NCBI RefSeq assembly: GCF_001937665.1
Contig: NZ_MSKL01000006.1
Location: 62,001-126,000, forward strand
Source: Actinomyces oris
Lineage (GTDB): Bacteria; Actinomycetota; Actinomycetes; Actinomycetales; Actinomycetaceae
Length of the DNA: 64,000 nucleotides
Direction of reading: 5' to 3'
Shown: positions 1-64,000 of the stretch, one piece after another
Layout of the letters: each line of letters starts with the position of its first letter
Position numbering within the stretch: the first letter of the stretch is position 1
Notes under the pieces: model-generated
Databases searched by the model: none
What the model was told of the DNA's origin: nothing
The model's input: only the letters and a program-made list of their open reading frames with translations
Position numbers and translations under genes: made by a program

Positions 1-778
1 CGCGATCGCCCTGCCCGCCGCGCAGGCTCACCTCCCACGCTCCCTCGGGCAGGGCGGTGTAGGCGTTGTCCGTCTGGACGGCCCCGACGAGCCGGCCCTC
101 GCGCCAGTCCCAGTCGGTGCCCTCCACGCTGCGCCGGCACGTGGGCGCCATGCGGTCGTCGACGTCGAGGACCTCGGCCGCCGGGATGGTCAGGACGCAG
201 TCGTCCAAGGGGACCGAGCGCGTGAGGTAGGGGTGGCAGGAGACGCCGTAGGGAGCGGGGGCGGGCTCGCCCTCGACCTCCGGCGCACCGGGGACCGGCC
301 AGGCGGGTCGGGCCGCGCCGACGTTGGTGGCGGTCACCGTGACGCTCAGTCCGCGCTCGGCGTCGAGCGCGAAGCAGGCACTGGCCTCCAGGCTCCAGGG
401 GTAGCCGTAGGAGGCCAGCAGGCTCAGTTCCAGGACGACCCGGCTGCGGGGGGCGCCGTCGTCGGGGCCGGAGGGGTCGTCGTCGGCGACCTGCCAGTCC
501 ATCCAGCCGGCCAGGCCGTGGAGGGCCGAGCCGCTGGCCGGTTCATTGCAGCCCACGAGGAACTCGGTGCCGACGTAGTCGTAGCGGGCGCCGGCGATGC
601 GGTTGGCCCACGGCAGCAGGGTCTTGCCCTGCCAGCCGGCGGGGAGCGTGGCCTCGGCGTCGAAGGGCATGATGAGGTCGCGCCCCTGGCGACGCAGGTG
701 GACGAGCATGGCTCCCGACGAGGCGATACGCGCTTCGTAGTCGCCGGCGACCAGGTCGATGAGTTCTCCGTTAATCAT
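1..778 (-). CDS. Aldose 1-epimerase family protein (partial, 3' end outside window)
   Basis: The reading frame opens at ATG 776-778 and runs off the left edge, so 259 residues are visible and the C-terminus is missing. It reads as a galactose-mutarotase-like fold: an N-terminal strand with SGAMLVHLRRQGRD, the sugar-binding LLPWANRIAG segment at about residues 54-63, ALHG with His87, and CHPYL with His182. Those two histidines match the conserved pair of the GalM family, which interconverts alpha and beta anomers of aldoses. The gene lies 90 bp downstream of the LacI-type regulator on the same strand and could be co-transcribed with it, fitting a sugar-uptake locus. The exact substrate cannot be read from sequence. 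Confidence 0.85.
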   Translation of the reverse strand, partial: MINGELIDLVAGDYEARIASSGAMLVHLRRQGRDLIMPFDAEATLPAGWQGKTLLPWANRIAGARYDYVGTEFLVGCNEPASGSALHGLAGWMDWQVADDDPSGPDDGAPRSRVVLELSLLASYGYPWSLEASACFALDAERGLSVTVTATNVGAARPAWPVPGAPEVEGEPAPAPYGVSCHPYLTRSVPLDDCVLTIPAAEVLDVDDRMAPTCRRSVEGTDWDWREGRLVGAVQTDNAYTALPEGAWEVSLRGGQGDR

Positions 779-868
779 GGTTGATCATGGCTCCTGTCCC
801 AGTGTGCGGGGCGCGAGCCCCTCGGTTGTGGCTTCCTCGGCGAGGTTCACCGTACGCCGCGCGCCGCA

Positions 869-1948
869 TCAGGCACGGGCCTTGTCCCGGCGTTCACGTG
901 GCGGGGCCGTTGTGTCGCGGACAACAAGCTCAGGGACCACCCGGTAGAGGCGCCCGCCCAGAGGCCGGTCCTCACCGGCCACCTCCGCCGGGATGTGGCC
1001 GTCCTGGTCCGGGTGCATCCGGGCCAGCAGCGCCCGCACCGCGACCTCGGCGATGAGGCCGGCATCCTGGCGCACCGTGGTCAGGGAGAAGGCCGAGGCC
1101 GCCGTGACCGGGATGCCGTCGTAGCCGGTGACGGCCAGATCCTCCGGCACCCGCACCCCCTGACGGCGCAGCTCCATGAGGGCCCCGACGGCGCAGTGGT
1201 CGTTGAAGCACAGGAGCGCCTCGGGGAGCTCACCGGTCTGGATGAGGTGGTGGACGGCCCTGGCCCCGCTGTCCTCATCGCCGCCCCCGGGAACCACCCG
1301 CGCGCCTCGCCCCAGGCCTCGCAGCTCCATGGCCTGGCCGAATCTCTCGATCCGTCGCCCTGCGGCAGTCTCCTGCCCACCGTCCACGTGGGTGATGCGG
1401 CGGCGCCCGGTGTCGACCAGATGATCGACGAGCAGCTGGATGCCGACGTCGTCACGGGAGTGGACCTCGTCGACGTCCCCCAGCTCGGTGCTGGTGCCGA
1501 TGAGGACCGTCGGGGTGCGGTCCCCGATGCAGGCCAGGGCGTCAACGGAGAGGTCGGGGTCGATGAGGATGAGGCCCTCGCAGCGCTGGAGCAGCAGCGA
1601 GCGCAGTCCGTCGGCCACATCACGGTGCGGGGTGGAGGTGGCCAGCACCAGCGCGTGATCCAGAGCGGAGGCCGCCTGGAAGAGCCCGTCCACAATGAGC
1701 CCCTGGTATGCCTGCCCGACGGCGAAGCTGGCGCCGATGAGCCCGGTGTGGCTGCGGCGCAGGAACTGGGCGCGCGGGTCCGCCTGGTAACCGAGATCGG
1801 CGGCGATGCGCAGGATCTCGCCACGGGTCTTCTCGGCGACACCGTCGGAGCCGTTGAGAGCCGCCGAGACGGTGGAGATGGAGCGGCCGGCGCGTTCGGC
1901 GACGGTCCTGATCGTGACTCGCCCACCTCGTCCTCGAGGTCCTTTCAC
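869..1948 (-). CDS. LacI-family transcriptional regulator of the adjacent sugar/inositol genes
   Basis: This is a LacI/GalR repressor of 359 aa. The N-terminal helix-turn-helix (about residues 11-35, VAERAGRSISTVSAALNG) is followed by the hinge and a periplasmic-binding-protein-like effector domain (GLIGASFAVGQAYQGL, LLVDHLVDTGRRRITHV, CFNDHCAVGALMELRRQG, VTGYDG). I chose GTG 1946-1948 because AAAGGGAG lies 8 nt upstream and the HTH then starts near residue 11; the frame stays open upstream to ATG 2038. It is divergent from the dehydrogenase gene and shares a 282-bp control region with it. That region holds palindromic boxes built from TTGTC/GACAA half-sites, so it probably represses the neighbouring operon. 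The inducer is unknown; an inositol or keto-inositol is a guess. Confidence 0.93.
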   Translation of the reverse strand: MKGPRGRGGRVTIRTVAERAGRSISTVSAALNGSDGVAEKTRGEILRIAADLGYQADPRAQFLRRSHTGLIGASFAVGQAYQGLIVDGLFQAASALDHALVLATSTPHRDVADGLRSLLLQRCEGLILIDPDLSVDALACIGDRTPTVLIGTSTELGDVDEVHSRDDVGIQLLVDHLVDTGRRRITHVDGGQETAAGRRIERFGQAMELRGLGRGARVVPGGGDEDSGARAVHHLIQTGELPEALLCFNDHCAVGALMELRRQGVRVPEDLAVTGYDGIPVTAASAFSLTTVRQDAGLIAEVAVRALLARMHPDQDGHIPAEVAGEDRPLGGRLYRVVPELVVRDTTAPPRERRDKARA

Positions 1949-2109
1949 GGCAGACGTCTCCCTTTCCACGCCGTTGTGCCTCACGAACCTGCATGATCCG
2001 CGGGATCCGGAGTCCATCCTTGGACACCAGTTGAGCACATCCTATCCGACAACACCGGTGAGCACGTAGGCCCTGCTCAGAGCAGGTCATCAGACCTCAC
2101 ACTCCCCTC

Positions 2110-2138
2110 TTGTCAGGACAAAGGTGCTCTGATATCTT
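2110..2138 (+). promoter_or_regulatory. Promoter 1 of the sugar/inositol locus with overlapping palindromic operator
   Basis: TTGTCA (2110-2115) and TATCTT (2133-2138) are separated by 17 bp, a good sigma70-type spacing. The -35 hexamer is embedded in the box CTTGTCAGGACAAAG (2109-2123), whose TTGTC and GACAA arms are inverted. The identical 15-mer recurs at 5223-5237 over another -35 element. A repressor bound here would block polymerase, and the divergent LacI protein is the obvious candidate. Confidence 0.72.
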
Positions 2139-2203
2139 CCTGTGACGTCATTAACGACGAGTGCTTCCCGGGTCTTCCGGACGCACTTCCACACACGCAG
2201 CAG

Positions 2204-2219
2204 CCGACAATGTTGTCGG
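2204..2219. promoter_or_regulatory. Second palindrome, possible auxiliary operator in the 5' leader
   Basis: CCGACAATGTTGTCGG has perfect 7-bp arms around TG. It uses the same GACAA/TTGTC half-sites as the promoter box but in the opposite order. It sits in the transcribed leader, 11 nt before the chosen start of the dehydrogenase gene. It may be a second repressor site or an RNA hairpin near the ribosome binding site. Confidence 0.45.
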
Positions 2220-2230
2220 GAAGGACCGTT

Positions 2231-3427
2231 ATGGCCAATAAGTCAATACTGGGCATCGGAGTCATCTCCTTGGGCTGGATGGGACGGCTTCACTCCCGCA
2301 GCTACCGCGCCATCACCGAACGCTTCCCCGAGCTGGGGGTGACTCCACGGCTGGTCGCCGCCGCGGACCCGGTGGACGAGGTGCGCCAGGAGGCGGTGGA
2401 CAACCTGGGCTTCGAGCGGGCCTACGCCGACTACCGAGATCTGCTGGCCGACCCCGAGGTGGAGGCCGTCTCCATCTGCGCCCCCAACTTCCTCCACCAC
2501 GAGATGGCCCTGGCGGCCGTTGAGGCCGGCAAGCCCTTCTGGATCGAGAAGCCCATGGGGGTCAGCGCCGAACAGTCCCGGGAGATCGCCCAGGCCGCCG
2601 AGAAGGCGGGGCTGATGACGGCCGTCGGCTTCAACTACCGTCACACCCCGGCCATTGAGTACCTGCGCTCCCTGGTGCGCGGCGGCGAGCTGGGGCGGAT
2701 CACGAACGTGCGCGTGTGGTTCATCGCCGACTACAACTCCTCCCCCATGGGCCCACTGACCTGGCGAGCCTCGAAGGAGAAGGCCGGGGCCGGCGTCGTG
2801 CCCGACCTCATGAGCCACGGGGCAGACCTGGCCCAGTACATCGTGGGTCGCATCGCCTCGGTCACCGCGGTCACCGACACCTTCATCACTGAGCGCCCCA
2901 TCCCCACCAAGATGGGCATCGGCCACTCGGGCTTCGAGATCGGTGACGAGGTGGGCCCGGTGGAGAACGAGGACTACGTCTCCATGCTCGTGCGCTTCGA
3001 GAACGGCACCGTGGGAACCATGGAGTCCTCCCGCGTCAGCGTGGGACCGCGCGCCGAGTACGTCGTCGAGGTCTACGGCACGAAGGGCTCGGCCCGCTGG
3101 AACTTCGAGCGCCTCAATGAGCTGGAGATCTGCCCCGTGCTCGACGGCGGCGCCTCCCACGGCTACACCCGAGCCATGGCCGGCCCCCAGTGGGGCCAGT
3201 GGCAGCGCTTCCAGCCCGCCATCGGCACCTCCATGGGCTTTGACGACATGAAGGCCATCGAGGCCGCGCAGTTCATCGAGTCCATCGTCACCGGCAAGCA
3301 GGTAGCCCCCTCGACCGCCGACGCCTGGTGCGCCGCGGAGGTCGACGAAGCCGTCGTCGCCTCAGCGGCCGACGGCCAGTGGCACGAGGTCCCCCGCGTC
3401 GAGGGGCGCACCACCTTCGACGCCTGA
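2231..3427 (+). CDS. Gfo/Idh/MocA-family oxidoreductase (inositol/sugar dehydrogenase-like)
   Basis: This is an NAD(P)-dependent dehydrogenase of 398 aa. ATG 2231 is preferred over ATG 2210 because GGAAGGA lies about 6 nt upstream and the Rossmann segment then starts near residue 7. An N-terminal nucleotide-binding fold (GIGVISLGWMG) is followed by the family motif EKP at residues 106-108, which holds the catalytic lysine, and then by the C-terminal sheet domain. DLMSHGAD at 192-199 supplies the Asp/His pair of the active site. Family members oxidise or reduce the hydroxyl/keto group of sugars and cyclitols. With an IolE-type dehydratase and a sugar porter close by, an inositol dehydrogenase role is plausible but not proven. 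It leads the operon that includes the symporter 97 nt downstream. Confidence 0.92.
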   Translation: MANKSILGIGVISLGWMGRLHSRSYRAITERFPELGVTPRLVAAADPVDEVRQEAVDNLGFERAYADYRDLLADPEVEAVSICAPNFLHHEMALAAVEAGKPFWIEKPMGVSAEQSREIAQAAEKAGLMTAVGFNYRHTPAIEYLRSLVRGGELGRITNVRVWFIADYNSSPMGPLTWRASKEKAGAGVVPDLMSHGADLAQYIVGRIASVTAVTDTFITERPIPTKMGIGHSGFEIGDEVGPVENEDYVSMLVRFENGTVGTMESSRVSVGPRAEYVVEVYGTKGSARWNFERLNELEICPVLDGGASHGYTRAMAGPQWGQWQRFQPAIGTSMGFDDMKAIEAAQFIESIVTGKQVAPSTADAWCAAEVDEAVVASAADGQWHEVPRVEGRTTFDA

Positions 3428-3524
3428 ACCGCGCCGAGCCGCACCTTTCTCTTCACTCCACCATCACCCACCATCACAACGACCCCTGCGGCACTGTCGC
3501 CGCAGGACTGAGAGGAGACCCCCT

Positions 3525-5180
3525 ATGTCTCAGGGAGTCACGACGTCCCTGCGTGGACTCACCAGGGAAGAGCTCAACAAGGCGGTGGCAGAGACGCCGC
3601 CTTCGGGCAAGCACCGCGGCGTCGTCGCCATCGCCGCCGTGGCCACACTCGGCTCACTGCTCTTCGGCTACGACACCGGCGTCATCTCCGGTGCCCTGCC
3701 GTACATGTACATGCCCTTCGACGCCAAGGGCCTCCAGCTGACCTCCTTCGAGGAGGGCGCCATCGGCGGCACCCTGCTGGTCGGCGCGGCGCTGGGCGCG
3801 CTGCTGGGCGGTCTCATGTCGGACCGCTGGGGCCGGCGCCACAACATCACCGTCCTGGCCTTCCTGTTCTTCGCCGGCGCGATCGGTACCACCGTCGCCC
3901 CCAACGTCTGGGTCATGTACCCCTTCCGCGTCGTCCTGGGCTTCGCCGTCGGAGCCGCTTCTGCGACGGTCCCCGTCTACCTGGCGGAGACGGCACCCAA
4001 ACGCATCCGTGGCTCCATCGTGGCCATCGACCAGCTCATGATCGTCACCGGCCAGCTGCTCGCCTTCTCGATGAACGCCATCATCAACTCCCTCCAGGGC
4101 GGCCCGAGGATCACCATCGCCGAGGACCCCAGCGGGCACTTCGCCCCGGGCCACTACGTCTTCGACGAGATCGCCAAGCTCCAGGCCTCCAAGGGCGGCC
4201 CGATGGGCGCGGACGAGTACCACGCCTTCCTCGACCAGCTCACCATCAGCGCCGGTAACGGCGAGGCCTGGCGCTACATGCTGGTCCTGTGCTCCATCCC
4301 GGCCGTGGCCCTGTGGATCGGCATCCGCCTCATGCCCGAGTCCTCTCGCTGGTACCTGGCCAAGGAGCGCCTCTACGACGCCATCGGCTCCCTCAAGCGC
4401 GTGCGCGTCCCGGAGAAGGACGGCTCCATCGAGGACGAGATCATGGAGATGGTCGAGGCCCGCCAGCACGAGAAGGAAGAGGAGTCCCAGCGCAAGGGCT
4501 TCAGCCACGTCATAGCCACGCCCTGGCTGCGCAAGCTGCTGCTGGTCGGCATCTTCCTGGCCGTGGTCAACCAGACCACCGGCGTCAACACCGTCATGTA
4601 CTACGCCCCCAAGGTGCTGGAGTACGCCGGCATGTCCACCTCGGCATCCATCACCGCACAGGTGGCCAACGGCGTCATGTCGGTCATCGGCTCCGCCATC
4701 GGTATCTGGCTCATCCTGAAGTTCCGGCGCCGCCAGGTGCTCATCGGTGACGTCATCGGCGTGGGCGTCACACTGCTGGGCATCGCGGCGACCTTCCAGT
4801 TCTTCATCGCCCCGCACATGGCCAGCCACACCGCTCCGCCCACCTGGGCCGCCTACCTCATCCTGGGACTCATGTCCGTCTTCATGCTCATCGTGCAGTC
4901 CTCCAACGGCACGATCGTGTGGACGATGATGGGTGAGATCTTCCCGGCCAACGTCCGCGGCATCATGAACGGCACGGCGATCTTCTGCATGTGGACCGCC
5001 AACGCCATCATCACCTGGACCTTCCCGCCCATGATGGAGACGCTGGGTGGCGGCATCACCTACACCATCTACGGCGTGCTCAACCTGGTCGTCGCCGTCA
5101 TCCTGTTCAAGATCATGCCGGAGACCAAGGACAAGTCCCTGGAGGAGATCGAGGTCGAGATGGAGAAGCTCTACTCCTGA
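3525..5180 (+). CDS. MFS sugar/proton symporter, myo-inositol transporter-like
   Basis: This is a sugar-porter (MFS 2.A.1.1) protein of 551 aa with about 12 membrane helices. The family signatures are all present: GYDTGVISGALPY in TM1, DRWGRRHN after TM2, PVYLAETAPKRIRGS at TM4-5, PESSRWYLAKER after TM6, NQTTGVNTVMYYAPK in TM7, and PETKDKSLEEIE at the C-terminus. The start has AGAGGAG 8 nt upstream. A soluble insert of about 50 residues (roughly 190-245) sits in the TM5-TM6 loop, which is short in most relatives. It lies 97 nt after the dehydrogenase and probably shares promoter 1. The likely substrate is myo-inositol or a related cyclitol or hexose, judged from context. Confidence 0.92.
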   Translation: MSQGVTTSLRGLTREELNKAVAETPPSGKHRGVVAIAAVATLGSLLFGYDTGVISGALPYMYMPFDAKGLQLTSFEEGAIGGTLLVGAALGALLGGLMSDRWGRRHNITVLAFLFFAGAIGTTVAPNVWVMYPFRVVLGFAVGAASATVPVYLAETAPKRIRGSIVAIDQLMIVTGQLLAFSMNAIINSLQGGPRITIAEDPSGHFAPGHYVFDEIAKLQASKGGPMGADEYHAFLDQLTISAGNGEAWRYMLVLCSIPAVALWIGIRLMPESSRWYLAKERLYDAIGSLKRVRVPEKDGSIEDEIMEMVEARQHEKEEESQRKGFSHVIATPWLRKLLLVGIFLAVVNQTTGVNTVMYYAPKVLEYAGMSTSASITAQVANGVMSVIGSAIGIWLILKFRRRQVLIGDVIGVGVTLLGIAATFQFFIAPHMASHTAPPTWAAYLILGLMSVFMLIVQSSNGTIVWTMMGEIFPANVRGIMNGTAIFCMWTANAIITWTFPPMMETLGGGITYTIYGVLNLVVAVILFKIMPETKDKSLEEIEVEMEKLYS

Positions 5181-5223
5181 CCCCGCCCCAGCACACGCGC
5201 TCCCGGGAGGACCCGAAAAGGGC

Positions 5224-5252
5224 TTGTCAGGACAAAGTCCTGTTGCTAGGTT
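5224..5252 (+). promoter_or_regulatory. Promoter 2 of the sugar/inositol locus, same operator box
   Basis: TTGTCA (5224-5229) and TAGGTT (5247-5252) are spaced by 17 bp. The -35 lies in CTTGTCAGGACAAAG (5223-5237), identical to the box at 2109-2123. It also overlaps a longer palindrome, CAGGACAAAGTCCTG (5229-5243). It would drive the IolE-type gene separately but under the same control. Confidence 0.72.
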
Positions 5253-5410
5253 CGAGGCACGGGCCCACCGCCCGGCACCGACGCCGGCCCCTCCTCCCGG
5301 GAGCGCACCATTGGCGGACATGAGCCGACGGCGCACCAGCCACCCGCGCATCACCGCCACCCAACCACTCACCACCGCCATCACCACACGAGCGAGAACA
5401 CGGAGCAACG

Positions 5411-6337
5411 ATGTCCTTCACCCTCGACCCTGCAACCGCCATCTCCGACCCCCACGGCATCTCCTGGGGCATGCACCCGATCACCTGGCGCAATGACGAT
5501 ATCCCCGAGGTCGGCGCCTTCAACACCCTGGAGGACATGCTCCTCGACCTGGCCGACACCGGCTATGCGGGCACCGAGTGCGCCGGCTTCTTCCCGCCCA
5601 AGGAGGAGGTCAAGGCCTCCGCCGAGGCCCGCGGCATCAAGATCGTCGCCCAGTGGTTCTCCTCCTTCATCCTGCGCGACGGCGTCGAGGCCGTCATCCC
5701 CGACTTCGAGGCCACCTGCGCCTACCTGGAGTACCTGGGAGCCACCCGCGTCGTCGTCTCCGAGCAGACCGGCTCGGTCCAGGGCATCCGCGACGTCTGC
5801 ATCTTCACCAACAAGCCGGTGCTCACCGAGGAGCAGTGGCCGGTCCTGGCTGAGGGCCTCAACCGCCTGGGCGACGTCGCCCACGCCCACGGCCTCGAGC
5901 TCGTCTACCACCACCACCTGGGCACGGTCATCCAGACCAAGGAGGAGACCATCCGCCTCATGGAGCTGACCGACCCGGCCAAGGTCTCCCTCCTGTTCGA
6001 CACCGGCCACGCCTACGTGGGCGACGGCGACGTCATGGGCCTGTTGGAGGCCACCATCGACCGCGTCAAGCACGTCCACTTCAAGGACGTGCGCCCCGAG
6101 AAGATGGCGGAGTCCAAGGCCGCCGAGCGCTCCTTCCTCGACTCCTTCCTAGCCGGCATGTTCACCGTCCCCGGAGACGGCACGATCGACTTCACCGTCC
6201 CCTACAAGTTCCTCGTGGACCACAGCTACTCCGAGTGGATCCTGGTGGAGGCCGAGCAGGACCCGGCCATCGCCAACCCCCTGGAGTACGCCCGTAAGGC
6301 ACGAGCCTACCTTGAGGGAACCCTCTTCAAGGCCTGA
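5411..6337 (+). CDS. iolE: Myo-inosose-2 dehydratase (IolE-type sugar isomerase/dehydratase)
   Basis: This is an AP-endonuclease-2 type TIM barrel of 308 aa, the usual IolE length. Segments match the IolE pattern: GMHPITWRNDD at the N-terminus, the metal-ligand region YHHHLGTVIQT, LLFDTGHAYVGDGD, VKHVHFKDVR, MFTVPGDGTIDF and VEAEQDPAIANPLEYA near the C-terminus. IolE removes water from 2-keto-myo-inositol in inositol catabolism. The start has CGGAG 5 nt upstream. It has its own promoter about 160 bp upstream and ends 62 bp before a strong terminator. iolA, B, C and D are not in this window, so either the rest of the pathway is elsewhere or the enzyme serves another keto-cyclitol. Confidence 0.88.
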   Translation: MSFTLDPATAISDPHGISWGMHPITWRNDDIPEVGAFNTLEDMLLDLADTGYAGTECAGFFPPKEEVKASAEARGIKIVAQWFSSFILRDGVEAVIPDFEATCAYLEYLGATRVVVSEQTGSVQGIRDVCIFTNKPVLTEEQWPVLAEGLNRLGDVAHAHGLELVYHHHLGTVIQTKEETIRLMELTDPAKVSLLFDTGHAYVGDGDVMGLLEATIDRVKHVHFKDVRPEKMAESKAAERSFLDSFLAGMFTVPGDGTIDFTVPYKFLVDHSYSEWILVEAEQDPAIANPLEYARKARAYLEGTLFKA

Positions 6338-6399
6338 GACGTCACGGGGTTCGCACGGACTCCCCCTCCGGGCGAGCCCCACCGGCTGACGCCTCACCT

Positions 6400-6433
6400 C
6401 GACGCTCCCGACCAGTGATGGTCGGGAGCGTCG
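6400..6433 (+). terminator. Rho-independent-like terminator after iolE
   Basis: A perfect 15-bp stem (6400-6414 with 6419-6433) closes a GTGA loop and is followed by TCGTT. It lies 62 bp downstream of the iolE stop and separates the sugar locus from the small membrane protein genes. The T-tract is short, as is common in high-GC genomes. Confidence 0.85.
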
Positions 6434-6506
6434 TCGTTCCCAGGCGGCCCGAGGACGTCGACCAGAGCGATCGGCCCACCCCGCTGGGGCCCGACGACCG
6501 TCACCC

Positions 6507-6536
6507 TTCACACGGGACCGGCGACAGTCATACTGT
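6507..6536 (+). promoter_or_regulatory. Putative promoter of the 157-aa membrane protein gene
   Basis: TTCACA (6507-6512) and TACTGT (6531-6536) are spaced by 18 bp, 45 bp before the start codon and just after the preceding terminator. This rests on hexamer matches and position only. Confidence 0.4.
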
Positions 6537-6580
6537 AGAAGGAAGGTTCTTCATCGCGATGACGCACGGGAAAGGAGAGC

Positions 6581-7054
6581 ATGCCTTCTACAGAGGCATC
6601 GGGAACGGTTCAGGGGTTCTTCTCCGACGTCCGCCGCTGGGAGCGCGAGAATCCCCGCCTCACCTGGAGCGACGGTCTGCTGGTCGCCTACTGCGTCCTC
6701 TTCTGGGTCATCGCGGGCCAGGGGATGCTTGCGAAACTGCTCGAGGGCGACTCGCCCGTCTCGAGCGCACTTGTCTGCGGCATTACCGGGATCACGGCCT
6801 GGGCGGCTCTGCCCCCGCTGCAGCTCATCACCCCCTGGCCGGCTGCCAGACGGGCGCTACGAGCCGCAGTCTCAATCCTCTCGCTCGGCGCAGGAGCAGC
6901 GGCTCTCGGCCTGCTTCACGGGATCGGGCTGGCGACCCAGCACACTACTCTTTGGGACTACCTGCTCAGCGCGACCCTCCCCGCGACAGCACTCATCTTC
7001 CTGGGCATCTCCGGGATCGCCGCACTGCTGCGCACCGCTGCGACACCCCGGTGA
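6581..7054 (+). CDS. Hypothetical membrane protein, 157 aa
   Basis: I do not recognise the family. ATG 6581 has AAAGGAGA 4 nt upstream, a strong ribosome binding site. The first 30 residues are polar. They are followed by hydrophobic segments near residues 31-50 (LLVAYCVLFWVIAGQGML), 60-82, 92-115 and 127-150, so about four membrane helices are likely. It is bounded by a promoter-like site upstream and a hairpin downstream, which suggests a single-gene unit. No catalytic motif is visible. Confidence 0.75.
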   Translation: MPSTEASGTVQGFFSDVRRWERENPRLTWSDGLLVAYCVLFWVIAGQGMLAKLLEGDSPVSSALVCGITGITAWAALPPLQLITPWPAARRALRAAVSILSLGAGAAALGLLHGIGLATQHTTLWDYLLSATLPATALIFLGISGIAALLRTAATPR

Positions 7055-7083
7055 CGGAGCCCCAGCGGACCTCACGCCGGCCA

Positions 7084-7128
7084 CCGTCGACGGCGAGGCC
7101 CCCTCCCATCGGGCATCGCCGTCGACGG
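7084..7128 (+). terminator. Hairpin terminator after the 157-aa membrane protein gene
   Basis: Thirteen-base arms (7084-7096 with 7116-7128) pair perfectly around a 19-nt loop. Each arm contains the self-complementary CCGTCGACGG. It starts 29 bp after the stop codon. Confidence 0.7.
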
Positions 7129-7138
7129 GCATGTATTA

Positions 7139-7157
7139 GTCTGGACAAAGTTCAGAC
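7139..7157. promoter_or_regulatory. Imperfect palindrome upstream of the TSUP gene
   Basis: GTCTGGACAAAGTTCAGAC has 5-bp perfect outer arms and a GGACAAAGT core shared with the box at 5231-5238. It lies 34 bp before the TSUP start. It could be an operator of the same or a related regulator. The match is short, so this is tentative. Confidence 0.35.
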
Positions 7158-7191
7158 CACACCCCGACTCTTCTCATCGCTGAGAGGTCCC

Positions 7192-7965
7192 GTGCTCCCC
7201 ACCTTGACCGCAACCGCCTGGATCCTGCTCGCGGTCGTGGCGGCCCTGTGCGGCATCGCCAAGACCGCCCTGCCCGGAGCGGCCACCATCGCCGTGGCCC
7301 TGTACACCGCGGCACTGCCGGCCAAGGAGTCCACTGGCGCCATCCTGCTCATGCTCATGACCGGCGACCTGCTGGCCGTGTGGAGCTATCGCGGCGACGC
7401 GGACTTCCGCATGCTGCGCAGGCTCGTCCCCGCGGTCCTGACCGGCGTCGGAGCCGGCGCCCTGTTCCTGCATCTGGCCTCCAACGACTCCACTCGCCGC
7501 CTCATCGGCGCCATCCTGCTGATCCTGGTCGTCGTCACACTGTTCCAGCGCCGCTCGGCCGCCAGGAACAGGCCCGACGACGCATCCGAGGCGGCACGTC
7601 CGGCCCCGGCCGCCAGCCGCCTCGCCCGCCTGGTCTATGGCAGCCTGGCCGGCTTCACCACGATGGTCGCCAACGCCGGAGGACCGGTGACGTCCATGTA
7701 CTTCCTCGCCTGCCGCTACCCGGTCAAGGCCTTCCTGGGGACGACGGCCTGGTTCTTCTTCCTGGTCAACCTCGTCAAGCTGCCCTTCTCCGTCTCAGCC
7801 GGACTGGTCAACCCCACGACCCTGTCACTGGCAGTGATCGCAGCCCCGGTCGTCATCGCCTCAGCCCTGGCCGGTCGCCGCCTTGCCGAGCGCATGGATC
7901 AGAGGGTCTTCGAGCCGATCATCGTCGTGCTGACCATCATCTCCGCGCTGCCTCTGCTGAGCTAG
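7192..7965 (+). CDS. Sulfite exporter TauE/SafE (TSUP) family membrane protein
   Basis: This is a TSUP-family permease of 257 aa. The chosen GTG 7192 has GAGAGG 4 nt upstream and puts the first helix (ILLAVVAALCGIAKTALPG) near residue 9; the frame stays open far upstream. Two half repeats are visible: GIAKTALPGAATIAVAL in the first and GFTTMVANAGGPVTSMYF in the second. About eight membrane helices with a short charged loop (QRRSAARNRPDDASEAA) separate the halves. The family exports small organic or sulfur-containing anions such as sulfite, sulfoacetate or thiosulfate; the substrate here is unknown. A 7-bp palindrome at 7966-7982 directly follows the stop and may be its terminator. Confidence 0.88.
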   Translation: MLPTLTATAWILLAVVAALCGIAKTALPGAATIAVALYTAALPAKESTGAILLMLMTGDLLAVWSYRGDADFRMLRRLVPAVLTGVGAGALFLHLASNDSTRRLIGAILLILVVVTLFQRRSAARNRPDDASEAARPAPAASRLARLVYGSLAGFTTMVANAGGPVTSMYFLACRYPVKAFLGTTAWFFFLVNLVKLPFSVSAGLVNPTTLSLAVIAAPVVIASALAGRRLAERMDQRVFEPIIVVLTIISALPLLS

Positions 7966-8093
7966 CCCGGACCAAGTCCGGGACGCGACTCGATGAGCAG
8001 TTATTTCTCCGGTCTACAAATCAGGGCGCTACCTGCGGTTATTTCCCTCAAACATGCCTGTCTGACATCACATCCCTCGCTCACAACGGAGCG

Positions 8094-8122
8094 TTGACGC
8101 GATTTATCCTGACCGTTACCGT
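8094..8122 (+). promoter_or_regulatory. Putative promoter giving a near-leaderless transcript
   Basis: TTGACG (8094-8099) and TACCGT (8117-8122) are spaced by 17 bp. The ATG of the next gene is at 8133, 10 nt after the -10 element, and no Shine-Dalgarno-like sequence precedes it. The mRNA would therefore start only a few bases before, or at, the start codon. Confidence 0.5.
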
Positions 8123-8132
8123 ATTCATCAGT

Positions 8133-8525
8133 ATGAAGAGTACGGCCGGTATTGATTATGTTGACGTTTCGTCCGACAGGGACGACGTCGACGCCGTCAC
8201 ACCCCTGACGCCCTCCCCCGACGCTCAGGACGACGCGGCGGCACCCATCCTGGTCAGCGCCGACATCCATGCCGTCATGCTGGGACTGTGGGCCTCGGGC
8301 CTCAGGTGCGTCATTGTCTACGCCCTGGCTCCTGCCATCGGCACCGCCGGCCCCCTGGTCATCGGAGCCGCCCTGGTCATCCAGGTCGCCGGCGCCGCCG
8401 TCAGTGTCAGTGGCGCCTACTCCCTGTGGCGACGGCACGAGCGCGGCTACTGCGGCTACGCCCTCATCGCGACCCTCGCCTGCCTGTGCGCCGTGGCCGC
8501 CCTACTGACCCCCGCCGGGTCCTAG
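8133..8525 (+). CDS. Hypothetical three-helix membrane protein, 130 aa
   Basis: No family is recognised. The first 50 residues are acidic and polar (VDVSSDRDDVDAVT). Three hydrophobic segments follow: AVMLGLWASGLRCVIVYAL, LVIGAALVIQVAGAAVSVSG and ALIATLACLCAVAALL, with an RRHERGYCGY loop between the second and third. It ends 21 nt before a PepSY-TM gene on the same strand, so the two are probably co-transcribed and may work together in the membrane. The start rests on the promoter position, since there is no ribosome binding site. Confidence 0.65.
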   Translation: MKSTAGIDYVDVSSDRDDVDAVTPLTPSPDAQDDAAAPILVSADIHAVMLGLWASGLRCVIVYALAPAIGTAGPLVIGAALVIQVAGAAVSVSGAYSLWRRHERGYCGYALIATLACLCAVAALLTPAGS

Positions 8526-8546
8526 TCCTCCCGTATCGAGACCGCC

Positions 8547-9581
8547 ATGGACCCCACGGCCCCTCCTCTCCCCTCTCCGCCCTCCCGCATCTGCCGGGCG
8601 GTGGCACTCCTGTGCCGCTGGCTGTCAGCAGCAGCCGGCCTGGGGATGCTGATCATTACTCTCAGCGGCGCGCTCCTGCCGCACCAGGGAGAGATCCTGC
8701 GTTCGTTGAACCCGACTGCCTACACCCACGACATCGGCCCCGCTCAGGTCTCGTTGCCTCAGGCGGTCGAGACGATCAAGAACGGCCATCCTGACGAGCC
8801 CGTCCTGTCAGCGACGTGGGACACCGACGTCGTCGAGGTCAGGACCGAGCAGGCCACCTACACGGTCGATCCCTCCACCGGGCGCGAGATCAGCAGGGTG
8901 TCGGCGGCCCCGGACTGGGTCGCCGCCCTGGACAACCTGCACCGCTGCCTGCTGTCCTGCCAGGGCCCCGGTCATGTGCACTGGCTGTCCCAGGAGATCC
9001 CCCACACCGGATGGTGGGACAGTCACCGGGGCCTGACCATCGGGGGACTGGTCGTGGCCACCTCGGGCGTGGTCCTCGCGGTCCTGACAGTCAGTGGGCT
9101 GCGCACGTGGTGGCCGCTGCAGCGCTATCGACGCGCCGTCCTGTCCGACCGCTGGCGCACCCAGCGCCTATCGAGGGACACCGACCTCCTCAAGGCGGCC
9201 GGGCTGGTTCTCCTTCCCCTGCTGTTCCTGTGGGGCTATTACGCCAGCGCGTTCAGCATCCGCCCCACCCAACCGGCCTCACCCGTCCCCATGTCCGGAT
9301 ACCAGTCCCCGACGGGACCGACCAGCACAGACCGGCCCCAGGACATCGGGCCGCAGCGAGCCGTCGCCGCGGCACAAGAAGCAGGCGGTGGACAGGCGGT
9401 CGCCCTGTTCCTCCCCGAACCGGGCGACCCGTCGTCGACCTATACGATCTGGGTCTCACGAGGAGAGCGGATCACCCCCCGGCAGTCCCACGGCAACGTC
9501 GCAGTGAACGTCGACCCCGGGACCGGGCGGGCCACGGCCCCCTCCGCGCCCGGCCGCCAGCCGACCGATCGGGCGGGCTAG
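8547..9581 (+). CDS. PepSY-associated TM domain protein
   Basis: This 344-aa membrane protein has the layout of PepSY_TM proteins: an N-terminal helix (LGMLIITLSGALLPH, near residue 35), an extracytoplasmic region with a PepSY-like segment (VSLPQAVETI ... ATYTVDPSTGREISRVS), the family motif LDNLHRCLL before a second helix (LTIGGLVVATSGVVLAVLTV), a WWPL loop, and a third helix (AGLVLLPLLFLWGYYASAF). A second weak PepSY-like repeat (AVAAAQEAGGGQAVALFLP) lies in the C-terminal domain. Relatives often occur with iron or siderophore genes, but none are adjacent here. It follows the 130-aa membrane protein by 21 nt. Confidence 0.83.
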   Translation: MDPTAPPLPSPPSRICRAVALLCRWLSAAAGLGMLIITLSGALLPHQGEILRSLNPTAYTHDIGPAQVSLPQAVETIKNGHPDEPVLSATWDTDVVEVRTEQATYTVDPSTGREISRVSAAPDWVAALDNLHRCLLSCQGPGHVHWLSQEIPHTGWWDSHRGLTIGGLVVATSGVVLAVLTVSGLRTWWPLQRYRRAVLSDRWRTQRLSRDTDLLKAAGLVLLPLLFLWGYYASAFSIRPTQPASPVPMSGYQSPTGPTSTDRPQDIGPQRAVAAAQEAGGGQAVALFLPEPGDPSSTYTIWVSRGERITPRQSHGNVAVNVDPGTGRATAPSAPGRQPTDRAG

Positions 9582-9755
9582 CGCCTATGACACCTGTTAC
9601 CAGCCCCTTAGTATGTGCCCGTTCCCACATCACAAGACGGACGGAGAGCGGGCCTTTGGTCGCAGATGACCCGCGGGTGGGGGCACAATCGGACCCGTAC
9701 GGCACCGGAATGAGCCGGCGCCCCTGACTCCAAGACAACGCGAGAAGGACCTAAC

Positions 9756-11810
9756 GTGGCGCGCAGTATCTACATCGCCTCACCCAACGCCGGAACCGGG
9801 AAGTCAACGGTGGCCCTCGGGCTGGTCTCCTGCCTGACCAAGGTGGTCGCCAAGGTCGGCGTCTTCCGCCCCTTCGTGGAGAGCCGTGAGGGCGATGCCT
9901 TCCTCAGCCTCCTGCTGAACCGTGCCGGCTCCACCACGCCCGCCGAGCAGTGCGTCGGCGCGACCTGGGACGAGTTCCACACCGACCCCGAGGAGGCCCT
10001 GGCACGTATCGTCGACGCCTACCGGGCCCTGGCGCGCGAGCACGACGTCGTCATCATCGACGGCTCGGACTTCACCGACGTCGCCGGCAACCCCGAGCTG
10101 GCCCTCAACGCCCGGGTGGCGGCCAACATCGGTGTCCCGGTGCTGCTGGTGGTCTCCGGACAGCACGACGTGGAGGACGTCGTCGCCTCCGTGGAGGTCT
10201 CCATGGCCGAGATCGCCGACAATCACGCCCGCACCGTCGCGGTCGTGGCCAACAAGTGCCTCCCCGAGACCCGCCAGGCCGTCGGCGAGGCCCTGACCGC
10301 CATTGAGGGCATCACCTCCACCACGCTGCCCGAGGTGCCGCTGCTGGCGGCTCCGGTGGTGCGCGAGGTGCTCGACGCCGTCGAGGGCACTCTCATCGCC
10401 GGCGACGAGACGCTGCTCGACCGCGAGGCCGAGTCCGTCCTCGTGTGCGCCATGGACGTCGCCCACGTCCTGGAGCGCCTGACCGCGGGCCAGCTCGCCA
10501 TCGTTCCGGCCGACCGCTCCGCCATGCTCATCTCCCTCATGGCGGCCCAGGCCTCCTCGAGCTTCCCGATCCTGTCCGGTCTCATCCTCAACGGCGGCTT
10601 CGAGGTGGCCCCCCACGCGCTGCGCCTCCTGGAGGGACTGGATGTCAACATCCCGGTCATCACCTCCCCGCTGGACACCTTCACCGCCGCCTCCGCAGCC
10701 GGCTCCCTGCAGGGCCTGCTCGCCCACGGCTCCGAGCGCAAGATCGACGTCGCCGTGACCACCTTCGAGCAGGAGGCCGACGTCGACGCCCTCCTGTCGG
10801 CCCTGGAGGTCGAGCCCTCCGAGGTCGTCACCCCCATCATGTTCCAGGCCGAGCTGGTGGAGCGCTCGCGCGCCAACCGTAAGACGATCGTCCTGCCCGA
10901 GCCCGACGATGACCGGGTCCTGCGGGCCGCCGACGCCATCCTGCGCCGCGGCATCGCCGACCTGGTGCTGCTGGGCGACGAGACCACGGTCCGGGCCCGT
11001 GCCACCGAGCTGGGTCTGGACATCGCCGCCGCCCGGGTCATCGCCACGAACGACCCCGAGCTGCTGGAGAAGTACGCCGAGGAGTTCGCCCGCCTGCGGG
11101 CCAAGAAGGGCGTCACTCTGGAGCAGGCCCGCGAGAAGGTCCAGGACGTGTCCTACTTCGGCACGATGATGGTCCACATGGGAGACGCCGACGGCATGGT
11201 CTCGGGCGCCGCCCACACCACCGCCCACACGATCGTCCCCTCCTTCCAGATCATCAAGACCAAGCCGGGGACCTCGATCGTCTCCTCGGTCTTCCTCATG
11301 CTCCTGCAGGACCGCGTGCTCGTCTACGGCGACTGCGCCGTCAACCCCGAGCCCAACGCCGCCGAGCTGGCCGACATCGCCATCTCCTCGGCCGCCACGG
11401 CCCGCCAGTTCGGTGTCGAGCCGCGCGTGGCGATGCTGTCCTTCTCCACCGGGACCTCCGGTAAGGGCGCGGACGTGGACAAGGTCCGTGAGGCCACCGA
11501 GCTGGTGCGGGCCAAGGAGCCCGACCTCGCCGTCGAGGGCCCCATCCAGTACGACGCCGCCATCGACCCGACCGTGGCCGCCAAGAAGGCCCCGGACTCG
11601 CTCGTGGCCGGGCGGGCCAACGTCTTCATCTTCCCGGACCTGTCCAGCGGCAACATCGGCTACAAGGCGGTCCAGCGATCCTCGGGCGCCATCGCCATCG
11701 GCCCGGTCCTTCAGGGTCTCAACAAGCCGGTCAACGACCTCTCGCGCGGCGCCCTGGTGGAGGACATCATCAACACCGTCGCCATCACCGCCGTCCAGGC
11801 CCAGGGCTGA
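9756..11810 (+). CDS. pta: Phosphate acetyltransferase, long form
   Basis: This is the 684-aa long-form Pta that converts acetyl-CoA and phosphate to acetyl phosphate and CoA. It has an N-terminal BioD-like P-loop domain (SPNAGTGKSTVALGL), a central DRTGG-type domain, and a C-terminal PTA/PTB catalytic domain from about residue 365 (NRKTIVLPEPDDDRVLRAAD ... MLSFSTGTSGKGADVDK, IFPDLSSGNIGYK). The GTG start at 9756 has AGAAGGA 6 nt upstream. It lies 117 bp before ackA in the usual order, forming the acetate/ATP branch of mixed-acid fermentation, but a strong hairpin separates the two genes. Cytoplasmic. Confidence 0.97.
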   Translation: MARSIYIASPNAGTGKSTVALGLVSCLTKVVAKVGVFRPFVESREGDAFLSLLLNRAGSTTPAEQCVGATWDEFHTDPEEALARIVDAYRALAREHDVVIIDGSDFTDVAGNPELALNARVAANIGVPVLLVVSGQHDVEDVVASVEVSMAEIADNHARTVAVVANKCLPETRQAVGEALTAIEGITSTTLPEVPLLAAPVVREVLDAVEGTLIAGDETLLDREAESVLVCAMDVAHVLERLTAGQLAIVPADRSAMLISLMAAQASSSFPILSGLILNGGFEVAPHALRLLEGLDVNIPVITSPLDTFTAASAAGSLQGLLAHGSERKIDVAVTTFEQEADVDALLSALEVEPSEVVTPIMFQAELVERSRANRKTIVLPEPDDDRVLRAADAILRRGIADLVLLGDETTVRARATELGLDIAAARVIATNDPELLEKYAEEFARLRAKKGVTLEQAREKVQDVSYFGTMMVHMGDADGMVSGAAHTTAHTIVPSFQIIKTKPGTSIVSSVFLMLLQDRVLVYGDCAVNPEPNAAELADIAISSAATARQFGVEPRVAMLSFSTGTSGKGADVDKVREATELVRAKEPDLAVEGPIQYDAAIDPTVAAKKAPDSLVAGRANVFIFPDLSSGNIGYKAVQRSSGAIAIGPVLQGLNKPVNDLSRGALVEDIINTVAITAVQAQG

Positions 11811-11816
11811 ACCCTT

Positions 11817-11853
11817 CGGCGGTGTGGGACCGGGTCCCAGTCCCACACCGCCG
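11817..11853 (+). terminator. Hairpin between pta and ackA
   Basis: Arms 11817-11830 and 11840-11853 form a perfect 14-bp GC-rich stem with a 9-nt loop, starting 6 bp after the pta stop. It lacks a T-tract. It may attenuate read-through into ackA or stabilise the pta mRNA 3' end. Confidence 0.65.
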
Positions 11854-11927
11854 AGACTCGCCCGGGCCCCTCACCAGTCATCCAGTCATCCCCGCGTTCA
11901 TCCCCGACCGTTCTTGAAAGGCACCTC

Positions 11928-13112
11928 GTGACTCAGCGCACCGTCCTCGTTATCAACTCCGGCTCCTCCTCCATCAAGTACCAGCTGGTCGACCCCGACT
12001 CGGGCGCCTCGCTCGCCTCCGGCCTGGTGGAGCGCATCGGTGAGGAGACCGGCGCCATCACCCACAAGCACGGCGAGGAGCGCACTGAGATCACCGAGCC
12101 GGTCCCCGACCACGGTTTCGGCCTGTCCGAGGTGCTGCGCCTGTTCGAGGAGCAGGGCCCCTCGCTGGCCGACGCCAACATCGTGGCCGTGGGCCACCGG
12201 GTCGTCCAGGGCGGGCGCTACTTCTCCGGCCCGGCCCTCATCGACGACGAGGTCGTGGCCCGTATCGAGCAGCTCGTGCCGCTGGGCCCGCTGCACAACC
12301 CCGCCCACCTCAAGGGCATCGAGGTGGGGCGCCGGCTCCTGTCCGACGTGCCGCACGTGGCCGTCTTCGACACCGCCTTCTTCCAGGACCTGCCTGAGGA
12401 GGCCGCCCGCTACGCGCTGGACCGCGAGGTCGCCGACACCTACTCCATCCGCCGCTACGGGGCTCACGGCACCAGCCACCAGTTCGTCTCCGGGGCGGTC
12501 TCCGAGCTCCTGGGGCGCGACGACCTCAAGCAGGTCGTCCTGCACCTGGGCAACGGGGCCTCGGCCTCGGCGGTCGTGGCCGGACACGCCGTGGACACCT
12601 CCATGGGCCTGACCCCGCTGGAGGGCCTGGTCATGGGTGGGCGCACCGGTGACATCGACCCGGCCGCCGTCTTCCACCTGGCGCGGGTGGCCGGCATGTC
12701 GATCGACGAGATCGACCACCTGTTCAACCGCGGCTCGGGCATGAAGGGTCTGGCCGGGGACAACGACATGCGCGAGGTGTGGAAGCGTATCGGCGCCGGT
12801 GAGCAGGAGGCCCGCGAGGCCATAGACATCTACCTGCACCGCCTCGTGAAGTACGTGGGCGCCTACTCCGCCGTCATGGGTGGTCTGGATGCCCTGACCT
12901 TCACCGCCGGTATCGGCGAGAACGACGCGAACCTGCGCCGTGAGCTCGGCGAGCGCCTGGCCTACATGGGCGTGAAGATCGACCAGGAGGTCAATGAGAC
13001 CCGCTCCGACGAGCCGCGGGTCATCTCCACGCCTGACTCGAAGGTCACGGTGCTCGTGGTGCCCACCAACGAGGAGCTCGCCATCGCCCGACAGTCGCTC
13101 ACCCTCATCTGA
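11928..13112 (+). CDS. ackA: Acetate kinase
   Basis: This 394-aa enzyme makes ATP and acetate from acetyl phosphate and ADP. The acetokinase family signatures are visible: VLVINSGSSSIKYQL at the N-terminus, VGHRVVQGG, RRYGAHGTSH, HLGNGASASAV and FTAGIGEND. The GTG start (11928) has GAAAGGC 6 nt upstream and gives the expected family length. It pairs with pta upstream. The C-terminus ends normally and a stem-loop follows 61 bp later. Confidence 0.98.
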   Translation: MTQRTVLVINSGSSSIKYQLVDPDSGASLASGLVERIGEETGAITHKHGEERTEITEPVPDHGFGLSEVLRLFEEQGPSLADANIVAVGHRVVQGGRYFSGPALIDDEVVARIEQLVPLGPLHNPAHLKGIEVGRRLLSDVPHVAVFDTAFFQDLPEEAARYALDREVADTYSIRRYGAHGTSHQFVSGAVSELLGRDDLKQVVLHLGNGASASAVVAGHAVDTSMGLTPLEGLVMGGRTGDIDPAAVFHLARVAGMSIDEIDHLFNRGSGMKGLAGDNDMREVWKRIGAGEQEAREAIDIYLHRLVKYVGAYSAVMGGLDALTFTAGIGENDANLRRELGERLAYMGVKIDQEVNETRSDEPRVISTPDSKVTVLVVPTNEELAIARQSLTLI

Positions 13113-13173
13113 GCCGCTCCTAGAGCGCGTACAAGGGACTGACGTCGAGCCGTCCCGGGCCCGAACATCATTA

Positions 13174-13212
13174 GGTGCCGCAGCCACCCCCATCGGGGAA
13201 GGCTGCGGCACC
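13174..13212 (+). terminator. Terminator after ackA
   Basis: Perfect 12-bp arms (13174-13185 with 13201-13212) enclose a loop that itself forms a CCCC-ATC-GGGG mini-stem. It begins 61 bp after the ackA stop and precedes the ABC/two-component operon. Confidence 0.8.
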
Positions 13213-13286
13213 GTCATCGTCCCCCAGGGGTGACAAACAGGCCGTCGGCGGTGCGCGCGCCTCCTCCCGGAGGCTTCCATGGAGTC

Positions 13287-14426
13287 ATGAACAACGCACC
13301 TATCACCGCACCGATCATCAACCGCACGCCACGCCCCCCTGCCCCTCCAGCAACACCCCTCCCCCGGACCGCGGCCACGAACGGGAACACGCCGGTTCCT
13401 GCCCCGGTTCGGCAACCTGCCGCCCCCTTCGTCGCGGCCCCGGCCGCACCCGGCGCCGCGCCCGCCCCGGCCGCCCTCCCTCCATCGAAGGGACTCGTGG
13501 TGACCACGGAGGGACTGACCCGCACCTACAACGGCGTCAACGCCGTCGACGGGTTGAACCTGTCAGTGCCCGCGGGCGGCATCTACGGCTTCCTGGGCCC
13601 CAACGGCGCCGGCAAGTCCACCACGATGAAGCTCCTGCTGGGTCTGACCCGCCCGACGTCGGGCAGCATGAGTGTCCTGGGACGCCCGGTCAGCCAGCGC
13701 CACCCCCTGCCGCCGGGAACCATCGGCTCCCTCATCGAGGGCCCCTCCTACTACCCGAGCCTGACCGGCAAGGAGAACCTGGCCATGGTGGCCTCCTACC
13801 TGGGGCTGGCCTCCAACCGCATCCAGCACGCCCTGGCCACCGTCAACCTCATCGGGCAGGAGAACAAGCAGGTCAAGCACTACTCCATGGGAATGAAACA
13901 GCGCCTGGGCCTGGCCATGGCACTGCTGTCGAACCCGGCCCTCATGCTCCTGGACGAGCCGACCAACGGGCTCGACCCCGCCGGGGTGGCCGAGATCCGC
14001 CAGCTCATCGTCACCCTGGCCCGTCAGGAGGGCGTGACGATCATCGTCTCCTCCCACATCCTGTCCGAGATCGAGCAGATGGCCGACACCGTCGGCATCA
14101 TCTGCGCCGGACGCCTGCGCTACCAGGGCACCCTGGCCGGACTACGCGACGAAGGGGTCATCGAGCTACTCGTCTCCGAGCCCACAACCGTCGCCGCACT
14201 CCTGACCTCCCTCGGCGTGACCCACGAGGTCCGGGACGGTGCCGTGCGCACCCCCATGATGCCCGACGACGTCGTCGGCGAGCTCATCACCCGCATCGTC
14301 TCCTCCGGGACGACCGTCTACCGGGTCCAGACCGTGCGCAAGACCCTCGAGCAGGCCTTCCTGGAGCTGACCGAGCCGGTCCTGGCCACTCAGCCGTCCC
14401 TCGCCTCTCAGGAGATGAACCGATGA
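13287..14426 (+). CDS. ABC transporter ATP-binding protein, bacitracin/lantibiotic-resistance type
   Basis: The ATPase has a Walker A ([14 protein letters not shown]), signature region (HYSMGMKQRLGLAMAL) and Walker B (ALMLLDEPTNGLDPAG), with the switch histidine in SSHILSEIEQ. It resembles BcrA/LanF subunits. From ATG 13287 there is a Pro/Ala/Thr-rich stretch of about 65 residues before the ABC domain. Other possible starts are GTG 13230 upstream, or GTG near 13497, which is preceded by AAGGGA and would remove the tail. It is the first gene of a five-gene operon with two permeases, a sensor kinase and a response regulator, joined by ATGA overlaps. The likely role is export of, or protection from, a cell-wall-active peptide. 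Confidence 0.9.
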   Translation: MNNAPITAPIINRTPRPPAPPATPLPRTAATNGNTPVPAPVRQPAAPFVAAPAAPGAAPAPAALPPSKGLVVTTEGLTRTYNGVNAVDGLNLSVPAGGIYGFLGPNGAGKSTTMKLLLGLTRPTSGSMSVLGRPVSQRHPLPPGTIGSLIEGPSYYPSLTGKENLAMVASYLGLASNRIQHALATVNLIGQENKQVKHYSMGMKQRLGLAMALLSNPALMLLDEPTNGLDPAGVAEIRQLIVTLARQEGVTIIVSSHILSEIEQMADTVGIICAGRLRYQGTLAGLRDEGVIELLVSEPTTVAALLTSLGVTHEVRDGAVRTPMMPDDVVGELITRIVSSGTTVYRVQTVRKTLEQAFLELTEPVLATQPSLASQEMNR

Positions 14427-15334
14427 GCACCCCAGTGAGTACAGCGGGCCCGGCGGCCACCATGGCCGCACAGCCAACACCACCGACACAGCACCTGACA
14501 CAGCCCCCGACACTGCCGGCAGCGCCGCGCGCACTCCCCTTCTCCCCGCTGAGCAGGGCGTGGACCACCCTGGCCCTCGAGCTGGGCAAGCTGCGCCGCA
14601 AGCGCTACTGGCTCATCGCCGCCAGCGCCACCGCCGTGTGCCTGGCATGGTGCAGCATGCTCATCACCCATCGGGCGAGCGGCCCGGTTGCCGCACGCCA
14701 CGCCACGCTCGCCCTGGATGAGTTCATCCAGATCATCGCCTTCCTCATGCCCATCATCACCGCGGTCCTGGCCTCGCGCGTCGTCACCGTGGACACCGAG
14801 GAGCGCATGGGGCAGCTGTTGACGGCGCTGGGGCAGAGCCCCCTGACCCGCTACCGGGGCAAGCTGGTCATCGTGATCCTCACGGTCCTGTGCATGGAGA
14901 CGGCCCTCTTCACACTAGTCACCGTGCTGGCCGGCCCGATCGGGCTGACCGTCACCGGCTCCTACTGGCGCACGCTGCCTCCTGCCCTGGTGGTGGTGGC
15001 GTGCTCAACGCTGGCCATCTCCGCGGTCCAGCTGACGCTGTCCACCTGCTTCGACAAGCAGGGCATCGGCCTGGGGGTGGCGGCCATCGGCGGCCTTATC
15101 GCCGAGAGCCTGCCCTACGCCTACCTCGGGAAGTTCTCATGGCTGCTGCCCTGGGGCATCGTTCCGGCCGCCACCCCCATTGACACGGTCGCCTCCTACA
15201 AGTCCATGCGGGAAATCGGCGACATGACGCTCGCGTCCCAGCCGTGGACCCTGGCGGCGCTCGCCGCGCTGGTCGCGGTCGGGTGGACCGTCGCCGCCCA
15301 CCTCGTTATCGTCCACCAGGAGAATCACCGATGA
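14423..15334 (+). CDS. ABC-2 type permease 1 of the antibiotic-resistance-like transporter
   Basis: This 303-aa membrane protein has a Pro/Thr/Ala-rich cytoplasmic N-terminus (about 45 residues, TPPTQHLTQPPTLPAAP) followed by six predicted helices, including WLIAASATAVCLAWCSML, IIAFLMPIITAVLASRVV and LVVVACSTLAISAVQLTL. VTVDTEERMGQLLTALGQSP follows the second helix, as in LanE/BcrB-type permeases. Its ATG overlaps the stop of the ATPase gene (ATGA, 14423-14426), so translation is probably coupled. It is expected to form the membrane channel together with the next gene product. Confidence 0.87.
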   Translation: MSTPVSTAGPAATMAAQPTPPTQHLTQPPTLPAAPRALPFSPLSRAWTTLALELGKLRRKRYWLIAASATAVCLAWCSMLITHRASGPVAARHATLALDEFIQIIAFLMPIITAVLASRVVTVDTEERMGQLLTALGQSPLTRYRGKLVIVILTVLCMETALFTLVTVLAGPIGLTVTGSYWRTLPPALVVVACSTLAISAVQLTLSTCFDKQGIGLGVAAIGGLIAESLPYAYLGKFSWLLPWGIVPAATPIDTVASYKSMREIGDMTLASQPWTLAALAALVAVGWTVAAHLVIVHQENHR

Positions 15335-16224
15335 GCACCACCGCACCAGTCACACGTTCCACGGCAGGCCGGCCCCTCCGGCCCGCTCAGCACCCGTCAA
15401 CGCTCCCTAGTCCCTCCGGCCCGTCCACGACGCCGCAACCAACTAACCTGAGCCGGTCTGCTCCACCCGCTCCCCAGTCCCGCCCGTCGGTGCGAGCCGC
15501 CTGGTACTGGGAGAACCGCAAGGCCCCCAACCGGTGGTACTGGGTCGCCGTCACCATCCTGTGCTCCCTGGGCTCCCTGTCCGGCTACCTGCAGTACCGC
15601 ACCTACCGCAGCCAGTTCGAGGCCCAGGGCGTCACCTGGGAGATCACGTGGTCCCAGTCCACGCTCCTGCTCTCAATGCTGTTCCTGCCGCTCGCGCTGG
15701 GTGCCTTCGCCGCGCAGATCGCCAGCAATGAGCACCAGGGAAGGAACTGGCAGAGGATGAGCGCCACCGGGCTGGAGACCGCCATGGTTGCGGGCAAGCT
15801 GTTGCACGGGCTCCAGGTCGCGGCTCTCACCACCACGGTCCTGGCCCTGACCACCGCGGTGATGGGCCTCGCCCTGGGCTTCAACCTGGTGGGCCTGGTC
15901 GCCTACCTGCCGCGCTTCGCCGTCGTCGCGCTGGGAATGTGGGTCATCCTCACCTTCGTCACCTGGCTGGGCGCAGTCATGACGTCCTTCGCCACCACGA
16001 TGTCCACGGTGCTCCTGAGCATCATTGCGGGGATGGCGATGCTTCTCGTGGCTCGACCGCTGAGCATCCTCAACCCCGCAGCCTCACTGACCCGAACCAC
16101 GTCGGCCATGAGCCCGGGCTACGTGACCTCACTGGGCGCCGCAGCATTCGAGGGCGTCGTCTGCCTGGTGTGGGTGGTCCTGCTGGCCCTGGCTCTGCGC
16201 CGCGCAGTGAGGCGACAGTCATGA
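15331..16224 (+). CDS. ABC-2 type permease 2 of the antibiotic-resistance-like transporter
   Basis: This 297-aa membrane protein also begins with a long Pro/Ser/Thr-rich stretch (about 55 residues), then a membrane region with WYWVAVTILCSLGSLSGYL, LLSMLFLPLALGAFAAQIA, TTTVLALTTAVMGLALGF and a final helix near the C-terminus. NEHQGRNWQRMSATGLE after the second helix is typical of the LanG/BcrB group. ATGA overlap with the previous gene at 15331-15334. It probably pairs with permease 1 as a heterodimer driven by the upstream ATPase. Confidence 0.87.
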   Translation: MSTTAPVTRSTAGRPLRPAQHPSTLPSPSGPSTTPQPTNLSRSAPPAPQSRPSVRAAWYWENRKAPNRWYWVAVTILCSLGSLSGYLQYRTYRSQFEAQGVTWEITWSQSTLLLSMLFLPLALGAFAAQIASNEHQGRNWQRMSATGLETAMVAGKLLHGLQVAALTTTVLALTTAVMGLALGFNLVGLVAYLPRFAVVALGMWVILTFVTWLGAVMTSFATTMSTVLLSIIAGMAMLLVARPLSILNPAASLTRTTSAMSPGYVTSLGAAAFEGVVCLVWVVLLALALRRAVRRQS

Positions 16225-17540
16225 ACCACGTTCCCGCAGCGCCTCACTCGGAAGGCGTCTCCCGGGTCCCGCGGACCCTCCTGGACCGGGTGGCTCAGTG
16301 GTGGCGCACCAGCACCCTGACCCTGTGGGTGGTGGCCGGCGCCGTGGGCCTCTTCCAGCTGATGGTGCTGAACGTGGCCTCGTACACCTACCCGCACCTG
16401 CCCCTGCGAGGCTGGGTGCTCGTCGCCCTGCTGCTCGCCGCTTCACTGGTGGCCCGACGCCGCTGGCCCCTCGCCGTCGTCATTGTCACGAGCCTGGCCT
16501 CGGGCGCCGTCGACCTGTGGGGGCCGCGCGGCGGACTCAACCTGCTGTCCATGCTGGCCCTCTACGCCCTGCTCGTCACCGCCTCCACCCGCGACCGAAT
16601 CGTCGGCTTCAGCATCAGCGCGCTGTGCACCCTCGTCCCCACGGCGCTGGCCAAGTGGCCACAGGTGGGTGCCTTGAGCCCTGGGATCTTCACCCTGGTG
16701 CTCGTGCTCGCGGTGGCCTCGATCTCCCGCTCACGCCGGGATGCCCTGGAGCACGGGGACGCCCAGCTCGCGGCGCAGTCCGCCGAGCAGCGGCTGGTCG
16801 CTCAACGTGACGCCGCTCGTCACCAGACCCGGGTGGCGGCCGAGCTCCACGACTCCGTGGGCCACGCCCTCACCGCGATCATCGCCCTGTCCGAGGGGAT
16901 GCAGGGGGTCGGCGGCAGCCCGGAGACCGACGAGGCCATCGACATGATGAACGCCCTGGCCCGCGAGGGCCTGGCGGACACCAGACGCGCTGTCTCCTCA
17001 CTCCAGACCGCACCGGCTCCTTCCCACGACGTCGTCACCGCCTGGGACCCAACCGGCCAAGTCGCGGAACACCAGCAGGCCCCCGGGGGCTCACCCGGCT
17101 GGGATCGGCTCACCGACCTGCTGACCACGGTGAGAGCCACCGGTATCAGTGCGGCTCTCACCGAGACCGGGAGGCGTCCCCGCGGCACCGCGGGCAGTCA
17201 GGTCCTCGGGGAGGTCGTCTATGTCGTCGTCCGGGAGGCTCTGACCAACGTCATGCGCCACGCTAAGGGCGCCACACGCGTCGTCATCTCCCTGGACCAC
17301 GACCAGGCCTCCACACGGATCACCGTGTCCGACGACGGTCGTGGCGCTCAGACCGGCTCAGGAGACGACGGTCCCGGCTCGACGCAGGCGTCGCCCGTGG
17401 CCGGCCACGGACTGGCCAACCTGGCGGCCGTGGTCGGTGAGCACGGTGGCACGATGTCCGCCGGCCCCACGACCGATCAGGGCGCATCCGGCTGGGTGCT
17501 GCACGCCCTCGTCCCCTTCCCGGAAGGTGCGCCGCGATGA
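16221..17540 (+). CDS. Sensor histidine kinase (NarL/HisKA_3 type)
   Basis: This is a 439-aa kinase. Five or so N-terminal helices (about residues 33-170) are linked by short loops, so there is no large outside domain. A coiled linker leads to the HisKA_3 dimerisation domain with phospho-acceptor His210 (AAELHDSVGHALTAI). The HATPase_c domain has the N-box REALTNVMRHAKGA, the G1 box VSDDGRGA and the G2 box GHGLANLAAVV. The short sensor fits intramembrane-sensing kinases that detect envelope-active antibiotics, often through their ABC partner. ATGA overlaps with both neighbours. Confidence 0.93.
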   Translation: MNHVPAAPHSEGVSRVPRTLLDRVAQWWRTSTLTLWVVAGAVGLFQLMVLNVASYTYPHLPLRGWVLVALLLAASLVARRRWPLAVVIVTSLASGAVDLWGPRGGLNLLSMLALYALLVTASTRDRIVGFSISALCTLVPTALAKWPQVGALSPGIFTLVLVLAVASISRSRRDALEHGDAQLAAQSAEQRLVAQRDAARHQTRVAAELHDSVGHALTAIIALSEGMQGVGGSPETDEAIDMMNALAREGLADTRRAVSSLQTAPAPSHDVVTAWDPTGQVAEHQQAPGGSPGWDRLTDLLTTVRATGISAALTETGRRPRGTAGSQVLGEVVYVVVREALTNVMRHAKGATRVVISLDHDQASTRITVSDDGRGAQTGSGDDGPGSTQASPVAGHGLANLAAVVGEHGGTMSAGPTTDQGASGWVLHALVPFPEGAPR

Positions 17541-18262
17541 GTCCATCCGCCCCCTCCGGGCCTGGCACCGGGGGCTCATCAAGCAGCCGCACCCCGATCA
17601 CGGTGATGATCGTCGATGACCAGCGAGCCACCCGCATGGGTTTGTCCCTCATCATCAACCGGGCCGACGACCTGCGGGTCACGGCCCAGGCCGCCCACGG
17701 CCAGGACGCCCTCGACCAGCTCGCAGCCCTGCTTCAGGAGCGCCGGACACTACCCGACGTCGTCCTCATGGACGTGCGCATGCCCGTGCTCAACGGGATC
17801 GATGCCACGGCGCGCATCTCCCAGCTCTACCCCTCGATCCGGGTCCTGGTGCTGACCACCTACGACCAGGACGAGTTCGCCTTCGGGGCGCTGTCAGCCG
17901 GCGCCTCCGGCTTCCTGCTCAAGGACACCCGCACGGCCGACCTCCACCAGGCGCTGCGGGCGGTCAGCTCCGGGGACGCGATCCTCACTCCGCGCATTAC
18001 CCGCGAGCTGCTCAACCGGCACATGCTCAGTCCCGTCACCTCACCCCGGCAACGCGCGGCACGACAACGTCTCGACGATCTCAGCCCCCGTGAACGCGAG
18101 GTGGCCGACCTGGTGGCCCAGGGGCTGACGAACGCGGAGATCGCTCAGCGCCTCGTCCTGGCCCCGGACTCGGTCAAGAAGAACGTCACCCGGATCCTGA
18201 CCAAGCTGGACCTGCGCGACCGGGTCCAGCTCGTCATCCTCATGCGCGACGCCCAGTCCTGA
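17537..18262 (+). CDS. LuxR/NarL-family response regulator
   Basis: This 241-aa regulator has a receiver domain after a 20-residue Ser/Pro-rich lead: acidic pair Asp27-Asp28, phospho-acceptor Asp79 (VVLMDVRMPVLNG), and a conserved Lys in FLLKDT. The C-terminal LuxR-type HTH contains LSPREREVADLVAQGLTNAE and IAQRLVLAPDSVKKNVTRIL. It pairs with the kinase gene it overlaps (ATGA at 17537-17540) and probably controls the operon itself. Its stop lies 18 bp from the convergent GtrA gene stop. Confidence 0.95.
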   Translation: MSPSAPSGPGTGGSSSSRTPITVMIVDDQRATRMGLSLIINRADDLRVTAQAAHGQDALDQLAALLQERRTLPDVVLMDVRMPVLNGIDATARISQLYPSIRVLVLTTYDQDEFAFGALSAGASGFLLKDTRTADLHQALRAVSSGDAILTPRITRELLNRHMLSPVTSPRQRAARQRLDDLSPREREVADLVAQGLTNAEIAQRLVLAPDSVKKNVTRILTKLDLRDRVQLVILMRDAQS

Positions 18263-18280
18263 GCCTCCGCCCCCGTCCCC

Positions 18281-18760
18281 TCAGGCCACGGTGGCAAGGG
18301 CCGGGGCCAGAGCCGGCTGCTGCGCCGGAGCCCGGTAGATGAGGCGGGACTGGGCCAGGTAGTTGACGACGAAGAGCGTGGAGTCCACAAGTACCTTGGC
18401 CAGCCACAGGGGCGCGCCGGCGCCGGTGAGGACCGCGATGCCGGCGTAGGACGTCGCCGCGACCCCGCCCTGGACCGCCGCGTAGCCGCCGGCCGAGCGC
18501 CAGAAGTTCTCCGGGCCCGCTCCGAACAGGCGCCGATTGAGCAGGAAACCCAGGGTGCAGGAGACGATCCTGGCTCCGACGACGGCGTAGAGGACCGAGT
18601 CGGTCAGCGAGTTGAGGATGAGGACCAGCGCGTAGTCAACGCTCCAGCCGGTGAAGGACACGGCGGCGAAGAGGACGACCGTGGGGATGCGGCGGCGCAG
18701 GCGGGCCAGGCGGCTCAGGATCGTCGGGCGGGCAGCGGGGAGGGCGGGGCTCGTCGTCAT
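18281..18760 (-). CDS. GtrA-family membrane protein
   Basis: This 159-aa protein has the four-helix GtrA/DPMS topology: VVLFAAVSFTGWSVDYALVL, VLYAVVGARIVSCTLGFLLN followed by RRLFGAGPENFWRSAGGYA, then AATSYAGIAVLTGAGAPLW and LVDSTLFVVNYLAQSRLIY. GtrA proteins are thought to flip lipid-linked sugars or support polysaccharide assembly. There is no glycosyltransferase partner next to it, so its pathway is unknown. Confidence 0.88.
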   Translation of the reverse strand: MTTSPALPAARPTILSRLARLRRRIPTVVLFAAVSFTGWSVDYALVLILNSLTDSVLYAVVGARIVSCTLGFLLNRRLFGAGPENFWRSAGGYAAVQGGVAATSYAGIAVLTGAGAPLWLAKVLVDSTLFVVNYLAQSRLIYRAPAQQPALAPALATVA

Positions 18761-18869
18761 GGCAGCAAGCCTCGCCGGAGGGCTTATGCCACGTGTTTGA
18801 TGGACCTGTGCCGTTTCTGTGAGAGACGGTCACCGGGGTCCTGCGGACACCGCGTCCGGCTCCTCCGCC

Positions 18870-19436
18870 TCAGAACAGGGCGTCGGTCTGCGGCGCGGCG
18901 GGGGTGCTCGACGACGCCGCACTCGGCGACTGCGCCGTCCCCAGGCTCCCAGGTGCCCGGCCGCCGCGGGTCCAGCCCGGCCCCGAGGGCACCGGACGAC
19001 CCTGCTGGAAGGCGGTGGCGGCGCCCCGGGCCCGGGAGTCGGCGGCCTCGTTCATGGGGTGGCCGACGTGTCCGCGCACCCACTCGAAGCGCACGGTGCG
19101 ACCCGCGAGCGCGGCGTCGAGGTCCTTGACGAGGTCGGCGTTGAGGACGGGCTTGCCGTCGGCCTTGCGCCAGCCGCGCTTCTTCCAGCCGTGGCGCCAC
19201 TTCGTCAGAGAGTTGATGACGTACTGGGAGTCGCACTGGATGAGGAGCTCCTCGCCGGCGAGGCCGGCGGCCTCGGTGGCTCGCAGGAGCTCGAGGACGG
19301 CGGTGAGCTCACCGCGGTTGTTGGTCGAGCTCTCCCAGCCTCCGGCGGCCCAGCAGTCATCGTCCACGTACCAGGCCCAGCCGGCCGGTCCCGGGTTGCC
19401 CAGGGAGGAGCCGTCGGCAGCAGCAGTCAGCGTCAT
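18870..19436 (-). CDS. rnhA: Ribonuclease HI
   Basis: This type 1 RNase H cleaves the RNA strand of RNA-DNA hybrids. The four acidic catalytic positions are present: Asp in AAADGSSLGNPGP, Glu in NNRGELTAVLELL, Asp in QCDSQYVINSL, and Asp in NEAADSRAR. HVGHPMNEAAD carries the conserved active-site His. I chose ATG 19436 because the beta-1 strand starts right after it; the ribosome binding site is weak. The 188-aa product has a Ser/Pro/Ala-rich C-terminal tail of about 45 residues beyond the RNase H fold. Cytoplasmic, single gene. Confidence 0.92.
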   Translation of the reverse strand: MTLTAAADGSSLGNPGPAGWAWYVDDDCWAAGGWESSTNNRGELTAVLELLRATEAAGLAGEELLIQCDSQYVINSLTKWRHGWKKRGWRKADGKPVLNADLVKDLDAALAGRTVRFEWVRGHVGHPMNEAADSRARGAATAFQQGRPVPSGPGWTRGGRAPGSLGTAQSPSAASSSTPAAPQTDALF

Positions 19437-19572
19437 GGAGGGCACTCTACCCAGCCTCCCCGGTGCGCCCCGGACAGGCTCAACCACCCGTGCCGTGATC
19501 GGTGCCATGCTAACCTGCCAGACAGCAAGAATGATCTTGCCACCTGAAACATATCCCCCGAGAGGTACACCG

Positions 19573-21291
19573 ATGTCCTCCACGCTGCATGCTCTATCAG
19601 CCTTGTCAGCGGCTTCCGGCACACTCATCGCCGCACGCTGGTACGACTACATCCCCATCGCGATCTACTTCGCCTTCGTCATCGGCGTCGGACTCATCGC
19701 CCGCGCTAAGACGGCCACGGCCGATGGTTTCCTCACCTCGGGCCGGTCCCTGCCGGCCTGGGTGACCGGTATCGCCTTCGTCTCGGCGAACCTCGGTGCC
19801 GTCGAGATCATGGGAATGTCCGCCAACGGCGCCGAGTACGGCATGCCGACCTTCCACTACTTCTGGATCGGCGCGGTCCCGGCCATGATCTTCCTGGGTC
19901 TGGTCATGATGCCCTTCTACTACGGCTCCAAGGTGCGCTCAGTGCCCGAGTTCATGCTCAAGCGCTACGGCACCGCCGCGCACCTGGTCAACGCGATCAG
20001 CTTCGCCCTGGCCCAGCTGCTCATCGCCGGCATCAACCTGTACCTGCTGGGCAAGATCATGAACTGGCTGCTGGGCTGGCCCCTGTGGGTGGGGCTCATC
20101 GTGGCCGCCGTCATCGTCTTCTCCTACATCACCATGGGAGGGCTCTCCGCGGCGATCTACAACGAGGTCCTCCAGTTCTTCGTCATCGTGGCGGCCCTGC
20201 TGCCCCTGACCCTCATCGGACTGCACCGCGTGGGCGGATGGCACGGTCTGACCGACAGGATCACCGACGCCGCCGAGCTTGCCGGCACAGACCCGGCTCA
20301 GCAGCTGCACTCCTGGCCCGGCAACTCGATCTCCGGCTTCGACTCCAACCTCATGTCGGTGATCGGCCTGGTCTTCGGCCTGGGCTTCGTGCTGTCCTTC
20401 GGCTACTGGACGACGAACTTCGTCGAGGTGCAGCGGGCCATGGCCTCGGACTCGATCTCCGCGGCCCAGTCGACCCCGATCATCGGCACCTTCGTCAAGA
20501 TGTTCGTGCCCTTCCTCGTCATCGTCCCGGGCATGATCGCAGGCGTCCTAGTCACGGAGGTCCAGCAGCTCAAGTCCGGAGCCAACACGAGCTACCAGTA
20601 CAACGACGCGGTCCTCTACCTCATGCGCGACCTGCTGCCCAACGGTCTGCTGGGTCTGGCGATCACGGGTCTGCTGGCCTCCTTCATGGCGGGCATGGCG
20701 GCGAACATCTCCGCCTTCAATACCGTGTGGGGTGTGGACATCTACCAGCACTACCTCAAGAAGGACGCCGACGACGCCCACTACCTCAAGGTCGGCAAGC
20801 TCTCGACCCTGACCGCCTCCGTGGTCGCGATCCTCACCGCGAACATCGCCGCGAGCTATCCCAACCTCATGGACTACCTCCAGATACTGTTCTCGATGTT
20901 CAACGCGCCGCTGTTCGCGACCTTCATCATCGGGATGTTCTGGAAGCGGGCCACCTCGCAGGCCGGTTGGATCGGCCTCGTCGGCGGGACCCTGGGCTCC
21001 CTGGCAATCTACGCCCTCATCAAGTCGGAGGTCCTGGTCCTGCCGGGGCAGGGCGGCGCCTTCCTAGCGGCGGGCGTGGCCTTCACGGTCGACGTCGTCA
21101 TCACGGTGCTGGTCTCCCTGGTCACTGAGCCGAAGCCCGACTCCGAGCTCAAGGGCTTCGTGTACGCCCTGACCCCCAAGAGCGAGCGCACCGACCCGCA
21201 CCTGCACGAGCTGCCCTGGTACCGCCGTCCAATCCCGCTGGGGATCATCGCCGGGGCCCTGGTCATCACGCTCAACAGCATCTTCCACTAG
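19573..21291 (+). CDS. Sodium:solute symporter family (SSS/SGLT-type) transporter
   Basis: This is a 572-aa SSS-family symporter with about 14 helices. Visible segments are ADGFLTSGRSLPAW and IAFVSANLGAVEIMGMSANG near TM1-2 (the SGLT-like motif), VRSVPEFMLKRYG, GGLSAAIYNEVLQFF, GFVLSFGYWTTNFVEVQRAM, GLLASFMAGMAANISAFNTV and FNAPLFATFIIGMFW. The subgroup resembles sugar carriers of the SGLT type, but the substrate is not determined. ATG 19573 has GAGAGG 6 nt upstream. A 76-aa membrane protein follows 30 bp later and is probably co-expressed. Confidence 0.92.
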   Translation: MSSTLHALSALSAASGTLIAARWYDYIPIAIYFAFVIGVGLIARAKTATADGFLTSGRSLPAWVTGIAFVSANLGAVEIMGMSANGAEYGMPTFHYFWIGAVPAMIFLGLVMMPFYYGSKVRSVPEFMLKRYGTAAHLVNAISFALAQLLIAGINLYLLGKIMNWLLGWPLWVGLIVAAVIVFSYITMGGLSAAIYNEVLQFFVIVAALLPLTLIGLHRVGGWHGLTDRITDAAELAGTDPAQQLHSWPGNSISGFDSNLMSVIGLVFGLGFVLSFGYWTTNFVEVQRAMASDSISAAQSTPIIGTFVKMFVPFLVIVPGMIAGVLVTEVQQLKSGANTSYQYNDAVLYLMRDLLPNGLLGLAITGLLASFMAGMAANISAFNTVWGVDIYQHYLKKDADDAHYLKVGKLSTLTASVVAILTANIAASYPNLMDYLQILFSMFNAPLFATFIIGMFWKRATSQAGWIGLVGGTLGSLAIYALIKSEVLVLPGQGGAFLAAGVAFTVDVVITVLVSLVTEPKPDSELKGFVYALTPKSERTDPHLHELPWYRRPIPLGIIAGALVITLNSIFH

Positions 21292-21321
21292 ACCCGCTCG
21301 GACACACGAAGGAGAACACTC

Positions 21322-21552
21322 ATGAGCAATCGTTCACTCACGGACATCCGAGCGGTCATCACCGGTGCTCTGGGACTCATCGGCCTCTACCTGGTGGTGT
21401 GCTCGGTCCTGTTCAACAGCGCCGAGGAGATGAGCAAGACCGGCGGTATCAACGCCAACCTGTGGTCGGGCCTGGGTCTGCTGGCCATCGCAGCGGGCAT
21501 GGGCCTGTGGTGGTGGATCAAGCCGAACCCCTCCGGGGGCGAGCAGGACTGA
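21322..21552 (+). CDS. Small two-helix membrane protein encoded with the SSS symporter
   Basis: This 76-aa protein has two hydrophobic segments (ITGALGLIGLYLVVCSVL and LWSGLGLLAIAAGMGLWWW) joined by a polar loop (NSAEEMSKTGGINAN), with a KPNPSGGEQD tail. AAGGAG lies 7 nt before ATG 21322, and the symporter stop is only 30 bp upstream, so the pair is almost surely one operon. I do not recognise a named family. An accessory or stabilising subunit of the symporter is a reasonable inference. A hairpin follows 66 bp after its stop. Confidence 0.8.
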   Translation: MSNRSLTDIRAVITGALGLIGLYLVVCSVLFNSAEEMSKTGGINANLWSGLGLLAIAAGMGLWWWIKPNPSGGEQD

Positions 21553-21618
21553 GACTGGCGGGGCCGCACTGAGCCCGCACCAGTGAGGGCCGCCTGCCCC
21601 ATCACGGCCAATCGGATC

Positions 21619-21657
21619 GACGGCGTCGCCGCAGCCTCCCGCTGCGACGGCGCCGTC
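21619..21657. terminator. Hairpin between the symporter operon and the GlcU-like gene
   Basis: Two 17-base arms (21619-21635 and 21641-21657) pair with one G-T wobble and one mismatch around a 5-nt loop. It lies between convergent genes and could end transcription from both sides. Confidence 0.7.
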
Positions 21658-21704
21658 GGCGTGGCCGCGCACGGGCTTCAGAAGATCCGCCTCCAGAGCA
21701 CCGG

Positions 21705-22598
21705 CTACCGCGAAGGGGACGCGCCGGTGTCCATGCCGGTCGCCAGCCCCATGAGGACCAGGCCGACGACGGCGGCCACCACGCCCGCGACCACCACCGT
21801 ACGTTCCCGGCCGGTGCGCTTCTCCCCCAAGATGGTCAGGCCGCCGAGGGTGGCCAGGACGAAGCCGAGCTGGGAGAGGGTGAAGCCGGAGGCGACACCC
21901 ACGGCCGCCGTCGAGCGCAGCATGAGGGCGTTACCAACCGCCCACAGGCCCCCGGCGAGCGCGGCCGGCACGATCCGCGGGCCCCGTAGGGGCGCGCGCC
22001 GCGGCAGGATGAGGGCGCACAGGCCAGCACCGGCCAGCAGTCCCAGCCCCATGGGCCCGACGGCGTGGGCCGAGGGCACCTCCACGGCGCGCAGCAGCGA
22101 GGGGTAGGAGCCGTAGAGGACGGCTGAGGCGGCGGTTGCCAGTAGACCGTCGCGTCGCTGTGCAGCCGTGGGACCGGGGCCGGTGCGCTCCTGCCAGGAG
22201 CAGGCGGCGGCGCCGAGCATGATGAGTGCGAGCGCCACCATTCCCAGGACCAGGGCCCCGGGAGCACGCCACTCACCGAAGAGGCTCACGCCCAGGGTGG
22301 CGTTGAGCAGGAGCTGGAGGGCCGTGGTCAGTGGCATGGTGCGGCTGACGCCCCAGGCGCGGAAGGCCCACAGGACGAAGACCTGCCCGCCGGTCCACAT
22401 GAGTCCGCAGGCCGCACCCCACATGGTGGCGCTCAGGGACCAGGGCGAGCCGAGCATGGCGGCGCACCCGAGCGAGACGGCTCCGGCTCCCACCATGACC
22501 GCGGTGTTCTGGCGGCGGATGTCGGTGGGGAAGGCTCCGAGAAGAAGGGAGAGTGCCCCGAACAGCAGGGAGGGCACGAGGGCGATAGCGATACTCAT
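21705..22598 (-). CDS. GlcU/GRP-family sugar permease (DMT superfamily)
   Basis: This 297-aa membrane protein has about ten helices. GVASGFTLSQLGFVLATLGG followed by LTILGEKRTGRE is characteristic of GlcU/RhaT-like glucose/ribose permeases. Other family-like segments are FGALSLLLGAFPTDIRRQ at the N-terminus and GLMWTGGQVFVLWAFRAWG. GlcU proteins import glucose by proton symport, independent of the PTS. HPr is the next gene on the same strand, about 100 bp upstream of this start and behind a terminator, so they are probably separate transcripts. Confidence 0.82.
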   Translation of the reverse strand: MSIAIALVPSLLFGALSLLLGAFPTDIRRQNTAVMVGAGAVSLGCAAMLGSPWSLSATMWGAACGLMWTGGQVFVLWAFRAWGVSRTMPLTTALQLLLNATLGVSLFGEWRAPGALVLGMVALALIMLGAAACSWQERTGPGPTAAQRRDGLLATAASAVLYGSYPSLLRAVEVPSAHAVGPMGLGLLAGAGLCALILPRRAPLRGPRIVPAALAGGLWAVGNALMLRSTAAVGVASGFTLSQLGFVLATLGGLTILGEKRTGRERTVVVAGVVAAVVGLVLMGLATGMDTGASPSR

Positions 22599-22653
22599 GG
22601 CGGGTCCTCGGTGCTCTTCGTCACAGGTGCTTGGTCAGTGTCCCAACGCGAAC

Positions 22654-22682
22654 GGGGCGCGCTCCGCAGTGGAGCGCGCCCC
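22654..22682 (-). terminator. Terminator after the HPr gene
   Basis: Perfect 12-bp arms (22654-22665 and 22671-22682) with a 5-nt loop begin 18 bp after the HPr stop (minus strand). Confidence 0.82.
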
Positions 22683-22699
22683 GCCGGCTGGGCCTGTTC

Positions 22700-22966
22700 T
22701 CAGGCGTCCAGGTCGGTCTCCAGGAGGGCCTTGAGGTCCTCGAGAGCGGCCTCGGCGCCGTCGGCGTCGGAGGCCAGGGTGACGACGTCACCGAAGCCGG
22801 CGCCCAGGGTCATCACACCGAGGATGGAGGAGGCGTCAACCGCAGCGCCGCCCTCCTTGGCGATGGTGACCGGGACGCCCTTCTCAGCGACGGCCTTGAC
22901 GAAGGTGGCAGCGGGACGGGCGTGCAGACCGACCTTGGAAGCGATAGTGGCGGTGACCTGGGCCAT
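22700..22966 (-). CDS. ptsH: Phosphocarrier protein HPr
   Basis: This 88-aa protein carries phosphate from enzyme I to the sugar-specific EIIA domains. The phospho-histidine is His15 in GLHARPAATFVKA. Ser46-Ser47 in DASSILGVMTLG occupies the regulatory serine region that HPr kinase modifies in Firmicutes; actinobacteria usually lack that kinase. AAGGAG lies 7 nt before the ATG. No ptsI or EII gene is in the window. It probably has its own promoter in the 170 bp upstream and ends at the hairpin 22654-22682. Confidence 0.96.
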   Translation of the reverse strand: MAQVTATIASKVGLHARPAATFVKAVAEKGVPVTIAKEGGAAVDASSILGVMTLGAGFGDVVTLASDADGAEAALEDLKALLETDLDA

Positions 22967-23135
22967 GTGAAGCTCCTTGTGACATGTGGGGGCTAACGGA
23001 GCGGGAACCGGATCATGCCCCCGCCCCGGTATAAGCAGCGCAGCGGCTGCCGTCCCGGCTGAGACTACCCGAGATCACGGCTCTGTTGCACTGTTCCACC
23101 CCTTCAAAAACGAGGTTTGTCGTGGCGGCACTCGC

Positions 23136-24269
23136 TCAAGAACCGGTGGAGCCGGTGTAGGGCGCCAGGACGACCTCGACCCGCTGGAGCTCCTTGACGT
23201 CCGCATATCCGGTGGTGGCCAGAGTGCGGCGCAGGGCTCCCATGAGGTTGAGCGTGCCGTCGGCGCGGTCGGAGGGGCCGTTGAGGATCTCGGCCATGGT
23301 GCCGACCGTGCCCACATGGCTGCGGAAGCCCCGCGGCAGGCGCTCATGACGGGCCTCGGCGCCCCAGTGGTAGCCGCCGCCGGGAGCCTCCTCGGCCCTG
23401 GCCAGGGCGGCCCCGAGCATGACGGCGTCCGCGCCGCAGGCGATGGCCTTGACGACGTCGCCGGAGTTGCCCACCGAACCGTCGGCGATGACGTGGACGT
23501 AGCGGCCCCCGGACTCGTCGAGGTAGTCGCGCCGAGCCCCGGCGACGTCGGCCACGGCGGTGGCCATGGGCATGTGCAGCCCCAGGACCTGGCGTACGGA
23601 GGAGGAGGCGCCGCCGCCCTGCCCCACGAGGACTCCGGCCGCGCCGGTGCGCATGAGGTGGAGGGCGGCGGTGTAGGTGGTCACCCCGCCGACGACCACG
23701 GGCACGTCGAGCTCGTAGATGAAGCGCTTGAGGTTGAGGGGCTCAACGGCTCCGGAGACGTGCTCGGCCGACACGAAGGAGCCGCGGATGACCATGAGGT
23801 CCACGCCCGCCTCGACCACGGTACGCCAGTGACGCTGCGTCTGGGCGGGGCTGAGTCGCCCGGCGACGACGACGCCGGAGGCACGGATCTGGGTGAGCCG
23901 CTCGGTGATGAGCTCAGGTCTGACCGGAGCGCGGTAGACCTCCTGCAGGACGCTGGTGGCCCGGGACGGATCGGCCTGGCGGATGCGCTCGAGGGCTTCG
24001 GTGGGGTCCTCGTAGCGGGTCCACAGCCCCTCCAGGTCGAGCACGCCGATCCCGCCCAGACGCCCCACCATGATGGCGGTCTCGGGGCTCATCACCGAGT
24101 CCATGGGGGAGGCCATGACCGGCAGGTCCACGTGGTAGGCGTCGATCTGCCAGCCCACGCGCACCTCGGAGGTGTCTCGAGTACGGCGTGCCGGCACCAG
24201 GGCGATGTCGTCGAAGGAGTAGGCGCGCAGGGCGCGCTTGGAGCGTCCGATCTCGACCTCTGTGCTCAT
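23136..24269 (-). CDS. guaB3: GuaB3-family IMP dehydrogenase-related protein
   Basis: This 377-aa protein has the IMPDH/GMP reductase TIM barrel but no CBS domains. It carries the actinobacterial GuaB3 signature segments YSFDDIALVPARRTRD, MASPMDSVMSPETA, VVGGVTTYTAALHLMRTG and GGRYVHVIADGSVGNSGD. The loop that holds the catalytic cysteine in true IMPDH reads GQGGGASSSVRQVLG here, without cysteine. So it is unlikely to be a standard IMP dehydrogenase, and its reaction is uncertain. The true guaB lies about 1 kb away, with a DnaQ-like exonuclease between them on the opposite strand. Confidence 0.92.
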   Translation of the reverse strand: MSTEVEIGRSKRALRAYSFDDIALVPARRTRDTSEVRVGWQIDAYHVDLPVMASPMDSVMSPETAIMVGRLGGIGVLDLEGLWTRYEDPTEALERIRQADPSRATSVLQEVYRAPVRPELITERLTQIRASGVVVAGRLSPAQTQRHWRTVVEAGVDLMVIRGSFVSAEHVSGAVEPLNLKRFIYELDVPVVVGGVTTYTAALHLMRTGAAGVLVGQGGGASSSVRQVLGLHMPMATAVADVAGARRDYLDESGGRYVHVIADGSVGNSGDVVKAIACGADAVMLGAALARAEEAPGGGYHWGAEARHERLPRGFRSHVGTVGTMAEILNGPSDRADGTLNLMGALRRTLATTGYADVKELQRVEVVLAPYTGSTGS

Positions 24270-24407
24270 GGCCCGATCCTAGTGGGCCCAGCCCGGTATC
24301 CACCGGACCGACCGGCGGGGCGGCCACGCGCACGGGGGCACCGGACGCCGGCCGAGGCGCACTGGTGCTGGCGTATTGATGTCGTAGCCCGGTGGCATGC
24401 TGTCCCC

Positions 24408-25190
24408 ATGAGCACCCCGCACTCCTCCTCCGTGCCCGACGACGCCGCCACCGGCCCTTCCGCCTGGCCCTTCGGTCCCCTGCTCGGATTCGATACCGAG
24501 ACCACCGGAGTGGATCCCTCCGGGGACCGCCTGGTCACGGCGGCGCTGGTCTGGAGGGCGGCGCCCCGGGCCGATGGAGACCGGCCGCAGTCCGTGACCA
24601 CGTGGCTCGCTGATCCCGGCGTGGAGATCCCCGAGGCCGCCTCCGCGGTCCACGGTGTGACCACCGAGAGGGCACGAACCGAGGGGCGGCCGGTGACCGA
24701 GGTGCTGGCGGAGGTCAGTGAGCATCTGGTGGCTGCGATGACGGCCGGCACCCCGGTTGTCGCCTTCAACGCCTCCTACGACCTGACTCTCATGGAGGCC
24801 GAGCTCGCTCGCCACGGACTGCCCACGATGCGCTCGCGCCTCGGCCGCGAGCTGGGGCCCATCGCCGACCCGCTGGTCCTGGACCGGGCCGTGGATCGCT
24901 ACCGCCGGGGCAAGCGCCGCCTGGGGGACCTCTGCGAGGTCTACGGCGTGCGCGTCGACGAGGCCCTGCACACCGCGGAGGTGGATGTGGCCGCCACTCT
25001 CGATGTGCTCGAGGCCCTGGCCGGGGTCCACCCACAGATCCCGGAGCTCGACCCCGGTGAGCTCGTGGCCTTCCAGGCCCGAGCCCACCGCACCTGGGCG
25101 GAGTCCTTCAACAAGTGGCTGGCGCGCCAGAATCCTTCACGGACGCCGGCCCAGACCGCCTGGCCCCTGCCGGACTCCCCCACGTACTGA
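24408..25190 (+). CDS. DnaQ-like 3'-5' exonuclease
   Basis: This 260-aa DEDDh exonuclease has motif Exo I (LLGFDTETTGVDPSGDRLV, with Asp and Glu), Exo II (PVVAFNASYDLTLMEAEL) and Exo III (LHTAEVDVAATLDVLEAL, with the His-x4-Asp spacing). Such proteins act as proofreading-like or nucleic-acid trimming nucleases; this one is a stand-alone protein with no polymerase domain. ATG 24408 lies 15-20 residues before the first strand; no clear ribosome binding site precedes it. The C-terminal 40 residues (HRTWAESFNKWLARQ) are basic. It is divergent from guaB3 and convergent with guaB. Confidence 0.9.
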   Translation: MSTPHSSSVPDDAATGPSAWPFGPLLGFDTETTGVDPSGDRLVTAALVWRAAPRADGDRPQSVTTWLADPGVEIPEAASAVHGVTTERARTEGRPVTEVLAEVSEHLVAAMTAGTPVVAFNASYDLTLMEAELARHGLPTMRSRLGRELGPIADPLVLDRAVDRYRRGKRRLGDLCEVYGVRVDEALHTAEVDVAATLDVLEALAGVHPQIPELDPGELVAFQARAHRTWAESFNKWLARQNPSRTPAQTAWPLPDSPTY

Positions 25191-25235
25191 GTCCCTCCGA
25201 ACTCACCCGCCGCACAACCGGCGAGGGGCGTTCAA

Positions 25236-25275
25236 CGCGGGGAGCCGGCCGGATCACTCCGGCCGGCTCCCCGCG
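25236..25275. terminator. Bidirectional terminator between the exonuclease gene and guaB
   Basis: Perfect 18-bp arms (25236-25253 and 25258-25275) close a TCAC loop. It lies 46 bp after one stop and 48 bp from the other, between convergent genes. Confidence 0.88.
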
Positions 25276-25322
25276 CGGCAGTGCGTGCTGAGTCTGCCGG
25301 GACAGCTGGGGCTGCTGGCGTC

Positions 25323-27314
<1,992 letters not shown>

Positions 27315-27617
27315 ATGCACGACTCATCACGTCTGCCCGGCCCGATCTCCACCCTCTGGGAGTGGCAGTACCGGGGGGCCTGCCTCGGCATGGACTCCTC
27401 GGTTTTCTTCCATCCCGAAGGAGAGAGAGGCGGTTCCCGTCGACGACGGGACGAACGAGCAAAGGCCATTTGTCAGGACTGCCCCGTCCTGGAGGAGTGC
27501 CGGGACCACGCCCTGAGCACTCGCGAGCCCTATGGCGTCTGGGGAGGCATGAGCGAGGAGGAGCGGCGCGCTTACTACGAGCAGCAGGCACGCCGTTTCG
27601 CCAACGAACCGGCCTGA
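27315..27617 (+). CDS. whiB: WhiB-family iron-sulfur regulator (WhiB2/WhmD-like)
   Basis: This 100-aa protein has the four cysteines that bind a [4Fe-4S] cluster: Cys23 (RGACLGMD), Cys53 and Cys56 (AICQDCPV), and Cys62 (EECRDHA). The GVWGG turn at 74-78 is followed by a basic/acidic C-terminal helix (SEEERRAYYEQQARR). STLWEWQYRG and SSVFFHPEGERG resemble the WhiB2/WhmD group, which acts in cell division and septation in actinobacteria. AAAGGAGG with extra purines gives a very strong ribosome binding site. Single gene, ended by the hairpin at 27724-27761. Confidence 0.95.
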   Translation: MHDSSRLPGPISTLWEWQYRGACLGMDSSVFFHPEGERGGSRRRRDERAKAICQDCPVLEECRDHALSTREPYGVWGGMSEEERRAYYEQQARRFANEPA

Positions 27618-27723
27618 CGCTCCGCCCTGTGTCAGGGAATCGACAGCACGGACGTTCCCAACTCAACATCCAGACAATCGTCCGGACACGGCGCACACAT
27701 GCAGCAGGTACTGCGCGCGCATA

Positions 27724-27761
27724 CTGAAAGGGGAGGCACTCTGGAGTGCCTCCCCTTTCAG
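27724..27761. terminator. Bidirectional terminator between whiB and groES
   Basis: An 18-base inverted repeat (27724-27741 and 27744-27761) has only 2 nt at its centre, so a few central bases form the loop. A-rich and T-rich ends flank the GC stem in both directions, as expected for convergent genes. Confidence 0.88.
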
Positions 27762-27800
27762 CGTGCCGTGGCGCCGGGCGACGCACACGACCTCAACGGG

Positions 27801-28097
27801 TCACTTGGTGACGACCGCCAGGACGTCGCGCGCCGACAGGATGAGGTAGTCCTCACCGGCGTAGCTGACCTCGGTGCCCCCGTACTTGGAGTAGATGACG
27901 ACGTCACCCTCGGCGACGTCAACGGGCACGCGGTTGCCGGAGTCATCGACGCGGCCCGGGCCCACGGCCACGACCTTGCCCTCCTGGGGCTTCTCCTTGG
28001 CGGTGTCGGGGATGACCAGGCCGGATGCGGTGGTCTGCTCGGCCTCAGCGGTCTGAACGACGATGCGGTCCTCGAGCGGCTTGATGGAGATCGACAT
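27801..28097 (-). CDS. groES: Co-chaperonin GroES
   Basis: This 98-aa heptameric lid of the GroEL chaperonin begins [15 protein letters not shown] and ends [12 protein letters not shown], both family-typical; the mobile loop is [24 protein letters not shown] precedes ATG 28097; the frame extends 8 codons further up without merit. There is no groEL after it, and the strong hairpin at 27724-27761 ends the transcript, so it is monocistronic. Regulation by HrcA is indicated by the CIRCE element 186 bp upstream. Confidence 0.97.
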
Positions 28098-28268
28098 CGG
28101 AGACCTCCTCCTTCTCTTCAACGTGCAGTAGAACGGCTTGTTCGCCCTCCCCAGGCGTGCCCGACCGCCGTCGCGGGGGTCGGTCCGGCACGATGCAGGA
28201 GTGCGAGTCGCAGAAGGTGCCCGCCTGCGTCCCAGGACCGGGCGAGCACCCCGCTGCGCCTGACGGAG

Positions 28269-28297
28269 AATCTACGACGGCGTTAGCACTCAGTCAA
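28269..28297 (-). promoter_or_regulatory. groES promoter overlapping CIRCE
   Basis: On the minus strand, TTGACT (28297-28292) and TAGATT (28274-28269) are spaced by 17 bp. The -35 falls inside the CIRCE spacer, so HrcA bound to CIRCE would block the promoter. The leader would be about 165 nt. Confidence 0.7.
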
Positions 28298-28309
28298 CGC
28301 GAGTGCCAA
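28283..28309. promoter_or_regulatory. CIRCE operator (HrcA binding site)
   Basis: TTAGCACTC (28283-28291), nine spacer bases, then GAGTGCCAA (28301-28309). This matches the CIRCE consensus TTAGCACTC-N9-GAGTGCTAA with one change. HrcA represses class I heat-shock genes through this element. Confidence 0.93.
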
Positions 28310-28346
28310 AACGTTGCGGTGGTTTCGCCATGGGCGTCAGCCCTCG

Positions 28347-29150
28347 TCAGCGTCGGTGCTCCCGGGTCCAGACGATGGCCTCCCCGACGCTCGTCTCTCG
28401 GCGCCCCAGAGTCGGGTCTCGTCGGGAGACGACATCGATGACGGCCTTGATCGCCGCCGGGCGCTCGCGTATCCAGCTGACCGTCCACCCGATGCGGTCG
28501 CTGCGGGCCCGCGAGTCTCCGACACCGTCGACGTCGACGCCGACCGAACGGCAGATGGCGACCGCGCGCGGCTCATGGAAGTCCTGGGTCACGAGCAGCG
28601 CCCGCTCGATCCCGAAGATCCTGCGCGCCCGCACGCAGGTGTCGTAAGTGTCGAAGCCCGCGTAGTCCACGGCGATCGCCTGATCGGGGATCCCCTTGGA
28701 GAGGAGGTACCTGCGCATGACAGTGGGTTCGTCATAGCCGGCACGCCGGTTGTCCCCGGAGACCAGGATCGCCTCGACGCGACCGCCGGTGTAGAGGTCG
28801 GCGGCGGCGTCGAGGCGGTGGGCCAGCCAGGGAGAGGGCTGCCCGTCGGCGTGAACGGCCGCCCCCAGGACGATCGCCACCGGCGCCCTGGCGGCCTCAC
28901 CGTCACCGTCGCTCCCACCGGTGATCTCGATATGCCCGGCGCTGACGGTCCATGCCCAGACACTGGCCCCGGCTGTCAGAAGGGCCGCAGCACCCATGAC
29001 TGCCAGCGAGATCCGCACCAGTCGTCGCACAAGCAGCCGGGGACGGACCGCAGCGCCAGGACTCTGCGATGCGTTCACCTCGTCGTCCTTGTGCTCTGTG
29101 ACGGCGTCGCCCCCATGAGGGGCGGAGAGTCGAGGCTCCTCCTCAGTCAT
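28347..29150 (-). CDS. SanA/ElyC-like DUF218 membrane protein
   Basis: This 267-aa protein has a basic N-terminus (RPRLLVRRLVR), one membrane helix (ISLAVMGAAALLTAGASVWAW, about residues 47-67) and a DUF218 domain outside the membrane: APVAIVLGAAVHADGQPS, LVSGDNRRAGYDEPTVMRRY, DYAGFDTYDTCVRARRIFG, LLVTQDFHEPRAVAICRSVG. SanA homologues affect vancomycin resistance and envelope barrier function in enterobacteria; ElyC acts in peptidoglycan precursor supply. ATG 29150 has GGAAGG about 11 nt upstream. It is divergent from the methyltransferase gene and lies upstream of, not within, the groES unit. Confidence 0.88.
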   Translation of the reverse strand: MTEEEPRLSAPHGGDAVTEHKDDEVNASQSPGAAVRPRLLVRRLVRISLAVMGAAALLTAGASVWAWTVSAGHIEITGGSDGDGEAARAPVAIVLGAAVHADGQPSPWLAHRLDAAADLYTGGRVEAILVSGDNRRAGYDEPTVMRRYLLSKGIPDQAIAVDYAGFDTYDTCVRARRIFGIERALLVTQDFHEPRAVAICRSVGVDVDGVGDSRARSDRIGWTVSWIRERPAAIKAVIDVVSRRDPTLGRRETSVGEAIVWTREHRR

Positions 29151-29330
29151 CAGGCACCCGCCCGCCTTCCCGTCCAGCGCTATCCGGCCCCGTAGGCGTA
29201 CAGGACCTCGACCCACAACCCTACCCACCCGGCTGCCCGACAGAATCCCTCCGCCCCTCTCAGACCCTTCCCGCTCCACCCAGTGAACATCACGCCCACT
29301 GGCAGGTTCTCCATGGAATGATTCGGGGTG

Positions 29331-30599
29331 ATGGCTGAGAACCACGTCGCGCTCCTTCTGACCCCCGAGGGCTGGGAGCTTCTGTCCTCCCTGCCCCCCT
29401 ACGACCCGTCCGAGGCCCTGTCCCTGGGACGCTCCCTGCGCGAGGAGGGCCACTCCCCCGCCCTGGTGGCGGCCGCACTGACGCAGCAGCGCCTGCGCGA
29501 GCGGGCCGCGGCGAAGTTCGGGCCCTTCGCCCAGCAGATGCTCTTCACCGCCGACGGCCTGGAGCAGGCCACCCGGCTGGCGGTCGCGGCTCATCATGCA
29601 GCCCGTTACGCGGCCGCGGGCGTGTCGAAGGTCGCGGACCTGGGCTGCGGGATCGGTGGCGACGCCGTCGCCCTGGCCGGGCTCGACCTGCCAGTGCTCG
29701 CCGTCGACCGCGATGAGGCCGCGGCCGCTCTGGCCACCATCAACCTCATGCCCTTCCCCCACGCGAGCGTCGAGTGCGCCGACGCCCTGGAGATCGACCT
29801 GGTCGAGCGCGGGGTCGACGCCGTCTTCGCCGACCCCGCCCGCCGCGCCGACGGGCGGCGCATCACCGACCCGGAGCAGTGGTCACCGGCCCTGTCGCAG
29901 GTACTCGCGCTGCGTGAGTTCGTGCCCGCCCTCGGTGTCAAGGTCGCTCCCGGCATCGACCACGCCGTGCTGCCGCCGGATGCCCACACCCAGTGGGTGA
30001 GCGTGGACGGCGACGTCGTCGAGGCGGCCATCTGGTGCGGACCGTTGGCACCGGAGGGGCCCGGGCGCTCCGCCCTGATCCTGCGCTCAGGGACGGATGG
30101 TGCGAGCGCCTGCACGTTGGTCGATCCGAGCACCACCGATCCCTCGCAGCCGCCGGTCCAGGTCGACCCGATCGGCTCGCCCGACGACCTGGGCAGCATC
30201 ATCCACGTTCCCGACGGCGCCGCCGTGCGCGCCGGACTCGTCGCCCACCTCTGTGAGACCCTGGACGCCAGGCCTGTGGGGCCCCGGATCGGCTACCTCA
30301 CGGGAGAGCGTCTCCCCGATGAGTCGACCGCCCCCTTCGTGCGCTCCTTCCGGCTCACCGAGGTCCTGCCGCTACGGCTCAAGGCCCTGCGGGCCCGTGG
30401 CCGCGAGCTCGGTATCGGACGCCTGGAGATCCTCAAGCGCGGAGTCGATGTCTCCCCCGACGCGCTGCGCGCCTCGCTGAGGCTCAGCGGTCAGGAGTCG
30501 GAGACCTGGATCCTGACCCGGGTGGGAGACAAGGCGAAGGGCGCTGTTCTCGTCGTCGAACCGATCGCCGGCGCCTCATCGGCGCACTCGCCGACGTGA
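29331..30599 (+). CDS. Class I SAM-dependent methyltransferase with THUMP-like domain
   Basis: This 422-aa protein has a Rossmann methyltransferase core: motif I VADLGCGIGGDAVAL, the acidic end of beta-2 (VLAVDRDEAAA), and VFADPARRADGRRITDP, where DPAR resembles an NPPY-like position. The C-terminal THUMP-like region contains PRIGYLTGERLPDE and RARGRELGIGRLEILKRGVD. The family is probably nucleic-acid directed, but its target is unknown. GTG 29328 and ATG 29331 are adjacent possible starts. The next gene begins 76 bp downstream on the same strand. Confidence 0.88.
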   Translation: MAENHVALLLTPEGWELLSSLPPYDPSEALSLGRSLREEGHSPALVAAALTQQRLRERAAAKFGPFAQQMLFTADGLEQATRLAVAAHHAARYAAAGVSKVADLGCGIGGDAVALAGLDLPVLAVDRDEAAAALATINLMPFPHASVECADALEIDLVERGVDAVFADPARRADGRRITDPEQWSPALSQVLALREFVPALGVKVAPGIDHAVLPPDAHTQWVSVDGDVVEAAIWCGPLAPEGPGRSALILRSGTDGASACTLVDPSTTDPSQPPVQVDPIGSPDDLGSIIHVPDGAAVRAGLVAHLCETLDARPVGPRIGYLTGERLPDESTAPFVRSFRLTEVLPLRLKALRARGRELGIGRLEILKRGVDVSPDALRASLRLSGQESETWILTRVGDKAKGAVLVVEPIAGASSAHSPT

Positions 30600-30675
30600 C
30601 AGACCCCTTCCAGCGACGAGAGACCATCCCCGTCAGCGCCCACGAGGGACCTGAGGAACCCGAGGAGACCAGGAC

Positions 30676-31908
30676 ATGCAGGACACGACTGACATGACGA
30701 GCCCGAGCGCCGCGTCCGCCGACGCTCAGCTGCCGCCGGCCCGCCGCCCCCAGTCCCTCCCCTTCGCCAGCTCGGCCCGCTCCACGCTGGGGGTGGAGTG
30801 GGAGCTGGCGCTCATCGACCGAGACAGTCTCGACCTGCGCCAGTGCGCCGAGGAGATCCTCCAGAAGGTGGGCCCGGACCCGCACGTGCATGGCGAGATG
30901 ATGCTCAACACCATCGAGCTGGTCTCCGGGGCACGCAGGACCGTGGCCGAGTGCATGGAGGACATCGCTCTCGCCTTCGACCGCGTCCTTCCGGTCACCG
31001 ACCCGCTGCGCGTGGATCTGGCCTCAGCCGGAACCCATCCCTTCGCGGACCCGTTGGTGCAGAAGGTGACCAACGCCGAGCGCTACGCCCGCCTGGTGGA
31101 CCGCACCCGGCTGTGGGGCCACCAGATGCTCATCTTCGGCACCCACGTGCACGTCGGCGTCGAGGACCGGGCCAAGGTCCTTCCGATCCTCAAGGCCCTG
31201 CTCACGCGCACCGCCCATCTGCAGTGCCTGAGCGCCTCCTCACCCTTCTGGGCGGGGGCGGACACGGGCTATGCGGACAACCGGGCCATGATGTTCCAGC
31301 AGCTGCCCACCGCCGGTGCACCCGAGCAGTTCAGCACCTGGGAGCAGCTGGAGAGCTACACCGGGGACCTGGTCCACACCGGCGTCATCGAGGACTTCAC
31401 CGAGATCCGTTGGGATGTGCGCCCCTCCCCTCGACTGGGGACTATCGAGGTGCGGGCCTGCGATGCCGCCACGAACCTGACCGAGCTGGCCGGGATCGCG
31501 GCGCTGACCCAGTGCCTTGTGGAGTCCTTCTCCCGCACCCTGGACCGGGGCGAGGAGCTCGATGCGATGCCGGACTGGTACGTCGCCGAGAACAAGTGGC
31601 GCTCGGCCCGTTACGGCATGGACGCGATCCTCATCGTCAACTCAGACGGCGAGGAGGAGCTCGTGGGTGACACTGTTGAGCGGATGCTCACCGAGCTCGC
31701 TCCCGTCGCCGAGGACCTCGGCTGCGCCGCCGAGCTGGAATCCGTGCGCGCCACGTTGGAGTCGGGGGCCTCCTACCAGCGTCAGATCGCCGCGGTCAGA
31801 GCCTACGACGGGCAGAGGGAGGCGGCCGTCAGGCTGCTGCTGGCAGAGGCCCGTGCAGGCAGGCCCCTGCGCCCCACCGAGGTGCTCTCGCTGGCGGCCA
31901 AATCCTGA
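30676..31908 (+). CDS. YbdK-type carboxylate-amine ligase (glutamate-cysteine ligase family 2)
   Basis: This 410-aa protein belongs to the GCS2 family. Visible segments are LGVEWELALIDRDSLDLRQ, GEMMLNTIELVSGAR, GTHVHVGVEDRAKV, RWDVRPSPRLGTIEVRACDA and the C-terminal helices with LESGASYQRQIAAVRAY. YbdK-type enzymes have weak glutamate-cysteine ligase activity in E. coli; related actinobacterial proteins use other amines. About 35 residues of Pro/Ala-rich sequence precede the catalytic domain. No gshB is in the window, so a glutathione role is not supported. Its stop lies 25 bp from the convergent ABC gene stop. Confidence 0.9.
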   Translation: MQDTTDMTSPSAASADAQLPPARRPQSLPFASSARSTLGVEWELALIDRDSLDLRQCAEEILQKVGPDPHVHGEMMLNTIELVSGARRTVAECMEDIALAFDRVLPVTDPLRVDLASAGTHPFADPLVQKVTNAERYARLVDRTRLWGHQMLIFGTHVHVGVEDRAKVLPILKALLTRTAHLQCLSASSPFWAGADTGYADNRAMMFQQLPTAGAPEQFSTWEQLESYTGDLVHTGVIEDFTEIRWDVRPSPRLGTIEVRACDAATNLTELAGIAALTQCLVESFSRTLDRGEELDAMPDWYVAENKWRSARYGMDAILIVNSDGEEELVGDTVERMLTELAPVAEDLGCAAELESVRATLESGASYQRQIAAVRAYDGQREAAVRLLLAEARAGRPLRPTEVLSLAAKS

Positions 31909-31933
31909 CCCGCCCCTCCCGCGTGTTTCTCCT

Positions 31934-34900
31934 CTAGACGAGGGACCAACCGCGCGCCCGGGTGCGCTGCTCCCAGAAGCTGCGGTAGGGCCCCTCGAGG
32001 GACACGAGCTCATCGTGGTGCCCGTGCTGGGCGACGTGCCCGGCGTCGTCGAGGACGACGACCTGGTCGGCGGCGGCGATCGTCTCGAGCTTGTGAGCGA
32101 TGACGATGAGGGTCGAGGCGCGTCGCAGCTCCTGCATCGCGGCGACGATGTTGGCCTCGTTCTCAGCGTCCAGCGCACTGGTGGCCTCATCGAGCAGGAC
32201 GATCGGTGCGCGCTTGAGCAGGGCGCGGGCGATGGAGACGCGCTGGCGCTCACCGCCGGACAGGGCCCGTCCGCCCTCTCCCACGCGCGTGTCCCAACCG
32301 TGGGGCAGACGGTCGACGATCTCCGTGACACCGGCGAGCCCCGCGGCCCACCGCACCTGGGCGTCGTCGGCCGCGGGGTCGCCGATGCGGATGTTGGCGG
32401 CCAGGGTGTCGTCGAAGAGATAGACGTCCTGGAAGACCATGGAGAGCTGCTCCATGAGCTGGGCGGTCGGCATGTCACGCACGTCGGCGCCGCCGACTCT
32501 CACGGCTCCCGAGCCCACGTCCCAGAAACGGGCGACGAGGCGGGCGATGGTCGTCTTGCCGCTGCCGGAGGGACCCACGATCGCGCACATGGTGCGCGCG
32601 GGCACACTCATCGATACTCCGGGCAGGACGGGAGCATCGGCGCGGTAGCCGAAGACGACGTCGTCGAGCTCGACGGTCCCGGGCTCGGGCAACGCAAGGG
32701 GGTCCTGCGGCTCGGTCATGAGCTCGGCGTCCATGACGGCGTCGAGGTGGTTCATCATCTGGCGCCGCTCCTCCATGCCCATCACGGAGGCCCCGATGTC
32801 GTCGAGCATAGTGGTGAAGCGCAGGCACATGCCGATGACGGCGATGGACGCCAGCGTCTCCATGGCGCCGGAGGCGGCCAGTGCGGAGGCCAGGACGATC
32901 ATGGTGACGACGATGATCTGGCTCAGCGCACCGTTGACAAGGTTGCCGGCGGACTCCCACCACAGGGCGCGTCTGAAGGCGCGGGCTCCGGCGTCGAAGG
33001 CGGCTGTGAGGCGGCTGTAGCCGGAGGCGGCCCGGCAGGAGCGCAGGGCCCCCTGACAGCGGGCGAACTCGACGATGCGGGCGGCGAGCTCACGCTCGGC
33101 GGGCTCGGAGATGGACTTGCCCCGGTCCAGCAGACGGCGCGAGAGGCGCACGAGTCCGGCGAACAGGGGTGCGGCCGCCGTCAGCAGAAGTCCCAGGCGC
33201 CAGTCCCAGGCCCAGGAGCCGACCCCGATGACCACGCATGCGGCTGTCGTGGAGGCGAGCGTGTACATGAAGTGGGCGGCGGACTCCCCCAGTGCTACCA
33301 TTTCCTGGCTCACGGCCCGCGACAGGGTGCCGGCGGAGTCGGCGGTGAACCAGCGCAGAGGCAGGCGCGCGATCCGGTCGCCCACCGCGTGGTGGACGTC
33401 GTGCATGAAGCCCAGCGCGCCTGACATGCCCCTGCGCCGTCCCAGGAAGTCGGAGACGGCCGCGCCGATGCCGACAACGGCTAGCACGATGAGCCAACCA
33501 CCGAAGGACAGCCCCCACCGGGGGGCACCGGTCGCCAGAGCGACCGAGGCTGGCAGCAGCGCCAGAAGCGCGAGCCCCACCAGGAAACCGTTGGCTCCCG
33601 CCAGGATGAGGCACCCTCGGGTCTGCTTCCAGGAGGAGTCGGCCATGAGCCGGCGGAAGCGGGACAGCAGGGAGCCCACCGGCCTGGAGGACCCGGTGGG
33701 AGAGGACGGGACCGGGAGCGCGGGCCCTGACCGCTCGCCCCGATCGCCGGTCCAGGACGCCGCAAGGTCCTCACTATCGGCTCCGTCGTCGACGGGTACG
33801 GGGATGCCCGCCCCGGTCGCGTCGTTACCGTCCGCCCCCGTGGCGTCCTCGAGCTCGCCGACCTGGCGCAGCAGTGCCCGGTAGTGGGGCTCGTCCACCA
33901 GGTCCCGGTGGGTGCCGACGGCGGCGACACGCCCGCCTTCCATGACGACGATGCGGTCGGCGCCGCGCACGGCGGCCGGCCGGTGGGCGATGACCAGGAC
34001 GGTGCGATCCTTGACCAGGGTGCTCAGTGCCTGCTGGATCTCGGCCTCGGACTCGGGGTCGGCCATGGCAGTGGCCTCGTCGAGCACGATGACGGGGGTG
34101 TCCAGCAGGATGGCGCGGGCGATGGCGATGCGTTGCTCCTGCCCGCCGGACAGTGACGTGTCCTGCCCCAGGACGGTGTCGTAGCCCTCCGGCAGCGCCA
34201 TGATGTCGTCGTGGATACGGGCCACACGGGCGGCGGCGCGCACCTGCTGCAGGTCGGCCTCGGGGCGCCCGAGGGCTATGTTCTCCCGCACGGTGGTGGC
34301 GAGCAGCTGGGCGTCCTGGAGAACGAAGGAGACGGTGGAGTACAGGGTGGTCTCATCCATGTCCCGCAAGTCCACCCCGCCGATGCGTATGGCACCGGCA
34401 TCGGGGTCGGCGAAGCGGGCGATGAGAGTGGCCAGTGTCGACTTGCCCGAGCCGGAGGGACCGAGCAGCGCGGTCACGGTTCCCGGTTCCAGGGTCAGGG
34501 AGGCGTCGTCGACGGCGAGGACGTCCCCGTAGGAGAAGGAGACATGGTCGATCTCAACGCGCGTCGCCTGGGGTCGCCCGGGCCGGTCAGTGGCGGGCAG
34601 GACGGGGGTATCGAGGACCTCGCACAGCCGCAGGGCCGCCGCTCCGGCCAGCTGGTAGGACCAGGAGATCGAGGCGATGGTGATGAGGGCGGCGGGAAGG
34701 ACCAGGGCGACGAGGGTCGTGGCCAGGACCTGGGGCAGGGTGACGGCCCCGGCGTGGATGAGCAGCGCCCCGCCACCGAGATTGACCAGGAGCAGCACGG
34801 GGATGGAGACCCAGGTGAAGGCCAGGCAGGTGACGGTGACCAGGGGCATCGCCCAGGCGCGGTAGAAGGCGGAGAACTCGTCCGCGGCGGTGAGGTAGGC

Positions 34901-35719
34901 AGAGTGGGCGCGTCCGACGCGGCCGAAGGCCTTGACCACACCGATCCCGGAGACGAACTCGACCATGGTGGAGGAGATGGCGGCCAGCTTGCGGTCCATC
35001 TCCACGGTCTTCTCGTTCATCCCGCGCATGGACACCGAGTAGGTGAGCACGTAGAGGACGAGCGTGGAGACGGCCAGCAGGGCCAGGCGCCAGTCGATCC
35101 AGAAGGCGCACCCCAGCAGGGCCAGCGGAGTGACGATGGCGTTGAGTCGCTCGACGGGGCCGTGGGCGATGACGGTGTGGACGAGGGTCGTGTCGTCCTG
35201 AACGGCCTTGCGCAGGTGCCCGGAGGTGGAGGCGGTGAACCAGGACAGCGGGGCGTGAGAGATGCGCTCGACGATGTCGCGGCGCAGGCGGTCGCGCAGG
35301 GACAGGTCGGCCAGGTGGGTGATGAGCAGCGCCAGGAAGTACAGCAGCAGGCGGGCGGAGTAGGCGCTCACGAGCACCATGACCGCGCCTGATACCTGCT
35401 GGGGGTTCGGGCTCAGGCCTGCCCGGTGGGCGCGCAGCAGGATGTCGCCGAGCTGGACCAGTGCGACGTAGGGCGCCACCGCCAGGACCGCGGAGAGCAG
35501 CACGAGGATCTGACCGATTCGCAGGCGGGTGCGCACGGGGGCACCGAGCCGGGCGATGGCGGCCTGTCCCTCGCGCGAACGCTGAGCATTGCTCTGCGGG
35601 GCCTGTTCACCTGCCTCGTCAGGCGCCGCGGCGCCGACCGAGGGCGGCGCCGCCGGTGGGGACGCCGGCGATGAGTGCGGCGAGGCTTCCGGAGCCGACG
35701 GTTGTGTCTGCGTGCTCAT
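31934..35719 (-). CDS. Single-chain ABC transporter with two TMD-NBD halves, siderophore/IrtAB-like
   Basis: This 1261-aa protein contains two complete exporter-fold half transporters in one chain. Half 1 has an ABC_membrane domain, Walker A GPSGSGKSTLATLIARF, signature LSGGQEQRIAIARAI and Walker B VIVLDEATAMADPE, where AMAD replaces the common SALD. Half 2 has Walker A GPSGSGKTTIARLVARF, signature LSGGERQRVSIARAL and Walker B IVLLDEATSALDAE. The halves are joined by a Ser/Pro/Gly/Asp-rich linker of about 70 residues. The DEATAMADPE variant resembles IrtA/YbtPQ-type iron-siderophore importers that use the exporter fold. ATG 35719 has GGAAGG about 12 nt upstream. A TetR gene is divergent. The substrate is inferred, not shown. 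Confidence 0.92.
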   Translation of the reverse strand: MSTQTQPSAPEASPHSSPASPPAAPPSVGAAAPDEAGEQAPQSNAQRSREGQAAIARLGAPVRTRLRIGQILVLLSAVLAVAPYVALVQLGDILLRAHRAGLSPNPQQVSGAVMVLVSAYSARLLLYFLALLITHLADLSLRDRLRRDIVERISHAPLSWFTASTSGHLRKAVQDDTTLVHTVIAHGPVERLNAIVTPLALLGCAFWIDWRLALLAVSTLVLYVLTYSVSMRGMNEKTVEMDRKLAAISSTMVEFVSGIGVVKAFGRVGRAHSAYLTAADEFSAFYRAWAMPLVTVTCLAFTWVSIPVLLLVNLGGGALLIHAGAVTLPQVLATTLVALVLPAALITIASISWSYQLAGAAALRLCEVLDTPVLPATDRPGRPQATRVEIDHVSFSYGDVLAVDDASLTLEPGTVTALLGPSGSGKSTLATLIARFADPDAGAIRIGGVDLRDMDETTLYSTVSFVLQDAQLLATTVRENIALGRPEADLQQVRAAARVARIHDDIMALPEGYDTVLGQDTSLSGGQEQRIAIARAILLDTPVIVLDEATAMADPESEAEIQQALSTLVKDRTVLVIAHRPAAVRGADRIVVMEGGRVAAVGTHRDLVDEPHYRALLRQVGELEDATGADGNDATGAGIPVPVDDGADSEDLAASWTGDRGERSGPALPVPSSPTGSSRPVGSLLSRFRRLMADSSWKQTRGCLILAGANGFLVGLALLALLPASVALATGAPRWGLSFGGWLIVLAVVGIGAAVSDFLGRRRGMSGALGFMHDVHHAVGDRIARLPLRWFTADSAGTLSRAVSQEMVALGESAAHFMYTLASTTAACVVIGVGSWAWDWRLGLLLTAAAPLFAGLVRLSRRLLDRGKSISEPAERELAARIVEFARCQGALRSCRAASGYSRLTAAFDAGARAFRRALWWESAGNLVNGALSQIIVVTMIVLASALAASGAMETLASIAVIGMCLRFTTMLDDIGASVMGMEERRQMMNHLDAVMDAELMTEPQDPLALPEPGTVELDDVVFGYRADAPVLPGVSMSVPARTMCAIVGPSGSGKTTIARLVARFWDVGSGAVRVGGADVRDMPTAQLMEQLSMVFQDVYLFDDTLAANIRIGDPAADDAQVRWAAGLAGVTEIVDRLPHGWDTRVGEGGRALSGGERQRVSIARALLKRAPIVLLDEATSALDAENEANIVAAMQELRRASTLIVIAHKLETIAAADQVVVLDDAGHVAQHGHHDELVSLEGPYRSFWEQRTRARGWSLV

Positions 35720-35747
35720 CCGGTGTCCCAACCTTCCGTCGACCTAA

Positions 35748-35766
35748 TTCTGAATGGCTTTCAGAA
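35748..35766. promoter_or_regulatory. Palindromic operator for the divergent TetR regulator
   Basis: TTCTGAA-TGGCT-TTCAGAA is a perfect 7-bp inverted repeat with a 5-bp centre, 28 bp upstream of the ABC gene start and 72 bp upstream of the TetR start. Size and position suit a TetR dimer site controlling both genes. Confidence 0.65.
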
Positions 35767-35838
35767 CTCGATAAGGGTCACCTTACTCTTGCTGCTGAAC
35801 CTCGAGCAACCGATCTCAAGGACCACTACGGTGCTGCC

Positions 35839-36675
35839 ATGACACCACCTGCGCTACTGGGCCGACCGACCGGACCGAGACCCGGTTTCTCACGCGATGA
35901 CGTCGTCGACGCCGCGCTCGGGATCGGCATCGCGGACTTCACGCTCACGGCGGTGGCCAAGCGGCTGGGCGTGGCGGTCTCCGGGCTGTACCGCACGATC
36001 TCCTCGCGCGAGGACCTGCTGGCCGCCTGCCTGGAGAGGATCGCCGCCGAGGTCGATGTCCCAGCGGCCGGGAGGCGCTGGCCCGATGCGGTCAGGGCGC
36101 ACGCCGAGGCCATCTGGGGGATGCTGGAGCGCTATCCCGGACTGGCCGGAGTCATCATGGGCGTGCCGTGGGCCCATCAGCTCTTCGCCACTCGGGTGGC
36201 CCATGCATGTCAGGTTCTGGTCGACGGCGGCCTGGAGGCCGAGGAGGCCGGGGTGGTCCTGGACTTCGTCGGCGACACCGTCATCTCCACGCACGCACAG
36301 ATCGAGGTCATGCGCTCCCCCGCCGGTCGCCCCGAGCCGCCTGCGCCATTCCTGGGACACGAACCAGGACAGAGCGCCTCGGACGCCGGGAGGGGTGGCG
36401 CCACGGGGCTGGAGGAGGCGAGTCGGTTCGCGAAGGACAGCAAGGCACCGGCCCTGCCCGAAGCGCTGACACCCAACGAGAGCTGGCTGGACCGAGGCGG
36501 GCTAGACCGCAAGATCGAGATCATTATCCGGGGAGTGGCCGCGGGTCTTGCCCCGAGCGCGACGGATGCCGGAGGGCAGCAAGCCTCAGTGAGCGACGCT
36601 GACGTCCAGCGGCATTCCCGAGTCCGGAGCGAAGTCCATGGGGCTGGGGGCGACGCCGGCTCGCACGGCCGCTGA
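35839..36675 (+). CDS. TetR-family transcriptional regulator
   Basis: This 278-aa protein has an N-terminal HTH (residues about 18-52: [40 protein letters not shown]) and a TetR ligand domain with [20 protein letters not shown]. The last part is long and polar for a TetR ([15 protein letters not shown] ...). The final 30 codons overlap the 3' end of tsaD on the other strand by 90 nt. It is divergent from the double ABC transporter and probably represses it through the palindrome at 35748-35766. ATG 35839 is chosen to precede the HTH; the frame is open upstream. Confidence 0.87.
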
Positions 36676-37632
36676 CCCCAGGGCGGCGATCTGGGCGCCG
36701 TTGTCGGTGCAGAAGCGCAGTGGCGGCAGGCGCAGGGTGATGCCGGCCTCCTCGCAGCGCTCGGCGGCCAGGGACCGCAGGCGGGAGTTGGCCGAGTATC
36801 CGCCCCCAACGACAAGCGTGTCGCAGCCGGTGTCCAGGCAGGCCTGGACCGCCTTGGCCGTCAGGGAGTCATTGACGGCCTCCGAGAACGCGGCGCAGAC
36901 GTCGGCAGTGGGCACCTCCTGGCCGGAGTCCTCCAGGGACTCGACGTAGCGGGCCACAGCGGTCTTGAGGCCGGAGAAGGAGAAGTCGTAGCGGTGGCGC
37001 TCCTTGTCCTTGCCCGCGGCCAGACCTCGAGGGAAGCGGATGGCGCTGCGGTCACCCTCCTGAGAGAGCCGGTCCACGTGTGGGCCGCCGGGGTAAGGCA
37101 GGCCGAGGAGCCGGCCGACCTTGTCGAAGGCCTCGCCGGCGGCGTCGTCGAGAGTGCCACCGAGCTCGACGACGTCGGTGGCGACGTCCCGGATGCTCAG
37201 GAGGTTCGAGTGGCCGCCGGAGACGATGAGTCCGACGAAGCGCTCCGGCAGGGGGCCGTCGACCAGCTCATCGACCGCCAGGTGGCCGATGACGTGGTTG
37301 ACGCCGTAGATCGGCCGGTTCAGGCTCGCGGCCAGCGCCTTGGCGGCGGAGATGCCAACGGTCAGGGAGCCGATGAGTCCGGGGCCGGCGCACACGGCGA
37401 CGGCATCGACCTCGCCCAGATCGACACCGGACTTCTCCAGCGCGGCGTCGAGGGTCGGCAGGAAGGACTCCAGGTGGGCGCGTGAGGCGATCTCGGGAAT
37501 GATGCCGCCGAAGCGCGCGTACTGGTCCATGGAGGTGGCGGTGACGTCGGCGAGGAGCTCGCGGCCACGCACAATGGCTACGCCGGTCTCGTCGCAGGTG
37601 GACTCGATACCGAGAATGAGGGGATCGCTCAC
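36586..37632 (-). CDS. tsaD: tRNA N6-adenosine threonylcarbamoyltransferase TsaD
   Basis: This 348-aa enzyme transfers the threonylcarbamoyl group to A37 of ANN-decoding tRNAs (t6A). Kae1/TsaD signatures are [30 protein letters not shown], the metal site in [12 protein letters not shown] (two His), [29 protein letters not shown] and [12 protein letters not shown]. It works with TsaB and TsaE, which are encoded 7-9 kb away in the same orientation, so the usual cluster is split here. Its 3' end overlaps the TetR gene by 90 nt. Confidence 0.97.
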
Positions 37633-37785
37633 CAGCCCAGCCTATCGCCTACGGAGATGGAGGCAGAACAGCTGCCCACTGATGCTCACTGACGCCCACC
37701 GAGCCGCCACGGCACGGTTCCACTGAGCCCGCGATGGGGATCAACACCCCTGTCTGACATCTGCATCCCCCCTTACGCTCCTGTC

Positions 37786-38808
37786 ATGAACAGGCTCAGG
37801 CAGTACGTTCCTCCCCGTCAGCACGGCCACTCGAGGCGCACCCTGCGCACGTGGAACCGGCGGCCGACGGCCAGGCACTTCATGGCCGTCGCGACTGCGG
37901 CCCTAGCGGTTCTCCCGCTGACTGCGTGCTCCGACGGCGGAGGAAGCGTCATCCGCTCCTGGCTCTTGAAGCAGGACGGTGTTGAGAAGGTCAAGACCTC
38001 CTGCGAGACGTACGCCGAGACCGGGTGTCACGCCATCGCTACGACGACGCTCTCCGAGGACACGGAGCCGGACCAGGCCTGCGCCTTTCTGAACCGGGTA
38101 GCCACCGAGCTTCCCGGCCATGACAAGATCAAGGCGGGTATGGCATATATTGAGCTCACCTGGAAGTACCACAACACCGTCCTTGCATTCACAAAAGTCC
38201 CCATCGACCTCAGCGAAGAGAAGGATTCTTCTAGCTCCAACGACCAGGAACAAGCCCTGGAAAAAGCCTGCGCCTTCATGGAGACAGCAGCAGAGCATTC
38301 GGGCGGGACCGCCGAAAAAATCACCCAGGAATACGAGTCCCTGACAATCGATCGCGGCACCCAGAACTCAATTCCGTCTGATATATCCACTCATCCCATC
38401 CAGGCCAAGGATGGTCAATACCTCAGCGCGGAGGACAGTTTTACGATCGGCGACTGGTCCATCCGCACCAGCACGAGCAGAGAGGAAACAACGGAGACGC
38501 TACCCACCTCGTTGATCTCAGACATCGTCAACCTCCCCATTCCCGAGGTGAAGGAACCCAGGATCGTCATCACTGCCAATACTCTCATCTCGGACGAGAA
38601 AGAGGGATTCCGGGCGCTCGTCGGAGGCCTTGGCCCCGACAACCCCGATGGCCCCAGCCAGGACACCACGGACTCCCTCCTGTCAACGATCAAGAAGTAC
38701 CCCAGCGTCTCCAGAGTCAGTCTTTGCACCGAATACCCCAAGAACAGTGCCCAGCACTGCAAGGAGTACGCTCTGAAGAACGGAGAGTTCGTCGAGGCCT
38801 CCAGCTAG
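37786..38808 (+). CDS. Putative lipoprotein of unknown function, 340 aa
   Basis: Not recognised. A long Arg-rich N-terminus (RRTLRTWNRRPTARH) precedes a hydrophobic segment and a lipobox (AVLPLTACS, with Cys48 as the modified residue). ATG 37882 would give a shorter, more usual signal peptide. The mature part is acidic and Ser/Thr-rich with several Cys (SCETYAETGC, LCTEYPKNSAQHC), suggesting disulfides outside the cell. From about 38,100 to 38,750 the DNA is clearly richer in A/T than its neighbours, with AAA, GAA, ATC and TCA codons, which may mean transfer or relaxed selection. It lies between tsaD and a HAD gene. Confidence 0.75.
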   Translation: MNRLRQYVPPRQHGHSRRTLRTWNRRPTARHFMAVATAALAVLPLTACSDGGGSVIRSWLLKQDGVEKVKTSCETYAETGCHAIATTTLSEDTEPDQACAFLNRVATELPGHDKIKAGMAYIELTWKYHNTVLAFTKVPIDLSEEKDSSSSNDQEQALEKACAFMETAAEHSGGTAEKITQEYESLTIDRGTQNSIPSDISTHPIQAKDGQYLSAEDSFTIGDWSIRTSTSREETTETLPTSLISDIVNLPIPEVKEPRIVITANTLISDEKEGFRALVGGLGPDNPDGPSQDTTDSLLSTIKKYPSVSRVSLCTEYPKNSAQHCKEYALKNGEFVEASS

Positions 38809-38826
38809 ACATGACGGCGCAGGCAT

Positions 38827-39435
38827 GTGCACGTGGATGGCACCCTGGTGGACTCCTCGGCGGTCGTGGAGTCGATGTGGGACTCCTTCGCCCGTGATTA
38901 CGGCATGAGTGAGCGCTTCGATGAGATCATGGCCTACTCCCCCGGCCGCACCGGCCTCGACACGATCCGTCGGTTCCTGCCGGAGCTGACAGCCGAGGAG
39001 CAGGATGCCATCCACAAGCGCTTCGCTCGTGAGGAGATCGTGCTCACCGCTGGACGGATGACGGAGATTCTCGGCGCCGCAGCTTTCATGACTGCCTTGA
39101 TCGACGCCGGCATTCCACTGGCCCTGGTGACCTCCGCGCCGATCGAGCTCATGCGGGCGCGCATGGAGGAGGCCGGTGTCCCCATTCCCCCTGTGGTCGT
39201 CTCCGCCGACGACATCGACCGAGGAAAGCCCGATCCTGCCCCCTACCTCAAGGCCGCCGAGCTCCTGGACGTACCGATCTCCTCCTGCCTGGTGCTGGAG
39301 GATGCCGCCTCCGGCTACACCGCCGCCCGGCGCGCCGGTGCACAGGTCCTTCTTGTGGGCGACGGTGTTCCCGAGGCCGACTCGAATGTCCCCCGGATCG
39401 CGGACTTCGCCGGGATCACCTTCACCGTCCACTAG
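38827..39435 (+). CDS. HAD-superfamily phosphatase relative with damaged N-terminus
   Basis: The fold is recognisable from VDGTLVDSS, a capped helical region, LALVTSAPIELMRARME (motif II), KPDPAPYLKAAELLDV (motif III Lys) and CLVLEDAASGYTAARRAGA (motif IV). The protein begins only one residue before the DxD motif, which reads HVDGT. The first Asp, the catalytic nucleophile, is His. The nearest ATG (38811, right after the lipoprotein stop) is out of frame. So the N-terminal strand appears lost through a small change, and the product, if made from GTG 38827, is probably not an active phosphatase. The rest (about 200 aa) is intact. An assembly error is another explanation. Confidence 0.7.
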   Translation: MHVDGTLVDSSAVVESMWDSFARDYGMSERFDEIMAYSPGRTGLDTIRRFLPELTAEEQDAIHKRFAREEIVLTAGRMTEILGAAAFMTALIDAGIPLALVTSAPIELMRARMEEAGVPIPPVVVSADDIDRGKPDPAPYLKAAELLDVPISSCLVLEDAASGYTAARRAGAQVLLVGDGVPEADSNVPRIADFAGITFTVH

Positions 39436-39436
39436 C

Positions 39437-39506
39437 ACCGAGCCGGGTACTTCTCGCGCAGCCCGACAGAAATACTGTTGGGGCCGCGAGAAGTACCCGG
39501 CTCGGT
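39437..39506. repeat. 70-nt palindromic element, probable bidirectional terminator
   Basis: Two perfect 22-base arms (39437-39458 and 39485-39506) flank a 26-nt centre that itself can pair (CCC.ACAG with CTGT.GGG). The whole element folds into a hairpin of about 30 bp. It lies just after the HAD stop and 19 bp before the sdhB stop. It ends transcription from both sides or is a mobile palindromic repeat that settled there. Confidence 0.8.
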
Positions 39507-39525
39507 ATTGAGTGAGGCAGGGAGG

Positions 39526-40292
39526 TCAGTGGGCGTGCTGGCCCTTCCACACAGCGTGGCCGAGATCCCGGTTGAGGCGCGAGATGACCTCGAGCGGAAC
39601 CGACTTGGGGCACACGGCCGCACACTCTCCGATGTTCGTGCAGCCGCCGAAGCCCTCGTCGTCGTGCTGGTTGAGCATGCTCACCACGCGAGCGAGGCGC
39701 TCGGGCTGGCCCTGCGGCAGCAGGCCCAGGTGCGAGATCTTCGCACCGGTGAACAGCATGGCCGAGGCGTTGGGGCAGGCCGCCACGCAGGCGCCGCAGC
39801 CGATGCAGGCGGCAGCCTCGAAGGCTGCGTCGGCCTTCTCCTTCTGCACGGGCACCGAGTGGGCCTCCGGGGCCCCACCGGTGTTGACCGAGATGTAGCC
39901 ACCGGCCTGGACGATGCGGTCCAGGGCGGAGCGGTCCACGATGAGGTCACGCAGCACCGGGAAGCCGGTGGAGCGCCACGGTTCGATCGTGATGGTGGAG
40001 CCGTCCTTGAAGGAGGGGTCCTCCGCCAGGTGGCGCATGTGCAGCTGGCAGGTGGTCGAGCGGATGGGCCCGTGGGCCTGCCCGTTGATGACCACACCGC
40101 ACTGACCGCAGATGCCCTCGCGGCAGTCGGAGTCGAAGGCCACCGGCTCCTTGCCCTCGGCGAAGAGCTGCTCGTTGAGCAGGTCGAGGACCTCGAGGAA
40201 GCTCATGTGCTCCTCGATCCCGCTCATGGCGTACTCCTCGAAGTGGCCCTTCGAGTCCTTGTTCTTCTGGCGCCAGATCTTGAGCTTGATGT

Positions 40293-40296
<4 letters not shown>
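39526..40296 (-). CDS. sdhB: Succinate dehydrogenase/fumarate reductase iron-sulfur subunit
   Basis: This 256-aa subunit carries electrons between flavin and quinone. Cysteine motifs are in the usual order: [10 protein letters not shown] for the [2Fe-2S] cluster, [12 protein letters not shown] for the [4Fe-4S], and [12 protein letters not shown] for the [3Fe-4S] cluster. GTG 40296 overlaps the sdhA stop (GTGA) and lies behind GGAG. It is the last gene of sdhCAB and ends at the 70-nt hairpin. The enzyme is membrane-bound on the cytoplasmic side. In a fermenting actinomycete it may run as fumarate reductase. Confidence 0.96.
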
Positions 40297-42293
<1,997 letters not shown>

Positions 42294-42305
42294 AGTCGTT
42301 CACTC

Positions 42306-43118
42306 TCAGTGGGTCGCCGCAGCACACTCGGCGAAGTGCTCGGCGGAGGAGCCGATCGCGTCACAGAACTGCGGGTAGTAGTCGCCAGTGGCCATGGGGG
42401 CATCGACATAGCCGAAGAGGATCGCCGTCGGAACAGCCATGAAGGCGGCGAACAGCGCGAAGGCCAGCACGAAGGCGATCAGTCGGATGAAGGGGATGGT
42501 GTTTCCTCGCACCGCACCCAGCGTCTGCAGGGCGGACCACACGCCGTGCCACACGTGCAGGCACAGGGCGGCCAGCGCGACCGCGTAGATGAGCCACACC
42601 CACCACAGCTGGAAGCCGTAGTACATGTTGAGGTAGGCCCGTCCGTGCACGTACTTCCCTCCCGGCGTCAGTGACAGGGTGGTGTACTGCAGGATGTGCC
42701 AGATGATGAACAGCAGGAGGATGACACCGCCCCAGCGCATGGTGCGCATGGCGTAGCGGGAGGCGAAGTACTCGGCGCCGGGCTTCTTGACGGCGTACTT
42801 GTCATTACCGCGGGCCCGCTTGTTGCGCACCCACAGGTGGAAGGCGCTGCCGGCGTGAGCCAGGAGGCAGGCCATGAGAGCCAGGCGGAGGATCCACAGG
42901 ACACCGCCGTAAGGCAGGATCGGCACCAGCAGTGCTCGCAGGAACACGGCGTAGTGATCGTAGGCGACCTCACCCTCGAAGTAGTGCAGGTTGCCGTAGG
43001 CGTGGAAGAGGACGAAGAACAGGAACACCAGTCCCGAGATCGCCATCATGCGCTTCATGAAGACGGTCGTGGAGAAGGCGGTCCGCCTCTTCAGGGAAGG
43101 AGCAGATGTTTTGGCCAC
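42306..43118 (-). CDS. sdhC: Succinate dehydrogenase cytochrome b subunit (five-helix)
   Basis: This 270-aa single membrane anchor has five helices with well placed histidines: VFLFFVLFHAYGNLHYF, LMACLLAHAGSAFHLWV, VILLLFIIWHILQYTTL and ALAALCLHVWHGVWSALQ. These are typical of the type B complex II that holds two hemes. The GTG start at 43118 has no clear ribosome binding site, and TAGCCT lies 5-11 nt upstream, so a leaderless transcript is possible. It is the first gene of sdhCAB. No further subunit gene is seen, which fits a one-anchor complex. Confidence 0.94.
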   Translation of the reverse strand: MAKTSAPSLKRRTAFSTTVFMKRMMAISGLVFLFFVLFHAYGNLHYFEGEVAYDHYAVFLRALLVPILPYGGVLWILRLALMACLLAHAGSAFHLWVRNKRARGNDKYAVKKPGAEYFASRYAMRTMRWGGVILLLFIIWHILQYTTLSLTPGGKYVHGRAYLNMYYGFQLWWVWLIYAVALAALCLHVWHGVWSALQTLGAVRGNTIPFIRLIAFVLAFALFAAFMAVPTAILFGYVDAPMATGDYYPQFCDAIGSSAEHFAECAAATH

Positions 43119-43446
43119 AGCAGAAGGCTAGCCGGGCACGAGGTCCCGTAGGTCCCATCTGGGCCCCTACCAGTACAGTTAGCGCTGCGATCCGCAGAAT
43201 CATGGGATTCTCTCCGAATCTCGGTTCCTCATTCAACGCCGCGGAATATGTTGAGACTGTCACCCGAAGCCACCTTTTCGTCACAGGGGCGTCAGACAAA
43301 TCTGTGAAGTCGCCGACACTCGCCGCTCCCTCTCCATGGACCGTGTTTATTTCCGGCCGATACGGCACCTATCTGCTTCTTCGATCCCGGCGCAATCCGG
43401 CCAGTCGGGCACCATGGCGTGAACCCGGAAAAGCTGCCCCTCAGGC
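43119..43446. other. 328-bp intergenic region between sdhC and rimI
   Basis: No convincing gene. It holds the upstream region of sdhCAB and the 3' flank of rimI. Base composition is more mixed than nearby. I see TTGTCTGACG on the minus strand near 43,290 and scattered TACTG-like hexamers, but no clear promoter pair or terminator hairpin for rimI. Confidence 0.4.
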
Positions 43447-44034
43447 TCACACCGGGCTCGACTCACCGACCTCTGCCCCTACCGGCCCCGGGCGCGGGCG
43501 CAGTGTCAACCGCATGACCACGGCGTCCTCAGGCGGAGCCTGGTAGTAGCGACGGCGCCGGCCGATGGGGACGAACCCGTGCCTGGCGTAGAGCCGCTGG
43601 GCGGCCTCGTTGGACTGGCGCACCTCCAGCAGGACATCAAGGCAGCTCATCCCTCGGGCGGTGGAGATGAGCTCGCTGAGCATGAGGGAGGCGATCCCCC
43701 GTCCGCGCGCGGACGGGACGGTGGCGATGGTCAACAGGTCCGCGCTGGACAGGCCGCCGGCGTGGTAGAGACCGGCGTAGCCCAGGAGCCGCGACCCATT
43801 CAGTCCGCCTCCGGCGTCATGATCCGCGGCGTCATCGGCATCATCAGACTCGACGACGACGTAGCGGCGGTCCGCCCGAGGCCCGCGGGAGGCCTTCAGC
43901 TCGGCTGCCAGCAGGTCGCGGCTCCAGGCCTCGGCCCCGAACAGCTCGCTCTCGAGGCGGGCGATGGTCTCCAGGTCCCCCGCTGCCATCTCCCGCAATC
44001 CGGGGGCCCGGCCCCTTGCCTTTACCTCAGGCAT
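43447..44034 (-). CDS. rimI: Ribosomal protein S18-alanine N-acetyltransferase RimI-like
   Basis: This 195-aa GNAT acetyltransferase contains the acetyl-CoA binding segment ATVPSARGRGIASLMLSEL and the RimI-like C-terminus LEVRQSNEAAQRLYARHGF followed by RRRRYY. It has an insert of about 15 Asp/Gly-rich residues (DDADDAADHDAGGG) between the early strands. Its place directly downstream of tsaB (29 nt) is the conserved RimI position. RimI acetylates the N-terminus of S18. It is the last gene of the nnr-alr-tsaE-tsaB string. Confidence 0.92.
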   Translation of the reverse strand: MPEVKARGRAPGLREMAAGDLETIARLESELFGAEAWSRDLLAAELKASRGPRADRRYVVVESDDADDAADHDAGGGLNGSRLLGYAGLYHAGGLSSADLLTIATVPSARGRGIASLMLSELISTARGMSCLDVLLEVRQSNEAAQRLYARHGFVPIGRRRRYYQAPPEDAVVMRLTLRPRPGPVGAEVGESSPV

Positions 44035-44063
44035 CTCAGTCGCCTTCGTGGTCAGCCCCGGGG

Positions 44064-44810
44064 TCAGCGCACGCGCTTGCGCGCGGCGGGCATCTGCACG
44101 TCGGCGTGGCGCAGGTAGAGCGGCTGCGTGCTCAGCTCCTCGCCGCGCTCGAGGCGGGCCAGGGCGATGCGCACCTGGGTCAGGGCGTCACCGGAGACGG
44201 GGGCCAGGGCCTCGTGGCAGGAGGCCGCCTCCGCCAGCTCGGGGTAGAGGGCGGCGCCGGAACCGGCCACGACGTCGATGGTGTCGACTCCGCCGCCCTG
44301 CCCCAGTGTCTGCTCGGCGACCTGAGCCGGGGGGCAGACGCTGATCTCGGTCAGGCGGGTGACGTCGTCGGGCCCGTTGGCGCGGAAGAGTGCCGCATAG
44401 ACCTCGCGTCTACGGGCATCGGTGGCGACCAGGACGACAGGTTCCTTCCACCCCTCGGGGGCTCCGAGTCCGTCGAGGGCGAGGCGGGCGACGGCGTCGA
44501 GACTGGAGACTCCGTGAACGGGGACGCCCCGGGTGCGTCCGATGACCCCGGCCGTCACCAGTCCGGCCCGCAGCCCGGTGAAGGGGGCTGGACCGGTGGC
44601 GGCGACCACGGCGTCCAGCGGGCGCTCGGCCACCTCGGGGGCCGACAGGGCCTGAGAGAGCATCTGTCCCAGGGACTCGGCGTGACGGCGGGTATCGGCC
44701 TGTTCGTCCTGGCTCAGTACCTGCAGGGCGCGTGCGCCGGCGGCCGTGGGAGCGGCGTCGACGACCGCGAGCTGTGTCCCCAGGGAGGAGTCGATGGAGA
44801 GGATTCGCAC
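44064..44810 (-). CDS. tsaB: t6A biosynthesis protein TsaB
   Basis: This 248-aa ASKHA-fold protein is the partner of TsaD. It begins MRILSIDSSLGTQLAVVD and has the motifs ESLGQMLSQAL and TGPAPFTGLRAGLVTAGVIG, typical of TsaB. TsaB lacks catalysis and builds the TsaBDE complex. The GTG start at 44810 lies 9 nt after the upstream membrane protein gene. The C-terminal half (about 150-248) is less conserved, as usual in this family. tsaD is 6.4 kb away. Confidence 0.95.
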   Translation of the reverse strand: MRILSIDSSLGTQLAVVDAAPTAAGARALQVLSQDEQADTRRHAESLGQMLSQALSAPEVAERPLDAVVAATGPAPFTGLRAGLVTAGVIGRTRGVPVHGVSSLDAVARLALDGLGAPEGWKEPVVLVATDARRREVYAALFRANGPDDVTRLTEISVCPPAQVAEQTLGQGGGVDTIDVVAGSGAALYPELAEAASCHEALAPVSGDALTQVRIALARLERGEELSTQPLYLRHADVQMPAARKRVR

Positions 44811-44819
44811 CGGACCAGC

Positions 44820-45869
44820 CTATGCCCTCGGGTCTCGCGGTGAGTTGATGCGGCTCTCGGGGATCGTGTCCCCCAGGGTCTCGCCGGCGGTCGCATCGGC
44901 ATCGCCCTCGCCCTCGTCCCCGAGAAGGGACAGGTCGATGGCAGCGCGGGGGATGCCCCGCCGCACTGCGGCGCCCTGAGTGTCGGACTCGTCCCGGCAG
45001 CGCCGGTCGGCGCGCTCGGCCATGTCGGCGCGGTTGCGGGCCTGACGCAGGGGGGCGGTCACCTTGCGCTCGTGACGGACCGTGATGATGACGGTGACGA
45101 GCCCGACGACGACGACCGCCAGGACCGGCCCCCAGATCGCCCAGCCGCCCGTGGTGGAGCGCTCCTCGCTCTGACCGGCGGAGGTCTTGGGCTTGGAACC
45201 GGCGCGTTCACGCAGGATCTCTCCATAGGCACGGAGCTCGATGGGGCCGGCCAGGCGCCGGGTGGCGGCCTCCCCCATCGCCGTCACCGTGGTGCCGCGC
45301 AGCGAGTACCAGGCGTTGGCGTTGCGGTCGTGGACGAGGTGGGCCTCACCCATCTGGTCGACGTCGGTGGCCAGGTCGTCGTCGAACACTGGGGTGCAGG
45401 TGGCGTGCCCCTTGTCATGGACCACTTCGAGAAGACCGACTGGCTTGCCGCCGGCGGAGACGGTCGCGGCCCAGTCGCCGGTGTCGACGGGTTGCGCGGA
45501 GGGCTGGGAGCCGTTGAGGAATCCGGATGCCCAGGTGTAGACGCTCCGCGGCTCACCCACCGTGATCTCGCCCTGCTCGCCGGTGCTCTGACGCACCTGC
45601 GCGACGCACTCGCTCTCCATGAGTGCCTTGGCCTCGTCACGTGACTCGGCGTCGGTTGAGACACCCGTGAGGCCGCCGGCGGACGTGATCGGCGAGAGGT
45701 GGGGACTGGTATCGGCAACGGCCCGGGCCTCCCCCAGGGTCAGGAGGCAGACGCTCAGAAGCGTCGCCGCCAGCGCGGGAAGGATGAGGCCTCTGGGGCC
45801 CTGGGAGCGTCGGGACGGCCGGATGGGGATGGCGTTGCGGACCGGAGCCACGGTGGTGGGAGTGTTCAC
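44820..45869 (-). CDS. Putative secreted, membrane-anchored protein, 349 aa
   Basis: I do not recognise a family. A signal-like segment (LILPALAATLLSVCLLTLG, after RRSQGPRG) is followed by an extracytoplasmic domain of about 200 residues with two Cys (ESECVAQVRQ, HATCTPVF). Then come a membrane helix near residues 243-262 (GPVLAVVVVGLVTVIITV) and a cytoplasmic tail with KVTAPLRQARNRADMAERA. This is a type I membrane layout. Its GTG start overlaps the tsaE stop (45866-45869) and its stop is 9 nt from tsaB, so it is embedded in the t6A gene string and translationally coupled to tsaE. Confidence 0.82.
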   Translation of the reverse strand: MNTPTTVAPVRNAIPIRPSRRSQGPRGLILPALAATLLSVCLLTLGEARAVADTSPHLSPITSAGGLTGVSTDAESRDEAKALMESECVAQVRQSTGEQGEITVGEPRSVYTWASGFLNGSQPSAQPVDTGDWAATVSAGGKPVGLLEVVHDKGHATCTPVFDDDLATDVDQMGEAHLVHDRNANAWYSLRGTTVTAMGEAATRRLAGPIELRAYGEILRERAGSKPKTSAGQSEERSTTGGWAIWGPVLAVVVVGLVTVIITVRHERKVTAPLRQARNRADMAERADRRCRDESDTQGAAVRRGIPRAAIDLSLLGDEGEGDADATAGETLGDTIPESRINSPRDPRA

Positions 45870-46504
45870 AGCGGTACTCCAGGCTGGGATGAGGCGTCTG
45901 CGGCCAGTGGGCTCAGATCGACGTCGGCCCAGCGCGGACCGACGGCGCTCACGATGATGGTCCGGTTGCCGTCGTCGACCTCGCCGAGGTCCACGACAGG
46001 CTCCCCCGTCACCGAGCCGGCAGCGTACTCGGCACCGGCGGGGACATCGTCGCCCTGCGGGGGCTCGGCATGGACGGCTCCGTGGGGGCGGAGCACCTGG
46101 ATCTCCAGACGGTTGGGGCTCAGGGCCTCTACCTTCTCCTCACCCCACTCGACCAGGGTGACCGCACGGTCCAGGGAGGAGTCCAGGTCGAGGGCGTCGA
46201 TCTCCTCCAGGGAGGTGATCCGATAGGCGTCGACGTGGATGAGGTCAGGGCCGTCGGACAAGGAGGGGTGCACACGGGCGATGATGAAGGTGGGCGAGGA
46301 GACCCGGCCACGCACCTCCAGGGCCGAGCCGATGCCCTGAGCGAGCGTGGTCTTACCGGCCCCCAGCCCACCGGAGAGCATGACGAGGTCGCCGGCGCGC
46401 AGCAGGCGGCCCAGCCGAGCCCCGAGTGCCCGGGTCTCATCGGCGTTGCCGGTGGCAACGGTGATCCCGGGGGCCGTCTCAGGTGTGTGCGGCGCTGCGC
46501 TCAT
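45866..46504 (-). CDS. tsaE: t6A biosynthesis ATPase TsaE
   Basis: This is a small P-loop ATPase that drives the TsaB/TsaD complex. Walker A is LSGGLGAGKTTLAQGIG. It also has VSSPTFIIARVH, LIHVDAYRI and VTLVEWGEEK. At 212 aa it is longer than the usual 150-160 because of about 45 extra C-terminal residues (GSVTGEPVVDLGEVDDG ...). It lies 82 bp downstream of alr and overlaps the next gene by four bases. Cytoplasmic. Confidence 0.95.
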   Translation of the reverse strand: MSAAPHTPETAPGITVATGNADETRALGARLGRLLRAGDLVMLSGGLGAGKTTLAQGIGSALEVRGRVSSPTFIIARVHPSLSDGPDLIHVDAYRITSLEEIDALDLDSSLDRAVTLVEWGEEKVEALSPNRLEIQVLRPHGAVHAEPPQGDDVPAGAEYAAGSVTGEPVVDLGEVDDGNRTIIVSAVGPRWADVDLSPLAADASSQPGVPL

Positions 46505-46586
46505 ATGCCCTCCTCATCCGTGCATGGATCCGTTGGTGGAACCGGTCGGCCCAGCGGGACCGGCGATATCCGACGTCTGCTGTTGT

Positions 46587-47924
46587 CTAGGGTCGAGAGT
46601 AGTCGCCCGTGCCGCGGCTCCCGACGTAGCAGCGCGGGACACGAGCACCCAACCGGGTCACGATCTCGTAGTTGATGGTGCCGCAGACCTGCGCCCACTC
46701 GTCCGCGGTGGGGACGGCCTCCCGGTCTGCAACCTCAGGAGCGCCCCAGAGCACGGCGATATCTCCGACCTGGGCCGGTGCCGGCAGCGACGCGCCGGTC
46801 TCGTCCACGGCCGGGCCGAGGTCGACGACCGCCTGATCCATGCACACCCGCCCCACGATGGAGGTCATGATGCTGCCGACCCCCACGGGCCCGGCGGAAC
46901 TGGCGGCGCGGGGGATCCCGTCGGAGTACCCCAGGGGCACGAGCCCCACCCAGCGGTCGGTGGGGGCGCTCCAGGTTCCCCCGTAGGAGACGGCCTGCCC
47001 GGCCTCGATGCGCTTGACCTGCACCAGAGGGGACTCCAGACGCATGGCGGGCCGCAGCCCGAGCTCGGCGCTGGTGGCCACGGAGGGGTCGGGGCTCAGT
47101 CCGTACAGGCCGATCCCGGCGCGCACCAGGTCCATGCGGACCTGCGGGTGCCACAGGAGCCCTCCGGTGGCGGCGAGGTGGCGGATGGCCGGGTTGAGGC
47201 CGGAGGCTCGGACGACCTCCTCGGCCTGCTGGTATCGCTCCAGGTGCTCCTCAGTGGATCCGCTGGCGGGCTCGTCGGCTCGCGACAGGTGGGACCACAG
47301 GCCGACGACGTCGACCGTCCCCTCATCCACGGCCCGCCTCAGCGCGGCGGCCAGGGCGGGCAGCTCCTCAGGGGCGGCGCCGCCGCGGGACATGCCGGTG
47401 TCGACCTTGAGGTGGAGACGCGCCGCCCTCCCCTGCGCCCGGGCCGCCGCCGACAGGGCCTCGAGCTGGGGCAGGGTGGAGACCGACAGGTCCAGGTCGG
47501 CCGCCAGGGCGGCGCGCAGGGGCGAGTCCTCGGCGGCCGCCCGGGAAGGATCCATGACGGGCAGGAGCCAGGTGAGGACCCGGGGGGCCTGGGCGGAGGG
47601 CTCCCCCGTCGGGCGGCTCACGCCGGCCTCATCCAGAAGGGAGCGCAGGGTCAGGGCCTCGGCGAGCTGGGCCACCCCCAGCCAGGAGGCCCCCGCTGAC
47701 AGGGCCGTCACGGCGATCGGCCCCAGCCCGTGACCGTAGGCATCGGCCTTGACCACGGCCATCCACGGCACGCCCGCCACCTGTGCCAGGCGCCGCCCGT
47801 TGTGGGCCACGGCCTCCAGATCGATGACGGCCCGCGAGGTGGCCGCCGGCGGAGCGGAGTGGGCGACCGCGGATCGCGGAGCGGCGGACGGGGTCATTGC
47901 GGCTGAGTCCATGGAGGTGGTCAC
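46587..47924 (-). CDS. alr: Alanine racemase
   Basis: This PLP enzyme makes D-alanine for peptidoglycan. The PLP-lysine segment is WMAVVKADAYGHGLGP. Other motifs are LHLKVDTGMSRGGAAPE, RAGIGLYGLSP, VSYGGTWSAP and the C-terminal catalytic tyrosine region (CGTINYEIVTRLGARVPR). The start is GTG 47924 (445 aa) or ATG 47912; no good ribosome binding site precedes either. About 25 Ala/Pro/Ser-rich residues precede the fold. It sits between nnr and tsaE in the conserved order. Confidence 0.95.
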   Translation of the reverse strand: MTTSMDSAAMTPSAAPRSAVAHSAPPAATSRAVIDLEAVAHNGRRLAQVAGVPWMAVVKADAYGHGLGPIAVTALSAGASWLGVAQLAEALTLRSLLDEAGVSRPTGEPSAQAPRVLTWLLPVMDPSRAAAEDSPLRAALAADLDLSVSTLPQLEALSAAARAQGRAARLHLKVDTGMSRGGAAPEELPALAAALRRAVDEGTVDVVGLWSHLSRADEPASGSTEEHLERYQQAEEVVRASGLNPAIRHLAATGGLLWHPQVRMDLVRAGIGLYGLSPDPSVATSAELGLRPAMRLESPLVQVKRIEAGQAVSYGGTWSAPTDRWVGLVPLGYSDGIPRAASSAGPVGVGSIMTSIVGRVCMDQAVVDLGPAVDETGASLPAPAQVGDIAVLWGAPEVADREAVPTADEWAQVCGTINYEIVTRLGARVPRCYVGSRGTGDYSRP

Positions 47925-48020
47925 GGCGCGATTGTCGCACTGGGCGGCTGGGACCGCCCCTGTTTCCTGAGGCACGCCTCCGGTTGAAAGGCCTGACGGG
48001 CACCACGTGGCTGACACGTC

Positions 48021-49931
48021 TCAGTGGTGGGGCACTGCCTGAAGCCAGTTGAGCTCGAGGCGGGCCGGGCCGAGGGCCGCGGCGATGTCGAGTGCGGCGA
48101 CCGGGTGCCCACCGGCCCCCGTGCTCCCGCCGCCCTGCGGGATCGCAGCGGCGTAGGCCCCCGCGAGCGCGTGCAGCCTGACACCGGCGGCCACCGACTC
48201 GACCAGGGAGTCCAGTACCGGGTCCGGGCCCGAGGCGGCGAGCGCCGTCCCCTGCTCCCAGTGGGCCGCAGCGCCGGCCAGGACCGCTCCGAGGACCCCT
48301 GCGAGCACGTCCCCGCTTCCTGCGGTCGCCATCCAGCCGGGTCCGCCGTCCGCACTGACCACGGGGCGCTGCGGTGCGGCGATGAGCGTGGTGGCTCCCT
48401 TGAGCAGGACGGTGGCGCCGGTGAGGCGACAGATCTCGCGGGCGGCGAGCCCCGGGTGGGCCTCGACGCGGTCACGGCTCCATCCGTGGGCGGTCCCCGC
48501 CGGCGTCTTCTTGCCCTCCAGCGCGGTCAGCAGCGCGGCGGCCTCTCCGGCGTGCGGGGTCAGCACGTGCAGCGGTGTGCAGCTCAGCTCCTCGGTGAGG
48601 AGCTCGGCCAGGACGCTCAGGGCGCCGGCGTCGACGACGGTGGGGCTCTGACGGCCTCCGTCGGAGGGGGCCAGGGTGGAGCGCAGGACGGCCCGCACCT
48701 CATCGGCCCTGGTGGTGTCGGCGGGGTCGATGCCCGGCCCCAGGACGAGCGCCTGAGCGCGTCCGGCGGTGGGGACGACCTCGGGTCTGGCCGCCAGGAC
48801 GAGGTCCTCCACGCGCCTGGGGGCGGCCAGGCGCACCATGCCGGCACCGGCTCGCACCGCGCCACTGGCAGTCAGAACGGCGGCTCCGGGATAGGACTCG
48901 CTGCCGGCCCACACGCCGACCACGCCACGGGTGTACTTGTGGTCGTCGGGGCCCGGCTCGGGAACGGCTCGCGTCAGGTAGTCGCCCAGCGCGCCGTCGA
49001 CGGGGCGGCGGGCGAGGGGCCGGCTGGTGGGCGCGGGCAGCCCGAGGGGAACGACCTCGACGACGCCGCACAGGTGCCGGGCCGGGGGGAGGCACTGGCA
49101 TCCCTTGAGGCAGGTGAAGGTGACGGTGCGGTCGGCGGCCAGGACCGGACCGCTCACCGTGCCGTCGTCGACGCCGGTTCCGCTGGGCAGATCGACGGCG
49201 ATGACGCGCAGCGGACGGCGCCCCGGTTCTCCGGCGGCGATGAGCGGGGCGATGAGGGCGGCGGCGTCGGGTCGCAGTGGTCCGGTGGCGCCGATGCCGG
49301 TGAGCCCATCCAGGACGAGCCCGCCGTGGACGAGGAATGCCTCGACGGCGGCCATGGCCTCAACGGAGTCCTGGTCGGTTCCGTCGGCGTTGCGGTAGCC
49401 GGCTCCGTAGACGGTGACGCCATGGCTGCGGGCCTCCTCCAGGGCGACGGGATGCGGGTGCTCGGTGACGAGCACGGCACTGACCGCGCAGCCGCTGTGT
49501 GAGAGCAGACCTCCCGCCAGGAGGGTGTCGGCCCCGTTGTGGCCGCCGCCGACCAAGAGGAGTACCGGCGCCCCTGAGATCCATCCGGGGCCCGCGTGCG
49601 CTCCCGTCCCATCGCCCGCTCCTGCCATCGGCGTCGCCGGGGACTGCGGTGAGACGGGGGTCGCGACCGCCCCCATGGGGCTCGTCACGGACAACGGGTT
49701 GGGGGCCGGCCTGGCGGGGGCCGCCGCGGAGCCCGGAGCTTTGGGGCCTTGGCGCAGCTCGCGCAGCGCCGCCCGGGCCACCGCGTGGGCGGCGGCTCTC
49801 ATGTAGCGGTCGGTGCCCGCGGTGACAGGGGCCTCCGCGGCCGCTATCTCCCGGGCGGGCCAAGCACAGGTGGTGGGGTCGGTGACGTCGTCGGAACGCG
49901 GGAGGTCGTTGAGGTCACTCATCCATCCCAT
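48021..49931 (-). CDS. nnr: Bifunctional NAD(P)H-hydrate epimerase/dehydratase
   Basis: This 636-aa protein repairs damaged NADHX/NADPHX. The N-terminal YjeF_N epimerase domain includes VLLLVGGGHNGADTLLAGGL and DLPSGTGVDDGTVSG. The C-terminal ADP-dependent dehydratase domain includes YTRGVVGVWAGSESYPGAAV, LTPHAGEAAALLTALEG and the catalytic ATAGSGDVLAGVLGA. An Ala/Pro-rich insert of about 40 residues sits between residues 60 and 110. ATG 49931, or ATG 49922 twelve bases behind GGAGG, are both possible. It is divergent from acpS, a common arrangement. Confidence 0.95.
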   Translation of the reverse strand: MGWMSDLNDLPRSDDVTDPTTCAWPAREIAAAEAPVTAGTDRYMRAAAHAVARAALRELRQGPKAPGSAAAPARPAPNPLSVTSPMGAVATPVSPQSPATPMAGAGDGTGAHAGPGWISGAPVLLLVGGGHNGADTLLAGGLLSHSGCAVSAVLVTEHPHPVALEEARSHGVTVYGAGYRNADGTDQDSVEAMAAVEAFLVHGGLVLDGLTGIGATGPLRPDAAALIAPLIAAGEPGRRPLRVIAVDLPSGTGVDDGTVSGPVLAADRTVTFTCLKGCQCLPPARHLCGVVEVVPLGLPAPTSRPLARRPVDGALGDYLTRAVPEPGPDDHKYTRGVVGVWAGSESYPGAAVLTASGAVRAGAGMVRLAAPRRVEDLVLAARPEVVPTAGRAQALVLGPGIDPADTTRADEVRAVLRSTLAPSDGGRQSPTVVDAGALSVLAELLTEELSCTPLHVLTPHAGEAAALLTALEGKKTPAGTAHGWSRDRVEAHPGLAAREICRLTGATVLLKGATTLIAAPQRPVVSADGGPGWMATAGSGDVLAGVLGAVLAGAAAHWEQGTALAASGPDPVLDSLVESVAAGVRLHALAGAYAAAIPQGGGSTGAGGHPVAALDIAAALGPARLELNWLQAVPHH

Positions 49932-50120
49932 TGTCCTCCACTCACCATTCCTCGCCCCTCCAGCACAACTTTGAGACAGGACGTTTCACCAAACGGGACT
50001 CGCAGGGTGGCCTCCGGTCCGTTTCGGCCGCCTTCGGGCACTCGGCAAGAAGTTGTCCGTTCCAGAATTGGGTGGCGCGTTCACCCCTCACGGCTCCCGC
50101 TCACCCGGCACAATGGCCAA

Positions 50121-50600
50121 GTGATCCGCGCTGTAGGGACTGACCTGGTCGACATCCCCCGCCTCGAAGGCTACATGGACCGGGTACCCGGCCTGCGCGA
50201 ACGCCTCTTCACCCCCGCCGAGCTGGCCGTCTGCCAGGGGCGCGCCGCCTCTCTCGGGGCACGCCTGGCCGCCAAGGAGGCGGTTCTCAAGGCCCTGGGG
50301 TCGGCCTACGCCGAGCTCGGGCTGAACGCACCCCAGGGGTGGGAGTACAAGGACATCGAGGTGACCTCCACGCCCGGTACCCCGCCACGCCTGCGCCTGA
50401 CCGGGGCGGCCGCGATGGCCGCGCGCCAGGCCGGCATCGGCCACTGGCACCTCTCCTTGGCCCACGACGGCGGCATGGCCCAGGCCTTCGTCGTTGCCCA
50501 GGCCGACCACGTCGACAACGACGACGACCTGACCCTGTCCTCCCAACGCTCGGAGGCCCGCACGAAGCGGCAGATCAAGTCTCTGCGCCCCGCCCTGTAG
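50121..50600 (+). CDS. acpS: Holo-[acyl-carrier-protein] synthase
   Basis: This 159-aa 4'-phosphopantetheinyl transferase activates acyl carrier protein. Motifs are AVGTDLVDIPRLE (Mg-binding Asp) and LGARLAAKEAVLKALG. WHLSLAHDGGMAQAFVVAQ is typical of the C-terminal strand. GTG 50121 gives the normal N-terminus. No ribosome binding site is present, and CACAAT lies 6 nt upstream, so a leaderless transcript may be used. About 30 charged residues at the end are extra to the core. Terminator directly after the stop. Confidence 0.94.
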   Translation: MIRAVGTDLVDIPRLEGYMDRVPGLRERLFTPAELAVCQGRAASLGARLAAKEAVLKALGSAYAELGLNAPQGWEYKDIEVTSTPGTPPRLRLTGAAAMAARQAGIGHWHLSLAHDGGMAQAFVVAQADHVDNDDDLTLSSQRSEARTKRQIKSLRPAL

Positions 50601-50603
50601 ACG

Positions 50604-50638
50604 ACGGCGCCGAGCCCGGAATCCGGGCTCGGCGCCGT
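50604..50638. terminator. Bidirectional terminator between acpS and glmS
   Basis: Perfect 16-bp arms (50604-50619 and 50623-50638) around AAT, starting 3 bp after acpS and 32 bp from the convergent glmS stop. Confidence 0.9.
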
Positions 50639-50669
50639 TGAGGGGCGAGTCGACGTGTCGCCGTCGGTC

Positions 50670-52574
<1,905 letters not shown>

Positions 52575-52580
52575 ACTCTG

Positions 52581-52609
52581 ATCGAATCATGCCGGCGCGG
52601 CGTTGACAA
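52581..52609 (-). promoter_or_regulatory. glmS promoter, leaderless arrangement
   Basis: On the minus strand TTGTCA (52609-52604) and TTCGAT (52586-52581) have a 17-bp spacer. The ATG of glmS is 6 nt after the -10, placing the expected start of transcription at the start codon. No ribosome binding site is present. Confidence 0.6.
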
Positions 52610-52746
52610 CGAGCGCAGGCACACGTCGGTGTGATCTCGGCGTGATCTCTGCGTGATCCCGTTCCCCGTCGGCGCCCCACCGACACCCCGACGGGCCCCA
52701 TTCGTTCCTCGGGGATTGTCCGCCGGGCGTCTTCATTTGCGACACT

Positions 52747-53730
52747 GTGTCGGTGACATCCGAGCTGAGCGACCCGAGTGACCTGGGTATTCCGGGCGCC
52801 TCGCCCTACATCGAGCTGGACCGGGACCAGTGGTCCGCCCTGGCGTCCTCGGCGCCGCTGCCGCTGACCCAGGCCGATGTCGAGAAGCTGCGGGGACTGG
52901 GCGACCCCATCGACCTGGCCGAGGTCGACGCCGTCTACCGGCCCCTGACCGCTCTGCTGGAGGACTACATCGCCACCTCGCGCGAGCGGGCGCACCGCAC
53001 CGGCGCCTTCCTGGGGGTGAGCGAGCCGCCCACGCCTTTCGTCGTCGCGGTGGCCGGGTCGGTCGCCGTGGGCAAGTCGACGACGGCGCGCCTCATCGCC
53101 CACCTGCTCGCCCGCTTCCCGGACACGCCCCGGGTGGACCTGGTGACCACCGACGGCTTCCTCCTGCCCAACCGGGTCCTTGAGGAGCGCGGACTCATGG
53201 CCCGCAAAGGATTCCCCGAGTCCTACGACCGTCGCGCGCTGCTGGAGTTCGTGGCGGCGGTGAAGTCCGGCAGCGAACGCGTCCGGGCGCCCGTCTACTC
53301 GCACACGGTCTACGACATCGTCCCGGACCGGCACGTGACGGTGGAGCGTCCCGACATCCTCGTGCTGGAGGGGCTCAACGTGCTCCAGCCCGCCCCGCGG
53401 GGGTCTCGGCCGGGGGCCTCGGCCCTCGCGGTGAGCGACTTCATCGACTTCTCGATCTACGTCGACGCCGACCCCGACGACATCCGCCGCTGGTACCTGG
53501 ACCGGTTCCTCACCCTCAAGCACACGGCCTTTACCCAGCCGGGCTCCTACTTCCGGCGCTTCGCCGAGATCCCCGACGACGTGGCCCTAGCTGGAGCAAA
53601 CGAGATCTGGGAGAGCGTCAACCTGGTCAACCTGCGCGAGAACATCGCCCCCACCCGGGGGCGGGCCACCCTGGTCCTGACCAAGGACGCCGAGCACCGC
53701 ATGAGCCGGGTCCTGCTGCGCAAGTCCTGA
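52747..53730 (+). CDS. coaA: Type I pantothenate kinase
   Basis: This 327-aa kinase catalyses the first step of CoA synthesis. It has Walker A AVAGSVAVGKSTTARLIA and then VDLVTTDGFLLPNRVLEERG, MARKGFPESYDRRALLEFV, PVYSHTVYDIVPDRH and VLEGLNVLQP. TQPGSYFRRFAEIPD is a PanK-I feature. The chosen start is GTG 52747, close to the divergent glmS promoter; no ribosome binding site is visible. A single gene with no clear terminator; the next 380 bp lack a gene. Confidence 0.96.
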   Translation: MSVTSELSDPSDLGIPGASPYIELDRDQWSALASSAPLPLTQADVEKLRGLGDPIDLAEVDAVYRPLTALLEDYIATSRERAHRTGAFLGVSEPPTPFVVAVAGSVAVGKSTTARLIAHLLARFPDTPRVDLVTTDGFLLPNRVLEERGLMARKGFPESYDRRALLEFVAAVKSGSERVRAPVYSHTVYDIVPDRHVTVERPDILVLEGLNVLQPAPRGSRPGASALAVSDFIDFSIYVDADPDDIRRWYLDRFLTLKHTAFTQPGSYFRRFAEIPDDVALAGANEIWESVNLVNLRENIAPTRGRATLVLTKDAEHRMSRVLLRKS

Positions 53731-54110
53731 TTCCTCCTCGCGCTGAGACTCCAGTGGGGTGAGCTGCCTGGGGTGAAGTCATCAGCCGGTTCACCGGACA
53801 TAGCGGACGCGGTCGCCCGTAGCCGCCTTGCCAGCCTTGGGCGTGCACTGCACGAGGGTCCGGTGCTACTGCGGGAGGGTTGGGTGTACTCCAGGTAGGT
53901 AGGACCTTCGTACAGTGCGCACAACCCCTGGCCAGTAGATCCCCACCCTCGTGGAGTACACCACTCCCGAGGAGGGGCGTACCCACGCCAGCGTCAAGCG
54001 AGTGCCGCCAGGAGTCCGAAGAGGAACCAAGGATGTCCAAATCGGTGACAAAGGCCTGGATCGTTCTCACATAGACGAAGCAAAACCGCACGATTCCAAG
54101 GTTCTCGTTC
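53731..54110. other. Gene-poor stretch downstream of coaA
   Basis: This 380-bp stretch shows short frames but no convincing protein. It contains GGTGTACTCCA near 53,884 and its inverse TGGAGTACACC near 53,950, and the left arm of the inverted-repeat element described next. Its mixed composition and lack of a gene suggest decayed or inserted DNA. Confidence 0.5.
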
Positions 54111-54154
54111 ATGCCGCCTAGGGACTGGAGGTCCCTTTGTCACCGATTTGGACA
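54034..54154. repeat. 121-bp element bounded by 21-bp perfect inverted repeats
   Basis: Bases 54034-54054 and 54134-54154 are exact inverse complements: TGTCCAAATCGGTGACAAAG plus G at the left end. The inside is 79 bp with no gene. The size and the TG...CA ends resemble a MITE or the remains of an insertion element, although I see no clear flanking target duplication. It could also be a large RNA hairpin. It sits immediately left of a truncated gene remnant. Confidence 0.7.
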
Positions 54155-54602
54155 CCAACAGACCGATTCCCCCGAAGAGTCCGGTGCGGCGGGCCTACTA
54201 GGTCGCCTCGATCCGCGCGCCGCCGAGCAGCTCATGAGATCTTCCAGGATGCTCGCCCAGGTGGTCAGGGCGATCCGGGAGACATCGAGGATCGTGGCCT
54301 CGCGCGGCGTTGATCTGAGGCGCTACCGCGGCGAACTGCTCGCCTACCGGCTGCCGACCGCCGTGTCCGCGCCCCTCATGAAACGGATGTTCGCCAGGAA
54401 TCTCCTCACCCGACGGATCATGACGCTGCACGGCAACACCGCTGACCTGCTGTTCGTGTGCCGGACCGTCTACGAGCAGGGCCGGACCAACGGGATCTCT
54501 GCGCCCATCTTCTACAAGAGCTACGAGGAGGCCCGCAGCAAGGCCGCTCGCCACGATCAACACCTACCTGGCATGGGCCACGAACGGAAAGAAACGACGT
54601 GA
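54111..54602 (+). pseudogene. Truncated ketopantoate-reductase-like C-terminal remnant
   Basis: The frame codes 163 residues, but the first 18 come from the inverted-repeat element. The rest (ETSRIVASRGVDLRRYRGEL, YRLPTAVSAPLMKRMFARN, LTRRIMTLHGNTADLL, YEQGRTNGISAPIFYKSYEE) resembles the C-terminal helical domain of PanE/ApbA-like reductases. The N-terminal Rossmann domain with its GxGxxG motif is absent, so no reductase activity is expected. The likely history is loss of the 5' half at the repeat element. The family assignment is from motif memory and is moderate. Confidence 0.45.
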
Positions 54603-54660
54603 AACCGGGCAGCGTCGCGGTGAAGCCGCTGTGAAACCGCCGGGGATCAGTCTTGCCGGC

Positions 54661-55728
54661 ATGACAACACGAACAGCAACCGAATCGCCCTCACCGAGCG
54701 AGGCACCAGCCATCCGGACCGATGGCCTGACACGGACCTTCGGCTCCTTCACCGCCGTTGACGGCCTCGACCTGGAGATCCCCACCGGCATCGTCTACGG
54801 CCTGCTCGGCCCCAACGGAGCCGGCAAGTCGACGGCGCTGCGCATGATCACCACCCTGTTGGCCCCCACCCGGGGCCGGGCGATGGTCCTGGGGCACGAC
54901 GTCGTCCGCGAGCGCCACGCGGTACGCAGCCTCATCGGGGTGACGGGACAGTACGCCAGCGTCGATGAGACGCTCACCGGCTCGGAGAACCTGCGCCTCT
55001 TCGGGCGTCTTCTGGGCCTTGGCCGGCGTCGGGCGCGGGAGCGGGCCGAGGAGCTGCTGGCCGCCTTCAGCCTCACTGAGGCCGGCGGCAAGCGGGTCAG
55101 CGGCTATTCCGGTGGGATGCGGCGGCGACTGGACCTGGCGGTCTCGCTCATCTCCCGGCCCCCGCTCATCTTCCTCGACGAGCCCACCACCGGCCTGGAC
55201 CCGCGCACGCGTGAGCAGATGTGGGACGTCATCCGTTCCCTGGTGGAGGGCGGCTCGACGATCCTGCTGACCACTCAGTACCTGGAGGAGGCCGACCGTC
55301 TGGCTCACCGGGTCGGCATCATCGATGCCGGACGGCTCATCGCCGAGGGCACCCCCGATGAGCTCAAGGACCGGGTGGGCAGCAGCTCTCTGGTGCTGAC
55401 GCCGGCGACCCCCGAGGACCAGGCGGCCACCGCCGCCATCATCGAGCGGGTGACCGGTCACGCCCCGGCGACCGTCGACCAGGGCACCCACCTGCAGGCG
55501 CCGCTGAGCGAGGCCTCGGTGGCCACCGAGGTGCTCGTGGCCCTACGCGACGCCGGATTGTCGCCCAGAACCGTCTCGGTGGACCGCCCCAGCATGGACT
55601 CGGTCTTCATGGCCCTGACCGGGCAACCCACGAAGCACGACGATGCCTCGCCCGATGCCGCCGCGCCGTCGGCGTCCTCGCCCGCCTCCCCGTCCGCCCG
55701 TCCCGCAGACTCTCAGGAGCAGTCATGA
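54661..55728 (+). CDS. DrrA-type ABC transporter ATP-binding protein
   Basis: This 355-aa ATPase is of the daunorubicin-resistance (DrrA) subfamily. It has Walker [35 protein letters not shown], the signature [17 protein letters not shown], Walker [17 protein letters not shown] and [22 protein letters not shown]-terminal dimerisation region ([20 protein letters not shown]) ends in an Ala/Ser/Pro-rich tail. ATG 54661 begins [13 protein letters not shown] 54631 is possible, and neither has a good ribosome binding site. It overlaps the permease gene (ATGA, 55725-55728), so the pair is coupled. It likely exports a drug-like or lipid substrate. Confidence 0.93.
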
Positions 55729-56558
55729 CCGTCCCCACCACCGCGACCGCACCGACCAGTACCGCGCTCTCCCCCGGCGTCCGGCGTTTCAGCGAGGCCC
55801 GGCTCGTCCCGGACACCCTGACCATGGCATGGCGCTCACTCATCACCATGATGCGCAACCCCGGGGAGTTCTACGACATCCTCATCCAGCCGGTCATGTT
55901 CACTGTCCTGTTCGGAGAGCTCTTCGGCGGCGCCATCGCCGGCGACGTCAAGGCCTACCTGCCCACGATCGTCCCGGGGCTCATCATCATGAACGCCCTG
56001 ACCACGAGCCAGAGCGTGGGCGTGGACCTGCGCGAGGACATGGACAAGGGCGTCTTCGACCGCTTCCGCACCATGCCGATGTCCCGTATCGCGCCGGTCC
56101 TGGGGCCCATGGTCTCCGACGTGCTGCGCTACCTCATCTGCACCTCACTGACCGTACTCACCGGCTACATCCTGGGCTACCGGCCTGCCAACGGCTGGTC
56201 GGGAACGATTGGCGCCATCGCCCTGGCGGCGGGCTGCGCCTGGGCCATCGCCTGGATCTTCCTCTTCCTGGGGACGGTGTTCTCCTCGGCCCAAGCGGTC
56301 ACCTCCTTCACGGTGATCGTCCTGTTCCCGCTGACCTTCCTGTCCAACGCCATGGTGCCCACCTCGACGCTGCCGAGTTGGCTCAAGGCCTTCGTGCGCC
56401 ACAACCCGGTCTCGCACATCGTCGACGGCGGCCGGTACCTGCTGGACGGAACAGCGGGCTCGGCCGGGGACGTGCGGGCCGCGATCATCGGCTCGCTGCT
56501 GATCCTGGCCGTCATGGCCCCTCTGACGGTCGTGCGCTACCAGCGGCGCAACGCCTGA
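55725..56558 (+). CDS. DrrB-type ABC-2 permease
   Basis: This 277-aa ABC-2 membrane protein has six helices, among them LIQPVMFTVLFGELFGGAIA, DVLRYLICTSLTVLTGYILG, LAAGCAWAIAWIFLFLGTVF and the final AAIIGSLLILAVMAPLTVV. DMDKGVFDRFRTMPMSRIA and SFTVIVLFPLTFLSNAMVP are DrrB-family stretches. The ATG overlaps the drrA-type stop. It ends 16 bp before the stop of the convergent AfsR-like regulator gene. Confidence 0.93.
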   Translation: MTVPTTATAPTSTALSPGVRRFSEARLVPDTLTMAWRSLITMMRNPGEFYDILIQPVMFTVLFGELFGGAIAGDVKAYLPTIVPGLIIMNALTTSQSVGVDLREDMDKGVFDRFRTMPMSRIAPVLGPMVSDVLRYLICTSLTVLTGYILGYRPANGWSGTIGAIALAAGCAWAIAWIFLFLGTVFSSAQAVTSFTVIVLFPLTFLSNAMVPTSTLPSWLKAFVRHNPVSHIVDGGRYLLDGTAGSAGDVRAAIIGSLLILAVMAPLTVVRYQRRNA

Positions 56559-56574
56559 GCCGCACCTCAGGGAC

Positions 56575-59500
56575 TCAGCCGACCTCGCCTGCCAGACGGC
56601 CGGCGAGGTCGGCGGCGTGAGCCACGAGCGCGCCGCGGTCCAGGGGCCGGATCCTCTCCTCGGCCTGCGCCAGCGCCCGCGCGTCGAACCGCTCGGTACG
56701 GCTGTGCAGGTAGTCGTGGGAGAGCAGACGGCAGGTCTGGTTGGTGCCCACGGCCAGGGCGGTGGCGACCAGCTCGGCACCCACTGCCCGCCGGTCGGGG
56801 TCCGCGTCCTCGGCAGCCACGACGGACAGGCCGACGGCCGCGACGAAGGCCATGATCGTGGGAATGTCACGCTGCCGTGGGGCGGGGTCGGACAGGATGT
56901 CACGCAGCAGCGAGGTGGCTCGGACCCGGACGGCATCGGCGTCGAGCTCGACGGCGTCGTCGGGGCTGAGCTCGACGTCGGTGATCAGGCACATGCTCAG
57001 GATGTAGAGCTCCCACTGGGAGCCGGATCCCAGGATGGAGCGCCAGTTCCCGGCATAGCGCAGGCTCACGCGCTGGATGAGGGCGGCAGTGCGCGCGTTG
57101 CCGCGGGTGAGCTCCAGCTCGCCGCGCACGGAACGGGCGATGAAGCGCATGGTTCCCGGCAGGTCGACGGGCTCCAGGCTCTCCAACAGCCTGTCCGCCG
57201 TCTCGGGACGCGGATCGAGGTAGACGGCGCAGTAGGCCCCCTCCAAGTGCAGTGTCGTACGGAAGAACTCGCCCCAGCTGGGCAGAACCCGGTCCAGGAG
57301 CACCCGGGCGCGCGAGCAGGCGTCAACGACCTGGCTGTAGCGTCCCAGGGACATGAGGACTTGCAGCCGGTGGAGGTGCAGCTCGAGCAGGTGAATACCG
57401 GCCAGGTCGTGACCGTGGAGCCTCCCCAGGAGGGTCTCGATGGTTCTCAGTGCGGCCTGGGGATCGCCGTCGTCCTCCTGTTGGGCGGCCAGGCAGCGGG
57501 TCGCCGCCCAGGCGACCCAGGGGTCGGCGTCGCCGGTCAGCTCGGGCCACTGCTCGTCGCTCGCACGCAGGAAGCGCCTGACCCGGCTGAACGGTCCCTC
57601 GCCGTCGAAGGAGGCCGGCAGCAGGGAGCGGACCTGTTCGGGCACGTGGCTCAGGAGCCCGAAGAGGGTGACGCACAGGGCCAGGACGCTCAGACCCGCC
57701 TCGTTTCCACGCGAGTCCTGGGCCGGTTGCACGGCGTGACCGATGAGCCGCGCACCGTAGTCAGCGATGCGCTCATAGCTCCAGGTGACGCTCCACAGGC
57801 GCATGAGCGCGGCGCCGATGAGACAGATCGCGTCACGCAGGCCCGTCGGCAGGAGCTCCGAGCCGTGGTCATCGGCCTGTGCCAGGAGCCGGTCGAGCTG
57901 TTGAAGGATGACGGCTTCATCGTGGGAGACCTGCTGGAAGAGGCGGTCGTGGTGGCGCGCCTCGGGGTGACGGGCGTCGCCGAAGTCGCCGGCATCGATG
58001 GGGAAGCGGATCTGGGAGCACAGGTCCACCGCCCAGCGGCGCAGGGCCGCGCGGGCCTCGGCCTCGTCTCCGGAGGCGGCCAGCTGCTCCAGGGCGAAGT
58101 CGCGGACGGTGACGAGCATGTGGAAGCGGGGCAGGCCGTGGTCGCGCACCACGAGCAGGGAGTGGGAGACCAGGGCGTCGAGGAGGTCGGCGGCCTGCGC
58201 GCCGATGAGCGCCTCCGCGGGCAGGAGGGTGAAGCCGTCGGGGAGCAGGGCCAGCCGGGCCAGGGCACGGCGCTCGGAGGCGTCGAGCAGGTTCCAGGAC
58301 CACTCGATGACCGCTCTCAGAGTGCGCTGACGGGTCGGGGCGTCACGCGTGGCGGTGAGCAGATCGGGCCTGCCGGGCAGTCGCTCGGCGATCTGGCCGA
58401 CCGACAGGCTGCGGGTGCGCGCGGCGGCCAGCTCGATGGCCAGGGGGATGCCCTCCAACCGGCTCAGGAGCTCGCCTAAGTCGTCATCGTCGATGACCTG
58501 GCCGGGGCGAGCGGCCAGAGCGCGGGCGCGGAACAGCTCGGCCGACGATGCGGTATCGAGGGGTTCCAGACGGTGGACGTGCTCCGCGGCCAGGTCGAGG
58601 GGGCGTCGCGAGGTCGCCAGGACGCGCAGGTCGGGGCAGGCGCCCAGGAGCGGCCCGATGAGGTCGGCCGTCTCGTCGGCCAGGTGCTCGCAGTTATCCA
58701 GAACCAGGATGGTTCCGGGTTGGGAGAGGGCGGCGGCCAGATCGCGGCGCGGGTCGCCGTCGACCGCTCCGGGGACTGCGACGGCGTCGAGCAGGACCCT
58801 GGCCAGATCGGCTCCGGGTGATACCTCGGCCAGAGCGACGACGTAGACGGCGGGGCGGCGGCTGCGGGCCGCCACCACCTGGGCCAGGGTCGTCTTGCCA
58901 ACCCCGCCGGGGCCGGTGAGCGTCACCAGATGGCGGGTGCTCAAGGCCTTGAGAACACCGGTCACATCCGCCTCGCGCCCCAGGAAGTGCTCGGGCTCGG
59001 GCTCCAGGCCGTGGCGCACGGGGCTCTCAGCGGCCAGGACGGCCTCGTGGGCGGCGCGCATGGCCGGTCCGGGCACGGCTCCCCGCTGACGCAGCCGACG
59101 ACGGTACTGCTCGTAGAGCTCCAGGGCCGCAGCGGGCGAACGCACCCAGGACTCGGCGCGCATGAGGGCGGCCAGGACGGTCTCGTCGCCGGTGTCTCGC
59201 CGGGCGGCCTCACGCAGCAGGTCCGCGGCCCGCTCGTGCTCACCGGTGGCCTCCAGGGCAAGCCCCCGATCGCGGCGGAGCTCCTCGGTGAGCCGGGCAG
59301 CCCGCTCCCGCAGAAGGGTCAGAGAGCCGGCCCCTGCTCCAACACCGTCATCGGCCTCGTCGGGAACCGGCACCCGCGGCAGGGAGTCGCTGAGGTCGAG
59401 GACCTGCTCCCACTGGCCTGCGACGGCGCAGGCTCGGGCCCGCTCCGCCCTGTCCGACAGGTCTCGGACGTCGACATCCGTCTTCGGCAGCACCAGCCTG

Positions 59501-59754
59501 TACCCGTCGCCGCTGCGCTCGACGACCCCCTCCCCCACGACGGCGCGCACCCGGGAGACGACGACGTGCAGCGCCCGCAGGGGGCGGGCCGGGGCGTCGT
59601 CGGGCCACAGGGCCTCAATGAGGGCGCCGTCGCTCACCCTGGCGTCCTGGCTGCCGGCGAGCACGGTGAGCAGGTCAAGACTCCTCCCGCTCAGGGGCCG
59701 GCCTTGCCAGGTCGGCGGCTCCGTCAGGAGAGCCAGGCGGTACGGGGAGGTCAC
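56575..59754 (-). CDS. AfsR/SARP-like regulator (BTAD, NB-ARC ATPase, helical repeats)
   Basis: This is a large regulator of about 1059 aa. The N-terminal OmpR-like winged helix (LLTVLAGSQDARVSDGALIE, EALWPDDAPARPLRALHVVV) is followed by the BTAD helical domain (LREAARRDTGDETVLAALMR). An NB-ARC/STAND ATPase with Walker A TLTGPGGVGKTTLAQVVAA and TILVLDNCEHLADET comes next. The helical repeat-like remainder makes up the C-terminal half. GTG 59754 has GGGGGAG about 11 nt upstream; ATG 59772 and 59793 are alternatives. SARP proteins control secondary metabolism or stress genes, but no biosynthetic cluster is near. It is convergent with the DrrAB-like pair. Confidence 0.9.
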   Translation of the reverse strand: MTSPYRLALLTEPPTWQGRPLSGRSLDLLTVLAGSQDARVSDGALIEALWPDDAPARPLRALHVVVSRVRAVVGEGVVERSGDGYRLVLPKTDVDVRDLSDRAERARACAVAGQWEQVLDLSDSLPRVPVPDEADDGVGAGAGSLTLLRERAARLTEELRRDRGLALEATGEHERAADLLREAARRDTGDETVLAALMRAESWVRSPAAALELYEQYRRRLRQRGAVPGPAMRAAHEAVLAAESPVRHGLEPEPEHFLGREADVTGVLKALSTRHLVTLTGPGGVGKTTLAQVVAARSRRPAVYVVALAEVSPGADLARVLLDAVAVPGAVDGDPRRDLAAALSQPGTILVLDNCEHLADETADLIGPLLGACPDLRVLATSRRPLDLAAEHVHRLEPLDTASSAELFRARALAARPGQVIDDDDLGELLSRLEGIPLAIELAAARTRSLSVGQIAERLPGRPDLLTATRDAPTRQRTLRAVIEWSWNLLDASERRALARLALLPDGFTLLPAEALIGAQAADLLDALVSHSLLVVRDHGLPRFHMLVTVRDFALEQLAASGDEAEARAALRRWAVDLCSQIRFPIDAGDFGDARHPEARHHDRLFQQVSHDEAVILQQLDRLLAQADDHGSELLPTGLRDAICLIGAALMRLWSVTWSYERIADYGARLIGHAVQPAQDSRGNEAGLSVLALCVTLFGLLSHVPEQVRSLLPASFDGEGPFSRVRRFLRASDEQWPELTGDADPWVAWAATRCLAAQQEDDGDPQAALRTIETLLGRLHGHDLAGIHLLELHLHRLQVLMSLGRYSQVVDACSRARVLLDRVLPSWGEFFRTTLHLEGAYCAVYLDPRPETADRLLESLEPVDLPGTMRFIARSVRGELELTRGNARTAALIQRVSLRYAGNWRSILGSGSQWELYILSMCLITDVELSPDDAVELDADAVRVRATSLLRDILSDPAPRQRDIPTIMAFVAAVGLSVVAAEDADPDRRAVGAELVATALAVGTNQTCRLLSHDYLHSRTERFDARALAQAEERIRPLDRGALVAHAADLAGRLAGEVG

Positions 59755-59796
59755 GGGCCTATTCTCCCCCATCGCCGTGAGGCGGTGTTCCACAGG

Positions 59797-59855
59797 CCGG
59801 GGCCGGTCGCGACGCCCGCCACCGTACTGGTGGCGGCGTCCGCGACCGGCCCCGG
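59797..59855 (-). terminator. Long hairpin after glmM
   Basis: Outer 14-bp perfect arms (59797-59810 and 59842-59855) continue inward with a second stem (GCCACC with GGTGGC) and a short loop, 20 bp after the glmM stop (minus strand). Confidence 0.82.
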
Positions 59856-59874
59856 GGAGGAACCCGTCGTCAGC

Positions 59875-61236
59875 TCACAGGCTGAGGTTGTTCTTGACGG
59901 TGTCGGCCAGGGAGCGGGCGACGCGGTCGGCCTCCTCCTGGGTGGCGGCCTCGACCATGACACGCACGAGCGGCTCGGTGCCCGAGGGGCGCAGCAGGAC
60001 CCGGCCGGTCTCGCCCAGCTCCTTCTCCGCGGAGGCCACGGCGTCCTGCACGGCCTTGTTGGTGCTGGCGGCGCCCTTGTCGACGTTCTTGACGTTGATG
60101 AGGGTCTGGGGCAGGCGGGTGACGACGCTGGCGAGCTCGGCCAGTGTCTTGCCGGTGCGCTTGACGCGCGCGGCCACGTGCAGGGAGGTGAGCACGCCGT
60201 CACCGGTGGTGGCGTGGACGGTGTCGATGACGTGCCCGGACTGCTCGCCGCCCAGGGTGTAACCGCCCTGGAGCATCCGCTCGAGCACGTAGCGGTCGCC
60301 CACGCCGGTCTGGACGGTGCGGATGCCGTGCTCGCGCATGGCCAGGATGAGGCCGAGGTTGCTCATGACGGTCACGACGAGCGTGTCGGAGCCGAGAGTG
60401 CCGTCGGCCTTCATGCCGATGGCGAGCATGCCCATGATCTGGTCACCGTCGACGAGCTTGCCGTCGGCGTCCACGGCCAGGCAGCGGTCGGCGTCGCCGT
60501 CGTAGGCCACACCCATGTCCGCCCCGACCGCCGTGACGTAGTTCTGCAGCTGCTCGGGGTGGGTGGAGCCGCAGTTGTCGTTGATGTTGAGGCCGTCCGG
60601 GGAGGCGTTGATGACGATGACCTCGGCGCCGGCGGCCCGCAGCGCGGCCGGGCCGACGACGGAGGCGGCGCCGTTGGAGGCGTCGACGACGATGCGCAGG
60701 CCGGACAGGTCAGTGGCGACGGAGTCGACGAGGTGGTTGATGTAGTTCTGATCCGCGACGGTCTCCCCCTTGATGACGCGGCCGACGTCGGCGCCGGTGG
60801 GGCGGTCGTTGACCTTGCCCAGGAGGGACTCGATCTCGTCCTCGACGGCGTCGGCGAGCTTGTAGCCGCCGCGGGCGATGAACTTGATGCCGTTGTCCGG
60901 GAAGGGATTGTGGGAGGCGGAGATCATGACGCCCAGCTCGATGTCCTGGGTGGCCGTCAGGTGGGCGATCGCCGGGGTGGGCAGGACGCCCACACGGGTG
61001 ACGTCGATGCCGGAGGAGGCCAGGCCCGCGCTGATGGCGTGGTCGAGGAACTCTCCGGAGGCGCGGGTGTCACGGCCCACGATGGCGCGGGGCCGGCCGC
61101 TGCGTGAACTCCGTGCGGCGGAAGTGTCCTTGGTCAGGACGCGGGCCGCGGCCTCACCGAGCTGCACGGCCAGGGTGGGCGTGAGCAGGTCGTTGGCCAG
61201 GCCGCGTACGCCGTCGGTTCCGAAGAGACGAGCCAT
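59875..61236 (-). CDS. glmM: Phosphoglucosamine mutase
   Basis: This 453-aa enzyme converts glucosamine-6-phosphate to glucosamine-1-phosphate. It begins MARLFGTDGVRGLANDLLTP; the catalytic phosphoserine is in VMISASHNPFPDNGIK. Metal-binding DGDADRC and the C-terminal RPSGTEPLVRVMVEA are present. AGGAGG lies 6 nt before ATG 61236, so the frame further upstream is not coding. It follows rpsI on the same strand after 313 bp and a terminator, so it has its own transcription. It pairs with glmS in amino-sugar synthesis. Confidence 0.97.
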   Translation of the reverse strand: MARLFGTDGVRGLANDLLTPTLAVQLGEAAARVLTKDTSAARSSRSGRPRAIVGRDTRASGEFLDHAISAGLASSGIDVTRVGVLPTPAIAHLTATQDIELGVMISASHNPFPDNGIKFIARGGYKLADAVEDEIESLLGKVNDRPTGADVGRVIKGETVADQNYINHLVDSVATDLSGLRIVVDASNGAASVVGPAALRAAGAEVIVINASPDGLNINDNCGSTHPEQLQNYVTAVGADMGVAYDGDADRCLAVDADGKLVDGDQIMGMLAIGMKADGTLGSDTLVVTVMSNLGLILAMREHGIRTVQTGVGDRYVLERMLQGGYTLGGEQSGHVIDTVHATTGDGVLTSLHVAARVKRTGKTLAELASVVTRLPQTLINVKNVDKGAASTNKAVQDAVASAEKELGETGRVLLRPSGTEPLVRVMVEAATQEEADRVARSLADTVKNNLSL

Positions 61237-61549
61237 GGAAATCCTCCTGAAAGGGTGACGAAACAGCACCATCCTGCCACGGGGCGCCGGGCATCGGGGC
61301 CCAACCTTCGGCCAACGCAAAAGGTCTGATGTCCTGCGGTGGCCCCGGCACTGCGGATTCCGCCTGAGATCGTGCCCCTCACCGCAGCATATCGTCGGCG
61401 TATCGGCTGCGTATCGACACGGCCGGTGCGGCCTGAGTGAGTCTCCGCCGCCCCTGACACATGACGACGGCGGCCGCCCCGGAAGGGGACGGCCGCCGTC
61501 GTCAGCGAGCGGAGGGAGGTCCGGCCGGTTGGGCCGGAGCCTCTCCCAA
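61237..61549. other. Intergenic region between rpsI and glmM
   Basis: This 313-bp stretch has no gene. It contains the rpsI terminator at 61462-61504 and the leader and presumed promoter of glmM (minus strand). I cannot name a firm -10/-35 pair for glmM. Confidence 0.5.
61462..61504 (-). terminator. Terminator of the rplM-rpsI operon
   Basis: A 15-bp perfect stem (61462-61476 and 61490-61504) plus four more C-G pairs, with one bulged A, close a GGAA tetraloop. It lies 46 bp after the rpsI stop. Confidence 0.88.
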
Positions 61550-62044
61550 TCAGCGCTTGGAGTACTGGGGGGCGCGGCGGGCCTTGTGCAGACCGGCCTT
61601 CTTGCGCTCCACGATGCGCGAGTCGCGAGTGAGGAAACCGGCCTTCTTCAGGGTGGCGCGGTTGGCCTCACGGTCGATCTCGTTGAGCGCGCGGGCGATG
61701 CCCAGGCGCAGGGCGCCGGCCTGGCCGGAAACGCCACCGCCGTTGATGCGGGCGACGACGTCGAAGCGGCCCTCGAGGTCCAGGATGGTGAAGGGGGCGC
61801 GCACGAGCTGCTGGTGCAGCTTGTTGGGGAAGTAGTCCTCCAGGGAGCGGCCGTTCAGCGTCCACTGGCCGGTGCCGGGAACGAGGCGCACGCGGGCGAC
61901 GGCCTCCTTGCGGCGACCCAGGCCGGAGCCGGGGGCGGTGATGGACTGGCCGCGACCCGGAGCGGACTCCTCGGTCTCGGTGGTGTAGCTGGAGGGGGCG
62001 TTCTCCTCGTCCAGCGCGTCAATGTCGACAGTGGTCTCAGCCAC
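61550..62044 (-). CDS. rpsI: 30S ribosomal protein S9
   Basis: The S9 core ([64 protein letters not shown]) ends in [11 protein letters not shown], the tail that reaches toward the ribosomal P site. GTG 62044 has AAAGGAC 6 nt upstream and gives 164 aa. That includes an acidic N-terminal extension of about 40 residues, a feature of actinobacterial S9. It follows rplM by 43 nt in the universal order. Confidence 0.98.
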
Positions 62045-62087
62045 GATATGTCCTTTGCTTGTCGCGGGGTGCCGAGCGCTGGAGCGC

Positions 62088-62531
62088 TTACTGGGCGACC
62101 TGGGTGATCTCGAACGTCTTCGGGCTCTGGGAGGCGTGCGGGTGCTCGGCACCCGCGTAGACCTTGAGCTTCTTGAGCTGGGCGCGACCGAGCTTGGTGT
62201 GGGGAACCATGCCCTTGATGGCCTTCTCGACGGCGCGCTCGGGGCGGGTGGCCAGCAGCTCTCGGTAGGAGACGGCGGTCAGACCACCCGGGTGGCCGGA
62301 GTGCCGGTAGGCGAACTTCTTGTCGGCCTTGCCGTTGGTGAGGGCCACCTTGTCGGCGTTGATGATGACGACGTAGTCGCCGCAGTCCTCATTGGGAGCG
62401 AACTGGGGCTTGTGCTTCCCACGGAGCAGGGTGGCGGCCTGGGCCGCGAGTCGACCCAGGATGACGTCGGTGGCGTCAATGACGTACCAGTTCTTCTCGA
62501 CGTCGCCGGGCTTCGGTGTATACGTGCGCAC
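62088..62531 (-). CDS. rplM: 50S ribosomal protein L13
   Basis: This 147-aa protein has [67 protein letters not shown] and [20 protein letters not shown], all canonical for L13. GTG 62531 is chosen as the family start (GAAGG about 9 nt upstream); the longer frame is not needed. It is the first gene of rplM-rpsI, with a promoter near 62,700. Confidence 0.98.
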
Positions 62532-62697
62532 GGGCGTTGCCTTCGTTTCTCTTGGCGAGTGGGCACGCCGAAGCGCGGTGAAGCGTTCGCGGTTCGGCGA
62601 GACCACCATGGTCAGGTGAGTGGTCGGAGCACAGGCGATCCGGGGCGAGTGGGACGGCACCGCGGACACGCACACGCGTGCTGCACGACGATTGCCA

Positions 62698-62727
62698 ACA
62701 GTACCGGGCGGCCTGCGGAGGGGTCAA
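62698..62727 (-). promoter_or_regulatory. Promoter of rplM-rpsI
   Basis: On the minus strand TTGACC (62727-62722) and TACTGT (62703-62698) with an 18-bp spacer. The leader to rplM would be about 160 nt, long enough for a regulatory RNA structure. Confidence 0.6.
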
Positions 62728-62789
62728 AAGGTGTGGCTTTCCAGTTCCGTGAATCGCACCACGCGACTTAGTGGGCTCCTGGCCGCGGA

Positions 62790-63677
62790 TCAGCAGCTCA
62801 GACGCCGGGTGGTGCGGGCGCGCTCGGCCTGTGCGGCGAGCTCGTCGTCGGCCGGGTAGGTGACCTCCTCCAGGGTCAGCCCGTGCGGCGGGGCGACGGG
62901 GGCGGCGCTCTGGCGCGTGCGGGCGGCCAGGAGCTCGCCGGGCCAGGTGACGGGTTTGCGTCCCTGACCGACGGCGAGGCCGGCCCCCACCAGGGATCGG
63001 ACCATGGAGTGGCAGAAGGCGTCGGCGACGACGGTCAGAGTCACGAGCCCGGCATCCGGTCCGGCCTCGGACCGTCGCCACTCCAGTGCGCGCAGGGTGC
63101 GGATCGTCGTGGCGCCGTCGCGGGGCTTGCAGTAGGACAGGAAGTCGTGCTCACCGAGCAGAGTGCGGGCGGAAGCGGCCATGGCCTCGACGTCGAGCGC
63201 ATCGGGCAGCCACAGGACGGTGGTGCGCCGGGCGGGGTCACGCGGGGCGCCGGCGTCGGCAATCCGGTAGCTGTAGCGGCGGCTCAGGGCGCCGAAGCGG
63301 GCGTCGAAGACCTCCGGCACGGTACGCGCCCCGGTGACGACGACGTCGCCGGCCCCACGCGGCGTGCGCGCCAGGCTCTCCTGGGCCTCGCGGGCCAGGA
63401 CGCCCGCCATCCGGGTGAGCAGGGCCTCCTCGGGGAGGCGCTCGGAGCGTCCGGGCAGCGCGGCCCAGGCCTCGGGGCTTGTATCGAGGTGGGCCACCTG
63501 GCCGGCGGCGTGGACGCCGGCGTCGGTGCGTCCGGCCACGGTGAGGCTGACGGGCTCACGCACAACGGTGGCCAGGGCGGAGGTGAGGACCCCTTCGACG
63601 GTGCGCAGCCCGGGCTGGGCGGCCCACCCGGAGAAGAAGGTGCCGTCGTAGGCCAGGTCGAGGCGGATGCGTGGCAT
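62790..63677 (-). CDS. truA: tRNA pseudouridine synthase A
   Basis: This 295-aa enzyme makes pseudouridine at positions 38-40 of tRNA anticodon arms. It has RIRLDLAYDGTFFSGWAAQP, the catalytic Asp in VAGRTDAGVHAAGQVAHL, and VTLTVVADAFCHSMVRSLVG. ATG 63677 precedes the first strand by three residues; GTG 63695 upstream is an alternative. It lies upstream of rplM on the same strand but ahead of that operon's promoter. Conserved position next to the ribosomal protein pair. Confidence 0.96.
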   Translation of the reverse strand: MPRIRLDLAYDGTFFSGWAAQPGLRTVEGVLTSALATVVREPVSLTVAGRTDAGVHAAGQVAHLDTSPEAWAALPGRSERLPEEALLTRMAGVLAREAQESLARTPRGAGDVVVTGARTVPEVFDARFGALSRRYSYRIADAGAPRDPARRTTVLWLPDALDVEAMAASARTLLGEHDFLSYCKPRDGATTIRTLRALEWRRSEAGPDAGLVTLTVVADAFCHSMVRSLVGAGLAVGQGRKPVTWPGELLAARTRQSAAPVAPPHGLTLEEVTYPADDELAAQAERARTTRRLSC

Positions 63678-63725
63678 GCCCTCATTGAACCGCACCGGCC
63701 TCGCGCTTCCACTAGGCTCGCGGCC

Positions 63726-64000
63726 GTGAGCACAACGACCCTGTCCGTGGACTGCGGAGGCGGCGGCATCAAGGCCTCGGTGCTGGATTCCGAGGGCAAC
63801 ATCATCTCCCGCGCCGTGCGCACCCCGACCCCCTACCCGCTGCCGCCGACGAAGCTGGTGGAGACCATCGCCTCACTGGCCTCCCAGCTGCCGGGCGCGG
63901 ACCGGGTGACGGTGGGGATGCCGGGCATGATCCGCCACGGGGTCGTCATCGCCACACCTCACTACATCACCAAGGACGGCCCGCGCTCCAAGGTGCTGCC
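63726..64000 (+). CDS. ROK-family sugar kinase-like protein (partial, 3' end outside window)
   Basis: Ninety-one residues are visible from GTG 63726. LSVDCGGGGIKASVLDSEGN matches the N-terminal phosphate loop of ROK/glucokinase proteins (DxGGTxIK), with Cys at the usual Asp+1 site and Gly in place of Thr. RTPTPYPLPPTKLVETIASL and VTVGMPGMIRHG follow. It may be a glucokinase or polyphosphate glucokinase relative. TAGGCT lies 7 nt before the start codon, so the transcript may be leaderless. It is divergent from truA. Confidence 0.78.
   Translation, partial: MSTTTLSVDCGGGGIKASVLDSEGNIISRAVRTPTPYPLPPTKLVETIASLASQLPGADRVTVGMPGMIRHGVVIATPHYITKDGPRSKVL

Follow-up and report, generated by a model that had tools for sequence, protein, structure and literature searches.

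A fixed-length palindromic repeat and a co-varying nuclease gene suggest an unrecognised enzyme-and-repeat partnership in Actinomyces

The stretch of Actinomyces oris DNA analysed here (64,000 nucleotides, hereafter the window; contig NZ_MSKL01000006.1, positions 62,001 to 126,000, from a genome assembly of 3.12 Mb in 46 contigs, G000) contains a short palindromic element between a kinase gene and the remains of a second gene, and the locus raises the question of what this element is, and what spreads or maintains it. The kinase gene, which we take to be coaA (52747..53730, plus strand), belongs to the Pfam PRK family and marks the orthologous locus in relatives. The element (54034..54154, with no strand assigned) is a 121-bp member of a family of 120-bp palindromic repeats consisting of two arms, two free spacers, and a conserved centre. 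Its left arm, TGTCCAAATCGGTGACAAAGG (54034..54054, plus strand), is a probable protein-binding half-site, and its right arm (54134..54154, minus strand) is the perfect reverse complement of the left. The arms are 21 nt each and 100% complementary with 79 nt in between, in agreement with an earlier sequence-only reading of the locus, which had described 21-bp perfect inverted repeats bounding 121 bp; the arm 20-mer occurs in the window at the two arm positions only, with 0 occurrences expected from shuffles. The centre is AACCGCACGATTCCAAGGTT (54084..54103, plus strand), for which the family consensus is AACCGCATGATTCCGCGGTT or variants of it. The window copy is contained in a larger composite repeat (53838..54222, plus strand), to which stretches at three other loci are similar (L105, L107, and L122). 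Just left of the element lies a second dispersed repeat of about 113 bp (53845-53958), with an imperfect 21-nt inverted repeat (53883-53903/53942-53962) and very many copies in a search of the genus.

The gene to the right of the element has a history of its own. An open frame (54111-54602) begins inside the unit, as the sequence-only reading had reported, and we consider this start incidental because homology to intact reductase genes is not seen before about 54214. The remnant itself (54214..54602, plus strand), recognised by homology to those intact genes, is the C-terminal part of a gene whose 5' half was deleted; its frame gave no Pfam match, and from sequence features it presumably belongs to the ketopantoate-reductase-like family. 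Comparison with relatives located an intact reductase gene of ~340 aa directly behind coaA in A. naeslundii (G018), A. johnsonii (G014), G036, G045, and others, of which the window keeps only the C-terminal part, and the earlier description of a gene remnant without its 5' half is upheld. When we aligned the coaA loci of G000, G020, G021, G001, and G036, an insert of ~2.2-2.3 kb was found between the full coaA and a second coaA 3' end in the A. oris genomes G020 and G001 and in G021; the second copy of the 3' end is 72 bp and identical in G020, and the insert of G020 and G001 contains the window's 120-bp unit. In G020 the insert spans 1076-3287 of the locus L274 (G020:C3:31300-37500), and from sequence features we take its frames to be hydrolase-like and HTH-regulator-like. 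Relative to G020, the window's genome lacks a stretch of ~2.5 kb that begins immediately to the right of the unit and reaches midway into the reductase gene. The junction lies at the same point of the reductase gene in G000, G031, and G023, and because G031 and G023 join at the point seen in G000, we read the deletion as inherited. This deletion, and not the 121-bp unit entering or leaving the gene, accounts for the lost 5' half, which had been attributed to insertion or excision damage.

The genome search that the sequence-only reading proposed did find further copies of the arm. At up to 3 mismatches, 35 arms were identified in G000 against 0 for a reversed control; all but two pair at 99-100 bp, for a total of 17 units (16 with both arms and one with a weaker second arm) and two single arms. 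The window copy appears to be one passive member of a dispersed population of units. With a pattern of two arms around an unspecified interior of 74-90 bp, we scanned 213 genomes of the window's family and found units in 24, all of the window's own genus and with 1 to 91 units per genome; among the matches listed, named records with units include Actinomyces oris, johnsonii, naeslundii, bowdenii, dentalis, gerencseriae, and others. The pattern scan found no units in viral contigs. Among the 80 stretches listed of the 100 that matched in named genomes, all come from Actinomyces apart from two Oscillibacter records (L123 and L152), whose 115-bp pattern matches were set aside as different. The length is nearly fixed: 155 of the 161 distinct units collected, the two Oscillibacter units included, measure 120 bp (131 units) or 121 bp (24 units). 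Conserved arms and an exact centre (AACCGCATGATTCCGCGGTT and variants) are separated by spacers of ~28 bp each that are nearly free in sequence. At 15 loci of G000 the neighbours of the units are unrelated, in tandem, convergent, and divergent arrangements, and with no obvious common function or orientation among the genes beside these 15 units, a regulon reading was rejected. In an A. massiliensis record (L120), the unit and its flanks are 99-100% identical to a locus of G000 (L038), compared with 80-93% for other species; we read this near-identity as either recent transfer or contamination.

Units are conserved in place. Across 20 orthologous groups, defined by both flanks being common to at least two genomes, 182 pairs showed identities of 94% in the arms, 94% in the centres, 78% in the spacers, and 84% in the flanks, with 0.97 gap columns per 120-bp unit versus 27.6 per 300 bp of flank; part of the arm and length conservation is built in, because some bases of the arms were prescribed by the detection patterns, as was a length of 112-128, and the centre and most remaining arm positions, which lie outside the search pattern, are equally conserved, with exceptions at arm positions 7, 11, 13, and 14. 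No clean site lacking just the 120-bp unit was found. The only empty site is the coaA locus of G021, which lacks the element together with about 25 bp of flank between two copies of CCCGAAGAG; we read this site as a loss, with the reverse order as the other possibility. A second joined-flank match, L166 versus G014, is interrupted by a small gap. We rejected inversion of the core against its flanks, since nearly all of the 20 orthologous groups keep their orientation; L175 and L142 differ in orientation but look like replaced cores. We also rejected half-unit exchange at the centre in G033: linkage was low everywhere and, because the step across the unit centre was unsupported once distance was matched (60 of 91 units), we claim no recombination hotspot. 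At one G033 locus (L222; G033:C1:374814-374933), the unit is inverted relative to the left flank and left-type flanks occur on both sides, an arrangement as expected from recombination between two copies.

A gene enters the picture elsewhere in the window's own genome, where two units 1.1 kb apart, with the same left arm as the window unit, surround a single gene that stands alone between them and whose 3' end runs into the second unit. Its product of 297 aa matched the Pfam families REase_MTES_1575 (2.4e-5) and DUF559 (0.002), both below curated cutoffs, and the AbiEi models of PADLOC (3.5e-4). REase_MTES_1575 is described as a Vsr-type nuclease domain in a passage of PMC3710099. When the AlphaFold model of the protein (pLDDT 89) was searched by Foldseek, it matched the AbiEi antitoxin (PDB 6y8q; E 1.5e-5) and Rv2827c (1zel), and the nuclease half matched I-Bth0305I in its homing endonuclease domain (3r3p; E 4.6e-3, TM 0.69 relative to the target). 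By sequence, the PDB entry that matched best was an endonuclease-like protein (3hrl; E 0.039) at profile positions 218-280. The alignment behind the AlphaFold model, the profile search, and the search of other genera (A1) contains one wrong-frame row (L397, G013); the unit positions and Mantel values given below use the correct frame for this row. Within the alignment E190, D217, E227, and D229 are invariant or nearly so, and these are putative active-site residues. By fold, the ~297-aa protein joins an AbiEi-like half for DNA binding to a Vsr-like nuclease half.

Homologues of this nuclease occur in 41 of the 49 genus genomes, and their genes are regularly accompanied by units. We fetched 30 homologue loci and scanned them for a TGT...ACA inverted repeat; matches were found at 29 loci, and 47 of the 49 matches are exactly 120 bp, compared with 1 of 18 coaA loci and 1 match in 150 shuffled loci in the controls. 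The one locus with no match, that of G005, is shorter (2874 bases). At 27 of the 30 loci the downstream unit begins between -136 and +52 bp relative to the stop codon, and at 21 an upstream unit has its end 96-214 bp ahead of the start. Arms vary greatly from one gene lineage to another (TGTCCAAATCGGTGACAAAGG, TGTCAAAATCGATGACAAACG, and TGTCCGTCAGAATGACATTGG are examples) and are largely self-complementary throughout; length and centre are kept across these differing lineages, G007 being an exception at 128-129 bp. Arm distance follows protein distance, with a Mantel r of 0.81 over 29 genomes (0 of 5000 permutations; kinship ignored) and of 0.65 over the 12 proteins under 75% identity (1 of 5000 permutations; kinship ignored). 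The dispersed units follow the gene of their own genome in part: at variable arm positions in 10 genomes, the fraction of dispersed arms with the nuclease-flanking variant was 0.52 for the own genome's variant versus 0.21 for that of other genomes (1 of 10000 permutations, kinship ignored), with exceptions in G022, where 0 dispersed arms carry that variant, and G003, with only 0.19. Units also occur with no close nuclease in G009 and G023, each with 6 units, the former having 0 homologues and the latter a best homologue of 36% identity.

The same association was seen beyond the close homologues with one generic palindrome scan, applied alike to the paralogues, the other genera, and the main set, where it found palindromes at 26 of 30 loci, against 1 of 18 among the coaA controls and 1 of 80 among the shuffled ones. 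Paralogues of 34-53% identity have flanking palindromes of their own at 15 of 20 loci, on both sides at 11 of them, and a paralogue palindrome beginning GGTTTGAGGATT is itself dispersed, with 16+16 arms in G042, 11+10 in G016, 4+7 in G008, and 13+16 in G006. In other genera, surveyed within the window's taxonomic family, a palindrome was found at 10 of 30 homologue loci. G078, of another genus, has the gene flanked on either side by perfect 120-bp units, with 46+48 arms genome-wide; its relative G079 has 27+26 arms, or about 27 units of the G078 type, and 0 nuclease homologues in the search of other genera. A repeat of fixed length and a nuclease gene that co-varies with it suggest an enzyme-and-repeat partnership that had gone unrecognised, and we infer that the nuclease spreads or maintains the units.

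Two other explanations look to the unit by itself. The first holds that the unit acts as a structured RNA or a single-stranded hairpin of about 120 nt, and it draws on the complementarity of the 21-bp arms, on their covariation, and on the window copy, which folds better than its shuffles (z -5.5). When 131 units of 120 bp were reduced to 54 non-redundant ones, however, pairing-type covariation appeared only at arm columns 11-14 with 107-110 and none paired the two spacers; folding energy was unchanged when the spacers were shuffled (mean z -0.02) or the right spacer was swapped between units (0.11), and Rfam contained no match for the unit. Only the arms pair, which leaves a hairpin very improbable, including the old RNA hairpin that the sequence-only reading had offered as an alternative. 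Because shuffling and swapping the spacers have no effect, the unit resembles a pair of end sites with a single centre site between them, held at fixed spacing in double-stranded DNA. That reading had also called the element MITE-like, and this holds for a small, dispersed repeat with terminal inverted repeats and many intergenic copies; as an ordinary miniature transposon, it would be a deletion derivative moved by an insertion-sequence transposase that recognises the 21-bp ends. Yet no target duplication of 1-11 bp was present at the unit ends in 84 non-redundant flank pairs (reduced from 154 flanks), where MITEs would show one, and the flanks display a weak symmetric preference for C or T at +1 and C at +9 (292 flanks reduced to 122). 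Nor did the G000 arms, or the other genomes among the matches listed, yield a full insertion sequence with these ends, for which the sequence-only reading had advised a search. In G033, many of the units are enclosed in a ~530-bp element that has outer ends AAGGTTATTC and, in several copies, a 5-bp target duplication, the same outer ends being carried by ~880-bp insertion sequences (L359-L361), which we take to be IS5-like. The unit can therefore travel as a passenger, but the duplication belongs to the larger surrounding element, and its outer ends were not seen beside the aligned A. oris copies. The exact 120-bp length, free spacers, and in-place conservation are unexpected of a decaying element, and we judge a miniature transposon of the ordinary kind to be improbable.

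The remaining explanations accept both the gene and the units and differ on what connects them. If the two were linked by descent with no functional link, the gene and units should be mostly vertical, as they are, and the Mantel and within-genome tests would not object, as they ignore phylogeny; but units recur in two positions, at the stop codon and ahead of the start, around genes whose proteins share 34-99% identity and whose arms are unrelated, a layout that the coaA control loci hardly ever show, and co-inheritance as the whole explanation is scarcely credible. A different possibility is that the unit is a binding site useful to the host, kept for a cellular role (domain organisation, supercoiling, or regulation), with the nuclease-family protein turned into a DNA-binding regulator, or one from the outset, and the flanking copies as its operator. 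That units are retained at 20 orthologous loci with their arms, centre, and length conserved is consistent with such a site, as is their persistence with no close nuclease in G079, G009, and G023, and an AbiEi-like half together with upstream inverted repeats fits autoregulation. A host site sits poorly, however, with copy numbers from 0 to 91 among the 49 genus genomes and with the lack of any obvious common function or orientation among the genes beside the 15 G000 units; an operator does not explain the copy downstream of the gene, and a mere regulator does not call for putative active-site residues that are invariant or nearly so. We hold this explanation to be unlikely, with some real chance of being right.

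The explanation that we favour, and consider rather probable, is that the unit serves a chromosomal nuclease as a dispersed, non-autonomous partner site, the nuclease binding the arms, cutting the centre, and propagating the copies. According to a passage of PMC7319586, AbiEi and Rv2827c bind 23-bp inverted repeats upstream of their own genes, and AbiEi bends promoter DNA. By analogy, the AbiEi-like half would bind the 21-bp arms, and two or more protein molecules would bend the 120 bp, the fixed length setting the geometry of the bent complex; the nuclease half would then act at the centred motif, and repair of the cut would copy or homogenise units within the genome in a manner that may be homing-like or REPIN/RAYT-like. 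The upstream copy is probably also the operator of the nuclease gene itself. For a wider proposal we see an even balance of chances, namely that a class of AbiEi-Vsr nucleases, selfish or symbiotic and each encoded with a copy of its own fixed-length palindrome on either side, propagates and homogenises that palindrome throughout the genome, with several independent lineages coexisting in Actinomyces and related genera, each with its own arms.

Among the closest known systems is REPIN/RAYT, which the nuclease and its units resemble in logic (PMC3116915). Both have dispersed extragenic inverted-repeat units with a cognate gene that adjoins copies of its own units, and in both the gene lineages differ in their units. 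A RAYT, however, is a tyrosine (HuH, Y1) transposase, whereas Pfam and fold searches of the enzyme here gave matches to REase_MTES_1575, AbiEi, and I-Bth0305I, pointing to an AbiEi-like and Vsr-like nuclease, and to no tyrosine transposase; the units here have a set length of 120 bp, a conserved centre, arms of 21 bp, and spacers that do not pair, so that in place of a hairpin including the spacer, the arms pair and the spacers stay at chance. Because enzyme and unit anatomy differ, we do not file the nuclease and its units under REPIN/RAYT. Vsr-like (EDxHD) homing endonucleases such as I-Bth0305I share the modelled fold of the nuclease half (3r3p), but here the gene is free-standing between palindromes, has an AbiEi-like half, and is accompanied by a dispersed palindrome population; no intron or intein was seen. 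AbiE type IV toxin-antitoxin systems (AbiEi, Rv2827c) share the modelled N-terminal fold (6y8q and 1zel), a winged-helix antitoxin half to which both PADLOC and the fold match point, as well as inverted repeats of 21-23 bp upstream of the gene; they differ in that here the C-terminal half is, by fold, a nuclease, another unit adjoins the stop codon, and units occur genome-wide.

Dispersed palindromes are common in bacterial genomes. ERIC, Correia, and similar repeats of ~100-150 bp resemble the unit in size, palindromic ends, and dispersed intergenic copies, and differ from it in sequence; we know of no nuclease partner of the AbiEi-Vsr kind for them. To our knowledge, a cognate enzyme has been recognised for few dispersed palindromes, RAYTs for REPs being the main case. 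Among the papers listed by our searches of open-access full texts, we saw no report of a DUF559/MTES_1575 nuclease paired with a palindrome or of the Actinomyces repeat. Here an enzyme of a different class lies between copies of a palindrome and changes with it, and the maker or keeper of such repeats is therefore testable in one cultivable genus. The partnership would also give a role to proteins of the REase_MTES_1575/DUF559 type.
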